Positions 1 to 64,000 of a stretch of DNA of 64,000 bases are shown piece by piece. The stretch lies in contig NZ_KK853997.1 of assembly GCF_000696185.1 (NCBI RefSeq), positions 7,399,431 to 7,463,430 on the forward strand. The letters run 5' to 3'. Position 1 is the first letter of the stretch. Every line of letters begins with the position of its first letter. Under the pieces are notes generated by a model, which saw only the letters and a program-made list of their open reading frames with translations, searched no databases and was not told the origin of the DNA. The position numbers and the translations under genes were made by a program. The DNA comes from Kitasatospora cheerisanensis KCTC 2395. GTDB taxonomy: Bacteria > Actinomycetota > Actinomycetes > Streptomycetales > Streptomycetaceae.

Positions 1-1
1 C

Positions 2-205
2 GACAGCGTCCCCGCCGCCTCGCTCGCCGAGGTCACCGCCGCCGCCCGCAGCGCCTTCGTGCACGCGCTCGGCGACGTCATGGTGTGGTGCGCGGTCTTC
101 GCGGCCGTCGGCGCGGCGATCGGCTTCGTCTTCATCCACCGGCGCGACCTGCACGAGAGCGCCCGCAGCGACGCCGCCGACACGACGGCGCCCGTGGCGG
201 CCTGA
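2..205 (+). CDS. MFS transporter, C-terminal fragment (cut by window edge)
   Basis: The window opens inside a reading frame of 67 codons that ends with TGA. It holds one clear membrane helix (VMVWCAVFAAVGAAIGFVFI) followed by a short charged, Ala/Thr-rich cytoplasmic tail. A last helix after a segment like AARSAFVHAL is typical of the final transmembrane segments of 14-helix drug-efflux permeases of the major facilitator superfamily (DHA2/EmrB type). The family call is inferred from this short stretch. Its place beside a type II thioesterase and flavin reductases would suit an export gene of a biosynthetic cluster. Confidence 0.55.
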   Translation, partial: DSVPAASLAEVTAAARSAFVHALGDVMVWCAVFAAVGAAIGFVFIHRRDLHESARSDAADTTAPVAA

Positions 206-249
206 CCCGGCCGCACCCCACCGGCCCACCCCGGGCCGAACCCCCCGTG

Positions 250-317
250 ACGGCCTGATCGGGCCGTACCCGTGACGGCCTGACCTGGCGTCAGCCGAAA
301 CGGCCCGATCGGGCCGT
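250..317. promoter_or_regulatory. Paired 18-bp palindromes upstream of the FMN reductase
   Basis: A perfect 18-bp palindrome, ACGGCCCGATCGGGCCGT, lies at 300-317. A copy with one mismatch (ACGGCCTGATCGGGCCGT) lies at 250-267, exactly 50 bp earlier. A degenerate third copy (GCGGCCCGACGGGCCGTC) follows at about 325-341. They sit between the transporter stop and the reductase start at 356. They may be tandem operator sites or hairpins acting as terminator or attenuator. Function is inferred from spacing and symmetry only. Confidence 0.4.
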
Positions 318-355
318 ACGTGTTGCGGCCCGACGGGCCGTCGGAAGGAGCGACG

Positions 356-967
356 ATGGAACAGCCGCTGCGACTGGTCGGCATCGGCGGCTCGACCCGG
401 TTCGGCTCCACCGCCGAACGGGCGGTGCGCGCCGTCCTCACCGAGGCCGAACGGCTCGGCGCCCGCACCACCCTGCTGGCCGGCGACGACCTGCTGCTGC
501 CGATGTACGACCCGCGCGGCCCGGTCCGCGGCCCGCGGGCCGAACGGCTGGTCGCCGAAGTCGCCGCCGCCGACGGCCTGGTGGTGGCCAGCCCCGCCTA
601 CCACGGCGGCATCTCCGGCCTGGTGAAGAACGCCCTCGACCACGTCGAGGAACTGCGCGGCGACGCCCGCCCCTACTTCACCGGCCGGGCCGTCGGCTGC
701 CTGGCGGTCGGCGCCGGCTGGCCCGGCGCGGTCGCCACCGTGGCCGCACTGCGCGACGTGGTCTGCGCACTGCGCGGCTGGCCGGTCCCGCTCGGCGTGG
801 CCATCAACACCGCCGAGGCCGGCTTCGGCCCCGACGGGCGCTGCACGGACGCCCGGCTCCAATCCCAACTGGAGACCGTCGCCGCACAGGTGGTCGAGTT
901 CGCCGCGCTCCGACGGGCGGGCGCGGCCACGGCCGCGGGCGAGCTGATAGCGGCGGCCGGCGCATGA
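356..967 (+). CDS. NADPH-dependent FMN reductase family protein
   Basis: A flavodoxin-like fold protein of 203 residues. The N-terminal strand and phosphate-binding loop reads LVGIGGSTRFGSTAERAV, and the second conserved block SPAYHGGISGLVKNALDHVE is the flavin-contact loop and helix of the NADPH-dependent FMN reductase family (PF03358). Members reduce FMN or quinones with NAD(P)H and are common tailoring or reductant partners in natural-product clusters. The ATG at 356 is preferred over an upstream in-frame start at 320 because GGAAGGAG lies just before it. The 3' end overlaps the thioesterase start by four bases (ATGA), so the two are probably translated together. The substrate is unknown. 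Confidence 0.8.
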   Translation: MEQPLRLVGIGGSTRFGSTAERAVRAVLTEAERLGARTTLLAGDDLLLPMYDPRGPVRGPRAERLVAEVAAADGLVVASPAYHGGISGLVKNALDHVEELRGDARPYFTGRAVGCLAVGAGWPGAVATVAALRDVVCALRGWPVPLGVAINTAEAGFGPDGRCTDARLQSQLETVAAQVVEFAALRRAGAATAAGELIAAAGA

Positions 968-2067
968 GCACGCTCCCCGGCGCGGGGCCGGCGACGGGTT
1001 CCGGTGCGGCGAGCGGTTCCACTGCGGCGAGCCGGGCCGGGGCCGTTCCCGGTGCGGCGAGCGGAGTAGGGTTGGTTGTTGGGTCGGCGACTGCTTCCGG
1101 TGCGGCTTTCGGAGTTGGGGCTGCTTCCGGTGCGGTGAGCGGACTCGGAATGGTTGCCGGGTCGGCGACCGGCTCCGGTTCGGCAAACGGGGCCGGGGCT
1201 GTTCCCGGCACGGTGAGCGGAGCCGGGTTGGCTGCCGGGCATGCGGGTGTTCCCGGCGCGGCCTGTGGTGCGGGTGGCGGGTCACGGCCGTTGTTGCGGG
1301 GCGCGCTGACGTGCCCCCGGCCGCGGCCGGACGCCACGCTGCGGCTGTTCCTGTTCCACCACGCCGGCGGCTCCCACCTGCTGTACCGGGGCTGGGAACA
1401 ACTCTTTCCTGCCGACTGGGAGTTGTGCCTGGTCGACGCCCCCGGTCGGGGCCGGCTCTCGGACCGCCCGGCGCTCGCCCGGGCCGACCGGCTCGCCGAC
1501 TACCTGGCCGGCGAGCTCGCCGACCGGCTCGACCGGCCGTACGCCTTCTTCGGCCACAGCATGGGCGCGCTGGTCGCCTGGGAGGTGGCCGCCCGGCTGA
1601 CCGCCTCCGCGCACCGCCCGCCGCTCTGGCTCGGCCTGTCCGCCTGCGGGGCGCCGTCCACCGGCCACGGCTCGGGCCCGCCGGCCCGGCACCGGCTGAG
1701 CGACGAGGAACTGCGCGGCTGGCTGCGGGAGATGGGCGCCACCCCGCCCGCCGTGCTGGACGACGACCTGCTGTGGAAGGTGTTCGCGCCGACCTTCCGC
1801 AGCGACTTCGCGCTCGTCGACACCTGGCGGCCCGACCCGGACGCCGCGCCACTGCCCGTGGCGCTGTCCGCGTTCGGCGGCACCGCGGACCCGCTGGTCG
1901 ACCGGCGGCGGCTGGCCGGCTGGGAGCAGCACACCCGGGACTTCCGGGGCCTGCACGTCTACAGCGGCGGGCACTTCTACCTGATGGACCACCGCAGGCT
2001 GATCAGCCGTCAGATCGTGGCGGCCGTTTCCGCCGTACGGCGTGCGGCGGCGGCCCCCGTCCGGTGA
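964..2067 (+). CDS. Type II thioesterase with a long low-complexity N-terminal extension
   Basis: Residues from about 115 to the end form a TEII alpha/beta hydrolase: LFLFHHAGGSHLLYRGW near the start, the nucleophile elbow FFGHSMGALVAWEVA, the FGGTADPLVD acid region and a late histidine in YSGGHFYLM. Such enzymes remove aberrant acyl groups from PKS/NRPS carrier proteins, which implies a synthase outside the left edge. The first 110 or so residues are abnormal for the family: a Gly/Ala/Ser/Val/Pro array of degenerate repeats such as GAVPGAASG, GAASGAVSG and GAVPGTVSG. The start is the ATG overlapping the reductase stop. A TTG near 1291 would give a normal-length enzyme, so the extension may not be translated. 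Confidence 0.8.
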   Translation: MSTLPGAGPATGSGAASGSTAASRAGAVPGAASGVGLVVGSATASGAAFGVGAASGAVSGLGMVAGSATGSGSANGAGAVPGTVSGAGLAAGHAGVPGAACGAGGGSRPLLRGALTCPRPRPDATLRLFLFHHAGGSHLLYRGWEQLFPADWELCLVDAPGRGRLSDRPALARADRLADYLAGELADRLDRPYAFFGHSMGALVAWEVAARLTASAHRPPLWLGLSACGAPSTGHGSGPPARHRLSDEELRGWLREMGATPPAVLDDDLLWKVFAPTFRSDFALVDTWRPDPDAAPLPVALSAFGGTADPLVDRRRLAGWEQHTRDFRGLHVYSGGHFYLMDHRRLISRQIVAAVSAVRRAAAAPVR

Positions 2068-2102
2068 CAATGGGCCGAAGCGGAACGACAGATGGGACAG
2101 CA

Positions 2103-2657
2103 ATGAAGTTCGTGGCGATCGTCGGAAGCCTGCGTGCGGGCTCGCTCAACCGCGCGGTGGCGCTCAGTGCCGCCGACCTGTGCGACCCCGGCGTCGAACT
2201 GACGGTCTTCGAGGGCCTGGCCGGCCTGCCGTTCTTCGAGCACGACGTGGAGGTGGTCGCCCCGCCCGCGCCCGTGCTCGCCTTCCGGGCCCAACTGGCG
2301 GCGGCCGACGCGGTGCTGATCACCTGTCCCGAGTACGCGGCGGGCATGTCCGGCGTGCTGAAGAACGGTCTGGAGTGGATCGTCGGCGGCGGCGAGTTGG
2401 TCGACAAGCCGGTGGCCGTGGTCACCGCCTCGCCCGCCACCACCGGCGGCGAACGCGCCCGCGCCTGGACCACCGAGACGCTCCGGATGATGGGCGCGGA
2501 CGTGCTCCCCGAGTCGATGTCCATCCCGGTCGCCGGCAGCAAGATCAAGGGCGGCCGGGTGGCGGACGAGGGCCTGCGCGCCCAACTCCGCGGCGTGCTC
2601 GCGGCGATGGCCCGCTCGGCGAAGGAGAAGGCCGAACTGGCCGCGGCCGAAGGCTGA
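2103..2657 (+). CDS. NADPH-dependent FMN reductase family protein (second copy)
   Basis: A 184-residue flavodoxin-fold oxidoreductase. It starts MKFVAIVGSLRAGSLNRAV, the classic GSLR phosphate loop of NAD(P)H:quinone/FMN reductases, and carries the second motif CPEYAAGMSGVLKNGLEWI. It is more typical of the family than the copy at 356 and only distantly similar to it, so the two are paralogues rather than a recent duplication. It begins 35 bases after the thioesterase and is followed by a strong hairpin, so it is probably the last gene of this plus-strand unit. Likely role: supply of reduced flavin or quinone reduction in the cytoplasm; substrate not deducible. Confidence 0.82.
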   Translation: MKFVAIVGSLRAGSLNRAVALSAADLCDPGVELTVFEGLAGLPFFEHDVEVVAPPAPVLAFRAQLAAADAVLITCPEYAAGMSGVLKNGLEWIVGGGELVDKPVAVVTASPATTGGERARAWTTETLRMMGADVLPESMSIPVAGSKIKGGRVADEGLRAQLRGVLAAMARSAKEKAELAAAEG

Positions 2658-2694
2658 TCGGGCCGCGACTGAAGCGGACTGCGGCGGTGCACGA

Positions 2695-2726
2695 GGAGCC
2701 CCCGGGAGACATCCCCCGGGGGCTCC
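2695..2726. terminator. Strong terminator hairpin between converging genes
   Basis: GGAGCCCCCGGG at 2695-2706 pairs perfectly with CCCGGGGGCTCC at 2715-2726 across an 8-nt loop. There is no U-tract, as is usual in high-GC actinomycetes. It lies after the second reductase and before the converging gene ending at 2861, so it may serve both strands. Confidence 0.75.
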
Positions 2727-2731
2727 CGGCG

Positions 2732-2859
2732 CGTGGCGCTTCGCGCGTCTCGCTGTGGCGTGGCGCTTCGCGCGTCTCGCTGTGGCGTGGCGCTTCGCGC
2801 GTCTCGCTGTGGCGTGGCGCTTCGCGCGTCTCGCTGTGGCGTGGCGCTTCGCGCGTGTC
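2732..2859. repeat. 27-bp tandem repeat, four full copies plus a partial fifth
   Basis: A unit of 27 bp beginning CGTGGCGCTTCGCGCG is repeated with no differences at 2732-2758, 2759-2785, 2786-2812 and 2813-2839, followed by a partial copy to about 2859. It fills the gap between the terminator hairpin and the stop of the minus-strand gene. Each unit holds GCGCTTCGCGC, which can fold on itself. Identical copies point to recent slippage expansion. It is not a CRISPR array because there are no spacers. Confidence 0.85.
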
Positions 2860-2860
2860 G

Positions 2861-3724
2861 TTATCGTTTGCCGATCTGCGCCAGTGGCATGCCGTTCCGG
2901 GCCAGCAGGGTCCGGGACAGGGCTCCGGTCAGTTCGGTCAGCCGGCGGGTGCCCTCGGTGCCCAGGTGTCGGTAGGGGGCGGCGTCGAGGCGGTCCGTCT
3001 CGGCCTCCAGGGTGCGGCGCAACTGCTGGCCGTCGGGCGTCAGTTCGCCGTCCTGGTCGAGCAGGCCGCGCTCGCGCAGGCGGTCCTGGGCGGCGGCCCA
3101 GTCGCGTACCGACCAGCCGCGCTGCGGCTGAAGGAAGGACGGCTTCCAGTGCGCGCCGGTCGCACTGTGCGTCACCAGTGCCTCCAGGCCGTCGAGTTCG
3201 GCCTGCACCAGCAGGCCCACGTGGCCGTCGCCCCGGTACTCGCGCAGCAGCGTGAGGGCGTGCCACAGTCGCAGGTGCGGCGGCGCGGGGAGCGTCAGTT
3301 CGGCGTTCGCGGCGAACATCGGCCGCCCCGCCGGGGCGCAGCCCTCGGTGGCCCGCAACGCCAGCTCCGCTGCCTCCGCCAGTTCTGGCGAGGCCACCCC
3401 GTCCGCGCCCAGCAGGCGGGTCAGGCAGGCGTCCACGATCCGCCACCGGGTCTCCAGCACCCGCTCCGGCGACGCCGCGTCCCAGGCCCGCGGCAGGCAG
3501 CCCGCAATCAGTCGGGGGGAGAAGTTGTAGAACACCGCCCCCACCACGCCTGCCCCCACCCGGCCGAGCGGGGCGGCCCGTCCGGCCAGGTATGCCGTCG
3601 GCCCGCGGTCCAGCCCCAACAGCCCGTACCAGTCGTCGTGTTCGGGTGCGAAGTAGTACGCGGCATGCACCGGATGGTGGGCCGTGTAGCACCGACGCAC
3701 GTCACGCGCAGCAATCTGCTCCAT
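2861..3724 (-). CDS. SCO6745-family protein (SalK-like), function unknown
   Basis: A 287-residue cytoplasmic protein with no signal or membrane segment. Blocks such as RCYTAHHPVHAAYYFAPE, the AVFYNFSP region near residue 65 and the WHALTLLREYRGDGHV region near residue 155 match the actinobacterial SCO6745 family, also named after SalK. Its members are all-alpha and contain winged-helix-like parts. No reaction is established for the family, though members are frequent near antibiotic clusters. A possible -10 element sits only 6 nt before the ATG, so the transcript may be leaderless. The gene converges on the reductase operon. Confidence 0.7.
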   Translation of the reverse strand: MEQIAARDVRRCYTAHHPVHAAYYFAPEHDDWYGLLGLDRGPTAYLAGRAAPLGRVGAGVVGAVFYNFSPRLIAGCLPRAWDAASPERVLETRWRIVDACLTRLLGADGVASPELAEAAELALRATEGCAPAGRPMFAANAELTLPAPPHLRLWHALTLLREYRGDGHVGLLVQAELDGLEALVTHSATGAHWKPSFLQPQRGWSVRDWAAAQDRLRERGLLDQDGELTPDGQQLRRTLEAETDRLDAAPYRHLGTEGTRRLTELTGALSRTLLARNGMPLAQIGKR

Positions 3725-3730
3725 GCCCCC

Positions 3731-3736
3731 AACCTA
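3731..3736 (-). promoter_or_regulatory. Possible -10 element for a leaderless transcript
   Basis: On the minus strand TAGGTT is followed by six bases and then the ATG at 3724. This spacing would place the first transcribed base at or next to the start codon, a common arrangement in Streptomyces. No convincing -35 element is visible. Confidence 0.35.
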
Positions 3737-3794
3737 GGGCCGCCGGCCCGCCCCCGTCCCGGGGAGCCCGAAACAGCCCCGGACACCCCGGACT

Positions 3795-3834
3795 CGGCCC
3801 GTCGGCCCGTCGGCCCGTCGGCCCGTCGGCCCGT
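3795..3834. repeat. 8-bp tandem repeat, five copies
   Basis: CGGCCCGT is repeated five times without interruption between the divergent SCO6745-family gene and the hydrolase gene. Such an array can vary in length by slippage and would change promoter spacing. No function is shown. Confidence 0.8.
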
Positions 3835-3920
3835 CAGTTTCGGCGGCCCGGGCCGGACTTGGTACCGTGGCACCCCTCGCGTGCGCGAGTGTCGGGCCGG
3901 TCGGGTGGCGGGAGCGGGCA

Positions 3921-4913
3921 GTGACAGGGGAACGGGTCAGACCGCAGCTGGTGTTCGTGCACGGGATCGGCAGACCGCGCGACCCGCAGCAGGAACTCGC
4001 CGAGTGGACGCGCGCGTTGGCGGACGGCGCCCGCGCCGCCGGCTTCGCCGACGAGATCTCCGCGCTGACCATGGGCTGGTCCGCCGACGCCGCGTTCGCC
4101 CACTACGGCGACCTGTTCTACGACGCCGACGCCCAGGGCACGGGCGGACCGGGCGCGGGCGGACCGGGGGAGACCGACGAGGAGGAGGCCGCCGTCATGC
4201 TCGGCCTGCTCGCCGAACTCGTCGACGAGCTCCTCGAACGGGCCGAGGACGAGGACAGCCGCGACCTGCGCCGGATCCGTGCCCAACTCGCCCCGGACGA
4301 CCAGGCGCAGGGCGTCGGGAACCTCGCCCGGACGCTGGCCGCCGGCCTCGCCGCGCTCGCCGCCGTCCCGGGGCTGAACGCGGGTGCGCGCGTCCTCAGC
4401 CGGCAGAAGATCCTCAGCATCGTCTCCCAGCCCGGCCGCTACCTCGCCCGGCGGGAACCCGACGCCGCCGGACGGACCTTGGACCGGCGGATCCGCGACC
4501 GGGTGCTCGGCTGTCTGGACCCGGCCCGCCCGGCGATCGTGGTCGCGCACTCGCTCGGCACCGTGGTCGCCCTCGAAGCGCTCGCCGAACACCCGGGCCC
4601 CGTCCCGCTGTTCGTCACCCTCGGCTCCCCGATCACCACCCGCGGCGTGGTCTGGCCGCTGCTCCGCCCCAGCCCGCCGGCCACCCCCGCGACCGTCGAC
4701 GCCTGGGCCGACTTCCGGGACGGCGACGACCTGGTGGTCCCCAAGCGCCGCCTCGCCAAGGCCGTCGTCCCGAACGCCCGCGGCGTGCGGCCGCTCTCCG
4801 AGCGGATGGAGTCGGCCACCCTGTGGCCGCACGACGCCACCAGCTACCTGCGGCGCGCCGAGGTCGCCGACCCGGTGATGCGCGCCCTGGCGGCCCCGGC
4901 CGCCGTCAGGTGA
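3921..4913 (+). CDS. Alpha/beta hydrolase (lipase-like), first gene of the conflict operon
   Basis: A 330-residue hydrolase. LVFVHGIG near the start supplies the oxyanion region, VVAHSLGTVVALEAL is the nucleophile elbow (Ser), RDGDDLVVP provides a candidate acid, and a late histidine in LWPHDATSYL completes a plausible triad. An acidic insert near residues 75-110 is unusual. The GTG at 3921 is preferred over an ATG at 3867 because homology begins just after it. The stop overlaps the caspase start (GTGA), so the genes are coupled. Alpha/beta hydrolases are recurrent effectors in vWA-MoxR-VMAP systems, so a membrane-lipid or signal-hydrolase effector role is inferred from context. Confidence 0.7.
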   Translation: MTGERVRPQLVFVHGIGRPRDPQQELAEWTRALADGARAAGFADEISALTMGWSADAAFAHYGDLFYDADAQGTGGPGAGGPGETDEEEAAVMLGLLAELVDELLERAEDEDSRDLRRIRAQLAPDDQAQGVGNLARTLAAGLAALAAVPGLNAGARVLSRQKILSIVSQPGRYLARREPDAAGRTLDRRIRDRVLGCLDPARPAIVVAHSLGTVVALEALAEHPGPVPLFVTLGSPITTRGVVWPLLRPSPPATPATVDAWADFRDGDDLVVPKRRLAKAVVPNARGVRPLSERMESATLWPHDATSYLRRAEVADPVMRALAAPAAVR

Positions 4914-7069
4914 ACGCACGTCAGCCGCCGCCCAGGCACCTGCTGCTGATCGCCACCCAGTCGGACGGCGCGGAGAACGAGCTGAACGGTCTGGAGGCGG
5001 CGGCCGACGGGCTGCACGCCGTGCTCACCGACCCGGCGATCGGCGGCTGCACCGACAGCCCGGGCCTGGACGCGGCGCAACTGCGCTCCGGGCGGGTGCT
5101 GCGCGCCGAGGTCGACAGCGCCGTGCGTTCCGCCGTCGCCGCCGCCGGGCGCGCCCGGGCCACGCTGGTGCTGGCCTTCCTCGGCCACGGCCAGGTCTCC
5201 GCCGGCAGCAGGCTCTGGTACCTGGCCGCCGACAGCAAGGACGGGCAGAGCCTGGACTGCGTCGACCTCGCCCAGCTGGTCGCGCTGGCCGCGGGCCATC
5301 CGGGCCTGGCCGGGGTCGTGGTGCTGATCGACACCTGCCACGCGGCGGCCGGCATCCCGGACACCGGCAGCCTGATCGGCGGCTTCCGCGTGGGCGCGAG
5401 CAAGGTCGCCGTGCTGGCCGCCTGCGCCGCCCACGAACGGGCCTTCGGCCTGTCGCTGAGCCGCCGTCTCGCCGCCCTGCTGGCCGAAGGACTGCCCGGG
5501 GAGGGCGAGTTCCTGCCGGTCGGCACACTGGCCCCGCTGGTGCGGGACGCGACGGACCGTCAACTCGCCGCGGACTTCGCCTACAACGGCACCGGCGGCG
5601 TGCTCTGGCTGGCCCGCAACCGCCGGCACGACCGGGCCCCCGCCGGCCGGGCGGGCACCCTCGGCGCCGAGACCCTCGCCGCCGCCCTGCGCCGCTGGCC
5701 GGCCGCCCCGCCCGGTCCGCCCCCGCACACCCGCGACGGCCTCACCGCGCTCGCCGAACAGGCCGAGAGCGCCCAAGCCTGGGGCGTGCAGGAGGCCGCC
5801 GACGGCATCCTCGCCGCCATGGACGCCGCGGCCGTGCTGACCGAGCTGGCCGGAGCCTCCCTGACCACCGCCCAACTCCGCTCCCTGGTAGCCGAGTTCA
5901 ACCGCCAGTGGCTCGGCCTGCGCCCGGGCCCGGTGCAGCCGCCCGAGGGGCTCGGCGACCGCGCACTGCTCCAGTACCTGCTGGAGGACGCCGTCCTGCG
6001 GGTGCCCGTCGGCGCGTCCCGGCACGGCGCCCTCGCCTGGTACCTGGTCGCCGCCGCGCACGCCTGCGGCCGCGACCCGCAGGACCGGCTGATCCGCGAC
6101 TGGGCGCGCGAGGCCGACGCCGAGATCGCCCTCAACGACGCCGCGAAGCAGTACGCCGCGCACCGCGCCCGGGACACCGAACGGCGGCTGGTGGTCAGCC
6201 TCGACGCCGCGCAGGTCGACTGGCCGGACTCGCTGTCGGTGTGCGTCCGCGACGGCGCGGTCTGCGTCGACCACCGGCACTTCCCCTGCCCGCCCGACCA
6301 GGCCGGCGTCGAACGCACCCTGCCCGAGGTCCTCGACTGGGCCGAGAGCCTGCCGTCCGCGGCCGGCCCGATCGACGCGGTCGACCTCGTCGTCCACACC
6401 CCCGTCCTGCTGGACTGGCACCCCGAGGAGGCCCTCGCCGGCATGCACCTCCTCGGCGTCGAGCACACCGCGGCCCTCCGCTGGGCCGGCCGGCTGGTCG
6501 AGCCCCGCCACTTCCGCGGCATGAACCGCAAGGCCCGCCTCCAGCTCGAACAACTGCGGTGCGCCCCCTGGGGGCAGGGCCCGCCGGTGGACCGGGTCGA
6601 CCCCGCCGAGACCGTCCTCGACACGCTGCCGGCCGACCTGGCCCGCGGCCGCTACCGGCCCGCCGTGCTGCTCACCGGACGGCCCGCCCCGACCGCGCTG
6701 CGCGCCCTGGTCGAGGCGTTCCTGCCCTACGCCCCGATCGTGCTCTGGCCGCGCGCCGACACCCCGCCCGAACCCGCCGACTGGGACTGCCTCGCCCACC
6801 TCTGGGACGGCCTGCCCGCCGGCTTCGGCGCCGCCTACCGCCGGGTCCTGACGGGCCGTGAGCCGCTCCCGCCGGTCGACCCCGTCACCGACGCCCACCT
6901 GATCCGCCTCGCCGACCTGCGCACCGCCTGGCACGACGCCGACTGGCTCGACTTCTGCGCGGGCTACCACCGGCACGGGCCCGCCGTCCCCGCCCCTGCC
7001 GTCGCCGTCCCCGCCGCTGCGCCCGCGCCCGCCGGTCCCGCCGCCGTCCCCGCCCCGAGGAGCACCTGA
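4910..7069 (+). CDS. Caspase-fold peptidase fused to a VMAP C-terminal domain
   Basis: A 719-residue protein. Residues 10-220 are a caspase (peptidase C14) domain with strand LLLIATQSD, the catalytic histidine block VLAFLGHGQ (His93) and the catalytic cysteine block VVVLIDTCHAAAG (Cys143). Residues 250-420 are helical linker. From about residue 420 onwards the sequence (RRLVVSLDAAQVDWPDSLSV, then HTPVLLDWHPEEA and YAPIVLWPRADTPPEPADWD) matches the C-terminal domain of vWA-MoxR-associated proteins (VMAP-C), and a Pro/Ala tail ends it. The downstream MoxR and vWA genes are the expected partners. Known systems couple such peptidases to NTP-dependent switches. Stop and next start overlap (TGATG, sharing one base). 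Confidence 0.8.
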   Translation: MNARQPPPRHLLLIATQSDGAENELNGLEAAADGLHAVLTDPAIGGCTDSPGLDAAQLRSGRVLRAEVDSAVRSAVAAAGRARATLVLAFLGHGQVSAGSRLWYLAADSKDGQSLDCVDLAQLVALAAGHPGLAGVVVLIDTCHAAAGIPDTGSLIGGFRVGASKVAVLAACAAHERAFGLSLSRRLAALLAEGLPGEGEFLPVGTLAPLVRDATDRQLAADFAYNGTGGVLWLARNRRHDRAPAGRAGTLGAETLAAALRRWPAAPPGPPPHTRDGLTALAEQAESAQAWGVQEAADGILAAMDAAAVLTELAGASLTTAQLRSLVAEFNRQWLGLRPGPVQPPEGLGDRALLQYLLEDAVLRVPVGASRHGALAWYLVAAAHACGRDPQDRLIRDWAREADAEIALNDAAKQYAAHRARDTERRLVVSLDAAQVDWPDSLSVCVRDGAVCVDHRHFPCPPDQAGVERTLPEVLDWAESLPSAAGPIDAVDLVVHTPVLLDWHPEEALAGMHLLGVEHTAALRWAGRLVEPRHFRGMNRKARLQLEQLRCAPWGQGPPVDRVDPAETVLDTLPADLARGRYRPAVLLTGRPAPTALRALVEAFLPYAPIVLWPRADTPPEPADWDCLAHLWDGLPAGFGAAYRRVLTGREPLPPVDPVTDAHLIRLADLRTAWHDADWLDFCAGYHRHGPAVPAPAVAVPAAAPAPAGPAAVPAPRST

Positions 7070-8007
7070 TGTCCTGGAACAGCTACTACCGTGGCGACGG
7101 CGAACCCCGCGACGTGACCCTCGCACCCCCGCCGCCCTGGCGCCGCCTCGGCGAGAACCGCCCGCACCGCGCCTTCCTGCCGCCCGAGGGCCTCACCGAC
7201 GCCGTCAACGCCGCCCTGTACCTGCACCGCCCGCTGCTCGTCACCGGCAGCGCCGGGACCGGCAAGTCGACGGTCATCGAACAGGTCGCCGCCGAGCTGC
7301 GCCTCGGCCCCGTGCTGAAGTGGCACATCACCTCTCGCAGCACCCTCCCCGACGCGCTGTGCCGTTACGACGCGCTCGGCCACATCCACGCCCTGCGGAT
7401 CGGCGAAGCCACCGAGGCCGCCGCCGAACCCATCGAGTCCTTCCTCAAACTCGGCCCGCTCGGAACGGCCCTGCTGCCCGCCGACCGCCCCCGGGCGCTG
7501 CTCGTCGACGAGATCGACAAGAGCGACATCGACCTGCCCGCCGACCTGCTCGACGTCCTGGAGACCGGCGCCTACGAGATCCCCGAACTGGTCCGCCGGC
7601 CCGCCGGCCGACTGACCGTCAGCACCTGGGCCCCCGACCAGCGGGCCGAGATCGAGAACGGCCGGGTGCAGTGCACCACCTTCCCGTTCATCGTCATGAC
7701 CAGCAACGGCGAACGGGACTTCCCCGCACCGTTCCTGCGCCGCTGCATCCGCTACGACATGCCCCGGCCCACCGCCGACACCCTGCGCCGCGCCGTCCAG
7801 GCCCACCTCGGCCTGGACGGCACACCGCTGCCCGCCGACGCCGCCGAACTGATCGCCGCCTTCGCCGAACGGGTCGCCCGCGGCGACCACCTGGCCGTCG
7901 ACCAACTCCTCAACGCCGTACGGCTGGTGACCGACCCGGAGGCGCCGACCGGCGAACGCCGCAGCAGGCTGCTCGACCTGATGCTGCGGGACCTCTCCGG
8001 TGCGTGA
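7069..8007 (+). CDS. MoxR-type AAA+ ATPase of the conflict operon
   Basis: A 312-residue AAA+ ATPase. Walker A is VTGSAGTGKSTVIEQ (about residue 60), Walker B is ALLVDEIDKSDIDLP, and sensor 1 is FIVMTSNGERDFP followed by FLRRCIRY, which carries the likely arginine finger. This is the MoxR/AAA_5 layout, whose members remodel vWA-domain partners. In vWA-MoxR-VMAP systems the ATPase is proposed as the NTP-gated switch between sensor and effector. The start overlaps the caspase stop by one base and the 3' end overlaps the vWA gene by 8 nt, so all four genes are likely one translation-coupled unit. Confidence 0.85.
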   Translation: MSWNSYYRGDGEPRDVTLAPPPPWRRLGENRPHRAFLPPEGLTDAVNAALYLHRPLLVTGSAGTGKSTVIEQVAAELRLGPVLKWHITSRSTLPDALCRYDALGHIHALRIGEATEAAAEPIESFLKLGPLGTALLPADRPRALLVDEIDKSDIDLPADLLDVLETGAYEIPELVRRPAGRLTVSTWAPDQRAEIENGRVQCTTFPFIVMTSNGERDFPAPFLRRCIRYDMPRPTADTLRRAVQAHLGLDGTPLPADAAELIAAFAERVARGDHLAVDQLLNAVRLVTDPEAPTGERRSRLLDLMLRDLSGA

Positions 8008-11000
8008 CCACACCGCCGACCTGGTCGCCGCCCTCGCCGCGCTGCTCCCGCCGGACGCCGACGCCGCCGCGCTGGCCGACGCGCTCTGGCTCGCCGCCGC
8101 CGCGCAACCGGCCGACGCACCGTCACCGGCCGTCGCCGCCACCGGAGTCGCCTCGCCCGCGCCACCCGCCACGCCGGCCCCGGCAGCCGCGCCGGCACCG
8201 CCCGCCGCGCCGCCCGAGGAACCGCCGCACCGCACCGCCACCCCGCTGTACGAACCGCCGGCCGCCGACCCGACCGGCCCCCGCGTCGAGGTCGCCGCCG
8301 CCCGCGCCCTCCCGCACGCGCTGGACGCCGGCCGCGCGCTGCGCCCCTTCAAACGCCGCTACCCGCGCGGCCCCCGACGCACCCTCGACCTCGACGCCAC
8401 CGTCGACGCCTACACCCGCACGGGCGAACTCCTGCCCGTCCTCCGCCCCACCCCCGAACGCTGGTTCGAGGTCGTCGTCCTCACCGACACCGGCCCCACC
8501 ATGGAGATCTGGCAGGACACCCTCGCCGAGTTCACCACCCTGCTCACCGGCCTCGGCGCGTTCCGCCGGATCCGCCGGCTCCACCTCCACCTCGACCCGC
8601 ACCCCGCCGTCACCGACACCCGCGGCCGCCCCGTCCCCCCGGCCCGGCTCCCGCAACGGCGACGCCTCGTCCTCGTCCTCACCGACTGCGCCGGACCGCA
8701 GTGGCACCGCCCCGCCATCTGGCAACTCCTGCACACCCTGGGGCGCCCACGGCCCCATCGCCCTGCTCAACCCGCTCCCCGGCCGCCTGCGCCACCGCAC
8801 CGCCCTCGACCTCCCCGCCGTCCGGGTCCGGCACCGCCGGCCCGACGCCCGCAACACCGAACTCGCCCACCGCCGTACCGGTGCTGCTCACCGCCACCTT
8901 CGGCCCCGACGCGGACTGGGTGCCGCTGCCCACCCCCACCCTCACCCCCGCACTCGCTGCGCCGCTGGGCCGACGCCATGATGCGGGGAGCCGCCGCGGG
9001 CCACGACGCCGTGCTCGTCCCCGCCGCCGGCACCCTGGTGTCGCCCTTCGCCACACCCGAGGACGACACCGAGGCCGCGGACCCCGCACTCCGGGCCGCC
9101 GCCTTCCTGCACACCGCGAGCCCCGCCGCCCGCCGACTCGCCGCCCTGTGCAGCCCGTTCAGCCGCCTCAGCCTCCCGCTGCTGCGCCTGGTCCGCCAGG
9201 AGGCCGTTCCCGAGGCCGGCACCGAGGACCTCGCCGAAGTCCTCACCTCCGGCCTGCTCGACACCACCACCCCCCACCGCCCTCACCTTCCACCCCGAGG
9301 CCCGCGCCGCCCTCGCCCCACCTCACCCGCCACGACGCCTGGACCGTCCACACCGCGCTCACCCACCACCTCGCCACCCACCACCCCCGCCCCGGCCACA
9401 CCTTCCCGGCCGTCGCCTCCGCCGACCTCCCCGCCGACCTCCAGCCCTTCGCCACCGCCACCGCCGACCTCCTCACCCTCCTCGCCCCGACCCGCCGCCC
9501 CCGCAAGCCGGTCACCCGGCAACAGTCGGCCTTCCCGGACCCGGCGCGGAGCGCGGCCGTCCTGATCGGCATCCTGGAGCCCGACGAGCACGACGCGGTC
9601 GAGAACGTCCAGGCCTCGCTGGACGGGCTCGTCGGTGTCCTCACGTCACCGATCAGCTGGAACCTGCCCGTTGAGCGCTGCTACCTCCTCCCGGACACCA
9701 ACGACCCGGAGCAGGTGCCCCGGCTGCTGACGGAAGCTCACTTCGCGGCGGAGGACGCACTGCTCGTCTACGTGCACGGCGACGAGTTCCCGGGCGGGCT
9801 GGACCGGATGCTGAGTTCGTTCCTCCGCACCAGGCACCGGTCCTCCGACCGGACCACGGTGCTCCTGATGGACGGCGAGAAGGTGGTGGAGCTGGTCGGG
9901 CCGATCGAAGAGGACTTCGACCAACTCGCGGGCTCCATCGCGGTCCTGGCAGTGGACCGCCGCCCGGCCGCCGACTTCAGCCTGGCCCGGCTCCTGGCGG
10001 CCGAGGCCGAGACCGGAATGCCCGGCGGACCGGACACCATCGACCTCGACGTCTTCGTGGAACGGTCGCTCAGGCGAGCGCCCGACTGGAACGCCAGCAG
10101 CCTGCGGTTCCACCCGGCCGGCTCCGTGCCCGCCCTCCTGCGCAACCGCCAGGCCCTGCCGTACACCACCCCCGAGGTGCGGACCGACTACCTCGCCATC
10201 CGCAGCGACCTCGACGCCCACGGCCGCGGAGTCCCGGACGACGTGGCCCCGATCCTGCTGGCCCTCATCGCGTTCTCGCACAGCTACGCCCGGCAGGAGG
10301 CGTACGCGGACACCTGGGAGACCGACACCGCGGAGGCGCTCGCCGACTTCCTGCGGCCGGCCCTGGTCATCGACACCGACGAATCCTCGGACGGCGAGCC
10401 GCTGTACTGCCGCCGGCCGGAAGCCCTGCTGGGCCTGCCGGTCGAGATCCAGCCGACTTCCGCCGACGGAGCTCTGGTGGTCCGGCTCGCCCGGCCCATG
10501 AGCGAGCCGTTCCGGGTCCTGCTGCACGTCGGCCCCTTCGACCGCCCGCTCGGACACCAGGTCTTCAGCGAGCAGGGCTGCTGCACCGTGGTCCTACGGG
10601 TCCGGGCCCCCGGCCCGGCCCGCCGTTGGGCCGTTCTGGCGGCCGACGTCCTCGTGCCGCACGACGAGGGACGACGGCTCCCGGGCGACGCGGCCAATCA
10701 ACTCGCGGACCTCCGGGCGCAGCTGAGGTCGGCTGCCGGCCGCCTGTTCCAGAGCCCTGCCGTGCACGTCCAGTTCCTGACGTCCCTCGCCGACGACCTG
10801 CACCGGGCCAGCAGCAGCCTGACCCGCCGACCACTCGTCCTCGTCATCGGCCGGTCTCCGAGCGCCCCCGAGGGCAACAGCGGGGCGGCGCTGATGTGGC
10901 AGGCCGTGGACGAGAAGTGGCGTGCCCTGCGCGGACTGGGCGGCACCCTCGCCGTCCTCCTCACGGACGAGGTCCACCAGGAGATGCAGCTGACCGGCAG

Positions 11001-11925
11001 CACGGCGACGCAGCAGTACGTACCGCTCTCTCTGAACGGCGAATCCGGCGAGGAGCAGGCCTGGTTCGGCGTGGTCGGGCTCACGGGCGCGGAGGTGATC
11101 GCGCTGCAGCGCCCGACCGCGAGCCTCTCCGCCCCGCGCCACGTCGGCTACTCCGACAGCCGACTCGTCCGCCAACTGCGGGACTTGGGCGTCAGGCAGG
11201 GCGGCGTGCTGTTCGTGCAGGCGGACGACCGGGTGTTCGCCGCGGCCCGCCCCGACCAGCTGATCGCGGCACTCCTGCAGGTGCTGGGACCGGAGGGCAC
11301 CGTGGTGATGTCGGCCGCCACCCCGGAGAACTCCCCGCAGTCCGCGTACACCCGGGCCGCGCTCGCCGGCCTGACGCCCGCCGCCCAGGAGGTCTACCGC
11401 TCCCACATGCCGCCCTTCGACCGCGCCACCACGCCGGTGTCGGCGTCGGCCGGTTCGCTCGGGGAGTTCCTCCGGAGCCACCCGGGCAGCGTGCGCAGCG
11501 ACCACCCCCAGCACTCGTTCGTCGCCCTCGGCGGGTGGGCGCAGTACCTGATGGACCGTCACCTGCTCGAGTCGCCCCACGGCGAACACTCACCGCTCCG
11601 GAAGCTCTACCAGAGCCGCGCCCAGGTCCTGCTGCTGGGCGTGCCGCTGAACCGGTGCGTGGCGTGGAACCTGGCGGCGGACCGGATCCCGAACCCGCCG
11701 ACGGTGGTCGAGTCCTGCGTCGTCCACACCCCCGAGGGCATCGGCCAATGGGTCGGGTTCCGCGCGATCGCCGCCCCCGACCTGACCGCGCCGGAGCTTC
11801 GCGAACTACTGGAGACACAACTCCCGCTCCAGCGGGGCCTGGTGGCGGACCAGCCCGCCATCCTGGTCCCCGTGGAGGCCGGCGTCGACCTGGTGGCTGC
11901 CTGGCTGACGGACACCGCGAGCTGA
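8000..11925 (+). CDS. SAV_2336-type vWA protein with caspase-like region and AAC(3)-like C-terminal domain (frameshifted)
   Basis: The frame is broken by five apparent one-base insertions in C/G runs near 8741-8744, 8875, 8955, 9271-9275 and 9316-9319. Corrected, it is about 1,306 residues. Residues 1-160 match SAV_2336 N-terminal regions. The vWA-like part starts at WFEVVVLTDTGPTMEIW, with a degenerate metal site. Around 515-660, AVLIGILEPDEHDAVENVQ and LLVYVHGDEF resemble a caspase fold but no catalytic cysteine follows. Residues 660-1040 are unassigned. From about 1050 the sequence matches antibiotic N-acetyltransferases (PF02522): LGVRQGGVLF, VLGPEGTVVM, FDRATTPVSASAGSLGEFLR, RSDHPQHSFVALG, HSPLRKLY, VLLLGV. 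The usual HSSL motif is QADD here. GTG start at 8000. Confidence 0.72.
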
Positions 11926-11954
11926 CGACCCGCCGCTGCGCGGTGCCCGAGGTC

Positions 11955-12332
11955 TCACCACAGGGCGCTCGCGACGGCCGCGCCCGCGAAGGAGAGGGCG
12001 GTGCCGAGGAGGACACTGACCGCCAGGTACAGGCCGGAGAGGGCGATCCGGCGGGTGGAGGCGAGGGTGAAGACCTCGTAGGAGAAGGTCGACCAGGTGG
12101 AGAGGGCGCCGCAGAAGCCGGTGGCGAGGAACAGTTCGGGGCGGGGGCCGAGATGGCCGCGGAGGACCGCCTCGGAGAGGAAGCCGAGCAGCAGGCAGGC
12201 GGCGGCGTTCGCGGTGAGCGTGCCGAACGGGAACGGGCTGTGCACCCGGGACTTGACGGCGACTCCGGTGAGGTAGCGGGCCGGCGCGCCGATCAGGCCG
12301 CCGGCCAGGACGAGCAGCCAGTCAGTGAGCAC
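11955..12332 (-). CDS. crcB: CrcB-type fluoride channel subunit
   Basis: A 125-residue membrane protein with four hydrophobic helices, the size of a Fluc/CrcB protomer. Diagnostic pieces are GGLIGAPARYL in helix 1, TLTANAAACLLLGFL in helix 2 (the conserved Asn) and TGFCGALSTWSTFSYEV in helix 3 (the fluoride-lining Phe/Ser/Thr run). It exports fluoride as a dimer of two antiparallel protomers. The GTG start at 12332 lies inside the end of the upstream crcB gene (11-nt overlap), so both halves of a likely heterodimer are co-translated. It converges on the vWA gene across 29 bases. Confidence 0.9.
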   Translation of the reverse strand: MLTDWLLVLAGGLIGAPARYLTGVAVKSRVHSPFPFGTLTANAAACLLLGFLSEAVLRGHLGPRPELFLATGFCGALSTWSTFSYEVFTLASTRRIALSGLYLAVSVLLGTALSFAGAAVASALW

Positions 12333-12819
12333 CGGCGGCCTCCTGGTGGGCGGGGACGCCGACGACCGCGCGGGCCGCGAACACGCCGAGGGTGACGCCC
12401 GCCAGCGCGGCCAGCACGGTGACCAGCAGGTAGACGACCGCGGTGCCCGGGGCGTCGCCGCGCACCAGCACCCGGATGTTGTCGGTGTAGTGGGAGAAGG
12501 TGGTGAACCCGCCGAGGAAGCCGGTGCCGAGCAGGGCGCCGACGAGCCGCTTCGCGGCGGGGAAGCGGTCCGCCAGCACCGTGAGCAGCGCACCCATGGC
12601 CAGGCATCCCGTCGCGTTGACGAGCAGGATCGGCCACGGGAACTCCGTGCCGGAGGTCGGCCAGAGCCGCTCGATCCCGTAGCGCGCCGCCGCGCCGAAC
12701 GCGCCGCCCACCGCGACCGCCAGGACCACCGGGTACTGCCGGCCCGGGGCGTGCTCGGAGTGGGCGTGGCCGGGCGGGCGGACCGGCCGGTCCGCCGTGC
12801 CGAAGTACGGGTTGGTCAT
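12322..12819 (-). CDS. crcB: CrcB-type fluoride channel subunit, with hydrophilic N-terminus
   Basis: A 165-residue protein. The first 28 residues are hydrophilic (PYFGTADRPVRPPGHAHSEH). They are followed by four helices with the CrcB signatures VAVGGAFGAAARYGIE, ILLVNATGCLAMGALL and GTGFLGGFTTFSHYTDNI. Paired crcB genes with overlapping frames normally form heterodimeric fluoride channels with each subunit in opposite orientation. The ATG at 12819 is preceded by GGGAGC-like purines. I looked for a fluoride riboswitch (crcB motif) in the leader and did not recognise one. Confidence 0.9.
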   Translation of the reverse strand: MTNPYFGTADRPVRPPGHAHSEHAPGRQYPVVLAVAVGGAFGAAARYGIERLWPTSGTEFPWPILLVNATGCLAMGALLTVLADRFPAAKRLVGALLGTGFLGGFTTFSHYTDNIRVLVRGDAPGTAVVYLLVTVLAALAGVTLGVFAARAVVGVPAHQEAAGAH

Positions 12820-12999
12820 CGGGAGCGCGCCCTTCCTCGGGATCGGGGGTGTCGGCCGTACAGGCGAACCTCGGTGACCACCGGCTGCTGCGGTGCACGC
12901 ACAGACAGGTGGCCGGGCTAAACATGACTGCCGGACAGTTCCGGTGCAGAGCACCGTATTCCAGGAATCTCGCCCTTCCGGTGGCATTCAGGAGAAAAC
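12820..12999. promoter_or_regulatory. Divergent promoter region between crcB and the urea transporter
   Basis: 180 bases without a gene. It holds two small symmetric elements: CGGTGC-AGA-GCACCG at 12942-12956 and the palindrome ATTCC-A-GGAAT at 12958-12968. AGGAG at about 12990 precedes the GTG of the transporter. The palindromes are candidate operators for nitrogen or nickel control of the urea genes. I could not fit a convincing GlnR box. Confidence 0.35.
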
Positions 13000-13980
13000 G
13001 TGACACGAAGTGCCCCCGATGGCCCCCGGCCGGGCCCCGGGCCGACCTGGGACCGGGAGCCGCTGGCCTACCTGGTGGCCTCGCTGCGCGGCGTCGGGCA
13101 GGTCGACCTGCAGCCGCAACTGCTCACCGGCGCGCTCATCCTGGCCGGGCTCTGGGCGGCCGGCTGGAAGGTGGGCCTCTTCGCCTCCCTCGGCACCCTG
13201 ATCTCCACCGCCGCCGCCTACGCCTTCGGTGTCGACCGCGGGTCCATCTCCCAGGGCCTGCAAGGGTATTCGGGCTGCCTGACCGGCATCGCGCTGGTGA
13301 CGTTCCTCGGCCACCACCCCGCCACCTACATCCTCACCGTGGTCGGGTGCGTGGTCTGCACCGTCCTCACCGCCGCCCTCGCCGTGCTGGCCCGGCCGTA
13401 CGGGCTGACGCCGCTCACCGCGCCGTTCTGCCTCGTCTCCGGAGTGATGGTGCTCGGCGCGCCGTCCTTCGCCCGGATCTGGCACGGCGCGCCCCCGCCG
13501 GCGACCGATCCGACCGTGGGCGACACCGGCATCACGTTCTCCGACCTGTGGCACGCCTTCTTCACCAACGTCTCGCAGGTCTTCCTGGTGAACAGCTGGT
13601 ACGTCGGCCTGATCATGCTGGCCGGCCTGGCCTGCGCGGGCGTGCGGGTGCTGCTCGCCGCGGCGCTCGGAAGCATCGCCGGGATCGTCGCCGCCTGGGC
13701 GCTCGGCGCGCCCACCGAGCAGATCGCCAACGGCATCTACGGCTACAACGCGGTCCTCGTCGCCATCGCGGTCGGCGCGGTCTTCCTCGCCAACACCCCC
13801 TGGAACGCGGGCTACGCGCTGTTCGGCGCCGCCCTGTCCACCGGCCTGACCGCCGCGATCACCTCGCTCTTCAAACCCTTCCACGGCCACACCTTCACCT
13901 GGCCGTTCATCCTCAGCACCTGGGCGCTGATGGCAGCCGTGCCCCTGCTGCCCAGACTCCGCCCCGCCCCGGCGGGCTGA
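13000..13980 (+). CDS. Urea transporter (UT family)
   Basis: A 326-residue integral membrane protein with about ten hydrophobic segments in two similar halves. Family marks include the GLQGYSGCLTGIAL segment with its paired later block NGIYGYNAVLVAIAVG, which form the two urea-selectivity elements of UT channels, and TPWNAGYALFGAALSTGLT near the end. It should conduct urea into the cell for the urease encoded just downstream. The GTG start follows CAGGAG. About 120 bases separate it from ureA, and the genes are probably one operon. Confidence 0.85.
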   Translation: MTRSAPDGPRPGPGPTWDREPLAYLVASLRGVGQVDLQPQLLTGALILAGLWAAGWKVGLFASLGTLISTAAAYAFGVDRGSISQGLQGYSGCLTGIALVTFLGHHPATYILTVVGCVVCTVLTAALAVLARPYGLTPLTAPFCLVSGVMVLGAPSFARIWHGAPPPATDPTVGDTGITFSDLWHAFFTNVSQVFLVNSWYVGLIMLAGLACAGVRVLLAAALGSIAGIVAAWALGAPTEQIANGIYGYNAVLVAIAVGAVFLANTPWNAGYALFGAALSTGLTAAITSLFKPFHGHTFTWPFILSTWALMAAVPLLPRLRPAPAG

Positions 13981-14101
13981 CGCCCCGTCACCGTCCGCCC
14001 CCGGTGCTGGGAGAGCGCGGCACCCGCAGCCGGCTCCCGGCACCTCCGCGCCGCGCCCGTCCCCCCAGCCCACCACCCCCGTCCCGAGGAAGGCGCCCCC
14101 G

Positions 14102-14406
14102 ATGAACCTCGCCCCCGTGAGCTCGACAAGCTCGTCGTCTACGTGGTCGCGGACCTGGCCCGCAAGCGCCAGGGCCGCGGTCTCAAGCTGAACTACAGCG
14201 AAGCGGTCGCCCTGATCACCGAGGCGATCCTGGAGGCCGCCCGGGACGGCAGGTCGGTCGCCGACTGCATGGAACTCGGCCGGCACGTCCTCGGCCCGGA
14301 CGCCTGCATGGACGGGGTGCGGCAGATGCTGCCGCTGCTCCAGGTCGAGGCCTCCTTCGTGGACGGCACCAAGCTGGTCTCGGTGCACGACCCCATCGGG
14401 GGCTGA
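14102..14406 (+). CDS. ureA: Urease gamma subunit (single-base frameshift near the start)
   Basis: Restoring one missing C in the run at 14112-14116 gives a complete 101-residue UreA beginning [20 protein letters not shown] and continuing [20 protein letters not shown], the hallmark LKLNYPEAVALI block. [20 protein letters not shown] and DPI close the subunit. Without the correction only an internal start at 14143 is available, which would lack the first helix. The gamma subunit packs against alpha in the urease heterotrimer. The ATG at 14102 has GAGGAAGG about 10 bases before it. The stop is three bases before the next gene. Confidence 0.85.
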
Positions 14407-14409
14407 CCC

Positions 14410-15320
14410 GTGCCCGACCGCATCCGGGTGCTCGCCGTCTGCGGCCACGAAGCCGCCGGCGGCACCGCCCTCCAGCACCTCGCCGGCCCCGGCACCGCGG
14501 TGGTCGGCGCCGGCCGCGAACTGTACCGGGCACTCGCCTCCGGGCCGGCCCGGCAGGGCGTCGCCGTCGTCCCGATGACGCTGGGCCGCGACCCCGAACT
14601 CGTCGCGGACACCGCCCGGACCGTCCGCGCCCTGCCACCCGAGCTGCGCGACGGCGTCGCCGTCGCCGCGCCCTTCGGCACCCCCGACCACCTGGTCGGC
14701 TGGCTGCGGGCCGCCGCCACCACCGTGCCCGCCGACGCCGCACTGCTGCTCGCCGCGCCCGGCGCCGACCCGTACCAGGACGCCGAACTGTTCCGGGTCG
14801 CCCACCTGGTGCAGCGCCACGGCCGGCACCGGCTGGTGGAGACCGCGCTGCTCGCCGGCGATCTCGACCCCGCCGAGGGCGTGCGGCGCTGCGCGCTGCT
14901 CGGGGCGCGCCGGGTCGCGGTGCTGTCCGCATCCTTCGTGCGACCCGCGCGGCCCACGGCTCCTGACGGCGTGTCGGTCACGGACGCCGGGCCGCTGCTC
15001 GGCCCCGCCGCGCTGGCCGCCGTGCTGTCCGCCCGGGCCGCCGCCGCCGTGCAGCGGCTGCGCGAGCACCGGGACGACGGGGTCGGACGCGCGCTGGCCG
15101 CCGCCGAAGGACACGGCCGACCCACACCCACGGGCCCGGCGAGCACGGCCACGCGCACGACCACGGCGAGCACGGCCACGCGCACGACCACGGCGAGCAC
15201 GGCCACGCGCACGGGCCCGGCGTGGGCTCCCACGACCACTCCCCGCAGGCGCAGCAGCACACCCCCTCGTCCCCGGATGCCCGTCCCCTCGCGGCGACGG
15301 GCGCAAGGAGCCACCAGTGA
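14410..15320 (+). CDS. CbiX/SirB-like chelatase with a histidine-rich tail (one frameshift)
   Basis: Residues 1-235 resemble the CbiX/SirB chelatase superfamily: [18 protein letters not shown] at the start, [17 protein letters not shown] and an internally repeated Rossmann-like layout. Read as is, the frame runs wrongly over the ureB start. If one base is missing between 15111 and 15137, the frame becomes a tail of repeated EHGHAHDHG units with about 17 histidines and ends at a TGA (15318-15320) overlapping the ureB GTG. That matching stop strongly supports the corrected frame (about 303 residues). Such a tail suits nickel binding for urease maturation. The nickel role is inferred, since no UreE is seen. 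GTG start. Confidence 0.72.
15141..15215 (+). repeat. 27-bp tandem repeat coding for EHGHAHDHG
   Basis: Two identical 27-bp units (15141-15167 and 15168-15194) and a third partial unit encode the histidine-rich segment of the chelatase tail. In-frame expansion by slippage could change the number of metal-binding histidines. The same unit length as the repeat at 2732 is coincidental; the sequences differ. Confidence 0.8.
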
Positions 15321-15790
15321 CATTCGGCAAGTACCTGTACGGCGATGGACAGATCGAGATCAACGCGGGCCGACGGACCGTCAAGGTCGAGGTGGTGAAC
15401 ACCGGCGACCGGGCGGTGCAGGTCGGGTCGCACTACCACTTCTTCGAGGTCAACCCGGCGCTGCGGTTCGACCGCGACAAGACCCTCGGCATGCACCTGA
15501 ACATCCCGGCCGGCACCTCGGTGCGGATCGAGCCGGGCGGCACCCGCGAGGTCGAGCTGTGCGAGTACGGCGGCACCGGCCGGCTGGTCGGCTTCAGCGG
15601 CCTGCTGAACGGCTCCACCGTCTCGCACCCCGCCCGGCTGGAGGCGTTCCACCGCGCGCTCGAACTGGGCTTCCAGGGCGCCCAGGAGCAGCAGGGCACA
15701 CCGAAGAACCCCGCGAAGCCGAAGAACCCCGCGGGCCCGAAGAACCCTGCGAAGCCGAAGAACCCCGAGAAGAAGAAGGGCGCCCGCTGA
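15317..15790 (+). CDS. ureB: Urease beta subunit with Lys/Pro/Asn-repeat tail
   Basis: Residues 1-105 are a normal urease beta subunit: [20 protein letters not shown], the [17 protein letters not shown] block and a later [20 protein letters not shown]. The protein is 157 residues, roughly 50 longer than usual. The tail is built from short repeats of [13 protein letters not shown] type and ends KKKGAR. It is basic and probably disordered. The GTG start overlaps the corrected chelatase stop, and the stop overlaps the ureC ATG (TGATG). The tail could bind nucleic acid, a partner or the cell surface; nothing in the sequence decides. Confidence 0.92.
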
Positions 15791-17514
15791 TGCCGATCCT
15801 GTCCCGCCAGCAGTACACCGACATGTTCGGGCCGACGGTCGGCGACCGCTTCCAACTCGCCGACACCAACCTGGTCGTGGAGGTGGAGAAGGACTTCAGC
15901 GAGGGCCTGTACGGCGACGAGGTGGTGTACGGCGGCGGCAAGTCGATGCGCGACGGCATGGGCTCGGATCCGCAGGCCACCGCCGCCCAGGGCGCGCTGG
16001 ACACCGTGATCACCAACGTGGTGGTGATCGACCCGATCCTCGGCATCGTCAAGTGCGACATCGGCATCAAGGACGGCTTCATCGCGGCGATCGGCAAGTC
16101 CGGCAACCCGCAGACCCAGAACAACGTGCACCCGAACCTGGTGGTGGGGCCCGGCACCGAGGCGATCTCGGGGGAGCACCTGATCGCCACCGCGGGGGCG
16201 ATCGACACCCACGTCCACCTGATCTCGCCGCAGCAGGCGCAGCAGGCGCTGACCAACGGCATCACCACCCTGATCGGCGGCGGCACCGGCCCGGCGGACG
16301 GCACGAACGGCACCACCTGCACCCCGGGCCCGTTCAACATCGCGCGGTTCCTTCAGGCCTGCGAGGAGGTGCCGGTCAACATCGGCATCATGGGCAAGGG
16401 CAACGGCAGCCTGCCCGGCGCGCTCGACGAGCAACTCGCTGCCGGAGCCTGCGCGTTGAAGGTCCACGAGGACTGGGGCGCGACCCCGGCGGTGATCGAC
16501 AACGCGTTGAGCGTCGCGGACCGGCACGACGTGCAGGTGGCGATCCACACCGACAGCCTGAACGAGTCCGGCTTCTTCGAGGACACCCGTTCGGCCATCG
16601 ACGGGCGCACCATCCACACCTTCCACTCCGAGGGCGCGGGCGGCGGGCACGCCCCCGACATCCTGCGGGTCACCGGCGAGCCCAACATCCTGCCGTCCTC
16701 CACCAACCCGACGCTGCCGTACACCAAGAACTCGGTGGACGAACTGCTCGACATGGTGATGGTCTGTCACCACCTGAACCACGACATCCCGGAGGACGTG
16801 TCCTTCGCCGACAGCCGGGTCCGGGCCGAGACCATCGCCGCCGAGTCGGTGCTGCACGACCTCGGCGTGATCAGCATGTTCTCCTCCGACTCGCAGGCGA
16901 TGGGCCGGGTCGGCGAGTCCGTCACCCGCTGCTTCCAGACCGCGCACCACTGCAAGGACAAGCGCGGACCGCTCGACGGCGACAGCGCCCGCAACGACAA
17001 CCAGCGGGTGCTGCGCTACCTGGCCAAGGTCACCATCAACCCGGCCATCGCGACCGGCATCTCGGACTACGTGGGCTCGCTGGAGCCGGGCAAGCTGGCC
17101 GACATCGTGCTCTGGCCGATCCACTCCTTCGCCGCCAAGCCCAAGATGATCATCAAGGGCGGGATCATCTCCTGGGCGCAGATGGGCGACCCGAACGCCT
17201 CCCTGCCCACCCCGCAGCCGGTGATCTACCGTCCGATGTTCGGCCAGTTCGGCCGGGCCCAGCAGGCCACCCACGTCACCTTCATGTCGCAGGCCGGGAT
17301 CGCCGCCGGCGTCCCCGAGGAACTCGGCCTGCACCGCAGGGTGCTGCCGGTGCGCGGCACCCGCGTCATCGGCAAGCACAACATGGTCCGCAACAACGCC
17401 CTGCCGGAGGTCGCCGTCGACCCGGAGACCTTCAAGGTCACCCTGGACGGCGAGGCCGCCACCATCGAACCTGCCGCCTCGCTGCCGCTCAACCACCTGT
17501 ACTTCGTGGTGTAG
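15790..17514 (+). CDS. ureC: Urease alpha (catalytic) subunit
   Basis: A full-length 574-residue UreC with all nickel-site elements: the DTHVHLI histidines, the lysine in [13 protein letters not shown] that becomes carbamylated and bridges the two nickels, [12 protein letters not shown], the [13 protein letters not shown] loop and the flap region [13 protein letters not shown], where one of the histidines is catalytic. [12 protein letters not shown] follows. It hydrolyses urea to ammonia and carbamate in the cytoplasm. The frame is intact with no shift. It sits in ureA-chelatase-ureB-ureC-ureF-ureG-ureD order, unlike the common ureABCFGD in carrying the chelatase. Confidence 0.97.
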
Positions 17515-17517
17515 CGG

Positions 17518-18264
17518 ATGATCCCCGCCCCGGACCGGAACCCGGACGGCACCGAGCAGTTCCCCGAGCAGCCGCTCGGGGGACTGCCCGCGCTGCTGGC
17601 CGGCCTGCAACTCGCCGACTCCGCCTTCCCGAGCGGCTTCTACACCCTCTCGCACAGCCTGGAGGGCTACGCGCAGGCCCGCGCCGTCACCCCCGACACG
17701 CTCGCCGCGCTGCTCGCCGACCTGCTCCGGCACGCCGTCGGACCGGGCGACGCCACCGCGCTGGCACTCGCCCACCGGGCGGCGGCCGCAGGCGAGTTGA
17801 CGGTCGCCGCCCGGGTCGACCGGCGACTGCACGCGGGCAAGCTGAGCCGCGAGATGCGGCAGGCGGCCACCCGCACCGGCCGCCAACTGCTGGACCTGGC
17901 CGCCGAGGTCTTCCGGGAACCCGGGATCGCCGACTACCTGCGGCTGGTGAAGGACCGTCAGGCCCCGGGCTGCCAGGCCGTCGCCGCCGGGGTGGTGTAC
18001 GCCGCCGCCGGCGTCCCCGCCGCCCACGCGGTGGCCGCCGACCTGTTCGCGTTCAGCGCCAGCTTCGCCGGCGCCGCCCTGCGCCTGCGGCTCACCGACC
18101 ACCGCCGGGCCCAGGTGCTGCTGCACGGCGCCGCCCCCGTCATCGAGGAGACCGTACGGGCCGCGCTGCGCCGCGAGACGGCCGACCTCGGCTCCACCGC
18201 CTTCGCGTCGGACATCATGTCCGGCCGTCACGAGCGGGCCGAGGCCCGCCTGTTCGCCAGCTGA
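17518..18264 (+). CDS. ureF: Urease accessory protein UreF
   Basis: A 248-residue all-alpha protein. The UreF core is recognisable in [25 protein letters not shown] near the N-terminus, and in [20 protein letters not shown] and later [14 protein letters not shown]. UreF binds UreD and UreG and controls GTP-dependent delivery of nickel to UreC. It starts with ATG three bases after the ureC stop. No frame problems. Confidence 0.92.
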
Positions 18265-18290
18265 TCGAACGTCACCCGAGGGAGCGCACT

Positions 18291-18911
18291 GTGGACGACA
18301 ACGTACTGCGGATCGGCATCGGCGGCCCGGTCGGCTCCGGCAAGACCGCGCTGATCGAGGCGCTGGTGCCGGTGCTGATCGCCCGGGGCCACCGGCCCGC
18401 CGTGATCACCAACGACATCTACACCCAGGAGGACGCCGAACACGTCCGCCGCACCCTGGCCGGCGTCCTCGCCCCCGAGCTGGTGGTCGGCGTGGAGACC
18501 GGGGCCTGCCCGCACACCGCCGTCCGCGACGACCCGACGATGAACCTGGCGGCCGGCGCCGAACTGCTGGAGCGCTTCCCCGAGGTCGACACCCTGCTCT
18601 ACGAATCCGGCGGCGACAACCTCACCCTGACCTTCAGCCCCGCCCTGGTCGACGTCTTCGTGTTCGTCCTCGACACCGCGGAGGGGGAGAAGATGCCCCG
18701 CAAGCGCGGCCCCGGCATCACCGAGTCCGACCTGCTGGTCATCAACAAGATCGACATCGCGCAGTACGTCCGCACCGACATCGGCGTGATGGAGTCCGAC
18801 GCGCACAAGGTCCGCGACGGCAAGCCCGTCATCCTCACCAACTCGCTGGACGGCACCGGCATCGAGGACCTCGCCGCGTTCCTGGGCGGCCGCCGCAAGG
18901 CGCTGATCTGA
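18291..18911 (+). CDS. ureG: Urease accessory GTPase UreG
   Basis: A 206-residue SIMIBI-class GTPase. The P-loop is [16 protein letters not shown], the nickel-binding CPH motif appears in [29 protein letters not shown] is the Walker B-like block and [13 protein letters not shown] carries the guanine-specificity NKxD. UreG dimerises around nickel and delivers it through UreF/UreD. The GTG start at 18291 follows GAGGGAG. It lies 26 bases after ureF and one base before ureD. The frame is intact. Confidence 0.95.
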
Positions 18912-18912
18912 C

Positions 18913-19954
18913 ATGACCTCCGCCCCGCCGCGGCCGACCGTGACCACCGACCCGCCCGACCCGTCCGACCGGGAGCCGGGCCGCGCGTTCCCCGACCCGT
19001 CCTCCGAGCACCGCCGGCCCGCGGCCGACCGCCTCGACCCGGCGCACTGGCGGCCCGGCCGCCTCCCCGCCGAGGTGTCGGGCTGGCCGCGCGCCCCGAC
19101 ACCCTGCCCCCGGGCTCGCCCGCCAAGGTCGGCATCCTCGACCTGGCCTTCGAACTGCGCGGCGGCCGCACCGAACTCGTCGAGCGCTACCAGAAGACCC
19201 CGCTGCAGATCATGCGCCCGCTGCGGCTCGACCCCGACCGTCCCGGCGACGCCTACGTCTTCCTGATGGCCACCGGCGGCGGCGTCACCCAGGCCGACCG
19301 CTACCGGATCGACGCGCGCTGCGGCCCCGACACCCGGGTCCACCTCACCACCCAGGCCGCCACCAAGGTCTTCCGGATGGAACAGGACTACGCGAGCCAA
19401 CGCGTCCACCTGACCGCCGAACGCGGCGCGTACCTCGAGTACCTGCCCGACCCGCTGATCCCGTTCCGCGACGCCCGCTACTACCAGCACACCACCGTCA
19501 CCGTCGCCTCCGGCGGCACCGTCGTCCTCGGCGAGACCCTCACCGCCGGGCGGCTCGCCCGCGGCGAGCGGCACGACTACCGGGTGGTCGCCACCGACCT
19601 GGAGATCACCCGCCCCGACGGCGCCCTGCTCGCCGTCGACACCCAGCGGCTGGTCACCGGCGGCGACCGACGCACCGTCACCGGCCCGCCGTGTTCGCCG
19701 GACACGACCACGTCGCCACGCTGTTCGTGGTCAGCGACCTCCGCCCCGCCGGCGAGATCGCCGACACCCTGCACCGCGCCCTCGACGGGCTGGGCCCCGA
19801 CTACGGCGTCTCCACCCTCCCCGAGGAGTCCGGCGCCTGGCTGCGCCTGCTGGAGGACAGCCCGACCCGCACCGCGGCCGCCCTCGACACCGCCTGGCGG
19901 GCCGTCCGCCTGCTGCTCACCGGCACGCCCGCGCCGGCTCTGCGCAAGACCTGA
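18913..19954 (+). CDS. ureD: Urease accessory protein UreD (two single-base frameshifts)
   Basis: The reading frame changes twice, each time consistent with one missing base in a C/G run: near 19093-19098 (restoring APDTLPPGSPAKVGILDLAF) and near 19686-19691 (restoring VFAGHDHVATLFVVSDLRP). The corrected product is about 347 residues with UreD marks such as RTELVERYQKTPLQIMRPL, TQAATKVFRMEQDYASQRVH and EYLPDPLIPFRDARYYQ. UreD (UreH) is the scaffold linking UreF-UreG to apo-urease. It starts with ATG one base after the ureG stop. The product is complete, so a sequencing cause is likelier than decay. Confidence 0.85.
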
Positions 19955-20059
19955 CCGCCCCGCCGCACCGGGCCGGCCGCGCGCGGGGAGACCCAACAGC
20001 AACTCCCCGCCCGGCCCCGGGTCCGTCCCGTACCCCCAGGAAGTGCCGAGGAAATGCCC

Positions 20060-21404
20060 ATGCTCTCCGCGCCCCGCCGATGCCCCGGCCTACAACGCCG
20101 GCGACACGGCCTGGCTGCTCGCCTCCACCGCCATGGTCCTGCTGATGACGCCCGGGCTGGCGTTCTTCTACGGAGGCATGGTCCGGCTCAAGCACATCCT
20201 GATGATGCTGAAGATGAGCTTCGCCGCGCTCGCCTTCGGCAGCCTCGTCTGGTGGGCGCTCGGCTACACCCTCGCCTTCGGGCCGGACGTCGGCGGGGCC
20301 GGCCTGATCGGCAACGTCGACCGGGCGTTCTTCCGCGGCATCCAGCTCAACACCCTCACCGGTGCCATCCCCACCTACATCTTCGCCACCTTCCAGATGG
20401 GCTTCGCGATCGTCACCGTCGCCCTGATCAGCGGCTCCGTCGCCGACCGGGCCCGGATGCGCGGCTGGCTGGTGTTCGTCCCGCTCTGGCTGCTGCTGGT
20501 CTACGCGCCCGCCGCGCACTGGGTGTTCGCGCCGGACGGCTGGATCCACGACAAGCTCGGTGCGCTCGACTTCGCCGGCGGCCTGCCCGTCGAACTCAAC
20601 TCCGGCGCCGCCGGACTGGCCGTCGCCGTCGCCCTGCGCGGCCCCCGCGACTGGGCCCGGCGGGAGGAACGGCCCAACAACATCCCGCTGGTGGTGATCG
20701 GCGTCGGGCTGCTCTGGTTCGGCTGGTTCGGCTTCAACTCCGGCTCGGCGCTCAACGACCAGGGCACCGCCGCCGCGGCCTTCCTCAACACCCAGCTCGG
20801 GGGCGCCGCCGCGATGGTCACCTGGCCGCTGGTCGAGAAGTGGCGCACCGGGCGGGTCAGCACCACCGGCGTGGTCTCCGCGGGCGTGGCCGGCATGGTC
20901 GCCATCACCCCCGCCTGCGGCGAGATCAACCCGCTCGGCGCGGTGATCACGGGCCTGGTGGCCGGACTCGTCTGCGCCTTCGCCGTCACCCTCAAGTACC
21001 GCTTCGGCGTGGACGACACCCTCGACGTGGTCGGCGTGCACGGCGTCGGCGGCATCACCGGCCTGATCATGGTCGGCCTGTTCGCCACCGCCCGGATCAG
21101 CGGCCGCGAGGGCCTGTTCTACGGCGGCGGCTGGAGCCTGCTCGGCAAGCAGGTGCTCGCCGTGCTCGCCATGGCCGCGTTCTCCTTCCTGGTCACCTGG
21201 CTGCTCGCCAAGCTCGTCCACGCGGCCGTGGGCTTCCGGGCCGAGGCCGCGTACGCGCACGTCCCCGGCGGCGAGGCCGAGACCGCCTACGACACCCTCA
21301 CCGCCGAACGCCTCACCACCCTCGCCGCCGAGGGCGCCGCCCGCAGCGACACCGAACTCGTCCACCGCATCGCCGAGCTGCTCCGCGCCCGCCGCCAGGA
21401 CTGA
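20060..21404 (+). CDS. amtB: Ammonium transporter of the Amt family
   Basis: A polytopic membrane protein with about eleven helices. Amt signatures: PAYNAGDTAWLLASTAMVLL at the start, LAFFYGGMVRLKHILMMLKM, FGWFGFNSGSALNDQGTAAA and DDTLDVVGVHGVGGITGLIM with the pore histidines. It exchanges ammonium/ammonia with the outside, a logical partner of urease. The start is uncertain. ATG 20060, with GAGGAA about 7 bases before it, needs a one-base insertion near 20072-20075 to reach the transporter frame. The in-frame GTG at 20043 needs no correction but has a poor binding site. No glnK/glnD follow, unlike the usual Streptomyces amtB-glnK-glnD operon. Confidence 0.88.
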
Positions 21405-21461
21405 CCGCCCGTCAGAACCCTTCCGCCGACTGCGCCCTGCGTTCCGTGTTGTTGAATTGAT

Positions 21462-21485
21462 ATGAACGCGTCACTGTGCGTTCAT
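21462..21485. promoter_or_regulatory. Perfect inverted repeat upstream of a small secreted protein
   Basis: ATGAACGC at 21462-21469 and GCGTTCAT at 21478-21485 form perfect 8-bp arms around 8 nt. The arms are unusually AT-rich for this genome and lie about 60 bases before the start at 21544, so an operator or promoter-associated site is likelier than a terminator for amtB. Confidence 0.45.
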
Positions 21486-21543
21486 GATCGATGGTGAGTG
21501 TACGCAGCGAAGACAAGCGTCCACTTTCCGGGAAAGAGGAACG

Positions 21544-21966
21544 ATGCGCAGGATCCTCTCGGCACTGGCGGCCGGGGCGACCGCGGCGGCACTGGGCCTG
21601 GTCACGGCACCCGCCCACGCCACCACGACCGACGTCACCATGTCCTTCGGCATGTCCTACGGCAACAGCACCACCTCGGGAACGATCCACTTCACCGACG
21701 GCTACACCGCCACCGTCTCCGGCGCGGTCCACGCCGCCAGCGGCCAGCGGAGGATCTGCAGCGAAGCGACGAACGGCGACTACTACCTGAGCGGCCCGTG
21801 CAGCGCGTGGGCATCCGCCGGCGGCGCGAACCAGCCGTTCACCTTCGACCTGCGCATCGCCGTACCGGGCGGCGTCCAGCGCGTCTACCTCACCATGTAC
21901 GACGAGGGCGGCTCCGGAGTGGCCCGCGAATACTGCACCCGCAGCGGCTGCACGCGGGTGTACTGA
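21544..21966 (+). CDS. Small secreted protein, function unknown
   Basis: 140 residues. The first 27 are a classical Sec signal peptide (MRRILSALAAGATAAALGLV, with cleavage after APAHA). The mature part is a small beta-rich domain with four cysteines, in RRICSEATNG, LSGPCSAWAS and REYCTRSGCTRVY, so two disulfides are plausible. I do not recognise the family. The ATG at 21544 is chosen over upstream in-frame starts because of GAGGA before it and because the signal peptide begins there. It is a single gene behind the inverted repeat. Confidence 0.65.
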   Translation: MRRILSALAAGATAAALGLVTAPAHATTTDVTMSFGMSYGNSTTSGTIHFTDGYTATVSGAVHAASGQRRICSEATNGDYYLSGPCSAWASAGGANQPFTFDLRIAVPGGVQRVYLTMYDEGGSGVAREYCTRSGCTRVY

Positions 21967-22134
21967 CCACTGACCACGGGCCCCGCTCGCGAAGGCCGCG
22001 CGTGATCCGGCTCACCGCCGGCCCCTGACCCGCCGTCACCACCGGCCCTCGCCCGGCCGGATCGCCCGCGGCGGACGGGAACCGGCACGGCGGGGGTACC
22101 GCCGACGGGGCGTCGTGTGGCAGTCTCGGCAGCC

Positions 22135-22758
22135 ATGATCAACGACTCCACCGACCCCGCCGGCCCCGACGCCTACCTCGCCCGCCTGCCGATCGGCGAG
22201 CGCCCGACCATACCGGCGGACGCCGCCCCGTCCTGGGACATCTTCCCGTACGAGGGCGACCTGACCGTCCGGGTGCTGCAGCCGCCGCTGCTGCCGGAGC
22301 CGGCCCGGCACGGCGAAGCAGGACCGGAGAGCTGCGGGCAGTGCGCCCGCCCGGACTCCGACTTCCTCTGGACCGACGAGCACTGGCGACTGAGTGCCAC
22401 CGACGCGCCGAACGGCCTGCCCGCCGCCCTGCTGCTCCAGCCCCGCGCCCACCACGATCTGCTGGACCTGCCCGCCGAACTCTCCACGGGGCTCGGCCCG
22501 ATGCTCCAGCGCGTCGAGCGGGCCGTCCTGTCGCTCGGCGGCATCGGCCGGGTGCACGTGAACCGGTGGGGCGACGGCGCCGCGCACCTGCACCTCTGGC
22601 TGATCGCCCGACCCGAGGGTATGACCCAACTGCGCGGCTCCACCCTGCCGTTGTGGATGGACCTGCTGCCGCCCCTGCCCGCCGGCGTCCGAGCCGAGCG
22701 GGCCCGCCGCATCGCCGCCGCCATGGCCACCGAGGGCGGCACCGCACACGCGCTCTGA
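22135..22758 (+). CDS. HIT-superfamily-like protein
   Basis: 207 residues, cytoplasmic. The segment VHVNRWGDGAAHLHLWLIAR contains an HxHxx-type strand like the histidine triad of HIT/GalT hydrolases, in a context seen in actinobacterial proteins called HIT-like. CGQCARPDSDFLW has a CxxC that could hold zinc as in GalT. Members cleave nucleotide phosphoramidates or transfer nucleotidyl groups; the substrate here is unknown. ATG at 22135; there is no clear binding site. It is followed by a strong hairpin, and reads as a single gene. Confidence 0.55.
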   Translation: MINDSTDPAGPDAYLARLPIGERPTIPADAAPSWDIFPYEGDLTVRVLQPPLLPEPARHGEAGPESCGQCARPDSDFLWTDEHWRLSATDAPNGLPAALLLQPRAHHDLLDLPAELSTGLGPMLQRVERAVLSLGGIGRVHVNRWGDGAAHLHLWLIARPEGMTQLRGSTLPLWMDLLPPLPAGVRAERARRIAAAMATEGGTAHAL

Positions 22759-22838
22759 GCCCGACGCCCGCCGTCGACGGGAGGCGCGCTCGCCCGGGAA
22801 CGCGAGCACCCGGAGGCACCCGACGCCGAAGCGTCCTC

Positions 22839-22879
22839 CCGCTCAGGGGCGTGAGAGGCCGGCCTCGGCCCCTGAGCGG
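22839..22879. terminator. Terminator hairpin after the HIT-like gene
   Basis: CCGCTCAGGGGC at 22839-22850 pairs perfectly with GCCCCTGAGCGG at 22868-22879. The 17-nt loop holds GGCCGGCC, which can pair with itself. It isolates the following EACC1-caspase unit. The remaining 300 bases up to 23178 hold no gene I can support. Confidence 0.7.
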
Positions 22880-23178
22880 CGGAATGGAGCGACCGGCCGA
22901 CCCCGGCCGGCGCGCTCTGGTTCTTGCGAGCGGTGGTTGTGCCGTGGCCATGCGATGCGGCGATCCGGTGGGGGCCGGCCTTCCGGCGGCGGGTTCGAAT
23001 TGGGTCCTCGCGGGGGTATGTTTCCGGTCGGCGAGCGGATCGTTGGCTCGGTCAACTCCGGTGGAAGTCACCATACTTGGCCGTCGTGGTCGGGTCGGTC
23101 TGCGGCAGTGGGCGGGGCAGGTCCGAGGCGTCGGTGGGCCGCTCGGATCGGGACAACCAGCTGTGGGGGGTAGGAGAG

Positions 23179-23589
23179 ATGGACAGGGCAGCACACGAGG
23201 TCAGGCTCGACCTCAGTGACCCGAGAGGCGCCGAAGCCGCCGACTGGGCAATGGAGTTCCTGGTGGAGGAGGTCCGCCAGTTGAGGGTTCTGCGCCTTGC
23301 CCACGCTCCGGGAGGGGCGGCGCCGGCGGGCAGCAGGGCCGGTGACGCGGTGGTCTACAGCTCCCTGCTGCTCAGCCTGGCCGGAACGCCCGCGCTGCGA
23401 GCGCTCATCCTGCTGGCGCAGGACTGGCTGGCACGCCGCAACAGCGGCACGATCCGCATCAAGGTCGGCGACAACGAACTCGAGATCGCCGCCGGAAGGC
23501 CGCGGCAGACGGAGGCCGCCATCGAAGCGTTCACCAGCCTCGTGGCAGCGGCAGAGGCAGCGGCCGCGCAGGAGCAGGACGATGAGTAA
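23179..23589 (+). CDS. Effector-associated constant component EACC1
   Basis: 136 residues. The pattern of a short beta/helix start (RLDLSDPRGAEAADWAMEFL), a central helix ALRALILLAQDWLARR, a strand pair TIRIKVGDNELEIAAGRP and an Ala/Glu-rich end matches EACC1, the small constant partner encoded beside varied effectors (caspases, trypsins, others) in actinobacterial conflict systems. It is proposed to be an adaptor or sensor partner rather than an enzyme. ATG at 23179 follows TAGGAGAG. The last eight bases overlap the caspase gene (ATGAGTAA), so the pair is coupled. Confidence 0.75.
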   Translation: MDRAAHEVRLDLSDPRGAEAADWAMEFLVEEVRQLRVLRLAHAPGGAAPAGSRAGDAVVYSSLLLSLAGTPALRALILLAQDWLARRNSGTIRIKVGDNELEIAAGRPRQTEAAIEAFTSLVAAAEAAAAQEQDDE

Positions 23590-25018
23590 GCGCGCCCTGA
23601 TCATCGCCAACCAGTCCCACGACGACCGCAACTTCGCCGAACTCCCGGGCGCGGCCGCCGATGCGAGGGAACTCAGCGCGGTGCTCCGGGACTCCGGCAT
23701 CGGGGGGTTCTCCGTCACCGTGCTGCGGGACGCGACCGCCACCGAGTGGAAGCGGTCGATCCAGAAGTTCTTCCAACAGGCGGAGCACGACGACGTCCTG
23801 CTCCTCCACCTGTCCTGCCACGGGCAGAAGGACAGCCGGAACCGCCTCCACTTCATCGCCCGCGACAGCGACGCGGACCTGGTCGAGGCGACGTCGGTCA
23901 GCGCCGAGTTCGTTGCCGACTGCATGGAGAGCAGTTCCAGCCGCAGCATCGTCCTCTTCCTGGACTGCTGCTACAGCGGTGCGTTCAACCGGGCCATGCG
24001 CGCACGCGGCGAGGCGATGGACGTCAATGTGGGCGAGACCTTCGAGGGCAGCGGTCGCGTGGTCATCACCTCCTCCACCGCGCTCCAGTACGCCTTCGAA
24101 CGGGACTTGATGGGGAGCCGGCAGGTGGGCGACCCCTCCCTCTTCACGGCCGCCATCGTCCACGGCCTGCGGACCGGCGAAGCCGACCTGGACCAGGACG
24201 GCCACGTGACGGTCGACGACCTGTACGGGTTCATCAACAACCGGGTGCGCGAGCAGGAAGCCCGGCAGACGCCGACGCTCAGCGTCATCTCGGTCGACGG
24301 CCCCATCCGCCTGGCGCGCAACCCGAACCGGGTCGACATGATCGCCCGCGGCGGCTCCGAAGGACGGCCGGTGGCCAACGAGTTGGCGACCGAGCTCGCT
24401 CAGCGGCTCAAGGCGCGGGAGAAGGAGGTCAACCACTACCGGAAGGCCCACCGCGGCGCGATCCGGGAACTCGCCAGGATCACCCTGTGGTTGCTGTTCG
24501 TCAGTGCTTCGGCCGTGGGGCTGTGGACGGCCACGTGGTGGGCCGACGACTTCGTCCTGCCCGCGCAGCCGGGGCAGAAGATCCTGGCCCTGCTGCTGCT
24601 CGGCGCGGTCCACGGGTTCGTCGGAACCCTCCTCACGGTCCTCGGCTTCCTGCCGATCGTGGGTCTGGGCATCTGGGTGATCAGCTGGCTGAACGCCAAG
24701 GAGCCGTTCGACAACTACTCCGGTGCCGGGCGGGTGGCCGCCGGTGCGATCGTCGGACTCGCCGTCCTCCTGGGGATCGCCGGGACGGCGATCGACTTCA
24801 TCTGGGTACCCTCGCGCGGCCTGCTCGCCGCCGTGTGGGTGGTCCACAAGGTCGGCCTGCACGTGACCGCACCCTCCGGCTGGCATGCGGTGCTCACCTC
24901 GCTGTCCGCGATCGCGGGACCGCTCGTCGTCGGGGCCCTCGGATTCGGCAGCGCGATGGCCTCCGACGAGGACGAGAACCGGCAGCGGAACGAAAGCCTC
25001 ACCGTCAACGGCTTCTGA
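23582..25018 (+). CDS. Caspase-fold peptidase with EF-hand-like loop and C-terminal membrane domain
   Basis: 478 residues. Residues 1-240 form a peptidase C14 domain: RALIIANQSHDDRNFAELPG, the histidine block LLLHLSCHGQKDS (His80) and the cysteine block IVLFLDCCYSGAF (Cys130). DLDQDGHVTVDDL near residue 203 resembles a calcium-binding EF-hand loop, a common insertion in bacterial caspases of this type. A basic coiled segment (260-297) leads to about five hydrophobic helices from residue 299 to 458 and a charged tail. Both catalytic residues are present, so it is probably active at the membrane face. Paired with EACC1, it suggests an abortive-infection-like death effector (inferred). Confidence 0.82.
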   Translation: MSKRALIIANQSHDDRNFAELPGAAADARELSAVLRDSGIGGFSVTVLRDATATEWKRSIQKFFQQAEHDDVLLLHLSCHGQKDSRNRLHFIARDSDADLVEATSVSAEFVADCMESSSSRSIVLFLDCCYSGAFNRAMRARGEAMDVNVGETFEGSGRVVITSSTALQYAFERDLMGSRQVGDPSLFTAAIVHGLRTGEADLDQDGHVTVDDLYGFINNRVREQEARQTPTLSVISVDGPIRLARNPNRVDMIARGGSEGRPVANELATELAQRLKAREKEVNHYRKAHRGAIRELARITLWLLFVSASAVGLWTATWWADDFVLPAQPGQKILALLLLGAVHGFVGTLLTVLGFLPIVGLGIWVISWLNAKEPFDNYSGAGRVAAGAIVGLAVLLGIAGTAIDFIWVPSRGLLAAVWVVHKVGLHVTAPSGWHAVLTSLSAIAGPLVVGALGFGSAMASDEDENRQRNESLTVNGF

Positions 25019-25022
25019 GCCC

Positions 25023-25055
25023 ACGGGTGGCCGTCCATCCTCGGCGGCCACCCGT
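25023..25055. terminator. Terminator hairpin between caspase and methyltransferase genes
   Basis: ACGGGTGGCCG at 25023-25033 pairs perfectly with CGGCCACCCGT at 25045-25055 across 11 nt. It begins five bases after the caspase stop and can also serve the converging methyltransferase gene. Confidence 0.75.
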
Positions 25056-25126
25056 CCCCACCTCCGGCGGCCACCGGCCGGACCTACCCGCCCGGACAGA
25101 CCCGGCCGGGCCGGCTCCGGAAGGGG

Positions 25127-25726
25127 TCAGTCCAGGGCGCGGCTCAGCACCCAGACGCCGTAGGCGTCGTTCGCGGGGTGCAGCTGGTAGGTGCCGGCCC
25201 GCAGGTCGACGCGCAGTCCGGCGGCGGTCAGGTCCGCCTCGAACTCCGAAGCGGCGTAGGTACGGGCATGCGGCGGCGGGTCCTGGAGGTGGAAGCCGAC
25301 CAGGATCCGGCCGTTCTCGCCGAGCACGGCGCGCATCGCGCGCAGCGCCTCGCGTTCGGTGCCCTCGGCCAGGTAGACCATGACGTTGCCGACGCAGACG
25401 ACCAGGTCGAACGGGCCGTCGTCGGGGGTGAGGTCGAGGATGTCGCGTTCCTGGATCGGCAGTCCGGGGTAGGTCGCCCGGGCCTGCCGGACCAGCGACT
25501 CGTCGGGCTCGATCGCGAGCACGTCGTGCCCCCGGTGCAGAAGCGCCGCGGTCACCCGGCCCATGCCCGCGCCGGCGTCGAGCACCCGGGCACCGCGCGG
25601 CAGGAGCGTGTCGGCGAGGCGGGCTTCACCGTCGATGTCCTCGCCGGCGGAGACGAGCTCGGCGAACCGCTTGCCGAAGTTCCCGCTGTTTCCCGCCTCC
25701 TGCCAGCGGGTTCGCCGCGTCGCCAT
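25127..25726 (-). CDS. Class I SAM-dependent methyltransferase
   Basis: About 199 residues with the Rossmann methyltransferase motifs: I at ARVLDAGAGMGRVTAALLHR, post-I VLAIEPDESLVRQAR, II/III FDLVVCVGNVMVYL and LGENGRILVGFHL. The substrate is not deducible. ATG at 25726 is preceded by GGAGA. An alternative ATG at 25765 has GGAG, but TAGGAT, a good -10 hexamer on this strand, sits only 8 bases before it and would put transcription start inside that codon region. This favours 25726. Monocistronic as far as seen. Confidence 0.8.
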   Translation of the reverse strand: MATRRTRWQEAGNSGNFGKRFAELVSAGEDIDGEARLADTLLPRGARVLDAGAGMGRVTAALLHRGHDVLAIEPDESLVRQARATYPGLPIQERDILDLTPDDGPFDLVVCVGNVMVYLAEGTEREALRAMRAVLGENGRILVGFHLQDPPPHARTYAASEFEADLTAAGLRVDLRAGTYQLHPANDAYGVWVLSRALD

Positions 25727-25924
25727 CGTGATGGGGTCTCCGTGTGCCGGCGTGGTCCTGTGCATGCTCCGCATCCTAGGCTCGATGGCGACGCGGCCGG
25801 CCATGGCCACGGGAGCGACGAGCCGCAGGCATGCGCCAGAGGTCCGACCGGTCGAGTGCGGGGGGTTCTGATACGTCCGCCGGCCCGGGTCGATCCCGGC
25901 CGTTCGGTGACCTGCGCCCACCTC

Positions 25925-25987
25925 TTGACAGGCCCTGCCGATGCTGGATTACTTGGCCGAAATCGAGACAGTAACCGAATGTTCGGT
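25925..25987 (+). promoter_or_regulatory. Promoter and palindromic operator upstream of paaI-paaK
   Basis: TTGACA at 25925-25930 with ATTACT 17 bases downstream looks like a vegetative promoter. Just after it, ACCGAATGTTCGGT at 25974-25987 is an inverted repeat with perfect 6-bp arms. It resembles the ACCGNNCGNNCGGT type bound by the TetR-family phenylacetate repressor PaaR in actinobacteria, differing at one central base. The position downstream of the -10 suits repression. No tetR gene is adjacent. Confidence 0.55.
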
Positions 25988-26012
25988 CGGCCGACAAGAG
26001 TGGTGAATACAC

Positions 26013-26444
26013 ATGAATCGACCATCCGACGGTGCGGTCGCGGCGGGGCCCGCCCAGCTGATGTTCGCCGCGGACACGGCGTCCCGGAGCCTGGGGATCC
26101 AACTCCTGGCCGCCGGCGACGGAACGGCCTCGGCGACCATGACGGTGACCTCGCAGATGGTCAACGGCCACGGCATCGCGCACGGCGGCTACCTGTTCCT
26201 GCTGGCCGACACCACCTTCGCCTGCGCCTGCAACAGCTACGGTCCGGTCACCGTCGCGGCGGGCGCCGACGTCACCTTCGTCGCCCCGGCACGCGAAGGC
26301 GACGTCCTCGTCGCGACGGCACACGAGCGCACCAGGTTCGGCCGCAGCGGCATCTACGACGTCACCGTCCTGCGCGGCGACGAGGTGATCGCCGAGTTCC
26401 GCGGCCGCAGCCGCAGCCTCAAGGACGTGAGGGAGACCCGATGA
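26013..26444 (+). CDS. paaI: Hotdog-fold acyl-CoA thioesterase, PaaI family
   Basis: 143 residues. The hotdog core is visible: VNGHGIAHGGYLFLLADTTFACACNSYG is the signature segment with the catalytic Asp and the HGG turn, followed by strands VTVAAGADVTFVAPAREGDVL and GIYDVTVLRGDEVIAEF. PaaI releases stalled hydroxyphenylacetyl-CoA or ring-opened CoA esters. The stop overlaps the paaK start (ATGA). No ring-epoxidase genes (paaABCDE) are in the window, so these two form a separate unit. Confidence 0.9.
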   Translation: MNRPSDGAVAAGPAQLMFAADTASRSLGIQLLAAGDGTASATMTVTSQMVNGHGIAHGGYLFLLADTTFACACNSYGPVTVAAGADVTFVAPAREGDVLVATAHERTRFGRSGIYDVTVLRGDEVIAEFRGRSRSLKDVRETR

Positions 26445-27793
26445 GCACGACCACCGGCACGGCGCGTTCCGCCGGCGGGCCCCGGCGACTGGGCGACGCA
26501 CTCCCGAACGGTCTGCGGGACGAGGGCGAGCGCCTCGACCCCGAGGAGCTGAAGGCGCTCCAGCTCACCCGGCTCCGGAGCACCCTGGAACACGCCTACC
26601 GGAACGTCGAGTTCTACCGCCGCAAGTTCGACGAGGCCGGCGTCCGGCCCGAGGACTGCCGCACCCTTGCCGACCTCGTCCGCTTCCCGTTCACCACCAA
26701 GGCCGACCTGCGCGACAACTACCCCTTCGGCATGTTCGCCGTCCCGAGGGAGGAGGTCCGCCGGATCCACGCCTCCAGCGGCACCACCGGCCGTCCCACC
26801 GTCGTCGGCTACACCGCGAACGACCTGTCGATGTGGGCGGACATGGTGGCCCGGTGCATCCGCGGCGCGGGCGGCCGCCCCGGCGACCTCCTGCACAACT
26901 CCTACGGCTACGGGCTGTTCACCGGTGGCCTCGGCGCCCACTACGGCGCCGAACGCGCGGGCTGCACCGTCGTACCGGCTTCCGGCGGCATGACCGCCCG
27001 TCAGGTCCAGATCATCCAGGACTTCCGGCCCAGGATCATCATGGTCACCCCCTCGTACATGCTGACCCTCCTCGACGAGTTCGAGCGCCAGGGCATCGAC
27101 CCGCGCACCAGCTCCCTGGAGATCGGCATCTTCGGCGCCGAGCCGTGGACCGAGGAGATGCGCCGCGAGATCGAGGAGCGCCTGGACATCCACGCCGTCG
27201 ACATCTACGGCCTGTCCGAGGTGATCGGCCCGGGGGTGGCCGGCGAGTGCGTCGAGACCAAGGACGGTCTCCACATCTGGGAGGACCACTTCTACCCCGA
27301 GGTCGTCGACCCCCTCTCCGACGAGGCGCTGCCCGAAGGCGACAGCGGCGAACTGGTCTTCACCTCCCTCACCAAGGAGGCCCTGCCGATCATCCGCTAC
27401 CGCACCCGCGACCTCACCCGGCTGCTGCCCGGCACCGCGCGGCCCGCCTTCCGCCGCATGGAGAAGGTCACCGGCCGCTGCGACGACATGATCATCCTGC
27501 GCGGCGTCAACGTCTTCCCCACCCAGATCGAGGAGATCGTCCTGCGCATCCCCGCCCTCGCCCCGCACTTCCAACTGGAACTGACCCGGCGCGGACGCAT
27601 GGACCACCTGACCGTGCGGGTCGAGGCGCGGCCGGACGCGACCACCGACGAGCGCGAGGCCGCCGCCGCAGCCCTCGCCAAGGACGTCAAGGACGGCGTC
27701 GGCATGACCGTCGGCGTCGAGGTCGTCGACCAGGACACCCTGGAACGCTCGCTCGGCAAGCTGCGCCGGGTCGTCGACTCGCGGAAGTCGTGA
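26441..27793 (+). CDS. paaK: Phenylacetate-CoA ligase
   Basis: 450 residues, the usual PaaK length. AMP-binding motifs: IHASSGTTGRPTVVGYTAND (P-loop), DIYGLSEVIGPGVAGECVE with the PaaK-type YGLSE, ELVFTSLTKEALPIIRYRTRDLT and the C-terminal hinge GRCDDMIILRGVNVFPTQIE. It activates phenylacetate to phenylacetyl-CoA with ATP. It is translationally coupled to paaI. A similar ligase could activate another aryl acid, but the neighbour and operator favour phenylacetate. Confidence 0.92.
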   Translation: MSTTTGTARSAGGPRRLGDALPNGLRDEGERLDPEELKALQLTRLRSTLEHAYRNVEFYRRKFDEAGVRPEDCRTLADLVRFPFTTKADLRDNYPFGMFAVPREEVRRIHASSGTTGRPTVVGYTANDLSMWADMVARCIRGAGGRPGDLLHNSYGYGLFTGGLGAHYGAERAGCTVVPASGGMTARQVQIIQDFRPRIIMVTPSYMLTLLDEFERQGIDPRTSSLEIGIFGAEPWTEEMRREIEERLDIHAVDIYGLSEVIGPGVAGECVETKDGLHIWEDHFYPEVVDPLSDEALPEGDSGELVFTSLTKEALPIIRYRTRDLTRLLPGTARPAFRRMEKVTGRCDDMIILRGVNVFPTQIEEIVLRIPALAPHFQLELTRRGRMDHLTVRVEARPDATTDEREAAAAALAKDVKDGVGMTVGVEVVDQDTLERSLGKLRRVVDSRKS

Positions 27794-27837
27794 CCACACG
27801 TCAGGGACCCTGACCGCACGACCCGTCCGCCGCCCAA

Positions 27838-27867
27838 CGGCGTCCCCCGGCCCGGCGGGGGACGCCG
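27838..27867. terminator. Bidirectional terminator between paaK and the protease gene
   Basis: CGGCGTCCCCC at 27838-27848 pairs perfectly with GGGGGACGCCG at 27857-27867 across an 8-nt loop, between converging genes. The 80 bases that follow repeat GCTCGGCGGA-type segments and contain nothing else I can name. Confidence 0.75.
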
Positions 27868-27954
27868 GTTCGCTCGGCGGAGGACGCCGGGTCGCTCGGC
27901 GGAGCTGCCGGATGCGTCCTGCCGCCTCCGTCAGGCTCCGCCGAGCCGCCGGGT

Positions 27955-29502
27955 TCAGCTGGTCTGGATCGCGGTGTCGTCGACCACGAAGGACGTCTGG
28001 AGCGACGAGTCCTCGACGGCGTTGAACTTCACCGTCACCGACTGGCCGGCGTAGGCCGACAGGTCGATGGTCTTCTGGGCGTAGCCGGTGTTCTTGTCGA
28101 GGTTCGAGTACGTGGCGACCGAGGTGCCGTTCGCCGTGACGGTGAGCTTGTCGTACGCGGTGGAGGTGGTGGTCTCGGCGGTGTCGATGTGCAGCCAGAA
28201 GCTCAGCGACGCCTTGCAGCCGGTCGGGATGGTGACGGTCTGCGAGATGCTGTCGGTGTGGGCGGAGCCGTAGCCGTCCATCCACGCCTTCCACGAACCG
28301 CTGTGCGCGGCCTGCGAGGTGGAGTTGTCGACCACGCCGCTGGTGGTGGTCCAGGGGCTGGCGGTGCCGGTCTCGAAGCCGGGGTTGCCGAGCAACTGCG
28401 CCGGGGTGCAGGTGCCCTGGGACGTGGTGACCGTCCAGGAGAACGTGGTGGAGGCGGTCTTGTTGGCCGCGTCCTTGACGGTGACGGTCACCGAGGAGCC
28501 GCCCGCAGTGGTGGGGGTCCCGCTGATCACGCCGGTGGAGGCGTTGATCGACAGGCCGGCGGGCAGGCCGGTGGCCGAGTAGCTCAGCGGCGCGGTGCCG
28601 CCGGAGGCCTGGATCTGCAGGTTGACCGAACCGTTGACCGCGGTGGACTGGTTGCCCGGGTTGGTCACCGACACGGCCGCGCCGGCCGGCTTGGTCAGCA
28701 GGCAGCCGCTGACGTTCAGGTCGATGACCCGGCCGGTGCCCAGGCAGGTGGTGAACCAGTACGTCTCCTCACCGTAGCTCTGGCCCTTGGTGACGGTCGT
28801 GGTGCCGTCCGCGGCCACCTCGCACGGGTTGTTCATGGTGCACATCGCACCGTCGTCGTTGCCGGTGTTGTTGATGCCGACGACCTTCCTGCTCGCGGCG
28901 TCGACGATCGGCGAACCGGACGTGCCGTGCGTGGTGTTGCAGCCCGTGCTGTAGCGCAGCGAGTCGTGCCAGGTCCACTGGTCCTCGCGCAGGGTTCCGA
29001 CGAACCCGTTGATCGAGCAGTTCCACACCTGCTTCCAGTACGAGGACGGTATGTACATCGAGGACCCGTCGACCGGGTGGGTGTCGCTGATCGTCAGCGC
29101 GGTCGCCGAGTACTTGGAGGTGATGGCGGCGAAGGTGTCGGTGAGCTGGTACAGCGCGACGTCGGTGCCGGTCATCGTCGCGTACAGCACCTTGTCCGCC
29201 TGGACGGTGCCGAGCGAGGTGCCGGAGGCGTTGAGCAGCGTGCCGCTGCGGCTGGCGCTCACGTTCTGGATCACCTGACCGGCCGTCGGCATGGTGGGCA
29301 GGCAGTGGCCGTTGGTCAGCATCATCGCGCGGTCGGTGTCCACCGAGCTCGGGTAACGGACCAGCGAGGCGGAGCAGTTGCTCAGCGCGATGGTGGAGGT
29401 CAGGTCGCCCGCCTGAACGGCCTGCGCGGGAGCGGCACCGAAGGTCAGGGCGCCCGCAACGACCGCACCCGCGCCGAGCGCGGCGGCGAATCTCTTGAAC
29501 AT
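27955..29502 (-). CDS. Secreted trypsin-like serine protease with Ig-like and C-terminal beta domains
   Basis: 515 residues. The signal peptide runs to about residue 28 (RFAAALGAGAVVAGALTFG, then APAQA). The protease part has the triad: His in MLTNGHCLPT, Asp in TGTDVALYQL and Ser in HGTSGSPIVDAAS. Around 300-390 there is a putative Ig (He_PIG) domain with the signature YSATGLPAGLSINASTGVIS, and residues 400-515 form a jelly-roll-like domain resembling carbohydrate-binding or P/Homo B modules (NPGFETGTASPWTTTSG). It is exported and probably degrades extracellular protein on a polymer surface. ATG at 29502 follows AGGAGAG. Frame intact. Confidence 0.85.
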   Translation of the reverse strand: MFKRFAAALGAGAVVAGALTFGAAPAQAVQAGDLTSTIALSNCSASLVRYPSSVDTDRAMMLTNGHCLPTMPTAGQVIQNVSASRSGTLLNASGTSLGTVQADKVLYATMTGTDVALYQLTDTFAAITSKYSATALTISDTHPVDGSSMYIPSSYWKQVWNCSINGFVGTLREDQWTWHDSLRYSTGCNTTHGTSGSPIVDAASRKVVGINNTGNDDGAMCTMNNPCEVAADGTTTVTKGQSYGEETYWFTTCLGTGRVIDLNVSGCLLTKPAGAAVSVTNPGNQSTAVNGSVNLQIQASGGTAPLSYSATGLPAGLSINASTGVISGTPTTAGGSSVTVTVKDAANKTASTTFSWTVTTSQGTCTPAQLLGNPGFETGTASPWTTTSGVVDNSTSQAAHSGSWKAWMDGYGSAHTDSISQTVTIPTGCKASLSFWLHIDTAETTTSTAYDKLTVTANGTSVATYSNLDKNTGYAQKTIDLSAYAGQSVTVKFNAVEDSSLQTSFVVDDTAIQTS

Positions 29503-29852
29503 GGCTCTCCTTGTGGGGGATGGCGGACGTGTGACCGGTTGTTGCACGTCCGCGCCGCACGAAAATGCCATGGCCACTTCAATGCGGTCAACCATGCCGA
29601 CGGAACTCGCAATTCTTGACGCACCGTCAAATCGCGGGGAGCCGAAACCCGTTTGGCGCCGATGGGCAGGACGCCTTGGTGCCCGCTCCGGGAGTGCGAG
29701 GAGAAGTGGGCAGCCGTCCAGGCCGTGATGGACGAGCGGTCGGTGACCGGGGAGCGCGCGAACGGCGTCGACGGATCCCCGGACGGTCGCGGCTCGGGCA
29801 ACGCCGGTTGGCCCCGCCAGTGCGGAGTGGGCTGGCTGCCCGGCCGGCGGTG

Positions 29853-30530
29853 TCAGGGGGCGGCGGCTGTGGCGGCGAAGGGTCCGTCCAATGCGGCCCA
29901 TTGCAGCAGCATGATGGTCTTGCCGTCGGTGATGCGCCCGTCGCGGACCATGGCGAGGGCTTCGGCGAAGGGTACTTCGAGCACTTCGATGTCCTCACCG
30001 TCCTCCTCGAGTCCGCCGCCCTCCGCGGTGCGGTCGGCCGGGGTGTAGGGGCCGGCGTAGAAGTGCAGGCGTTCGGTGACGGAGCCGGGGCTCATGTAGG
30101 CGTCGAGGATGTGGGTGAGCGGCCCGAGTGCGACGCCGAGTTCCTCGGCGCTCTCACGTCTGATGGCGGCGAGCGGGTCGTCGCCGTCGAGCAGTCCGGC
30201 CGCGGCCTCGATGAGCATGCCGTCCGGATGGTCGTTGACGTAGGCCGGGTAACGGAACTGACGGGTGAGCAGCACGCGGCCGCGTTCGGCGTCGTAGGGC
30301 AGGACGACCGCGCCGTTGCCGCGGTCGTAGGTCTCGCGCTGCTGGGTGGTCCAGCGTCCGTCCCGGCGTCGGTAGTCGAAGGTGGTGCGGCGCAGGACGT
30401 GCCAGCCCTGCGAGGTGAGCTCCACGTCGCGGACCACGACGTCGGGGTTGCGGTTCAGGTCCCGGCCGGTCCGATCCAGGCCGGTGCGGCCGCGGTGGTC
30501 GGGCGTGTCGGTACCGGGGCCGGGGGTCAC
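29853..30530 (-). CDS. Nudix hydrolase (GDP-mannose pyrophosphatase NudK-like)
   Basis: 225 residues. The Nudix box lies in AAGLLDGDDPLAAIRRESAEELGV, keeping the RExxEELG core that binds magnesium. GAVVLPYDAERGRVLLTRQF precedes it and MSPGSVTERLHFYAG follows, both typical of the NudK/ADP-sugar pyrophosphatase group. It cleaves nucleoside-diphosphate sugars to a nucleotide and a sugar phosphate; the exact sugar is not determined. The GTG start overlaps the upstream gene's stop by three bases (GTGA), so the two are coupled. Confidence 0.85.
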   Translation of the reverse strand: MTPGPGTDTPDHRGRTGLDRTGRDLNRNPDVVVRDVELTSQGWHVLRRTTFDYRRRDGRWTTQQRETYDRGNGAVVLPYDAERGRVLLTRQFRYPAYVNDHPDGMLIEAAAGLLDGDDPLAAIRRESAEELGVALGPLTHILDAYMSPGSVTERLHFYAGPYTPADRTAEGGGLEEDGEDIEVLEVPFAEALAMVRDGRITDGKTIMLLQWAALDGPFAATAAAP

Positions 30531-30910
30531 ACTGCCTCCTGCGGGACGCGGTGCGGGATCTCGTCCACGTGGTGGTAGACGGGCAGGCCGCGGCGGCGGG
30601 CGATGGCGACGTCCTGGTCGGCTCCGGTGGAGTCGCCGGGGAGCCGGAGTACAGCGTCGCAGTGGGCGAGCAGGCGCTCCGCGGTCGGATAGAGGACCTG
30701 GTCGGCGAGCGGGTCGGCGAGGCCGGCGCCCGCGGAGCGCAGCACGGGCAGGGCGATCCATTCCCCGATCACCGGGACGTGGCCGGCGGCGAAGACCGGC
30801 CAGGCCGCCTCTTCGAGGCGGGCGAGGTTCGCGGCCATGGCCCGGGGGTCGCCGTCGGTTCCGGAGCGGTACGGGCCGGCGATGAGGATGAGCATCGGCT
30901 TCTCGGTCAT
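30527..30910 (-). CDS. DUF4406 / nucleoside deoxyribosyltransferase-like protein
   Basis: 127 residues. It begins MLILIAGPYRSGTDGDP, followed by LARLEEAAWPVFAAGHVPVI and CDAVLRLPGDSTGADQDVAI. This is the DUF4406 layout, related in fold to nucleoside 2-deoxyribosyltransferases, which bind N-glycosidic substrates at a GPY loop and an Asp/Ser-rich C-terminal motif. With the Nudix gene it may act in nucleotide or nucleoside-sugar housekeeping (inference). ATG at 30910; the gene is divergent from a DeoR regulator 49 bases away. Confidence 0.65.
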   Translation of the reverse strand: MTEKPMLILIAGPYRSGTDGDPRAMAANLARLEEAAWPVFAAGHVPVIGEWIALPVLRSAGAGLADPLADQVLYPTAERLLAHCDAVLRLPGDSTGADQDVAIARRRGLPVYHHVDEIPHRVPQEAV

Positions 30911-30924
30911 GGCGCGATACGATA

Positions 30925-30938
30925 CACGCATAAACGTG
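30925..30938. promoter_or_regulatory. Candidate operator between DUF4406 and deoR genes
   Basis: CACG-CATAAA-CGTG forms a short inverted repeat in the only 49-base gap between two divergent genes. TACGAT just before it could be a -10 for the plus strand. The site would suit control of both directions by the DeoR protein, but the arms are only four bases. Confidence 0.35.
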
Positions 30939-30959
30939 CAAGAACAGGAGAGAATACGG

Positions 30960-31718
30960 ATGCTGGCTGCCGAGAGACGCGACCACCTGCTGGACCTGCT
31001 CGCCCGCGAGGGCAAGATCGTCGCCAAGGACGTCGCCGCCGAACTGCGCATCTCCGAGGACAGCGTGCGCCGCGACCTGCGCGACCTCGCCGCCGAAGGA
31101 CTGTGCCAGCGCGTCTACGGCGGAGCCCTGCCCGTCTCCCCGGCCGTCGCGGACCTCGCCGCGCGGCAGACCCTCTCCCCGGGCGGAAAGCGGCAGATCG
31201 CCGCAGCCGCGGCCGCACTCGTCCAGCCCGGCAGCGCCGTGATCCTGGACGGCGGCACCACCGCGCAGGCCGTCGCCCACGCTCTCCCCCCGGGACTGGA
31301 CTGCACGGTGATCACCCACAGTCCGACCATCGCGGCCGCACTGCTCGACCACCCCCGGGCCGAGGTCTTCCTCCTCGGCGGCCGCCTCTTCAAGCACTCG
31401 GCGGTGACCTGCGGCGCTGCGGCGGTCGAGGCCGCCCAGAACGTCTCGGCCGAGCTCTGCCTCCTCGGCGTCACCGGCGTCCACCCCGAAGCCGGGCTGA
31501 CCACGGGCGACGCGGAGGAGGCGGCGATGAAGCGCGCCCTGGCCGCACGCGCCGCGGACACCTACATCCTGGCCTCGGCCGAGAAGATCGGCACCGCCTC
31601 CCGGTTCCGCGTCCTGCCGTGGGAAGACGTCAGCGGACTGATCACCGACGCCGACCCCCACCACCCGGTCCTCGAACAACTCGCGGCGCGCGGCGTGGAG
31701 ATCCTGGCCGCCCAGTGA
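30960..31718 (+). CDS. DeoR-family transcriptional regulator
   Basis: 252 residues. The N-terminal winged helix is clear: AAERRDHLLDLLAREGKIVA, then ELRISEDSVRRDLRDLAAEG and RVYGGAL, the DeoR signature. The C-terminal part is the phosphosugar-isomerase-like sensor domain (AVILDGGTTAQAVAHALPPG, VFLLGGRLFKHSAVTCGAAA, DTYILASAEKIG). DeoR proteins usually sense phosphorylated sugars. The start at 30960 follows GGAGAG. An upstream in-frame ATG at 30909 lies in the divergent gene's start and is less likely. Probable target: the Nudix/DUF4406 pair and itself. Confidence 0.88.
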   Translation: MLAAERRDHLLDLLAREGKIVAKDVAAELRISEDSVRRDLRDLAAEGLCQRVYGGALPVSPAVADLAARQTLSPGGKRQIAAAAAALVQPGSAVILDGGTTAQAVAHALPPGLDCTVITHSPTIAAALLDHPRAEVFLLGGRLFKHSAVTCGAAAVEAAQNVSAELCLLGVTGVHPEAGLTTGDAEEAAMKRALAARAADTYILASAEKIGTASRFRVLPWEDVSGLITDADPHHPVLEQLAARGVEILAAQ

Positions 31719-31780
31719 CAGCCGCGGCGCCCGCGCGCACCCACCGCCGGCCAGCTGGCCCCCGGCTCGCGGGTGGAGGA

Positions 31781-32749
31781 CTAGTCGTCCAGGTGGGCGA
31801 GGAAGTCCAGCAGGGCCGCGTTCACCTCGGCGGGGCGTTCCTGCTGGGTCCAGTGGCCGGTCTCCGGGAGGCGGAGGTGGCCGTGCAGGCGGGGCAGTCG
31901 GCCCAGTAGATGGGCCAGTGCCTCCGGCGGGACCAACGCGTTGACCAGGTCCTGCTCGCCCGCAGCGTACAGCGCCGGGACATCGATCGTCAGATCGGCG
32001 AAAGGAGCCAGGAGTTCGGCGTTCCGGTCCAGGTTGCGGTACCAGTTGAGCCCGCCGGTGAACGCGTGCCGGCCGTGCGGGGCGTAGTCGGCGGTGAAGG
32101 CGTCGAGGTCGGCCTCGGTGAGCCAGTGCGGCAGCCGCTCGGGCTCGGGGAGGGTGTCCAGGAGCCTGCCGCCCCGGGGAACGACCCACGGCCGCGGCAC
32201 CCCGTCGGGCTGCACGCCGCACAGGATGCGTCGCAGGCTCGTCCGGACGTCCGCGGCCAACTCGGCGTCGGCCCGGCCCGGTTCCTGGAAGTAGACCTGG
32301 TAGAAGCCTTCTCCGTACGCCTCTTGCAGCGACCGCAGCGGCGGCGGTCCGCTCATCGGCAGCGGCGGCACGCTCAGCCCGACCACCCCGCGCACGAGAT
32401 CCGGCCGCAGTGCCGCCGTGGCCCAGGCGACCAGAGCGCCCCAGTCGTGCCCGACCACCACCGCCCGTCGCGCGCCCAGCTCCCCGATCAGCGCCGTCAC
32501 GTCACCCACCAGGTGCAGCAGGGTGTACGCGTCGACCGCCTCCGGCCGTGAGCTGCGGGCATACCCGCGCTGGTCCGGCGCGACCACCCGGTATCCGGCT
32601 GCGGCCAGCGGGCCGAACTGGTGCCGCCACGAGTACCAGCTCTCCGGGAACCCGTGCAGCAGCAGGACCAGCGGCCCCTCGCCCTGCTCCGCCAGGTGCA
32701 GCCGCACCCCGTTCACCTCGACCTGGCCGTGCTCGATGCTGTCGCTCAA
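31781..32749 (-). CDS. Epoxide hydrolase-type alpha/beta hydrolase
   Basis: 322 residues. Motifs: LLLHGFPESWYSWRHQF with the HGxP oxyanion turn, nucleophile Asp in VVVGHDWGALVAWATA, VVAPDQRGYARSS, and the catalytic His in LPETGHWTQQERPAEVN. The Asp nucleophile and GHWTQ pattern mark soluble epoxide hydrolases or related dehalogenase-like enzymes. I choose a TTG start at 32749 (LSDSIEHGQVEVNG) because GAGGAGCTGGAG precedes it and homology begins there. No ATG or GTG fits. The same frame runs open upstream through the uvrA-like remnant. Confidence 0.82.
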   Translation of the reverse strand: MSDSIEHGQVEVNGVRLHLAEQGEGPLVLLLHGFPESWYSWRHQFGPLAAAGYRVVAPDQRGYARSSRPEAVDAYTLLHLVGDVTALIGELGARRAVVVGHDWGALVAWATAALRPDLVRGVVGLSVPPLPMSGPPPLRSLQEAYGEGFYQVYFQEPGRADAELAADVRTSLRRILCGVQPDGVPRPWVVPRGGRLLDTLPEPERLPHWLTEADLDAFTADYAPHGRHAFTGGLNWYRNLDRNAELLAPFADLTIDVPALYAAGEQDLVNALVPPEALAHLLGRLPRLHGHLRLPETGHWTQQERPAEVNAALLDFLAHLDD

Positions 32750-32799
32750 CTCCAGCTCCTCGTCCGGGCAGCGGGCCTCCAGCCCCTCTCTGCGGCAAC

Positions 32800-33130
32800 G
32801 CCCGCGCCGGGCCAGGGAGTTCCCTTCGCGCCCGGTGGGGCGCCAGGTCCACGCCGCGCTTCTCCGCCGGCGCCGGGACGAAGGCGTGCTCGCCGGAACG
32901 CAAGTTGGCGTACCAGGGCGACGCCCCCTCGACGGTGATGACCAGCTCTGCCTGCGCCTGCCAGCGCCCGCCCACACCAGCGCAGTTGGGGCAGCTGCCC
33001 TCCGGCGAGTGGCGGTCGAAGTGCGCGGTCGATAGGTGCTCGGCCCCAGGATCCGGTCCACCCTCGGCCGGTTGCGCTGCGTGATGTACTGCCGCACGAA
33101 CGGCGGCTGGCGCGGGGGCCGCCCGGTGCA
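32800..33130 (-). pseudogene. Remnant of a UvrA-like ABC ATPase gene
   Basis: Two pieces in different minus-strand frames match separated parts of UvrA-family proteins. PPFVRQYITQRNRPRVDRIL (about 33040-33105) corresponds to the block usually read as SYARQFLGQMDKPDVDxIEG. HFDRHSPEGSCPNCAGVG followed by AELVITVEGASPWYANLRSG and a GVDL block (about 32820-33020) corresponds to FSFNSPEGACPxCxGLG and the EGAIxPW/GxDLDxP stretch. The sequence between them in UvrA (well over 100 residues, including one zinc region) is missing, as are both ends and all Walker motifs, so this is a deleted gene, not just a frameshift. Confidence 0.6.
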
Positions 33131-33158
33131 TGCCGGCCGGCCCCCCCGCGCAGGTGGG

Positions 33159-35284
33159 TCAGGCGCGCGGGTCCGGGCGGCCTGCTGCGTGGTCGTCGGA
33201 GGGCCGCGACCAGGTGTGGGACGGCTCGGGGGTCGGGCACGGCGTGGGTGTGGGCGACGGGGGGGGGTCGGCGTGGGGGTCGGTGTGGGGAGGGGAACGG
33301 GGAGGGTGACGCAGAGCACGACGTTGGTGATGTGGGCCGTCAGGTGGCGGTCCGTCAACTGTGCGGTGTGGGGCAGGCGAAGGGCGGTGCGGGAGCCGTC
33401 GAGGGTGGTGATCAGAGCGAAGGCGAGGGCGCAGCGCCGGTCCGCGATGCCGGTGGTCTCGTCGATGGTGACGGCTTCGCCCACCTGGTAGCCGGGCCGC
33501 GGGACGCCCCAGGGCTGCGGGGTGGCGGGGGCGGTGCCGGGGCCGGTGAGCGTGAGGTCGGCGGTGAAGCCGTCGGGCTGGCTGCCTTCCGCGTACTCGA
33601 CTCCGTTGATGCGCCAGCTCTTGGTGACCGTGACGTCCGCGGTGTCGGTGGCGGCGGGCCTGTTGTAGAGGACGCAGCTGACGGCGTCCGTGCTGGACAG
33701 GTTCACCGTGAAGCCGGGTGCGGCGGCGGTGCCGGTGTTGACGGCGTCGACGGGCTGCCCGGTGTCCAGGTCGGTGCAGGTGGCGTTGCGTCCGCCCGGG
33801 GTGACGAGTTCGTATCCGCCGTGCTGTTGTTCCTGGACGGTGATCTGCCCGCTGGTGGTGCCGGTGAAGGAAGGCTGGAAGGTCACGGAGCCGGTGCCGT
33901 CGTCGGTGGTGGTCTCGGTGGCGGGCAGTCCCGTGATGCCGCCGGTGGCGGTGCTCGCGTCGAAGGTCCAGCCCGCGCCCGCGGGTACGGCGCCGGTGGT
34001 GTCCTCGCCGGAGGTGGTGGCGGGGACGAGCTGCTTGACCACCGAGATGCTGCCCCGGCAGCGGGTGAGGACGAGGTCGTGGAGCTGTTCGCCGGCGGTC
34101 TGGAAGTCGGTGGTCTGGAAGTAGTCGGCGGTGGTGAGGTTGGTGCCGTCGTAGGCGGTGGGGCCGGAGACGGCGCGCAGGTTGAGGCCGGAGAGGCCCT
34201 CGACGCCCTTGCCGACGCCGAGGGCGATCACGCGGGAGCCTTCGGCCTTGACGGCGTTGGCGGAGAAGATCCCGTTCTCGACGTCGCGGAAGTGGGTGTT
34301 GGAGCCGTCGCCCTGGGCGTTGTCGGCGAAGCGCGTCGGGTTGCCGTCCGTGATGACGAAGACGGCCTGGTAGTGCTCGGCGGCCTGGGCGACCGCCCAC
34401 AGGCCCTGGTCCCAGTTGGTGCCCTTGCCGAGGGTCCAGTCGGCGTAGAGCTGTTTGAACGCGTCCGCTCCGGCCGGGGTGGACACCGGGTGCAGCTCGG
34501 GGTGGTTCGCGGGCACGCTGGTGGACGGCGAGGCCTGGTCGAAGGAGAACAGCGCCAGCCGGGAGGGGGTGCCGGTCAGGGCGTTCACGAGGGTGTCGGT
34601 CGCCGCTTTGAGCTGGGGGAGCGCGGAGCCCACGGAGGCGGAGAGGTCGAGGACGACCGCCGCGTCCATGCCGCAGCCCGCCGGCGGGGCCGGGTTGGCA
34701 CGCGAGTTCTGCCACACGCCGCCGGAGGCCGGGTAGTTGGTGCCGTAGGTGCTGCTGAGCATGAACCCGTTGGGGCCGCTGTCGGTGGAGGAGTACGTCT
34801 GGCCGGCCGTCAGCGCGGGCGTCGGGAACGCGTACGCCTGGGCGATGGATCCGCTGCCGCTGCCGGGGCCGGTGCGCAGGACCGGGTTGGCGTACCAGCC
34901 GGCGGGGGCGGTGCCGGGAAGCTGCTTGACCCAGAAGCTCCGGCCTTCGTTCGTGCCTCCTGCGGCGGTGTCGGGGACGGTGAAGCTGCAGTCGCCGGCG
35001 GCGTCGGACACGCACTCGGCCCAGGTGGTGTTCACCGGCGCGGTGTCGGTCTCGGCGGCGAACAGGCCCAGCTCCACGCCGGCGAGCGGGCCGACGGTGC
35101 GGGCGCCGGTACGGTCGCCCCCGACCCGCACGGTGACCACCGAGGTGTCTGCCGTGGGAGCCGGCACGGCCCGTGCGGCGGCCGCGCGGCCGGTCGGCAT
35201 GCTGTCGGGGTGGGCCACCGCGGGAAGGGTGAGGCCCGCGGCGGCGGCCAGCGCCGCGGCCAGGGCAGCGGTTGTTCTCATCAT
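33159..35284 (-). CDS. Secreted vWA-domain protein with proline-rich end (frameshift in a G9 run)
   Basis: The signal peptide is at residues 1-25 (RTTAALAAALAAAAGLTLPA). A vWA domain follows from about residue 205 with an intact metal-ion site, AAVVLDLSASVGSALP, and VFVITDGNPTRFADNAQG. Residues 405-650 form two beta-sandwich, pilin/SpaA-like repeats (SISVVKQLVPAT, ADVTVTKSWRINGVEY). At a run of nine G (about 33257-33266) the frame must change by one base to reach the in-phase ending PTPTPCPTPEPSHTWSRPSD and a stop at 33159, about 708 residues. Unchanged, the frame reads on into the next gene. No LPxTG or membrane anchor is seen. Adhesion or matrix role inferred. Confidence 0.68.
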
Positions 35285-35888
35285 GGTTCAAGCTGGCCAC
35301 CCCGCCGCACCGCCCCGGCCGCGGCTCACCGGTAGGACATGGATCAGCCACTCGTTCGAACCAGGCGGCACCCCGGGCCGCAGCTTCCCGCCGCCCAGAG
35401 CCCCGCCCCGCGCACGAGCGTCATCGAGGCCGCCCACGAGCAGGCCGGTCAGGCCCGGAGCCGCAGCTCCGGCGGGGGAGGTCACCGCCGAACCGCGCCG
35501 GTCGGCGCGGTGTCGGGAGCGTCCACCTCCGGCGTCCTTCCGCCGGTGCGGGGCCGTTGGCAGCCGCTCCCTCGGCCCCCGGCCGGCGCAGCATCGGCCC
35601 TCAGCAGCGCGGGCACCAGCCCGTGGACGGCGGCGGGAACCAGAATCCCCGGTTGGCACCAGCGTGCGCAGGGGGACGGGCAGGGAGCGTGCACCGGCGA
35701 TCAAGGCCCGCCGGTGCACGGACGGGGGATACCTGGCCGCTCCTCGAAGACCAGGTAAGCCCGGTCGGGCAGTTCGGGGCCCCTGCGTCAGTGACGATGC
35801 GGGCAACCGGCCTAGGCTCGCTGCTGTGGGCCGACGGGGGCGACAGCAGCGAGCCGTGGTCACGTGACGGGGCCTCAGGGGAGCCTGG
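35285..35888. other. 604-base gap without a supported gene
   Basis: Open frames here are low-quality on both strands and I do not support any as a gene. The only clear element is the 10-bp palindrome GTCACGTGAC at 35859-35868, just before the stop of the beta-mannosidase gene. Some frames give fragments reminiscent of degraded coding sequence, but I cannot name a family. Confidence 0.4.
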
Positions 35889-38303
35889 TCACGCGGGTTC
35901 CACGCAGTACACGGCGGTGCGGGCGGCGTCGGCGTCGGTGCCGGCCGCTCCGGTGACCCGGATCCGGGCCTGTTCGCCTGCGAGCAGGGTCAGCAGGCCG
36001 CTGTCGGCGACCGCGTCGGCGGCCAGCCGGTCCGCCTGGACCAGCAGGTCGCGGACCAGGGTGCGGGCGGTGACCACGATGTCGATGGCCGTGTCGTCGC
36101 CGGTCACCGGCTCCACGGTCAGGTCGAACGTGGGCTGCTCGTAGTCGAACTCCTTGTCGGTCACCGGGAAGTACACCGCGCGCAGCCCGTCGGCGTCGGC
36201 GGCCAGGAACTCCTTGGTCGAACCCACGGCCGGAGCCAGCGCCTTCGGCACGGGCAGGCGCAGGACCGACCGGGCCTCGACGGTCAGGGGAATCTCGGTC
36301 GTGGTGGTCGCGGTGCCGTCGGCGGCGACCTTGCGCAACGTGACGACGGTGTTCCAGGGCCGGGCGGCCTGGTTGGCCAGGGCAAGGGTGGGGGTGGCGT
36401 CGCTGCCGTCGCCCGGCTGGACCGTGACGAGCCGGTCGGCGTAGACGCGGCGCAGCTCGTACCAGAGCGGCTTGAGCCGGCCGTCGCCGTCGATCGCGGC
36501 CCAGGAGGAGACCGGCCAGCAGTCGTTGAGCTGCCAGACGACGGTGCCGGCGCAGCGGGGCCAGTGGGAGCGCCAGTGCTCGATGCCGGTGGCGACGGCG
36601 CGGGCCTGGACGACCTGGGTCAGGTAGTGCCAGCGGTCGAAGTCGGCCGGGAGGCCGAAGTGGTGTTCGACGCCGCGGTCGAGTTTGGCGTTGCCGTTCT
36701 CGGCCTTCTGGTGGTGCAGCATGCCGGGCGAGTCGGGGGCGAGTGTTTCGTCGGGGAGGGTGCGGCGGAGGGTGGCGTGGGCGGGCGGGGCCTGCCAGCC
36801 GAACTCGGCGACGAAGCGCGGGACGGTGGCGCGGTACTCGGCGTAGTCCTGACGGTTCCACACCTCCCAGGAGTGGTGGGTGCCGTGGTCGACGTCGTTG
36901 GGGTGGTGGTCCCAACTGCCGGACCAGGGACTGCCGGCGGTGTAGGGGCGGGTGGGGTCGAGTTCGGCGACGATGCGGGGCAGCAGGCCGAGGTAGTAGC
37001 CCTCGCCCCAGGAGTCGGTGGCGAGTTCCTCCTCCCAGCCCCAGTCGCGGAAGCCCCACAGGTTCTCGTTGTTGCCGTTCCACAGCACCAGCGAGGGGTG
37101 CGGCATCAGCCGCACCACGTTGTCGCGGGCCTCGGCCTCGATCTCGCCGCGCAGCGGCTGCTCCTCGGGGTAGGCGGAGCAGGCGAAGAGGAAGTCCTGC
37201 CAGACCATCAGGCCGAGCTCGTCGCAGGCGTCGTAGAACGCGTCCTGCTCGTAGATGCCACCGCCCCAGACCCGGATCAGGTCGATGTTCGCCTCGGCCG
37301 CGCGGGCGAGGCGCTCGCGGTAGCGGGCGGGAGTGACGCGGGTGATCAGGGTGTCGTCGGGGATCCAGTTGGCGCCGCGGACGAAGAGGCGGACGCCGTT
37401 GACGACCAGGGTGAAGCCGCTGCCGTGTTCGTCGGCGGAGGTGTCGAGTTCGACGGTGCGGAAGCCGATGCGGCGGTGCCAGGTGTCGAGCGGGCCCTGC
37501 TCGTCGGCGAGCTCCACGTCGAGGTCGTACAGGGCCTGGACGCCGTGGCCGCGGGGCCACCACAGGGCGGCGTCGGCGACGTGCAGGACGAGAACGGCGG
37601 TGTCCTGCCCGGCCGGGACGGTGACCGTGGCGGTGTGGTCGCCGATGGCTGCGGTGGCCGTGAGCTCACGGTCGGCGCCGGTGGCGGTGCGCTCGAGGTC
37701 GAGGTGGAGTTCGACGGTGCCGGTGGTGCCGTCGACCGTGGTGCGGGGGCGCACGCCGGCCAGCCGGGCGGTGGACCAGCGCTCGATGCGGGCGGGCCGC
37801 CAGATGCCGGCGGTGGGCAGGGTCGGGCCCCAGTCCCAGCCGAAGCTGCTGGCCATCTTGCGGATGTACTGGAACGGCTCGGGGTAGACATTGGGCCGGT
37901 CGCCGACGAGGGCGCGCACCCTCTCGGCCTCGCGGTAGGCGCTGGTGAAGTGCACCGCGAGCTCGCCGGACAGGCCGGTGGCGTCGAAACGGTAGCTGCG
38001 GTGCATGTTGCGGGTGGAGCCCAGCTCCGTGCCGCCGAGGGTGAGGGTGGCGGCGGTGTCGAGGCCGTCGAACACCAGGTCGGTGCGCTCGTGGCGGCTG
38101 CTGCTGTCGGGCAGGTCGAGCGTGTAGGTCCAGTCCTGGCGGCCGACCCAGGCGACTGCGGTCTCGTTCGCCTCCAGGAACGGGTCGGGGATCAGCCCGG
38201 CCTCCAGCAGGTCGGTGTGGACGCAGCCGGGCACGGCGGCGGGGAGCCGGTTGCCCGCGTGGTGCAGGGTCCAGCCCTGGTCGAGGTGTGTGACGTCCTT
38301 CAT
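35889..38303 (-). CDS. Beta-mannosidase, glycoside hydrolase family 2
   Basis: 804 residues, intact, no signal peptide, so intracellular. N-terminal sugar-binding domain (AVPGCVHTDLLEAGLIPDPF and VGRQDWTYTLDLPD), Ig-like domain, then the barrel: LVVNGVRLFVRGANWIPDD, DLIRVWGGGIYEQDAFYDAC, acid/base Glu in SLVLWNGNNENLWGFRDW and nucleophile Glu in VPRFVAEFGWQAPPAHAT. VPGCVHTDL and RGANWIPDD are typical of beta-mannosidases rather than beta-galactosidases. It should release mannose from imported beta-1,4-mannooligosaccharides. The upstream region carries an AACCGGTT operator at 38383-38390, implying LacI control. Confidence 0.92.
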   Translation of the reverse strand: MKDVTHLDQGWTLHHAGNRLPAAVPGCVHTDLLEAGLIPDPFLEANETAVAWVGRQDWTYTLDLPDSSSRHERTDLVFDGLDTAATLTLGGTELGSTRNMHRSYRFDATGLSGELAVHFTSAYREAERVRALVGDRPNVYPEPFQYIRKMASSFGWDWGPTLPTAGIWRPARIERWSTARLAGVRPRTTVDGTTGTVELHLDLERTATGADRELTATAAIGDHTATVTVPAGQDTAVLVLHVADAALWWPRGHGVQALYDLDVELADEQGPLDTWHRRIGFRTVELDTSADEHGSGFTLVVNGVRLFVRGANWIPDDTLITRVTPARYRERLARAAEANIDLIRVWGGGIYEQDAFYDACDELGLMVWQDFLFACSAYPEEQPLRGEIEAEARDNVVRLMPHPSLVLWNGNNENLWGFRDWGWEEELATDSWGEGYYLGLLPRIVAELDPTRPYTAGSPWSGSWDHHPNDVDHGTHHSWEVWNRQDYAEYRATVPRFVAEFGWQAPPAHATLRRTLPDETLAPDSPGMLHHQKAENGNAKLDRGVEHHFGLPADFDRWHYLTQVVQARAVATGIEHWRSHWPRCAGTVVWQLNDCWPVSSWAAIDGDGRLKPLWYELRRVYADRLVTVQPGDGSDATPTLALANQAARPWNTVVTLRKVAADGTATTTTEIPLTVEARSVLRLPVPKALAPAVGSTKEFLAADADGLRAVYFPVTDKEFDYEQPTFDLTVEPVTGDDTAIDIVVTARTLVRDLLVQADRLAADAVADSGLLTLLAGEQARIRVTGAAGTDADAARTAVYCVEPA

Positions 38304-38363
38304 GGTGCGGCTCCGTTCGCAGCGGGGTGGTTCTGGAGGCTGGCGGGAGCAACCGTAGCCCGT

Positions 38364-38705
38364 CCGATCAACGCTGTCCATAAACCGGTTAGGCAGCGGC
38401 TTCTCGCTCGATCGATGACGAATATCCTCTGTCAATCCAGGGGATGCTGCCGCGCGAGCCGGGTGGAGATCCAACGGTGACAGCGGATTGTCTTTACCGG
38501 TTCGTCGAGAACGGTGATCGTTGCACCGCGGGCTGTCCCCAGGTCCGCAGGCGGTGTCGGCCGCCCGGGCGGCGCCAAGTGTCGCGGTGCTCGATCCCGG
38601 GGCGGCGAGAGGGTCTCAAAGGAGGGGCTCAGGTCGAATTGACCGGTAAAGCCGTGCGAGCGGTACGGTGGCCGGGCTGCACTGCCAACAAGCAGTTAAC
38701 CGGTT
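38364..38705. promoter_or_regulatory. Divergent control region with four ACCGGT palindromes
   Basis: Between the beta-mannosidase and the first LacI gene. ACCGGT-centred sites lie at 38383-38390 (TAAACCGGTTAGG), 38496-38501 (TTTACCGGTTCG), 38642-38647 (TTGACCGGTAAA) and 38698-38705 (TTAACCGGTTGT). A second motif, CAACGCTGTCC at about 38370-38380, abuts the first site and resembles the GACAACGTTGTC palindrome upstream of the ROK gene. Even-spaced palindromes with a central CG are typical LacI-family operators. The nearest site to the beta-mannosidase start is about 80 bases away. Confidence 0.65.
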
Positions 38706-38797
38706 GTCCACGATGGGCAGGGTTGGCTACTGCGGGCGGCCGCGCCCGTAGTAGCTTGGGGGCGGAAGGTCTGCCTCGTCGGTTCGGAAGGGTCCTT

Positions 38798-39847
38798 GTG
38801 GATCAGGTGTCTCCGCAGCGGAAGCGGGCCGGGAGGCGGCCCACGATCGCCGACATCGCCAAGATCGTCGGCGTGTCGAAGGTCTCCGTCTCGAATGCGC
38901 TGAACGGCCAGCCGGGCGTCTCGGAGGCGACCAGGGCCCGGATCGCGGAGGTCGCGGAGGAGATCGGGTTCGTGCGCAACAGCGCCGCCCGGGCGCTGAG
39001 CGGGGCGAAGTCCTCGGCGGTCGGCCTGGCCCTGGCGCGGCCGGCCCGGATGCTGGGGACCGAGCCGTTCTTCATGGAGCTGATCGGCGGGATCGAGAAC
39101 GTCCTGTCCGACGCGTCCTACTCGCTGGCGCTCCAGGTGGTCTCGGACCACGAACGCGGGCTGGAGGCGTACCGGCGCTGGTGGGGCGAGCGGCAGATCG
39201 ACGGCGCGATCCTGGTGGACCTGCGGGAGGACGACGCGCGGGTGCCGGCCCTGGAGGAGATCGGCCTCCCGACCGTCGTCATCGGCCACCCGTCCGGATC
39301 CGGCAGCCTGACGCCGGTGTGGTCCGACGACGCCGCCGCGATCCGCGAGACGCTGGAGTACCTCGCGGCGCTGGGCCACCGCAGGGTCGGCCGGGTCGCC
39401 GGGCTCACCGGCCTGGTGCACACCTCACAGCGTGACGCCGCCTTCGCCGCGGTGTGCCGGGAACTGGGACTGGAGGCCGCGCCGGTCATCCACACCGACT
39501 ACACCGGCATGGAGGGCGCGCGGGCGACCCGGCGCCTGCTGCTCTCACCGGCCCGGCCCACCGCGATCCTCTACGACAACGACATGACGGCTGTCGCCGG
39601 CCTTTCGGTGGCGCAGGAGATGGGGCTCCGGGTCCCCGAGGACCTGTCGATCGTCGCCTGGGACGACTCCCCCCTCGTCCAGGTGGTACGGCCTCCGCTC
39701 ACCGCGCTGACCCGGGACATCCACGCCTACGGCGCCCACGCCGCCCGGATCCTGCTGGCACTGATCTCGGGCGAGAAGAGCGAGGGCTACGAGGACGCCG
39801 CTCCGCAGCTGACCCCCCGGGGGAGCACCGCCGCGCCTCCCGCGTGA
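38798..39847 (+). CDS. LacI-family regulator 1 of the mannan locus
   Basis: 349 residues. HTH: RPTIADIAKIVGVSKVSVSN then ALNGQPGVSEATRARIAEVA, with the hinge helix NSAARALSG. The periplasmic-binding-protein-like sensor follows, with PTAILYDNDMTAVAGLSVAQ and LSIVAWDDSPLVQVVRPPLT. The GTG at 38798 is the first start before the HTH and follows GGAAGG. The HTH recognition helix (SKVSVSNAL) differs from those of LacI 2 and 3 (SAGAVSLAL), so it probably reads a different operator. It sits next to four ACCGGT sites and divergent from the beta-mannosidase. Confidence 0.9.
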   Translation: MDQVSPQRKRAGRRPTIADIAKIVGVSKVSVSNALNGQPGVSEATRARIAEVAEEIGFVRNSAARALSGAKSSAVGLALARPARMLGTEPFFMELIGGIENVLSDASYSLALQVVSDHERGLEAYRRWWGERQIDGAILVDLREDDARVPALEEIGLPTVVIGHPSGSGSLTPVWSDDAAAIRETLEYLAALGHRRVGRVAGLTGLVHTSQRDAAFAAVCRELGLEAAPVIHTDYTGMEGARATRRLLLSPARPTAILYDNDMTAVAGLSVAQEMGLRVPEDLSIVAWDDSPLVQVVRPPLTALTRDIHAYGAHAARILLALISGEKSEGYEDAAPQLTPRGSTAAPPA

Positions 39848-39853
39848 GCTGTG

Positions 39854-39872
39854 CCGCCCCCGGAGCGGGCGG
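39854..39872. terminator. Short hairpin between converging LacI genes
   Basis: CCGCCC at 39854-39859 pairs with GGGCGG at 39867-39872 across seven bases, in the 28-base gap between two converging genes. The stem is short, so the call is tentative. Confidence 0.4.
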
Positions 39873-39875
39873 GGC

Positions 39876-40901
39876 TCAGGGCCGGCGCGGCGGCCCGGTG
39901 GTGCCGCGCGGGACCAGGACGGGGGTACCGGAGACCCGGGACTCGGCCCGTCCGGTGGCCAGCAGTTCGAGCAGGCACCGCGCGACCTCGGAGCCGAACG
40001 CGAACGGGTCGTGGCTGAGGGCCGACAGGCCGGGCCGGGTGATCTGACACAGGTCCGAATCGTCGCAGGCGACGATCGACAGGTCCTCGGGGACCCGGAG
40101 CCCCGTCTCCTGGGCGGCGGCCAGGCCGGCCACGGCCATGAGGTCGTTGTCGTAGACGATCGCGGTGGGCCGGTCCGCGGCGCCGAGCAACTCCCGGGTG
40201 GCCCGGGCGCCCTGATGGGCCGACAGGTCGGTGGGCAGGTTGCGGTGGCCGTCGAGGGACAGCTCGGCGGCCACCGCCTCGAACGCCCGCGAGCGGACCA
40301 GGGCGCTGCCCAGCCTGGCCGGGCCCGCGACGTGGGCGATCCTCCGGTGCCCGAGGACGGCGAGGTAGCGCACCGCCTCCGTGATCGCCGCCGCCTCGTC
40401 GTTCCAGACCGCCGGGAAGGGACCGCTGAGGTCGGGGTGGGTGACGGCGACCACCGGCATGCCCAGCCGGTGGGTCGGCTCGATCCGGGGGTCGTCCGCC
40501 GTCACCCCGGTCAGCACCGCGCCGTTGACCTGGCCGGACTGCCACCACTTCTTGAAGAGGGCGACCTCCATCTCCCGGCTGGTGGTGAGGTGCAGCAGCA
40601 GGGAGCAGGACTGCTCCGAGAGGACGTGCTCGATGCCGCCGATGAGGGCCATGTGGAGCGCGTCGAGGCCTTCGTCCACGGCTTCGCGGCTGATCGCCAT
40701 GCCGATGGTGTGCACCTGGGGTCCGCGGGCCAGCGAACGGGCGGCGAGGTTGGGGGACCAGCCGAGCTCGCGGGCGGCCTCCGTGATGCGACGGCGGGTC
40801 TCCTGCGAGACGCCGGGCCGGTTGTTGAGGGCGAGCGAGACGGCACCGGCGGAGACCCCGGCGCGCGCGGCGACGTCTCGGATCGTCACCCGGTGCTGCA
40901 T
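39876..40901 (-). CDS. LacI-family regulator 2 of the mannan locus
   Basis: 341 residues. HTH: VTIRDVAARAGVSAGAVSLA and LNNRPGVSQETRRRITEAAR, hinge NLAARSLARG. The sensor domain carries PTAIVYDNDLMAVAGLAAAQ and LSIVACDDSDLCQITRPGLS. It is closely related to LacI 3 at 46656: the recognition helices are identical, so both may bind the same operators. ATG at 40901 follows GGGGAAC. Frame intact. Confidence 0.9.
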   Translation of the reverse strand: MQHRVTIRDVAARAGVSAGAVSLALNNRPGVSQETRRRITEAARELGWSPNLAARSLARGPQVHTIGMAISREAVDEGLDALHMALIGGIEHVLSEQSCSLLLHLTTSREMEVALFKKWWQSGQVNGAVLTGVTADDPRIEPTHRLGMPVVAVTHPDLSGPFPAVWNDEAAAITEAVRYLAVLGHRRIAHVAGPARLGSALVRSRAFEAVAAELSLDGHRNLPTDLSAHQGARATRELLGAADRPTAIVYDNDLMAVAGLAAAQETGLRVPEDLSIVACDDSDLCQITRPGLSALSHDPFAFGSEVARCLLELLATGRAESRVSGTPVLVPRGTTGPPRRP

Positions 40902-41045
40902 GCTGTTCCCCTCCGACGGCTGATCGGCCCGCGACACGCGTCACGCTCTCGGGGGTCATCCTGTCAGGTCGGGCCGCTGCCGAACCCGCCGACCGCTTTC
41001 GGGTCACCCGCGGGCGGCGGGTCCTGCTCCGCGCATCCCGGCGGT

Positions 41046-41847
41046 CAGGCGGGTGGGGAGCTCGACGCGCGGGCCGAGCCGGCGCCGCCGTGCAGACGGC
41101 CGGACACCACCCCGGCGGCGGTGCGGGCGAGGAGCGCGAGGTCCCGGGGGAGGACGGTCGGGCCGGGTGCACGGAGCCCGACGGGTTCGAGGTCGTCGAA
41201 CCCCAGCAGGGCCGGCCGCAGGTCCGGGGCCGCGAGTGTGACCAGGCCTCAGCGGTGAGCCGGTTGTCGGAGGCGAGCAGGGCCGGGACGGGTTCGGGCC
41301 CCTCCAGCAGGCGGGCGACGGCTCGCCCGACCCGGGACGGCGGGTGGGCCGGGGCCGATCCGTCGCGCGGTCACCGGCAGGTGCGCCAGGGCCGTCGCCT
41401 CCCGGTGACCGTGCAGGCGCTCGGCGCAGGTGTGGAGGTCCGGCGGGCCACCGACGGATCCCACCGGAGGGGACGATCACCAGGCCGTCGACCCGGCGGG
41501 GGCAGAAGGCCGTCGCCGGCTCGCGCTTCCGCTCGCCGCTCTCCGCGCAGGATCCGGTGACGAGCAGGCAGCCCGGCTCGGCCACGTCCGCGACGGCGCG
41601 GGCCGGCTGGGGTCGCCGATGTTCGCCAGGGGCAGGGCGATGCTCGCGGTCCGGCCGGTGCGCAGCAGGCAGGCCCTGTCGTGCGGCGGAATCCAACTCG
41701 GCGATGACGGCCCGGTCCTGTCCGGCCAGGGCTGAGGCCGCTCTCGCCGTTGACGACCCCGGAGACGGTCTTGAGGCCGACACTGGCCCGGGCAGCGACG
41801 TCGTTCTTGGCGGGGCCGGGGCTGGGGCCGGGTCTGCTGGTGGTCAT
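41046..41847 (-). pseudogene. Decayed LacI-family regulator gene
   Basis: Pieces of a LacI protein appear in order but in several minus-strand frames: NDVAARASVGLKTVSGVVNG (HTH, start ATG at 41847), RVDGLVIVPSGG preceded by CLLVTGSCAESGERKREP (start of the sensor domain), ALLASDNRLTAEAW and LGFDDLEPVGLRAPGPTVLP, and near the end RVELPTRLTAG. About 800 bases remain where a working gene has about 1,000. A segment of the ligand-binding domain between VPSGG and LLASDN is missing, so sequencing error alone cannot explain it. The remnant belongs to a different LacI subgroup from the three intact genes. Confidence 0.7.
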
Positions 41848-41957
41848 CGGCGGTAGGAGGCGCGGGGTGCCGTTCGGGCCCGGTTCCCCGTCCCCTCTCG
41901 AAACGGTGCGGGCTCTTCCGGGGCCGGCGGCGGCAGGACCGTCCGGTGGAGCCCCAG

Positions 41958-42971
41958 TCAGCGGTGGGCGGGCAGTGCGGGGCGGGCGAGGGCGGCGGCG
42001 CCGACCAGGCCCGCGTCCGTGCCGAGCCGTGCGGGCACCACGCTCAGGCCGCGGGTGAAGGAGAGGGTGGCGTACGAGGCGAGGTGGCGGCCGAGGGGTT
42101 CGAAGAGGACCGGGCCGGCCTTGGCGACGCCGCCGCCGATCACTGCGGCCTCCAGTTCGACGAGGGCGGCGGTGGCGGCGATCCCGGTGGCGAGGGCCCG
42201 GGCGGCGAGGTCGTAGGCGGCCAGGGCGAGCGGGTCGCCGGCTCCGGCGGCGGTGGCGACCGCACCGGCGGTGGCGTCGCCGTCCGGGCCGGGCCGCCAG
42301 CCCAGTTCGGCGGCGGTGCGGGCGATGGCGGTGCCGGAGGCGAGTCCTTCCAGGCAGCCGCGGGAGCCGCAGGGGCAGGGGCGGCCATCGAGGTCGACGG
42401 AGATGTGGCCGAGGTGTCCGGCGTTTCCGGTCGGGCCGCTGTGCAGGCGGCCGTCGAGGACGAGGCCGGCGCCGACGCCGGTGGAGACCACCAGGCACAG
42501 GGCGTTGCGGTAGGGGCGGGCGGCGCCGCGCCAGTGCTCGGCGGCGGTCATCGCGACGGCGTCCCCGCCGAGGACGACGGGCAGGTCGCGGACGGCGGGG
42601 TGCTCGGCGGCTTCGGAGCGCAGCGGGAAGCCGCGCCAGCCGGGGAGGTTGACGGGGCTGACGGTGCCGGCGGCGATGTCGACGGGGCCCGCGCTTCCGA
42701 TGCCGAGGGCCCGTACGTGCTGCCAGGCGGGCAGGCGGGCCAGGTTGTCGAGGACGTGGTCGACGGCGGCCATCAGCGCGTGCCGGTCGCCGTCGGCGGG
42801 AGTGAGGACCTGGAGCCGGTGCAGCAGGGTGCCGTCGGCGTCGACCAGGCCGCCCGCGATCTTGGTCCCGCCGATGTCGAGGGCCGCGATCAGCGGTCCT
42901 GCGGGTGGGCCGCTCGGTGCTGACCCAGCGGGTCCGGCTGCGAGGGCAGTACCGGCCATGTCGTAACTCAT
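41958..42971 (-). CDS. ROK-family sugar kinase
   Basis: 337 residues. ATP site AALDIGGTKIAGGLVDADG, sugar-binding/catalytic region VVLGGDAVAMTAAEH and VVSTGVGAGLVLDGRLH, the ROK signature with GNAGHLGHISVD, and the zinc motif CPCGSRGCLEGLASG. No DNA-binding domain is present, so it is a kinase rather than a ROK repressor. In this locus the likely substrate is mannose (or glucose), giving mannose 6-phosphate for ManA. ATG at 42971; a second ATG four codons later is also possible. It is divergent from the ABC transporter across about 330 bases containing two palindromic operators. Confidence 0.88.
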   Translation of the reverse strand: MSYDMAGTALAAGPAGSAPSGPPAGPLIAALDIGGTKIAGGLVDADGTLLHRLQVLTPADGDRHALMAAVDHVLDNLARLPAWQHVRALGIGSAGPVDIAAGTVSPVNLPGWRGFPLRSEAAEHPAVRDLPVVLGGDAVAMTAAEHWRGAARPYRNALCLVVSTGVGAGLVLDGRLHSGPTGNAGHLGHISVDLDGRPCPCGSRGCLEGLASGTAIARTAAELGWRPGPDGDATAGAVATAAGAGDPLALAAYDLAARALATGIAATAALVELEAAVIGGGVAKAGPVLFEPLGRHLASYATLSFTRGLSVVPARLGTDAGLVGAAALARPALPAHR

Positions 42972-43057
42972 TGTGACGTCTCCGGGCGTGTGACTGGGGA
43001 GCGCCGCAGTGCTGGACGGGGCGCCGCCGGGGGTTCCCGGCGATTCTGACCCGCTCT

Positions 43058-43174
43058 GACAACGTTGTCCAGCGCCCGCCGATCGCAGTCGGATAACGGG
43101 CCGAGCGAGGCGATAAGTTAGGCAAACGTTTAGTAAAACGGACCTTGTTGTGTAACAAATCTCGTGGATATCAA
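43058..43174. promoter_or_regulatory. Operators and promoter between ROK kinase and ABC transporter
   Basis: GACAACGTTGTC at 43058-43069 is a perfect 12-bp palindrome nearest the kinase. GGCAAACGTTTAGT, with palindromic core AAACGTTT at 43124-43131, lies nearer the transporter. TTGTTG at 43145-43150 and TATCAA at 43169-43174 are spaced 18 bases apart and could be the transporter promoter. Both palindromes have the LacI-type central CG. This AT-rich patch is unlike its surroundings. Confidence 0.6.
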
Positions 43175-43306
43175 TGTTGACCGCTCTATGGACATGGCGG
43201 CAAAGTGACGTCTACGTTAAGCGTCCAGCAGCCAGGGGGGCCGGCCAGGTCCGCTGGGTGTCGCTTCCCCCGTGTCCGTAGACGATCAGCGCGAAGGATG
43301 AGCGAA

Positions 43307-44611
43307 ATGCGAAGAGGATGGGTGGCCGTCGCGGCCGCGACCCTGGTGGTGCTCACGGCGTGTAGCAGCAACGGCGGCGGCGCTACCTCGGCCCCGACAG
43401 TCAACGCGGACCCGACCAAGGTGTCCGGCTCCATCACGGTCCTGACGAACCGCACGGACCAGCTGGGCGACGGCACCTTGGACAAGTACGCCGCCGAGTT
43501 CAAGAAGGTCTACCCGAACGTCAAGGTGAAGTTCGAGGGGATGAAGGACTACGAGGGCGAAGTCAAGATCCGCATGAACACCGAGAACTACGGTGACGTG
43601 CTGCCGATCCCCTCGGATCTGTCGATCGCCCAGTTCCCGAACTTCTTCTCGTCGCTGGGCGATGCCGCCGAGCTCTCCAAGCAGTACCAGTGGACCGACT
43701 ACTCGACGGTCGGCAACAAGGTCTACGGCATCGCCAACTACGGCACCGTGACCGGCTTCGTCTACAACAAGAAGGTCTGGGCGGAGGCCGGGGTCGCCGA
43801 GTGGCCCAAGACCCCCGAGGAGTTCCTCACCGCGCTGAAGGCCATCAAGGCGAAGGGCGCCGCGACTCCGTACTACACCAACTACCACGACGGCTGGCCG
43901 CTGCGGCAGTGGACCGACGCCATCAGCTCCCCGAGCTGCGACCCCAGGGCCAAGGACGCGATGGCCGGCACCCCGCTGCCGTGGACCAGCGGCAACGACA
44001 TCTTCACCATCGACAGCCTGCTGTACTCGGTGGTCAACGAGAAGCTCTCCGAGGCCGACCCGACCACCACCAACTGGGACAACTCGAAGGTCCTGCTGGC
44101 CACCGGCAAGATCGGCTCGATGTACCTCGGCTCCTGGTCCGTCTCACAGGTGCGCGACGCCGCCACCAAGGCCGGCGCGAACCCGGACGACATCGGCTAC
44201 ATGCCGTTCCCGTCCACCAGCGGCAAGTTCTGCACCGTCCTGCAGCCGGACTACAAGTACGCGATCAACAAGCACTCCAAGAACCAGGAGGCGGCCCGCG
44301 CCTGGATCGACTGGTTCATCAACAAGTCCGGCGCGGCCCAGGCCGAGCAGGGCATCTCCTCGGTCAAGGGAACCGAACTGCCCAGCGCGCTCAAGCCGTT
44401 CGCCGAGAAGGGCGTGCAGATGATCGGCCAGAACCAGGAGAAGCTGGCGACGGTCAAGAAGATCGACAAGGGGGCGGAGATCAACCTGGACGCCCCGGAC
44501 TACCGGCAGAAGCTCGTCGACATCGCCCGCGGCGCCGCTCCCGGCGACCAGAAGTCCTACTTCGCCGAGCTCAACAAGAAGTGGTCCGAGTCGCAGAAGA
44601 CGGTCGGCTGA
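43307..44611 (+). CDS. Sugar ABC transporter substrate-binding lipoprotein
   Basis: 434 residues. Lipoprotein signal: RRGWVAVAAATLVVLTACSS with the lipobox cysteine in LTAC. The mature part is a family-1 extracellular solute-binding protein: ITVLTNRTDQLGDGTLDKYA, AAEFKKVYPNVKVKFEG, YGIANYGTVTGFVYNKKVW and WDNSKVLLATGKIGSMYLGS. It should capture mannooligosaccharides, inferred from the locus. The ATG at 43307 is preferred to that at 43298 because AAGGA is then 8 bases away. The two permease genes follow. No ATPase gene is present, as usual for Streptomyces carbohydrate importers that share MsiK. Confidence 0.9.
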   Translation: MRRGWVAVAAATLVVLTACSSNGGGATSAPTVNADPTKVSGSITVLTNRTDQLGDGTLDKYAAEFKKVYPNVKVKFEGMKDYEGEVKIRMNTENYGDVLPIPSDLSIAQFPNFFSSLGDAAELSKQYQWTDYSTVGNKVYGIANYGTVTGFVYNKKVWAEAGVAEWPKTPEEFLTALKAIKAKGAATPYYTNYHDGWPLRQWTDAISSPSCDPRAKDAMAGTPLPWTSGNDIFTIDSLLYSVVNEKLSEADPTTTNWDNSKVLLATGKIGSMYLGSWSVSQVRDAATKAGANPDDIGYMPFPSTSGKFCTVLQPDYKYAINKHSKNQEAARAWIDWFINKSGAAQAEQGISSVKGTELPSALKPFAEKGVQMIGQNQEKLATVKKIDKGAEINLDAPDYRQKLVDIARGAAPGDQKSYFAELNKKWSESQKTVG

Positions 44612-44709
44612 CCCACCGGAGACCGAGCGGCCCGGCCCGCGCCCACCCGCCCTGACATCGGGCCGGGCCGCGCCGCTCACCGGACGCCAGGACCTACGAA
44701 GGAACGAAG

Positions 44710-45677
44710 ATGACTGCACTGCAGAGGGACCGGGGCACCGCGAAGCCCCCGCGCGGCCCGGGCCGGCCGCCGACGCGGCACGGGCCGGCCGCGGCTCCCG
44801 GCACCAGGGTGTCCGCAGGCACCGGTGGTTCACCCCGTGGCTCTACCTGCTGGTACCGCTCGGACTGCTGGTGACCTTCACCTACCTGCCGATCGCCGAC
44901 ATGATCGGCTACAGCTTCACCGACTGGGACGGAATCAGTCCGGAGAAGAACAACGTCGGACTGAAGAACTACACCGACCTGTTCACCCGCCCCGAGCTGT
45001 TCAAGGTCTTCCTGGTCAGCGGCGTCTACCTGATCGCCGCCGCGGTGCAGATCTGCCTGGCGCTGTACTTCGCCACCGTCCTCAGCTTCAACACGAAGTG
45101 CCGGAACCTCTTCAAGGGCATCCTCTTCTTCCCGTACCTGATCAACGGCGTCGCGATCGGCTTCGTCTTCCTCTACTTCTTCCGACCCCACGGGACCCTG
45201 GACTCCCTGCTCGCACTGGTGGGCATCCACGGCGACCACCTCTGGATGGGCGACCCGGACCTGGTCAACAAGTCGCTGGCGGGCGTCTCGGTGTGGCGCT
45301 ACACCGGTCTGAACCTGGTGCTCTTCCTCGGCGCCATCCAGTCGATCCCGCCGCACCTCTACGAGGCCGCGGCCCTGGACGGCGCCAACCGCTGGCAGCA
45401 GTTCCGCCACATCATCGCGCCCAGCATCAAGCCCGTCATCAGCCTCAGCGCGATCCTCGCCGTCTCCGGCTCACTGGCCGTCTTCGAGATCCCCTACATC
45501 ATGACCGGCGGCGCCAACGGCTCCCAGACCTTCGTCATCCAGAGCATCAACATGGCCTTCAAGTTCGACAAGTTCGGCCTCGCCTCGGCCAGCGCCGTCG
45601 TCCTGATCATCCTGATCCTGTTCGTCACCTGGATCCAGCGCCGCCTGGTGCCGGAGGAGAGGGTGGAACTCTCGTGA
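44710..45677 (+). CDS. Sugar ABC transporter permease 1 (one frameshift near the N-terminus)
   Basis: Starting at ATG 44710 (MTALQRDRGTAKPPRGPG), one missing base near 44750-44763 must be restored to enter the frame PAADAARAGRGSRHQGVRRH and then WFTPWLYLLVPLGLLVTFTY, the normal first helix. Corrected length is about 322 residues with six helices. The inner-membrane coupling (EAA) loop is EAAALDGANRWQQFRHIIAP. It pairs with permease 2, whose GTG overlaps this stop (GTGA). Family: MalF-type binding-protein-dependent permease. Confidence 0.85.
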
Positions 45678-46555
45678 CCGCCGACCCCGTCACCCCCGCC
45701 CGGCGCCCCCGCGCCGCGCGCAAGATCCACGCCCGGAGCGCCGTCGCCGGCGGTGCCAAGTACCTCTCGCTGGTCCTGGCCAGCGGCGTCGTCCTCGTCC
45801 CGCTGCTGGTGATCCTCCTCACGGCGCTGAAGACCCGTCAGGAAGCCCTCGGCACCGGCCCGCTGGACCTGCCGGGCGACTGGTTCAACCTCGAGAACTT
45901 CCGCATCGCCTTCACCCAGGGCAAGATGCTGCCCGCCTTCCTCAACACCGCCTTCATCCTGCTGATATCGGTGACCGGCACGGTCGTCATCGGCTCGATG
46001 ACCGCCTACGCCATCGACCGGTTCGAGTTCCGGCTCAAGAAGCTCGTGATGGCGCTGTTCCTGCTGGCCAGCCTGGTGCCCAGCGTCACCACCCAGGTCG
46101 CCACCTTCCAGATCGTCGACGACCTGGGCGCGTTCAACACCCGCTGGGCGCCGATCCTGCTCTACCTCGGCACCGACATCATCTCGATCTACGTCTTCCT
46201 GCAGTTCATTCGCTCCATCCCGGTCTCACTCGACGAGGCCGCCCGCCTCGACGGCGCCAACAGCTTCACCATCTACCGGCGGATCATCCTGCCGATGCTC
46301 AAGCCGGCCATCGCCACCGTGGTCATCGTCAAGGGCGTCACCGTCTACAACGACTTCTTCATCCCCTTCCTCTACATGCCCTCCGGCGACCTGGGCACCA
46401 TCTCCACCTCGCTGTTCCGCTTCCAGGGCCCGTTCGGCGTCAACTGGGAGATCATCTCGGCCGGCACCATCCTGGTCATCCTGCCGACCCTGGTGGTCTT
46501 CCTCGCCCTTCAGCGCCTGATCTACGCCGGGTTCGCCGCCGGCTCCAGCAAGTGA
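45674..46555 (+). CDS. Sugar ABC transporter permease 2
   Basis: 293 residues, MalG-type. After a basic N-terminus (RRPRAARKIHARSA) come six helices. The EAA loop is DEAARLDGANSFTIYRRIIL. LISVTGTVVIGSMTAYAIDR and NDFFIPFLYMPSGD are typical. It forms the heterodimeric channel with permease 1 and is probably energised by a shared MsiK-type ATPase encoded elsewhere. GTG start, intact frame. Confidence 0.92.
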   Translation: MTADPVTPARRPRAARKIHARSAVAGGAKYLSLVLASGVVLVPLLVILLTALKTRQEALGTGPLDLPGDWFNLENFRIAFTQGKMLPAFLNTAFILLISVTGTVVIGSMTAYAIDRFEFRLKKLVMALFLLASLVPSVTTQVATFQIVDDLGAFNTRWAPILLYLGTDIISIYVFLQFIRSIPVSLDEAARLDGANSFTIYRRIILPMLKPAIATVVIVKGVTVYNDFFIPFLYMPSGDLGTISTSLFRFQGPFGVNWEIISAGTILVILPTLVVFLALQRLIYAGFAAGSSK

Positions 46556-46558
46556 GCG

Positions 46559-46640
46559 GCGGCGCTCCGGGGGAGCCGGCCCGGCGGCACCGCACCTGCG
46601 CCGCGACGCCGCCGGGTCGCAGCACGCCGCGGAGCGCCGC
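46559..46640. repeat. Long-range inverted repeat between permease and LacI 3 genes
   Basis: GCGGCGCTCCG at 46559-46569 is perfectly complementary to CGGAGCGCCGC at 46630-46640, with 60 bases between that also fold. It fills the intergenic space and could reduce read-through from the transporter operon into lacI 3 and manA. Confidence 0.45.
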
Positions 46641-46655
46641 ACGGGCGGCGGGGCG

Positions 46656-47728
46656 ATGAGCGCACGCGTCACCATCCGCGACGTCGCCGCCCGCGCCGGC
46701 GTCTCCGCCGGCGCCGTCTCCCTCGCCCTGAACGACCGGCCCGGCGTCTCCGGGCCCACCCGGCAGCGCATCCGGGCCGCCGCCGAAGAGCTCGGGTGGG
46801 CGCCCAAACCGGGCCGCCCGCAGCCTCGCCCGGCTCGCCCCCGGCAGCGAGACCATCGGACTGGTCATCGCCCGACCGGCCCAGCAGCTCGGCCTGGAAC
46901 CCTTCTACACGGGGTTCATCTCCGGGATCGAGAGCGTCCTGGAGGGGCGCTCCGCGACGCTGCTGCTGCGCCTGGTGCGCGACCGCGAGCAGGAGATCGC
47001 CGTCCACCGCACCTGGTGGCGTGCCCGCCGGGTCAGCGGCGCCGTCCTGGTCGACCTCACCGAGGCCGACCCGCGGATCCCGGCCGCCGCCGCGCTCGGC
47101 ATGCCCGCCGTCGCGGCCGGGCACCCGGCGCTGGCCGGGGAGAGGCTGGCCGCCGTGTGGACCGACGACTCCGCCGCGGTCGAGGACGCCGTCCGCTACC
47201 TGGCGATGCTGGGCCACCGCCGCATCGCCCGCGTCGGCGGGGACCCGGCCCTGGGGCACACTGCCATCCGCACCAGGACACTCCACGCCGTCACGGAGCA
47301 GCTCGGCCTCGAACCGCCCCGTAGCCTGCCCACCGACTTCTCGGGCCGGGCGGGCGCCCGCGCCACCCGGATGCTGCTGGCCTCCGCCGAGCGGCCCACC
47401 GCGATCCTCTACGACAACGACATCATGGCCGTGGCCGGCCTCGCGGTCGCCGCCGAACTGGGGTTCCGGGTCCCCGCCGACCTCTCCCTGATCGCCTGGG
47501 ACGACTCCCAGCTCTGCCGGCTCACCCACCCCCCGCTCTCCGCGATGAGCCACGACGTCCACGGCTACGGCGCCCAGGTCGCCCGCACCCTGTTCGACGT
47601 CATCGAGCACCGGCGGCCGCCCGGCAGTGCGGCGGCCACGCCCGTGCTGGTGCCGCGCGGCAGCAGCGGCCCGCCGGCCACCCGACTCCATCCCCACCGA
47701 CTCCCGGCCCGTCCCCGACTCCTCCTGA
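46656..47728 (+). CDS. LacI-family regulator 3 of the mannan locus (frameshifted)
   Basis: HTH: RVTIRDVAARAGVSAGAVSL and LNDRPGVSGPTRQRIRAAAE. An extra base in the AAA at 46806-46808 breaks the frame. With it removed the sequence continues APNRAARSLARLAPGSETIG and a complete sensor domain (PTAILYDNDIMAVAGLAVAA, LSLIAWDDSQLCRLTHPPLS). The open frame then has no stop before manA. A second one-base shift before TGA at 47726-47728 would give about 356 residues ending soon after VPRGSSGPPA. The end is therefore uncertain. ATG 46656 is used. Close paralogue of LacI 2. Confidence 0.78.
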
Positions 47729-47778
47729 GGGTGAGGAAGCCGGGGGCCGGGCCGGGTCCACCGCCCCGGAGCACCGAC

Positions 47779-48978
47779 ATGACCGCCGACCTGCTCACCA
47801 CCGCCATCCGCCCCTACCCGTGGGGCTCCACCACCGCCCTGGCCGAACTGACAGGCCGTCGGCCCACCGGGGACCCCGAGGCCGAACTCTGGATGGGCGC
47901 CCACCCCGGCGCGCCCGCCCGGATCGACCGCGGCCGGGGCAGCGAAGCGCTCGACGCCGTCATCACCCGCGACCCGCAGGCCGAGCTCGGAGACCGGGTG
48001 GCCGCAGCCTTCGGGCCCCGCCTGCCGTTCCTGCTGAAACTGCTGGCCGCCGAGCACACCCTGTCCGTCCAGGTGCACCCCACGGCCGAACAGGCGAGGG
48101 CCGGATACGCGGCCGAGAACGAGGCCGCCATCCCGCTGGACGCTCCCCACCGGATCTACCGGGACCGCAGCCACAAACCCGAACTGATCTGCGCACTCGG
48201 CGACTTCGACGCCCTGTGCGGATTCCGCGACCCGCGCGCCACCGCCGAGCTCTGGCAGCGGCTGGCCCTGCCGCTGCTGGACCCCTGGATCCGGGAGCTG
48301 CGCACGTCCCCGGCCGAGCGGGCGCTGCGCACCGTGCTGACGGCCGCCCTCGCCTCGGACCGGGACAGGGGCGAGCGGGTCGCCGCCGAACTGCCCTCCG
48401 CCCTGGACGTCCTGGCCGCCGGCGGACGATCCGGACACGGCCACCTGGGCCGCCTACCGCGATGCCGCGCTCGACCACCCCGGCGACCCCGGCATCCTCG
48501 CCGCGATGCTCCTCAACCACGTCCGGGCTGAGCCCCGGCCAGGCCCTCTACCTCGACGCCGGAGTCCCGCACGCCTACCTGCGCGGCCTCGGCGTCGAGA
48601 TCATGGCCAACTCCGACAACGTGCTGCGCTGCGGCCTGACCCCCAAACACGTCGACACCACAGCGCTCGCCGCCGTGGTCGACTTCCGTCCCCACCGGCC
48701 CCGCAGCACGTCCCCGCCGTCCCCGTCAGTCCGGGAGAGCTCGAATTCCTCACCCCGACGCAGGAGTTCAGGCTCTTCCCGGATCGAGCTCGGCGCGCCC
48801 CTGGCGGATCGCCGACGACGGCCCGCAGATCCTGGTCTGCGTTCGCGGCAGCGCCCGGATCGAGGGCGGCCCCACCCTCACCCCCGGCCGGTCCGCTTAC
48901 CTGCCCGCCAGCGGCGGCCCCGTCCGGCTGGCCGGCGAGGCCACGCTGTTCCGCGCGAAGGTCCCGCGGCCCAGCTGA
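47779..48978 (+). CDS. manA: Mannose-6-phosphate isomerase, class I (five frameshifts)
   Basis: Apparent single-base shifts near 48424 (+1), 48528 (+1), 48695 (-1), about 48780 (+1) and about 48807 (+1) must be undone. The result is a continuous protein of about 398 residues. It has the type I PMI marks: RPYPWGSTTALAELTGRRP, MGAHPGAPA, zinc ligands in LSVQVHPTAEQARAGYA and DRSHKPELICAL, and LYLDAGVPHAYLRGLGVEIM with NSDNVLRCGLTPKHVD. It converts mannose 6-phosphate to fructose 6-phosphate, closing the mannan pathway. ATG 47779 follows GGAG. All motifs survive, so sequencing error is likelier than decay. Confidence 0.82.
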
Positions 48979-49039
48979 TCGAAGCCCCCACTCACGCACC
49001 CAGCCAGCACCCCGCCCACCGCTCGTCCGGAGGAGACCC

Positions 49040-50352
49040 GTGAACGACCAGCCCCGCACCACCGGCCGCCGCACCCTGCTCGGAGCCGCGGCTCTCGGCC
49101 TCGCCGCCACTCCGCTGCTCGGCCGCACCGCCCTCGCCGCCACCGGCGGCGGCGAAGGCCCCGAGCAGCAGGGCGGACCGGCGGTCGCCCGGACAGGCGG
49201 ACGACGCTCGTTCGTCACCGCCGGAGACGGCGAACTGCGCCTGGACGGGAGCGAAGTTCCGCTTCGGCGGCACCAACTGCTACTACCTCCACCAGCAGTC
49301 CCACTACATGATCGACGCGGTGCTCGACGACGCCGCCGCGATGGGCCTGACCGTGATCCGCGCCTGGGCCTTCGCCGACGGCGACGGCCACTCCCACCAC
49401 GCCCTGCAGCCCCGGCCGTTCCAGTACGACGAAGCGGCCTTCGACAGTCTCGACTACGCGGTCCACAAGGCCCGACTGCTCGGCCTGCGCCTGGTTCTCC
49501 CCCTGGTCAACAACTGGCCCGACTACGGCGGCATGCGCCAGTACGTCTCCTGGTTCCTCGGCCTGCCCGACGACTCCTACGGCGAGGGCACCAATCACGA
49601 CCGCTTCTACACCGACGCCAGCTGCAAGAAGGCCTACCGGGCCTGGGCCAAGCACGTCATCGGACGCCGCAACCGCTACACCGGCCTGCGCTACGACGCC
49701 GACCCGACCGTCATGGCCTGGGAACTCGCCAACGAAGCCCCGCTGCCGCAGCGACAAATCCGGCGCCACCCTGCTCGGCTGGGCCCGCGAGATGAGCAGC
49801 TACGTCAAGGCCCTCGCCCCCCGGCAGCTCCTCGCCGTCGGCGACGAAGGCTTCTACGGCCGGGCCGGCGACGCCGACTACCCCTACTCGAACTACGAGG
49901 GCGCCGACTGGCTCAAGCTCACCGCCCTGCCCGCCGTCGACTACGGCACCGTCCACGTCTACCCCCAGAACTGGGGCGAGACCAGCGGCAGCAAGCCCGG
50001 CGCCAACGCCACCGACTGGGGCACCCGGTGGATCACCGACCACCTGGCCGACGGCCGCACGCTCCGCAAGCCGGTCGTCATCGAGGAGTTTGGCCTGCAG
50101 ATCGACCCGGGCCGGGACATCGCCGACGCCGCCGCCCGCGACGCCGCCTACCGGGCCTGGACCGACGCCGCACTCGCCTCGGGAGCGGCCGGCGACCAGT
50201 TCTGGCTGCTCACCTCCCGCATCGACGACGGCTCCTTCTACCCCGACTACGACGGCCACCGCGTCATCTGGAACAGCGACCCGGCCAACCCCACCCGCAC
50301 CGCCGCGCAACTCTTCGCGGCCCACGCCAAGGCCATGGCCGCAGCGAGCTGA
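49040..50352 (+). CDS. Secreted GH5 (subfamily 7-like) endo-beta-mannanase (two frameshifts)
   Basis: Signal with a twin-arginine look: GRRTLLGAAALGLAATPLLG. Extra bases near 49253 and 49743 break the frame. Corrected, about 436 residues: FRFGGTNCYYLHQQSHYMID, LPLVNNWPDYGGMRQYVSWF, the acid/base glutamate in VMAWELANEA followed by RCRSDKSGATLLGWAREMSS, LAVGDEGFYG, VHVYPQNWG and the nucleophile in PVVIEEFGLQ. These are the hallmarks of the GH5_7 mannanase group. It cleaves internal beta-1,4-mannosidic bonds outside the cell. GTG start after GGAGGAGA. It follows manA by about 60 bases. Confidence 0.82.
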
Positions 50353-50419
50353 CCCACCTGCTGCCCGCTGCCCGGTGACCGTCACCCCGGGCGGCGGGCC
50401 CCGTGCGAGGAGTTCCCGC

Positions 50420-51038
50420 ATGCAACCGCCCACCCCACGGTCCTGTTCCAAGGCGACAGCATCACCGACGCCGGCCGCGACCGCACCCGACCCGGCGACC
50501 TCGGCCACGGCTACGCCGCCCTGGCCGCAGCCCGGCTGCCCGGCAGCCCCACCGTCCTCAACCGCGGCGTGTCCGGCGACCGCCTCGCCGACCTGCGCGA
50601 GCGGTGGGACGCCGACACCCTCGCCCACCGGCCCACGCTTGGTCTCCCTGCTGATCGGCGTCAACGACACCTGGCGTCGCTACGACAGCGATCAGCACAG
50701 CCCGGTCGACACCTGGGAGCACGAGTACCACCTGCTGCTCACCCGGCTGCACGCGCACTGCGGGCCCCGCCTGGTGCTGATCGAGCCGTTCCTGGTGCCC
50801 GTCACCGCCGCCCAGTGGAACTGGCGCGACGACCTCGACCCCCGCATCCAGGCCGTTCGCCGTCTCGCCGCGGCCCACCGACGCCCAACTCCTGGCCGCC
50901 GACGGCCTGCTGAACCAGGCGGCCCGCGCGATGGGTGACCCGGCCCTGATAGCGGCGGACGGCGTCCACCCCACGCCGCTCGGCCACCGCCTGCTGGCCG
51001 ACGCCTGGCTCGCCCTGCTGGGCGAGATAGCCGGCTGA
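50420..51038 (+). CDS. SGNH/GDSL hydrolase, possible carbohydrate esterase (three frameshifts)
   Basis: Shifts near 50430 (-1), 50638 (+1) and 50873 (+1) hide a complete SGNH hydrolase of about 205 residues. Block I is VLFQGDSITDAGRDR with the catalytic Ser, block II LNRGVSGDRLADLRERW, block III LIGVNDTWRRY and block V DGVHPTPLGHRLLADAWL with the Asp/His pair. No signal peptide is evident at the ATG at 50420, so it may act inside the cell. Together with mannanases, an esterase removing acetyl groups from mannan oligosaccharides is the simplest reading (inference). Confidence 0.75.
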
Positions 51039-51686
51039 GGTCCGGTCAGGCCACCTGCCGTGGAAATTGTCTGACGGCCCGTCGGATGACGCCCTCGGGA
51101 GTGAAGATGGCCGACCTGCTGCCCGCCCCCGGGCAGGTCGCGAGAACCCCGGCCCCGGGGCGCCGACCGCCCGGCCTGTCCGCGAGAACCGGCACTGCTC
51201 CGAAACAGTCCGGGGCGGCCGGCGCCGACCTGACAGTGGATCACCTCTCCTGACCGAGGGCCGAGGGCCGCGGTCCGCCGGCCGCCGGCCAGGCTGCCGA
51301 GGTGTGGGCGGCGAGCGAGCGTCGCCTCCGCGCCCCGGGCCGGCCGGTGCCTAACTGGTTTAGCCCGTCCCCGTCGAAGCGGATCGGTATGCCGTCGGCA
51401 GCCCAGAGATCCTCGCACCGCAATGGCGTTGATTGGCCTCACCTGCGGCTCTCGGGTGCGCCATTAATCGGTTAAGTCAGAGTCGTTGACCGCCCCCTGA
51501 CGGTGTGCCAGGATCCCGCTGACAACGATGGCCGAAGTCCCCGCCCCTGGCGGGTCGACCGGTACGACGTTGACGACCGACCCGCCCGTGGTCCCTCCGC
51601 CTGTCCGAGCCCCAGCAGGGCGCTCCGGCCGACACGGCGCCGAGCGGCGCCGGCCGTACCCCCACCCCCACGATTCGAGGAGAGCC
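51039..51686. promoter_or_regulatory. 648-base gap with LacI-type operator sites before the CBM-bearing mannanase
   Basis: No gene is supported. Operator-like elements are CTAACTGGTTTAGC at 51351-51364 and TTAATCGGTTAA at 51464-51475, both variants of the AACCGGTT site near the beta-mannosidase. CTGACAACGATGGCC at about 51519-51533 is a variant of GACAACGTTGTC. These short AT-rich patches stand out in very GC-rich sequence. The proximity of both motif types links this gene to the same LacI regulators. Confidence 0.55.
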
Positions 51687-53003
51687 ATGAAAGAGCCGCA
51701 GAGCCGCAGAGCGCTCACGACGCTCGGAGCAGCGATTGCAGCCGTCTTCGGGCTGCTGGTCGCGGTGTTCGGCTTCGCGCCGGGCGGCGCCCAGGCCGCC
51801 GGCACAGGCATCCACGTCGGCAACGGCCGCATCTACGAGGCCAACGGGAATCAGTTCGTGATGCGCGGGGTCAACCACGCCTACGCCTGGTACCCCTCCC
51901 AGGCCACCGCGATCGCCGACATCGCGGCCAGGGGAGCCAACACCGTCCGGGTCGTGCTCAGCAACGGCGACCGATGGACCCGGACCGGCTCCGCGCAGAT
52001 CACCACCCTGATCGACCAGTGCAAGGCCGCCAAGGTCATCTGCGTGCTGGAGGTCCACGACACCACCGGCTACGGCGAGGACGGCGCCGCCACCACCCTC
52101 GACCGGGCCGCGCAGTACTGGATCGACAACAAGAGCGCCCTCGCCGGCCAGGAAGCGTACGTCGTCGTCAACATCGCCAACGAGCCCTGGGGCAACAGCG
52201 GTTACACCGGGTGGACCGCCGCCACCAAGAGCGCGATCGCCAAGATCCGCGCCGCAGGCCTCCACCACGCGCTGATGGTCGACGGTCCGAACTGGGGCCA
52301 GGACTGGTCGAACACCATGCGCGACAACGCCGCCTCGGTCTTCCAGTCCGACCCCGACCGCAACACCGTCTTCTCGATCCACATGTACGGCGTCTACAAC
52401 ACCGCCGCCAAGGTGCAGTCCTACCTGAACGCCTACACCTCCGCGGGGCTGCCGATCGTGGTCGGCGAGTTCGGCTCCCAGCACAGCGACGGCGACCCGG
52501 ACGAGGACGCCATCATGGCCACCGCCCAGTCCCAGGGCATCGGCTACCTCGGCTGGTCCTGGAGCGGCAACGGCGGCGGCGTCGAATACCTCGACCTGGT
52601 CAACAACTTCGACAAGAACTCGCTGACCGCCTGGGGCAATCGCTTCTTCAACGGTGCCAACGGCATCGCCGCCACCGCCAAGCGCGCCACCGTCTACGAG
52701 CGCTCCACGCAGTCGCCCGTCGTCGACCCGCCGCCGAGCAAGGCTCCGAACGGGTACCCGTACTGCGCCTCGGCCTCGTCGGATCCGGACGGGGACGGCT
52801 GGGGCTGGGAGAACAGCGCCTCCTGCGTCGTCCGCGGCGGCAAGGCCGACACCGGTGCCACCGCGTCGCCGTCACCCCTGCCGACCAAGGCTCCGAACGG
52901 GTACCCGTACTGCGCCTCGGCGTCCTCGGACCCGGACGGGGACGGCTGGGGCTGGGAGAACAGCGCCTCCTGCGTCGTCCGCGGCGGAGCGGCTGATCAC
53001 TGA
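51687..53003 (+). CDS. Secreted GH5 (subfamily 8-like) beta-mannanase with two CBM10-like modules
   Basis: 438 residues, intact. Signal region RRALTTLGAAIAAVFGLLVA, cleaved near GGAQAAG. The catalytic domain (45-345) contains VMRGVNHAYAWYPSQATAIA, VICVLEVHDTTGYGED, the acid/base in VVVNIANEPWGNSGYTGW, MVDGPNWGQDW, FSIHMYGVYN and nucleophile VVGEFGSQHSD, the set seen in actinobacterial GH5_8 mannanases. Two short modules follow a Pro/Ser linker, each with YPYCASASSDPDGDGWGWEN and SCVVRGG, like cellulose-binding CBM10. It would attack mannan embedded in plant cell wall. ATG at 51687 after GGAGAG. Confidence 0.88.
   Translation: MKEPQSRRALTTLGAAIAAVFGLLVAVFGFAPGGAQAAGTGIHVGNGRIYEANGNQFVMRGVNHAYAWYPSQATAIADIAARGANTVRVVLSNGDRWTRTGSAQITTLIDQCKAAKVICVLEVHDTTGYGEDGAATTLDRAAQYWIDNKSALAGQEAYVVVNIANEPWGNSGYTGWTAATKSAIAKIRAAGLHHALMVDGPNWGQDWSNTMRDNAASVFQSDPDRNTVFSIHMYGVYNTAAKVQSYLNAYTSAGLPIVVGEFGSQHSDGDPDEDAIMATAQSQGIGYLGWSWSGNGGGVEYLDLVNNFDKNSLTAWGNRFFNGANGIAATAKRATVYERSTQSPVVDPPPSKAPNGYPYCASASSDPDGDGWGWENSASCVVRGGKADTGATASPSPLPTKAPNGYPYCASASSDPDGDGWGWENSASCVVRGGAADH
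52740..52987 (+). repeat. Near-identical 101-bp direct repeat encoding the two CBM10-like modules
   Basis: Copies at 52740-52840 and 52887-52987 differ at only a few third positions in TCGGCCTCGTCGGATCC versus TCGGCGTCCTCGGACCC and are 147 bp apart. Near-identity at the DNA level indicates a recent in-gene duplication; recombination between the copies would remove one module. Confidence 0.8.
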
Positions 53004-53033
53004 CCGCCCCGCGGCCACCCGGCTTCGGGCCGT

Positions 53034-53057
53034 CCCCCGCCGGCGGAACGGCGGGGG
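53034..53057. terminator. Bidirectional terminator hairpin
   Basis: CCCCCGCCG at 53034-53042 pairs with CGGCGGGGG at 53049-53057 across a GCGGAA loop, between the converging mannanase and DUF1906 genes. Confidence 0.7.
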
Positions 53058-53063
53058 AGCGGG

Positions 53064-54116
53064 TCAGCCGGTGACGGCGACGGGGGCGTCCCAGGCGTTG
53101 CGGTCGACGGTCAGGGTGACGCCGCCGTAGGTCTCGCGCTGGTTGACCTGGTACTGGTGGGCGCGGCGGTGGCCGCCGAAGAGGGTGCTGCTGTACGGGA
53201 AGCTGCCGGTGGTGTCGGCGGTGCCGTCGTACTTGGCGTACCAGAGGGCCTCGGGCAGGTCGGCGGCGCCTGCTTCGGCGGCCTTGGCGATGCCGGCGGC
53301 GCTGGAGGAGGCGAAGCCGTAGAAGCCGGGCCGGTACGAGCGGGCCTTGACGGCGCGGTTGAAGGACTGGGTGTAGGCGAGAACCGCGTCCGCGCAGGCG
53401 GTGTCGGCGGCGTTGTAGGCCTCCATGTCGAGGTACAGCATGCTGCCGGAACGCATGCCCAGCGCGGACGCCTTGGCCACTGCGTCCGCGCCGTCCGCGG
53501 CCCCCAGCGAGACGGCGGTGTCGGCGGTGATCTTCTCGGGGCTGGCGCCGGTCTGGCACGGCGGCTGCGCGCCCACGTACAGCGGCACCAGCTTCCAGCC
53601 CGAGCCGGCGACCGCGCCCACCCAGGACGCGGTGAGCTGGGGCTGCGCGCAGCCGCGGTTCTTGCCGCCGACGTAGACCGCGATCGCCCCGTACGGGGAG
53701 GTGCCGCGCCAGGCGTTCATGGTGGCCAGCGGCGGCGCCGTGCAGGTGTCGAACGCCAGACCCGTGAACACGCTCCCGCTGGAGGCCCCCGCCGGCACGC
53801 CGCCCGCCGCCGCGGAGGGCTTGGCGGCGGCCGACGCCGAGGCCGCGGCGGACGCGGAGCCGGACGGCGGAGCAGAACGGGAGGCCGAGGCCGAGGCCGA
53901 AGCCGACGCGGACCCCGAAGCCGACGGCGATGCCGAGGGGCCGTCACTCGCCGACGGCGAAGCCCCGGGCACCGTTCCGGCCGCCTCGCCGGCTGCTGCG
54001 GTGCGCGGATCGTCCGCGGGCTTCGCGCACGAGCTGAGCGCCAGCACGGCGGCAACGGACACGCAGGCGGCGGACAGCATGGCGCTGCGCCCCCTGTGGC
54101 GGGGGGTGTTCGACAC
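53064..54116 (-). CDS. Lipoprotein with DUF1906 (Rv2525c-like) glycoside-hydrolase-like domain
   Basis: 350 residues. The lipoprotein signal ends at LALSSCAKPADD. Residues 45-105 are a low-complexity Ser/Ala/Pro linker (repeated SASA). The C-terminal domain (about 110-350) begins GLAFDTCTAPPLATMNAWRG and has IAVYVGGKNRGCAQPQLTAS, LVPLYVGAQPPCQ, LYLDMEAYNA and FYGFASSSAAGIAKAAEAG. This is the DUF1906 barrel, related to GH25 lysozymes and found in Rv2525c, and it probably binds or cuts peptidoglycan. GTG start after GAGGAACCTCC. Not obviously part of the mannan pathway. Confidence 0.82.
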   Translation of the reverse strand: MSNTPRHRGRSAMLSAACVSVAAVLALSSCAKPADDPRTAAAGEAAGTVPGASPSASDGPSASPSASGSASASASASASRSAPPSGSASAAASASAAAKPSAAAGGVPAGASSGSVFTGLAFDTCTAPPLATMNAWRGTSPYGAIAVYVGGKNRGCAQPQLTASWVGAVAGSGWKLVPLYVGAQPPCQTGASPEKITADTAVSLGAADGADAVAKASALGMRSGSMLYLDMEAYNAADTACADAVLAYTQSFNRAVKARSYRPGFYGFASSSAAGIAKAAEAGAADLPEALWYAKYDGTADTTGSFPYSSTLFGGHRRAHQYQVNQRETYGGVTLTVDRNAWDAPVAVTG

Positions 54117-54641
54117 GGAGGTTCCTCACTGAGAAGTGTCCGCGGGCGCGGGGAGCGATTCCCGTATGAATATCACCTGACACGGCGTCCGTTCCACGCA
54201 GCTCCAGCACCGGTGGGCGCGACGCCCGCCGGTTGTGCCCCCGGTGCTGCCGTGAAGTCCCGCAGGAAGTCCTGGGCGGGCGTGCCTGTCGACGGGGCAT
54301 CCGGTGCCGGTCGGCGCCGCCGCAGGCGGGGGGCGATGGTCGAGGGTGCCCGGCCCGGGAGGTGGCACCCCGTTCGACCTGGGCTTTCCGGGGCGCAGCC
54401 GACCGGGCGGGCCGCTCCGGGCCCGCGTGGGACGGCGGTGTCGGCGAGTTCCGGTCGGGCGGGCCGAACGGCGCTCTGCGCAAGTGAGGTGACGGCCCAT
54501 CACGCTTTGGTCACAAACGGATTGCGCGGGGCATTGCCTTGTCTGCACATGGGAGACCTTGATCCTTTACGCCCACTTTGCACTCCCTTTAGCATCCGTG
54601 CACGTCCCATCGGAGTGATGGGTCTGTGACGAGGAGTGGAT
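54117..54641. other. 525-base gap between divergent genes, no supported gene
   Basis: Frames here are short and lack homology I can recognise. The last 150 bases are less GC-rich and contain TTGATC and TTTACG-like stretches, probably the promoter zone of the RHS gene, but no element is convincing. GAGGAG at 54631-54636 is the ribosome-binding site that sets the RHS start at GTG 54642. Confidence 0.4.
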
Positions 54642-57600
54642 GTGCACGAGCGCATATCGGGGCGCCGCAGACGGCTGACGCCGCCGGGTGCCCGGGGGGT
54701 GAGCGCCGTCCTGGCGCTCGCCGTGTCGGTGTCGCTGCTGGCCGGTGCGGAGAACGCGCTGGCGGCGCCGAAGCCGGAGAAGTCCGGTGCGACGCAAGGC
54801 GCGAAGAACCCGCAGTGGGCCACGTCGGCGGCGGACGTGCCGTCGGCCCGGGTCGCGGCGCGGCTGTCCGGACAGCGCGTGGAGGCGCTGTCCGAGCGGA
54901 CCGAGACCTCGACGACGTGGGTGAACAAGGACGGGTCGCTGACCACGGAGCTGTTCGCCGGACCGGTGCGCTTCCAGCGCGACGGCCAGTGGACCGACGT
55001 CGACCTGACGCTGCACCAGCAGCCGGACGGCTCGGTCGCGCCGAAGGCGCATCCCGGCGGGCTGAAGCTGGCCGCGCCGGGCGGCACCCGGGCGAAGTCC
55101 TTCGCGGACTCGCAGGCCGGCAAGGGCGAGGACCGCACCCTGGTGACCCTCGGCGAGGGCGACCAGCAGGTCGAACTGCAGTGGAGGGGCGGCCTGCCGG
55201 CGCCCGTGCTGGACGGCACGAAGGCGACGTACCAGGACGCGATCAGCGACGGCGCCGCCGACCTGGTCGTCGAGGCCACCCGCACCGGCTTCGAGCAGTA
55301 CACCGTCCTCAAGCAGCGCCCGGCGGCGGCCGGCTACTCCTACACGATGCCGCTGAAGGCCACGGGCCTGAAGGCCGAGGCACAGGCCGACGGCAGCGTG
55401 CTGTTCACCGACCGGAAGACCGGCGAGAAGCGCGCCGTGCTGCCCGCGCCGGTGATGTGGGACTCCACCACCGTGGCGGAGGGATCCCGCGAGCACGCGA
55501 GGCGGGCGAAGGTCGACCTGAAGGTCGTCCGGCGCGGCGAGAACCTCGACCTGGTGTTCACCCCCGACGCCGCGTTCCTCGCCGACCCGAAGACGCAGTA
55601 CCCGGTCACCGTCGACCCGTCGACGATCGCGCTGGGCAACGTGTTCGACACCCGGGTGCAGAAGGGGGAGACGGTCGACTGGTCCGCGGACACCGAGATC
55701 TACTGGGGCAACCCAGGCACCAAGAACGCCGACGGCTCGTCCCGCGAGGCCCGCGCCTTCATCAACTGGAACACCGCCCCGATCGCGGACGCACTCGTCA
55801 CGAACGCGACGCTGAGCCTGTGGAACTTCCACTCCGGCAACAGCGACTGCGCCGGCTACGCCTGGGACGTGTACGACACCGGCCTCGCCTCCACGGCCTC
55901 CCGATGGGCGTCGCAGCCGGCCTGGAACTCCAAGCAGGCCTCGTCGAACGAGACCGCGGGCCGCACCGGCTGCCAGAACGACGGCTGGATCAACGCCGAC
56001 GTCACCAACCTGGTGCAGAGCTGGACTTCGGCGAAGAAGCCGACCGCCGGCATGGGCCTGCGCGCGCCGGACGAGACCAGCACCAAGTACTGGAAGGAGG
56101 TCAACTCCTCCGAAGCCGGCACCAACGTCCCGAAGCTGACGGTCACTTACAACTACCGTCCGCGCACCGGCACCGACCAGCAGGCCGGCTCCCCGTTCCA
56201 CAAGGACGCGAACGGCACCTGGTGGGTCAACTCCACCACCCCGACGCTGCGCGACACCTTCGTCGACCCGAACAACGACAAGGTCGACGGCACGTTCCAG
56301 ATCTTCGACAACGACACCAACGCGCAGGTCGGCAACGTCCTGGTCTCCCCGTACGTCGCGTCGGGCCAGCCCGCCTCGGTGACCGTCCCGGCCGGACTGC
56401 TGACCAACGGCAGGACGTACCGGTTCCGCACCTCGCCCTACGACGGCATGCACTACAACAACACCTGGTCGCCGTGGGCGTACTTCACGGTCGACACCTC
56501 CGCGCCGTCCGCGCCGGGCGCCGTCACCTCGACCGACTACCCGTCCGGGCAGTGGGTCAAGGGCGCCGGCCAGGCCGGGGTGTTCACCGTGACCCCGCCG
56601 TCCGGTGACCAGAGCGCCCTGGAGTGGACGCTCGACGGCACCAACTGGACGAAGGTCCCCACCGGCGGCTCCACCGCGCCGGTCAACCTGACGGTCACTC
56701 CGGACAAGGCCGGCACCCAGACCCTCCAGGTCCGCGCGACGGACAAGGCCGAGAACAAGTCCGAGGCGGTGTCGTACACCTTCCAGGTCGGCGCCGGCGG
56801 CGTCATCTCACCCAACGACGGCACCCGCACCGCCGCCCGCCTCCCGCTGATCGCCGAAGCCGACGCCGCGAAGTACAACGCCGTCAGCTTCTCCTGGCGC
56901 CGCTCGGACGCCGATGCGTGGACCACCGTCCCGGCGGCCGACGTCACCAACGGCGGCAGCGCCGTGACCTGGCCCGTCGCACTGAACGGCGGCAAGAGCC
57001 CGGCGCTGACCTGGAACGCGACGTCCACCGTCAACCCCGACGGCACCGTCCAGATCCGCGCCGACTTCACCGGCCCGAACAACGCCGCCGTCTCCTCCGA
57101 AGGCGTCAAGGCCGTCATCGACCGCAAGGCCAGCGGCGCCGCGACCCAGCAGATCGGACCCGGCACCGTCAACCTGCTGACCGGTGACTTCACGGTCTCC
57201 GCCACCGACGCCTCGTTCTTCGGCCTGACGGTCGGCCGCACCAACTCCTCCCGCGACCCGAAGGCCGCGGCGAGCAAGGACGGCCAGGCCCCGATCTTCG
57301 GCCCGAACTGGACCTCCGGCGTGGCCTCGGAGGTCTCCCAGTCCGGGTACACCGAGATCCGCAAGACCTCGAACACCTCGCTGGACGTCGTCCTCGCCGA
57401 GGGCGAGACGATCGGCTTCACCGCCAACACGGCCGGCAACGGCTGGGTGCCGGAACCCGGCAGCGAGGCGCTGACCCTGCGCGGCTCGTTCGCCTCGGGC
57501 GACTTCACCCTCTCCGACACCGACGGCACCGTCACCACCTTCGCCAAGGTCGACCCGGCCGCCGCCACCTGGACCGTGACGTCCACGCTGCTCGACGGCC

Positions 57601-60600
57601 TGGCCAACTCCACCACCACCGTCATCTCCGAGAAGACCGTGCTGGGCGGCAAGACCCTGGCCCGGCCGAAGTACATGATCGCGCCGACCTCCGCCGCCAC
57701 CGCCACCGCCTGCGCGGCCGACCCGGCCACCAAGGGCTGCCGCGTCCTGCAGTTCGTCTACGCCACCGCCACCACCGCGACCGGCAGCACCAACGGCACC
57801 GACTTCGGCGACTTCGCCGGACAGGTCTCCACCATCAAGCTGTGGGCCACCGCCCCCGGCGCCGCCAACGCCACCGCCACCGACGTCGCCGCCTACCGGT
57901 ACGACCTGGCCGGCCGGCTGCGCCAGTTCTGGGACCCGCGCCTGGGCACCGGCGCCAAGACCCAGTACTCGTACATCGAGGGCACCGCCTCCGACGGCGC
58001 GCTCTACGCCGTCCTGCCGCCCGGCATGAACGGCGGCTACCACATGGCCTACGGCAACATCGCGGCCAACCCGGCCGCCGGCGACGGCATGCTCACCAAG
58101 GTGTGGACCAACACCCTCGCCCCGGGCACCAACACCGTCAACGGCACCGCCAACACCACCGTCGTGTACGGCGTGCCCACCAGCGGCAGCAAGGCCCCCG
58201 AGGACCTGTCGGTCACCGCCGGCGCCACCTGGGGCCAGACCGACCTGCCCACCGACGCCACCGCCGTCTTCCCCGCCGACCAGGTCCCCGCCTCCCACAG
58301 CGGCGCCGACCTGAACGCGGGCGACTACACCCGGGCCACCGTCAACTACCTGAACGCCTCCGGCCGCCAGGTCAACACCGCCGCCCCCGGACACCGCATC
58401 ACCACCACCGAGTACGACAAGTGGGGCAACAGCGTCCGCACGCTGACCGCCGCCAACCGCGAACTCGCCCTCGGCACCACCGACGCCGCCAAGGCCCAAC
58501 TGGCCGACCTCGGCATCAACAACCTGCCCGGCCGCGAACGCGCCCAACTGCTCTCCACCACCAGCGTCTACAGCGCCGACGGGCAGCGCGAGACGGAGAA
58601 CTCCGGCCCCCTGCACCGCGTCACCCTCGCCGCGGACGTGGCCTCCGGCGGCGCGACCGTCGCCAAGGCCGGCACCCAGACCGTCGCCCGCACCCGCACC
58701 GTGAAGACCTACGACGAGGGCCGCCCCACCGACGGCACCGCCAAGGTCAAGGACCAGGTCACCACCACCGTCACCGGCGGCGCGCTGCGCGCCTGGCCCG
58801 AGGTGTTCGCCGAGACCCGAACCGACAAGAGCGTCTTCGACTGGGCGCTCGGCGTCGCCACCCAGCAGATCCAGGACGCCGGCGGCCTGAACCTCACCAC
58901 CACCACCGGCTACGACAACCAGGGCCGGGTGACATCCAAGTCCCTCCCCAAGTCGAACGGCTCGGACGCGGGCACCACCCGCACCACCTACTGGTCCGCC
59001 ACCGGCACCGGCGCCTGCGCCGGCCGCCCCGAATGGGCCGACCTCATCTGCAGCACCGGCCCGGCCGGCGACATCACCGGCGGCGGCGCCAACCCGGCCC
59101 AACTGCCCGTCAAGACCGTCCAGTACGGCCTGTTCGGCCAGGAAACCCAGACCGACGAGACCGCGGGCGGCATCACCCGCACCACCACGACCACCCCCGA
59201 CGCGGCCGGCCGCCCGGTGACCACCACCGTCACCGGAGGCCTCGGCGCAGCCGCCCCGGCGGTCACCACCACCTACGACCCCGTCACCGGCAAGGTCACC
59301 AAGCAGACCTCCACCGGCGGCGGAACCCTCACCAAGGCGTACGACGCACTGCTCCGCCAGACCTCGTACACCGACGCCGACGGCGCGACCACCACCACCG
59401 AGTACGACGCCCTCGACCGGCCCACCAAGGTCACCGACAGCGCGCCGTCCACCACCACCTACACCTACGACACCGCCGTCGACCCGCGCGGCCTGGCCAC
59501 CTCGGTCACCGACTCCGTCGCCGGCACCTTCACCGCCCGCTACGACGCCGACGGCACCGCCATCACCCAGGGCCTGCCCGGCGGCTACACCATGACCGAC
59601 CGCCGTGACCCGTCCGGGACCGCCGTGAACCGCACCTACGTCCGCGACAGCGACGGCGCGGTGCTGATCGCCGACGGAGTCACCGAGACCGTCCACGGCC
59701 AGTGGGCCACCCACACCGGAACCCCCGGCGTCACCGCGGCCCAGAGCTACGCCTACGACAAGGCCGGCCGCCTCACCGGCGTCCAGGACACCTCCCCCGA
59801 CGCCGTCTGCACCACCCGCAGCTACGGCTTCGACAACAACACCAACCGCACCTCGCTCGCCACGGCCGTCGCCGCCCGCGGCACCGACTGCACCACCACC
59901 GGAGCCACCACCCAGACCAGCAGCTACGACAGCGCCGACCGCCTGGTGAACGCCGGCCACACCTACGACGCGTTCGGCCGGACCACCGCACTGCCGGGCT
60001 CCACCGTCGCCTACCACAACAACGACCTGGTCCAGCAGCAGACCACCGGCGCCAACCGCCAGACCTGGACCCTCGACTCCAGCCAGCGCTTCCGCGCCTG
60101 GACCACCGAGACCAGCAACGCCGGCACCTGGACCACCAACCGCACGTCCACCAACCACTACGGCTCCGACTCCGACAACCCGCGCTGGACCGGCGACAAC
60201 CTCGGCAACTTCACCCGCAACGTGGCCGGGCCGGCCGGCGACCTCGCCGCAACGACCGCCAACGGCGGCACCGTCACACTGCAGTTCGCCAACCTGCACG
60301 GCGACATCACCCTCCAACTCCCCCTGGCCGGAGGCGCCCCCGCCGTACTCGACCACGACGAGTACGGCAATCCCCGCCAGGACCAGGCCGCCGTCCGCTA
60401 CGGCTGGCTCGGCGCCAAGCAGCGCGCCGCCGACACCCCGGCCGGCCTCACCCTGATGGGCGTGCGCCTCTACAACCCCGCCGCCGGCCGCTTCCTGTCT
60501 GTCGACCCCGTGTACGGCGGCAACGCCAACGCCTACGAATACGTGCACGGCGATCCGCTCACCAAGTTCGACCTCGACGGCCGCTGGTGCCTCATCCGGA

Positions 60601-60917
60601 ACAAGGGCAAGGGCTGCTGGGGCGCGACCACCTGGAAGAACAACAAGCAGACCATCATCACCGGAGTGGCGACCGCCGTGGTCACCGGCGGCTGCCTCGC
60701 CGTCACGGGAGGCACCGGGTCTGCTGCCTGCCTCTGGGCCGGTGGTGCGGTCGGCGGCGCGATCGGCTATCGCTTCGGTGTCGACCAGGGCCGGACCTGG
60801 CGCGGGTACGCGGCCGCATCGACCATCAACGCGGTACTCACCCGATACGGTGGCGGCAGCGTCAAGAATTTCTTCAGGGGAACCGGTCGTCACCGCGGAT
60901 CATGGAGCTGGTTCTGA
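54642..60917 (+). CDS. Secreted RHS/YD-repeat protein with variable C-terminal tail (candidate polymorphic toxin)
   Basis: 2,091 residues in one intact frame. Signal peptide: VSAVLALAVSVSLLAGAENA, cleaved near ALAAPK. Around residues 325-505 there is a DNRLRE-like domain (AFINWNTAPIADALVTNATL, WINADVTNLVQSW), then Ig-like segments to about 830 and a YD-repeat shell to about 1970 (TTYDPVTGKVTKQTS, YDALLRQTSYTDADG). The RHS boundary motif GVRLYNPAAGRFLSVDP leads to AYEYVHGDPLTKFDLDGR. The last 110 residues (nt 60585-60914) are unrelated: WCLIRNKGKGCWGATTWKNN, then a Gly/Ala-rich hydrophobic stretch and a basic end. By family precedent that tail is the toxin; its activity is unknown. GTG start after GAGGAG. 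Confidence 0.88.
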   Translation: MHERISGRRRRLTPPGARGVSAVLALAVSVSLLAGAENALAAPKPEKSGATQGAKNPQWATSAADVPSARVAARLSGQRVEALSERTETSTTWVNKDGSLTTELFAGPVRFQRDGQWTDVDLTLHQQPDGSVAPKAHPGGLKLAAPGGTRAKSFADSQAGKGEDRTLVTLGEGDQQVELQWRGGLPAPVLDGTKATYQDAISDGAADLVVEATRTGFEQYTVLKQRPAAAGYSYTMPLKATGLKAEAQADGSVLFTDRKTGEKRAVLPAPVMWDSTTVAEGSREHARRAKVDLKVVRRGENLDLVFTPDAAFLADPKTQYPVTVDPSTIALGNVFDTRVQKGETVDWSADTEIYWGNPGTKNADGSSREARAFINWNTAPIADALVTNATLSLWNFHSGNSDCAGYAWDVYDTGLASTASRWASQPAWNSKQASSNETAGRTGCQNDGWINADVTNLVQSWTSAKKPTAGMGLRAPDETSTKYWKEVNSSEAGTNVPKLTVTYNYRPRTGTDQQAGSPFHKDANGTWWVNSTTPTLRDTFVDPNNDKVDGTFQIFDNDTNAQVGNVLVSPYVASGQPASVTVPAGLLTNGRTYRFRTSPYDGMHYNNTWSPWAYFTVDTSAPSAPGAVTSTDYPSGQWVKGAGQAGVFTVTPPSGDQSALEWTLDGTNWTKVPTGGSTAPVNLTVTPDKAGTQTLQVRATDKAENKSEAVSYTFQVGAGGVISPNDGTRTAARLPLIAEADAAKYNAVSFSWRRSDADAWTTVPAADVTNGGSAVTWPVALNGGKSPALTWNATSTVNPDGTVQIRADFTGPNNAAVSSEGVKAVIDRKASGAATQQIGPGTVNLLTGDFTVSATDASFFGLTVGRTNSSRDPKAAASKDGQAPIFGPNWTSGVASEVSQSGYTEIRKTSNTSLDVVLAEGETIGFTANTAGNGWVPEPGSEALTLRGSFASGDFTLSDTDGTVTTFAKVDPAAATWTVTSTLLDGLANSTTTVISEKTVLGGKTLARPKYMIAPTSAATATACAADPATKGCRVLQFVYATATTATGSTNGTDFGDFAGQVSTIKLWATAPGAANATATDVAAYRYDLAGRLRQFWDPRLGTGAKTQYSYIEGTASDGALYAVLPPGMNGGYHMAYGNIAANPAAGDGMLTKVWTNTLAPGTNTVNGTANTTVVYGVPTSGSKAPEDLSVTAGATWGQTDLPTDATAVFPADQVPASHSGADLNAGDYTRATVNYLNASGRQVNTAAPGHRITTTEYDKWGNSVRTLTAANRELALGTTDAAKAQLADLGINNLPGRERAQLLSTTSVYSADGQRETENSGPLHRVTLAADVASGGATVAKAGTQTVARTRTVKTYDEGRPTDGTAKVKDQVTTTVTGGALRAWPEVFAETRTDKSVFDWALGVATQQIQDAGGLNLTTTTGYDNQGRVTSKSLPKSNGSDAGTTRTTYWSATGTGACAGRPEWADLICSTGPAGDITGGGANPAQLPVKTVQYGLFGQETQTDETAGGITRTTTTTPDAAGRPVTTTVTGGLGAAAPAVTTTYDPVTGKVTKQTSTGGGTLTKAYDALLRQTSYTDADGATTTTEYDALDRPTKVTDSAPSTTTYTYDTAVDPRGLATSVTDSVAGTFTARYDADGTAITQGLPGGYTMTDRRDPSGTAVNRTYVRDSDGAVLIADGVTETVHGQWATHTGTPGVTAAQSYAYDKAGRLTGVQDTSPDAVCTTRSYGFDNNTNRTSLATAVAARGTDCTTTGATTQTSSYDSADRLVNAGHTYDAFGRTTALPGSTVAYHNNDLVQQQTTGANRQTWTLDSSQRFRAWTTETSNAGTWTTNRTSTNHYGSDSDNPRWTGDNLGNFTRNVAGPAGDLAATTANGGTVTLQFANLHGDITLQLPLAGGAPAVLDHDEYGNPRQDQAAVRYGWLGAKQRAADTPAGLTLMGVRLYNPAAGRFLSVDPVYGGNANAYEYVHGDPLTKFDLDGRWCLIRNKGKGCWGATTWKNNKQTIITGVATAVVTGGCLAVTGGTGSAACLWAGGAVGGAIGYRFGVDQGRTWRGYAAASTINAVLTRYGGGSVKNFFRGTGRHRGSWSWF

Positions 60918-60968
60918 CGCCGACCCCACCGGATGAAATCGGCCGACAGTAGCGGCCACGAACAGAAG

Positions 60969-61009
60969 GGGCAGGTCGGGGGGTCGCACAGCAGCCACCC
61001 GACCTGCCC
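60969..61009. terminator. Strong hairpin between RHS gene and candidate immunity gene
   Basis: GGGCAGGTCGGG at 60969-60980 pairs perfectly with CCCGACCTGCCC at 60998-61009 around a 17-nt loop. It lies 51 bases after the RHS stop and 30 bases before the next start, so expression of the small gene may rely on partial read-through or its own promoter. Confidence 0.75.
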
Positions 61010-61038
61010 GCCTCCTCGGACACAGAGACGAGAATCAG

Positions 61039-61266
61039 GTGAAATTCGCAAAGGCCGCCAAGATTCTTACCGCCCTCCTCGCCTACGCAGCATTCGCCTG
61101 CCTGGTCCTCTTCGTTTCGGGCCGGATATCCGGCGACTCGACCACAGGCACAACAATTCGCGCCGCCGCCGGGGGAATTCTCGCCGCCGGCGGAATCCAG
61201 TTCGTCCGCTTCACCATCGGACTCCTCCGGCCGGACCGTCAGCGAAGGAAGCCGAAGAACGACTGA
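61039..61266 (+). CDS. Small membrane protein, candidate immunity factor
   Basis: 75 residues with two hydrophobic helices (KILTALLAYAAFACLVLFVS and TIRAAAGGILAAGGIQFVRF) and a basic C-terminus RPDRQRRKPKND. Base composition is lower in GC than its neighbours (for example ATTCTTACCGCC), as is the tail of the RHS gene. Position directly after an RHS toxin tail is where immunity genes lie, and a two-helix membrane protein would suit a membrane-active toxin. This is inference; no immunity family is recognised. GTG start, weak binding site GAGACGAG. Confidence 0.5.
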   Translation: MKFAKAAKILTALLAYAAFACLVLFVSGRISGDSTTGTTIRAAAGGILAAGGIQFVRFTIGLLRPDRQRRKPKND

Positions 61267-61279
61267 AAGGACCAGCACC

Positions 61280-61372
61280 CTGGACGCCAAGAAGGCCAAG
61301 AACCCCACCTAGCGCCACCTCTGGCCGCTGTTCGCCGGATTCGGCATCGTCATGGCCCTGCCCGCCACCGGT
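61280..61372 (+). pseudogene. Possible broken small membrane-protein gene
   Basis: After AAAGGA, a CTG-initiated frame reads LDAKKAKNPT, then TAG, then RHLWPLFAGFGIVMALPATG. The two halves look like the start and first helix of one small protein interrupted by a nonsense codon. Very short, so tentative. From here to 61539 I see no gene on either strand. Confidence 0.25.
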
Positions 61373-61539
61373 TCCGACGTGTGTCCGGCCCGGCCTCGGC
61401 AGGGCCGAACCGGTGGGAGGAGTCGCGGAGGTGGAGGCGGTGCAGGTCCTCGGGGTTCACCCAGTGTGCACGAGGACGCCCTCGCGCAGGCCCGGTGCCA
61501 GATCGCAGGAGCTGTTTCGATGCGCGACGAGGCGCCCCG

Positions 61540-62856
61540 TCAGGGCGCCGGGGGGCCGAGGAGGACCGGCAGGGTGCGGTGCCCGTTGGAGATGAGCGAG
61601 TCGACCGGCTCCAGTTGCGTGCCCGGGGCGAACGCGAGGTCGGGGAAACGCGCGAACAGGCGGCTCAGTGCGGTGCGTCCCTCCAGGCGGGCCAGCGGTG
61701 CGCCGAGGCAGAAGTGCGGGCCGTGACCGAAGGCGAGGTGGTCCTTGGCCGGGCGGGTGACGTCGAAGCCGGCGCCGCTGTCTCCGTAGCGCGCCGGGTG
61801 GCGCCCGGCGGCCTGGTAGGCGCCCAGGATCGGATCGCCCCGGCGGACCGTCACCCCGCCGGGCAGCTCGATGTCCTGCACCGCGAAGCGCATCGGCAGG
61901 TGCGCCAGCGGGGCGTCGCGGCGCAGCGCCTCCTCGACCACGTCGTCCCAGCCGGCCCTGCCCGCCCGCACCAGGGCGAGCTGGTCGGGGTGGGTGAGCA
62001 GGTCGGTGATGCCGTTGTCGATCAGGTTCACGGTGGTCTCGTAGCCGGCCGAGACGATCAGCAGCAGGGTGTCGCGCAGCTCCTCCTCGCTCAGCGCGGC
62101 GGGGCCGGCGCCGGACTCGGTGTCGCGGGCGGCGATCAGCAGGGAGGTCATGTCCTCGCCCGGCTCGCGGCGCTTGGCGGCGATCAGCTCCTCCAGCAGG
62201 GCCTGGAACGCCGCGCCGTTGGCCGCCGACTCCTCGGGGGTGAGGGTGGTGGCGAAGACCTTGTCGACCATGTCCCGGAAGCCGGCCGTCACCTCCCGCG
62301 GCACGCCCAGCAGTTGGGAGATGACCTGGATCGGCAGCGGGTAGGCGAAACGTTCGCGCAGGTCCACCACCTGGCCGGGGGCGCCCCCGGCCAGGTCGTC
62401 CAGCAGGGCGTCGGTCAGCTCCTCCACCCGCGCGGTCATGGCGACGATCTGGCGGGGCGTGAAGGCGCTGCTGACCAGCCGGCGCAGCCGCCGGTGGTCG
62501 GCGCCGTGGGAGTTGAACATGTTGCGCACGCTCACCCACAGCGCCAGCGGCCAGGTCCGCACCGCCCGGTCGTAGTCGGGCCAGTGCCGCAGGCCGTCCT
62601 TGGACACCCGAGGGTCCTTGAGCAGTTCTTCCAACAGCAGCGGGTCGGACACCGCCCAGGCCCGGACGCCCAGGAGGTCGACCGGTGTGGCCGGACCGCG
62701 CGCGATCAGCTCGGCGGTCTCGGCTTCACGGGCACGCCCGGTGGGGTCGAGCACGATCGGGTCCGGCACGTTCAGGTCGAGCGCGTTCGGGTCGAGCGCC
62801 TTCGGGTCCGGCACGTTCGGGTCGAGCACGTTGGGGTCCAGTACGGGACGCTCCAC
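61540..62856 (-). CDS. Cytochrome P450
   Basis: 438 residues. The heme-binding loop is LAFGHGPHFCLGAPLARLEG (Cys ligand), the I-helix oxygen-activation site is IVSAGYETTVNLIDNGITDL, the K-helix ExxR is in VVEEALRRDAPLAH and MRFAVQDIELPGGVTVRRGD follows. Soluble class I bacterial type, needing ferredoxin and reductase from elsewhere. Residues 5-34 are a five-residue tandem repeat of LDPN(V/A) and VPDP(K/I) type encoded by a 15-bp repeat, not part of the fold. The GTG at 62856 follows CTGGAGGA. Substrate unknown; no biosynthetic partner lies beside it. Confidence 0.9.
   Translation of the reverse strand: MERPVLDPNVLDPNVPDPKALDPNALDLNVPDPIVLDPTGRAREAETAELIARGPATPVDLLGVRAWAVSDPLLLEELLKDPRVSKDGLRHWPDYDRAVRTWPLALWVSVRNMFNSHGADHRRLRRLVSSAFTPRQIVAMTARVEELTDALLDDLAGGAPGQVVDLRERFAYPLPIQVISQLLGVPREVTAGFRDMVDKVFATTLTPEESAANGAAFQALLEELIAAKRREPGEDMTSLLIAARDTESGAGPAALSEEELRDTLLLIVSAGYETTVNLIDNGITDLLTHPDQLALVRAGRAGWDDVVEEALRRDAPLAHLPMRFAVQDIELPGGVTVRRGDPILGAYQAAGRHPARYGDSGAGFDVTRPAKDHLAFGHGPHFCLGAPLARLEGRTALSRLFARFPDLAFAPGTQLEPVDSLISNGHRTLPVLLGPPAP
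62746..62835 (-). repeat. 15-bp tandem repeat at the 5' end of the P450 gene
   Basis: Six units of the form GTCSRGCRCGWTCGG (plus-strand view) run without gaps and encode alternating LDPNV and VPDPK-like pentapeptides at the N-terminus of the P450. The unit length keeps frame, so copy number can change without loss of the enzyme. Confidence 0.8.
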
Positions 62857-63072
62857 GGGGATCCTCCAGTCGATGCGGTACGGGGGCGCGGTCGTCAGCC
62901 GCCGGGAACGCGGGGCGACCCCGCGGGCACGGGAAGTCGATCCCGCCGACGTCCCGGTGCGCGGCCGGTCGTCAGCGTGCGCTGTGCGGGCAGGTGGCGC
63001 GGCGTTCGGGGATCGGGGCCGGCAGTGATGCAGAGCAGGCCGAACCCGGCCCGCGACGGGGGCAGACACGCT

Positions 63073-63279
63073 TCATCGCCAGCCGGTACGCGATCGTTTC
63101 TGCGAAGCCCAGGTTCCACGACCCGGTCGGCCACCTCGGCCTGAGTCACCCGGACTCGGGACCCCACAAACCGAACAGTCGTATTCGTCGACGGAGTCCA
63201 GGGCGACCTGGTGACCGCAGAAGTCGCACAGCCGCAAGCCCTTGCCAGTGGACATCTGAAGGGTCGACTGGTTTTCCAT
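63073..63279 (-). CDS. Small zinc-ribbon protein
   Basis: 68 residues. LRLCDFCGHQVALDSVDEYD and CSVCGVP provide two CxxC knuckles about 14 residues apart, a zinc ribbon. The first 15 residues (MENQSTLQMSTGKG) look like a natural start. The Gly/Arg-rich end may be a shifted frame, since the alternative minus-strand frame after CSVCG reads VRVTQAEVADRVVEPGLRRN, which looks more protein-like. The true C-terminus is therefore uncertain. Function unknown; such proteins may bind nucleic acid or a partner protein. Confidence 0.5.
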   Translation of the reverse strand: MENQSTLQMSTGKGLRLCDFCGHQVALDSVDEYDCSVCGVPSPGDSGRGGRPGRGTWASQKRSRTGWR

Positions 63280-63283
63280 CCCA

Positions 63284-63376
63284 TCAGCGTGCCAGACGAT
63301 CTAGGAACCGCCACCGACTCGCTTGACCAGCGGTGAACCGGAGCGCCCCGCACAGGCAGCCGCCGGTGCGCAGCAC
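63284..63376 (-). pseudogene. N-terminal fragment of a GFA-family (glutathione-dependent formaldehyde-activating-like) gene
   Basis: VLRTGGCLCGALRFTAGQ is the conserved start of GFA/CENP-V-type zinc proteins (GGCxCGAxRF). The match ends after about 15 residues, and the frame runs into an unrelated ending and TGA at 63284. None of the later zinc ligands are present, so this is a truncated remnant. Confidence 0.5.
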
Positions 63377-63605
63377 TGCGCCAGCGGTGTGAGCGGGAAG
63401 GTCGGCGTGCCGCATGCGGGTGGGTCCTCCGGGACAGTGGTGGTGGTGTTCGAGGGCGTTCGCACCGGCGGTTGGACCAGGCGCGCGGTGCAGGCGGGCA
63501 GGGAGGCTTCGGTGATGGGCAGTCAGCGGGCTTGCGTCTCCGGACCGCTGACGGTCGTCCCGGGTGCGAGGGGCGCTGTGGCCTGGTGCGGCAGTGGGAG
63601 GGGGT

Positions 63606-63983
63606 GCGCTGAGCGGTGAGCAGGACGGCCGCGAGGGTGCCGGCCTCGGTGATCCGGCCGTCGCCGCACATTGCCACCGCTTCTCCCAGCGGGATCCAGT
63701 GCAGTTCCATGTCGGCTTCGCTGGGCTCCCGCTGGTGCTCACCGACGGTCAGGCCCGTGGCCAGGTAGAGGTGTTCGCGGGTCCGGGCGCCGGCGGGCAT
63801 CCGCCACATCGTTGTCAGCAACTCGATCCGGGCGGCGCGAATGCCGGACTCCTTCTTCCCGTTGTGCGGCAGGGGCAGGGGCAGGGGCAGGGGCAGGGAC
63901 AGGGGCAGGGGCAGGTTCGGGCGTTCGTGGTGGCGCTCGCTTCGGCCGCCCGGCCGGTGCGCGGTGCGGCGGACAGAGGGCAC
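63606..63983 (-). pseudogene. Truncated Nudix hydrolase gene joined to a hexanucleotide repeat
   Basis: RAARIELLTTMWRMPAGART, REHLYLATGLTVGEHQREPS, MELHWIPLGEAVAMCGDGRI and TEAGTLAAVLLTA are the C-terminal half of an ADP-ribose pyrophosphatase-like Nudix protein. The Nudix box and everything before it are absent, replaced by a Leu-Pro repeat read from the GGCAGG array. The frame continues past the normal end without a stop. It could also extend beyond the window edge, but no Nudix box is present in what is visible. Confidence 0.55.
63868..63915. repeat. Hexanucleotide repeat (GGCAGG), eight copies
   Basis: Eight contiguous copies of GGCAGG with one variant unit (GACAGG) in sixth place. It marks the join between the Nudix remnant and unrelated upstream sequence and may be the slippage or recombination point that truncated the gene. 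Confidence 0.8.
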
Positions 63984-64000
63984 GGCGCTGCCGTCGGAGC

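Follow-up and report, generated by a model that had tools for sequence, protein, structure and literature searches.

What does a gene with the look of a metal chelatase do inside a urease operon? We address this question for a gene, here called X, that lies between ureA and ureB in a 64,000-nucleotide stretch of the Kitasatospora cheerisanensis KCTC 2395 genome (contig NZ_KK853997.1), which we analysed as a whole and refer to as the window. In the limited and partly accessible literature that we searched, we found no description of a chelatase-like gene in a urease operon. For the nickel supply of actinomycete ureases that lack UreE, X is a conserved candidate in one lineage, and it shows how a tetrapyrrole chelatase could turn into a metallochaperone.

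Gene X and its reading frame

As the original prediction had it, a chelatase-like frame sits inside the urease operon of the window, and restoring one base turns it into a single continuous gene (Table 1) for a protein of roughly 300 residues. X starts at GTG 14410, three bases past the ureA stop (14404–14406), and stays open in one frame to about position 15114. Its ending, with EHGHAHDHG repeats and 17 His, is read in the next frame, and the corrected stop (TGA 15318–15320) does overlap the ureB start (GTG 15317), by four bases.

The frame break is present in the sequence as deposited. When aligned with the relatives L035, L037 and L059, the window is one base short of all three at 15117–15122, and it is likewise one base short of them in ureA (14113–14117), twice in ureD (19085–19087 and 19683–19685) and at two places at the start (20072–20087) of a gene that we take to be amt, that is, ammonium-transporter-like. 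X is intact in the relatives, where it runs through the same type of His-rich tail. Because single-base losses also occur in ureA, ureD and amt, and because the relatives carry whole copies, the break in X is almost surely an assembly error rather than biology, and the losses in these genes together point to systematic assembly errors in this genome. A programmed frameshift in X was considered and rejected, as the neighbouring genes are broken likewise and the relatives are whole.

Table 1. Features of gene X and of the urease operon around it (positions in the window).
Feature	Position	Strand	Basis or remark
UT, taken to be a urea-transporter-like gene	13000..13980	+	ORF; heads the order UT-A-X-B-C-F-G-D in 66 of 88 X-bearing ureC loci
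ureA, frame broken near start	14102..14406	+	one base short against three relatives at 14113–14117
gene X, predicted chelatase-fold protein with His-rich tail	14410..15320	+	between ureA and ureB; frame broken at 15117–15122
X core, 235 residues, predicted two-lobed class II chelatase fold	14410..15114	+	AlphaFold2 model, SirB 5zt8 match
codons of His13 and Glu14 (GHE motif)	14446..14451	+	His13 aligns with His10 of B. subtilis SirB
codon of Glu63, at the place of the second catalytic His (His76 of SirB)	14596..14598	+	alignment
X His-rich tail, 17 His, second frame	15114..15317	+	same type of tail in relatives
ureB	15317..15790	+	ORF; matched across relatives
ureC, X-bearing clade (type II)	15790..17514	+	ORF; tree
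ureF	17518..18264	+	ORF
ureG, short N-terminus without His (MDDNVLR)	18291..18911	+	
ureD, two single-base losses	18913..19954	+	ORF; alignment with relatives

Distribution and gene order of X

Taking an E value below 1e-28 as a clear X in 150 genomes of the family, we found one in 31 of them, and urease genes adjoin X in 27 of 29 loci (L006–L034), the exceptions being two loci of the Embleya kind (L023 and L029). A profile scan of genome contigs yielded at least 79 loci among the best 80 of 86 matches, and at least 72 clear relatives (L035–L106); the matches listed include relatives in Streptomyces, Kitasatospora, Streptacidiphilus, Catenulispora, Streptosporangium, Nonomuraea, Actinomadura, Antrihabitans and others. 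In a class-wide sample of 394 genomes, five carry a strong X (E below 1e-60), each about 1 kb from a UreC match. The remaining 50 of the 55 matching class genomes have only weak matches to the X profile (E about 1e-6 to 1e-14, mostly in the second lobe), which we take as ordinary CbiX-type proteins on the basis of the gap in E values.

Gene order was scored on eight gene types only. From a set of 198 loci, 22 were dropped, 11 of them without ureC and 11 with a ureC identical to that of another row (the X state was equal within each such pair), and 88 distinct X-bearing ureC loci were scored. X lies directly before ureB in all 88, counting these eight gene types, and the order ureA-X-ureB-ureC occurs in 85. 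The full arrangement UT-A-X-B-C-F-G-D accounts for 66 loci and A-X-B-C-F-G-D for 15; among the rest, three have ureA and ureC apart, two have UT moved and two are cut short. Where ureA and ureC stand apart, in three Actinomadura genomes (L095, L098 and L103), X still keeps company with ureB, ureF, ureG and ureD. The ureA-chelatase-ureB order and the tail (below), for which the original prediction had proposed a search in other actinomycetes, thus do recur there, and the predicted dedication of the gene to urease is supported.

To place these loci among ureases, we use 'type II' as our own name for the UreC clade of X-bearing operons. In the UreC tree, 65 X-bearing rows fall on one side of a branch with support 100, against 37 others. 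In the family sample, type II UreC are 71% or more identical to the UreC of the window, and the next UreC is at 59%. X matched in 30 of 36 type II loci of a first family sample; among the six without a match, a contig end truncates one, and in the other five the ureB match comes 66 to 183 bases after that of ureA. In a larger family sample, 59 of 394 genomes together contain 66 type II ureC loci, and the 30 loci that it added comprise 24 with X, four without and two at contig ends (one with a partial X). Combined by hand, the 66 loci divide into 54 with X, nine without and three cut by contig ends; as L035–L106 were collected through X itself, rates of X among type II ureases are valid from the family samples only. 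X was found in none of the 76 fetched ureC loci of other types.

Two loci without X, L184 and L188, are nested among X-bearing rows of the tree. X has thus been lost in some lineages, and the two nested losses show that it is not indispensable. X also evolves faster than ureC, with dN/dS of about 0.42 vs 0.12 (window against L035).

Some copies depart from the common arrangement. In L083, which lies on the same contig as L032, X and ureB share one open frame with no stop between them, perhaps a true fusion or another frame error. Copies in Embleya and Catenulispora (L080, L085, L096 and L190) stand alone, away from urease genes. A further relative, L192 (NZ_CP108509.1 1403336–1403896; 60% identity over 79% of the query), is located on a 1.6 Mb linear plasmid of Streptomyces sp. 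NBC_01237, in whose record no annotated genes lie beneath the X match.

A predicted chelatase fold with a degenerate metal site

The original prediction likened X to CbiX and SirB, and the likeness holds. An AlphaFold2 model of the X core, built from an alignment of 69 rows, has a mean pLDDT of 94.8 and a pTM of 0.90. Its best Foldseek matches are CbiK, FetB, SirB and ferrochelatase, and its fold matches include CbiX 4ccs; VIA-align superposes it on SirB 5zt8 with Z 14.4 and an rmsd of 4.8 over 222 residues, and CfbA structures match the second lobe (residues 109–213, Z about 12). The Foldseek match is moderate, with TM about 0.44–0.59 among chelatases and eight matches at E up to 0.001, and absence of a family from these lists is no exclusion of it. 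At the sequence level, Pfam CbiX finds 18 of 22 aligned members with E values of at most 1, the best being 4.2e-7, and leaves the window protein unmatched, an hhalign comparison of the X profile with individual CbiX-type proteins encoded in the same genome returns probabilities of 33% and 0.2%, and PDB sequence searches with X found no chelatase. Given the model, kinship with chelatases is better settled by the fold search together with a joint MAFFT alignment than by hhalign.

Cited articles are drawn on here and below from the portions accessible to us. In these, the metal site of SirB consists of His10, Glu43 and His76 (PMC11301274), and large class II chelatases carry their catalytic pair in one lobe (PMC7689651). 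X retains the first element of this site, His13 in 67 of 69 aligned members and the adjacent Glu14 in all 69. The second catalytic His is absent: none of the 69 members has His at that place, which is taken by Gly, Glu, Arg, Lys, Asp, Ala, Thr or Val. Moreover, the place of SirB Arg134 is Ala in 69 of 69, and no catalytic pair is visible in the second lobe of X in the joint alignment. The core as such is conserved, with 19 invariant columns in the 69 rows and dN/dS below 1.

X is therefore, by predicted fold, kin to the chelatases with the active site that defines them broken and, since the second catalytic His is gone in 69 of 69 members, it is probably not a working chelatase. This corrects the original prediction, which had likened X to enzymes that insert Co, Fe or Ni into tetrapyrroles. 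X shares with SirB and CbiX-L the two-lobed fold across the core and the GH motif at the first catalytic His, and with CbiX-L also a His-rich C-terminal region (PMC7689651, in part); it differs from them in the lost second His, in having GHE for GHG and in being encoded within a urease operon. CfbA, the nickel chelatase of F430 synthesis, is likewise comparable in its class II fold and in handling nickel, the metal proposed for X, whereas it is a homodimer whose subunits have two His each and which acts on a tetrapyrrole (PMC11301274, in part).

The His-rich tail goes with urease

We counted a tail as His-rich if the part past residue 185 holds at least five His within some 30 residues. Such a tail is present in 92 of 93 urease-linked X copies, a count that omits the row of the window (shifted frame) and L106 (too short); the one copy without it, L048, is truncated where its contig ends. 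Across all 94 rows read, the median is 11 His, and tails differ in length and repeat unit. With 92 of 93 urease-linked copies His-rich, the ending of X is not chance and, as a sequence feature, it is indeed of the type that holds nickel in other proteins. In copies away from urease, the three readable tails contain one, three and four His. The tail thus goes with urease and not with the core, the unlinked copies being few.

UreE is rare and His-rich UreG alternates with X

In the class sample, urease (UreC) was found in 178 of 394 genomes and UreE_C in five, the latter a lower bound from a family search in which one row, G338, lies below the family cut-off; two further UreE genes (G405 and G413) turned up in fetched stretches and had been missed by that search. 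X had been proposed to replace an absent UreE. The absence stands, in that UreE_C has no match in the Kitasatospora genome, but it is by itself no pointer to X, because UreE is rare class-wide. We thus rejected the missing UreE as an argument for X, UreE being scarce across the whole class and X occurring in 0 of the 76 loci of other types.

Nor does X resemble UreE itself: among 22 members, Pfam gives no match to a UreE family with E up to 1, and none in NCBIfam matches the window protein. Two NCBIfam UreE models each match one of the 22 members weakly (E 0.041 and 0.15), perhaps owing to the His tails. By analogy the two proteins are alike in being encoded in urease operons, in their His-rich C-terminal tail (not universal in UreE) and in being likely nickel donors; they are unlike in sequence family, those two weak matches apart.

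A different comparison is offered by UreG. In plants and fungi, its His-rich N-terminus is held to substitute for UreE, and the accessible part of the same source states that such an N-terminus is not known from bacterial UreG (PMC10100864). Among our loci, many actinobacterial UreG proteins from operons lacking UreE begin with a His-rich extension (for example L144, L145, L159, L160, L167, L186 and L187). The UreG of X-bearing operons begins six to eight residues ahead of the P-loop strand in the rows printed. The shared element would be a His tract standing in for a missing UreE, as described for plants and fungi (PMC10100864, in part), with the difference that in X operons UreG is short and the tract belongs to another protein.

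We compared operons using predicted UreG starts and taking three or more His as a His-rich N-terminus. By the most upstream ATG, a rule that overstates extensions by reading upstream letters, UreG is His-rich in 2 of 88 X-bearing operons, in 7 of 9 type II operons without X, in 0 of 3 type II operons whose X state is cut by a contig end, in 0 of 6 UreE-bearing operons and in 34 of 61 operons lacking both UreE and X (nine of 70 had no ureG in the fetched stretch and were excluded). By the nearest start codon, which understates extensions that contain an internal start codon, the corresponding counts are 0 of 88, 4 of 9, 0 of 3, 0 of 6 and 28 of 61. The two X-bearing cases (L049 and L064) we take as non-coding upstream letters. 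Three X-less rows whose state depends on the rule (L218, L220 and L221) have the extension MHDP...HHH common to the other X-less rows with His-rich UreG.

As the tree groups the seven X-less operons whose UreG is His-rich into one clade (support 97; it includes one row of contig-cut X state), the exchange inside type II may be one switch, possibly a single event. The two nested losses are of another kind: L184 and L188 have a short UreG and no X, and nothing visible in the operon makes up for the loss. Such His-rich frames as occur nearby appear to be ureC and the transporter gene read in the wrong frame, and the L184 genome has a contamination rating of 10%. Nor does every operon need a His tract, since 27 of the 61 that lack both UreE and X are without a His-rich UreG under the upstream-ATG rule, too. 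As judged from these sequences, the exchange with the His-rich UreG N-terminus is nevertheless a better argument for a UreE-like role of X than the missing UreE, though one made up of few independent events.

A candidate nickel store and donor for UreG

Taken together, we regard it as likely that X, derived from a chelatase and probably without catalytic activity, stores nickel and donates it to UreG, and so fills the role of UreE as a different protein. What speaks for this is the predicted fold, the loss of the second His, the retention of the first with an invariant Glu beside it, the tail, the fixed place before ureB and the pattern of exchange with UreG. X would descend from a class II metal chelatase of the CbiX/SirB type that became a urease accessory protein. 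Its tail would collect and store nickel, and the degenerate core may hold nickel near His13, dock on UreG or on the UreFD-apourease complex, or both. Nickel would then pass from X to a UreG that lacks a His-rich N-terminus of its own, followed by insertion through UreG, UreF and UreD. Which metal X carries, to which partner and in which direction it is handed over are what we infer in this scheme. In function X would resemble UreE, or the His-rich N-terminus found on UreG of plants, fungi and other actinobacteria, and be homologous to neither. Besides that N-terminus, precedents are the His-rich tail of Klebsiella UreE, where most of the nickel on that protein is bound (PMC7055735, in part), and the His-rich region of CbiX-L, for which metal storage and delivery have been proposed (PMC7689651, in part).

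A wider proposition, which we hold to be evenly balanced between right and wrong, is that this constitutes a separate nickel route, in which a class II chelatase was stripped of its catalytic pair, gained a His tail and was locked into the operon of one actinobacterial urease lineage as nickel donor to a UreG without a His tract, the His tract being a module that moves between UreE, UreG and X.

The donor reading has evidence against it, and part of this favours an X that merely buffers nickel. The tail of Klebsiella UreE is dispensable for urease activation (PMC7055735, in part), which counts against a donor role of X; together with the large share of nickel bound there, this would suit a buffer or detoxification sink, co-expressed with urease, whose tail soaks up nickel without delivery to UreG; that X can be lost fits such a sink as well. 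The strict place in the operon, the linkage to ureFGD, kept also in loci whose ureABC are separated or missing, the exchange with the His-rich UreG N-terminus and a core whose invariant columns indicate that more than the tail is kept all argue in the other direction, and we consider a sink unlikely. Also counting against the donor reading are the single clade behind the exchange inside type II, the 27 operons that have none of UreE, X and a His-rich UreG, the loss of X in L184 and L188, its faster evolution than ureC, the moderate fold match and the lack of an excess of nickel-response boxes. Using what we take to be the Nur-like motif, we found no enrichment of such boxes upstream (8 of 68, vs 21 of 61 in a control stretch inside ureC).

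If X instead served the assembly or stability of UreA-UreB-UreC or of UreF-UreD, with the His tail for another purpose such as pH sensing or zinc, its place before ureB in every one of the 88 loci would be natural, and sequence cannot tell which metal a His tail binds; the exchange with the N-terminus of UreG, a nickel-handling GTPase, makes this improbable. Still less probable is an active chelatase inserting nickel, cobalt or iron into a tetrapyrrole, its operon place reflecting nickel supply only. The class II fold over the entire core, the retained first His and the His-rich region known on CbiX-L (PMC7689651, in part) are what such an enzyme would have, and the missing second His and the Ala at the Arg134 place, both in 69 of 69 members, are what it would not. 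Furthermore, two CbiX-domain proteins with both His motifs are encoded elsewhere in the Kitasatospora genome, and urease requires no tetrapyrrole. Finally, we give hardly any credence to a tail that is a neutral repeat expansion in a GC-rich genome, with X as a hitch-hiker: its variable length and repeat unit and the faster evolution of X would agree with this, whereas an in-frame His-rich tail in 92 of 93 urease-linked copies (the window's own omitted) from several families, the weak tails of copies away from urease and a core dN/dS below 1 would not.

For the nickel store and donor that we favour, natural controls are at hand in the sister operons that lost X and in those that carry the His tract on UreG.

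Additional observations at the loci

At L058 (8895–14871, Streptomyces sp. A 4/2), UT, X, ureF, ureG and ureD stand in a row with a gene that is presumably ammonium-transporter-like, and no ureABC were found within 10 kb of X. In the window, two overlapping small membrane-protein-like frames on the minus strand (11955–12987) lie before the urea transporter gene; we take this pair to resemble a paired fluoride channel (CrcB/Fluc).
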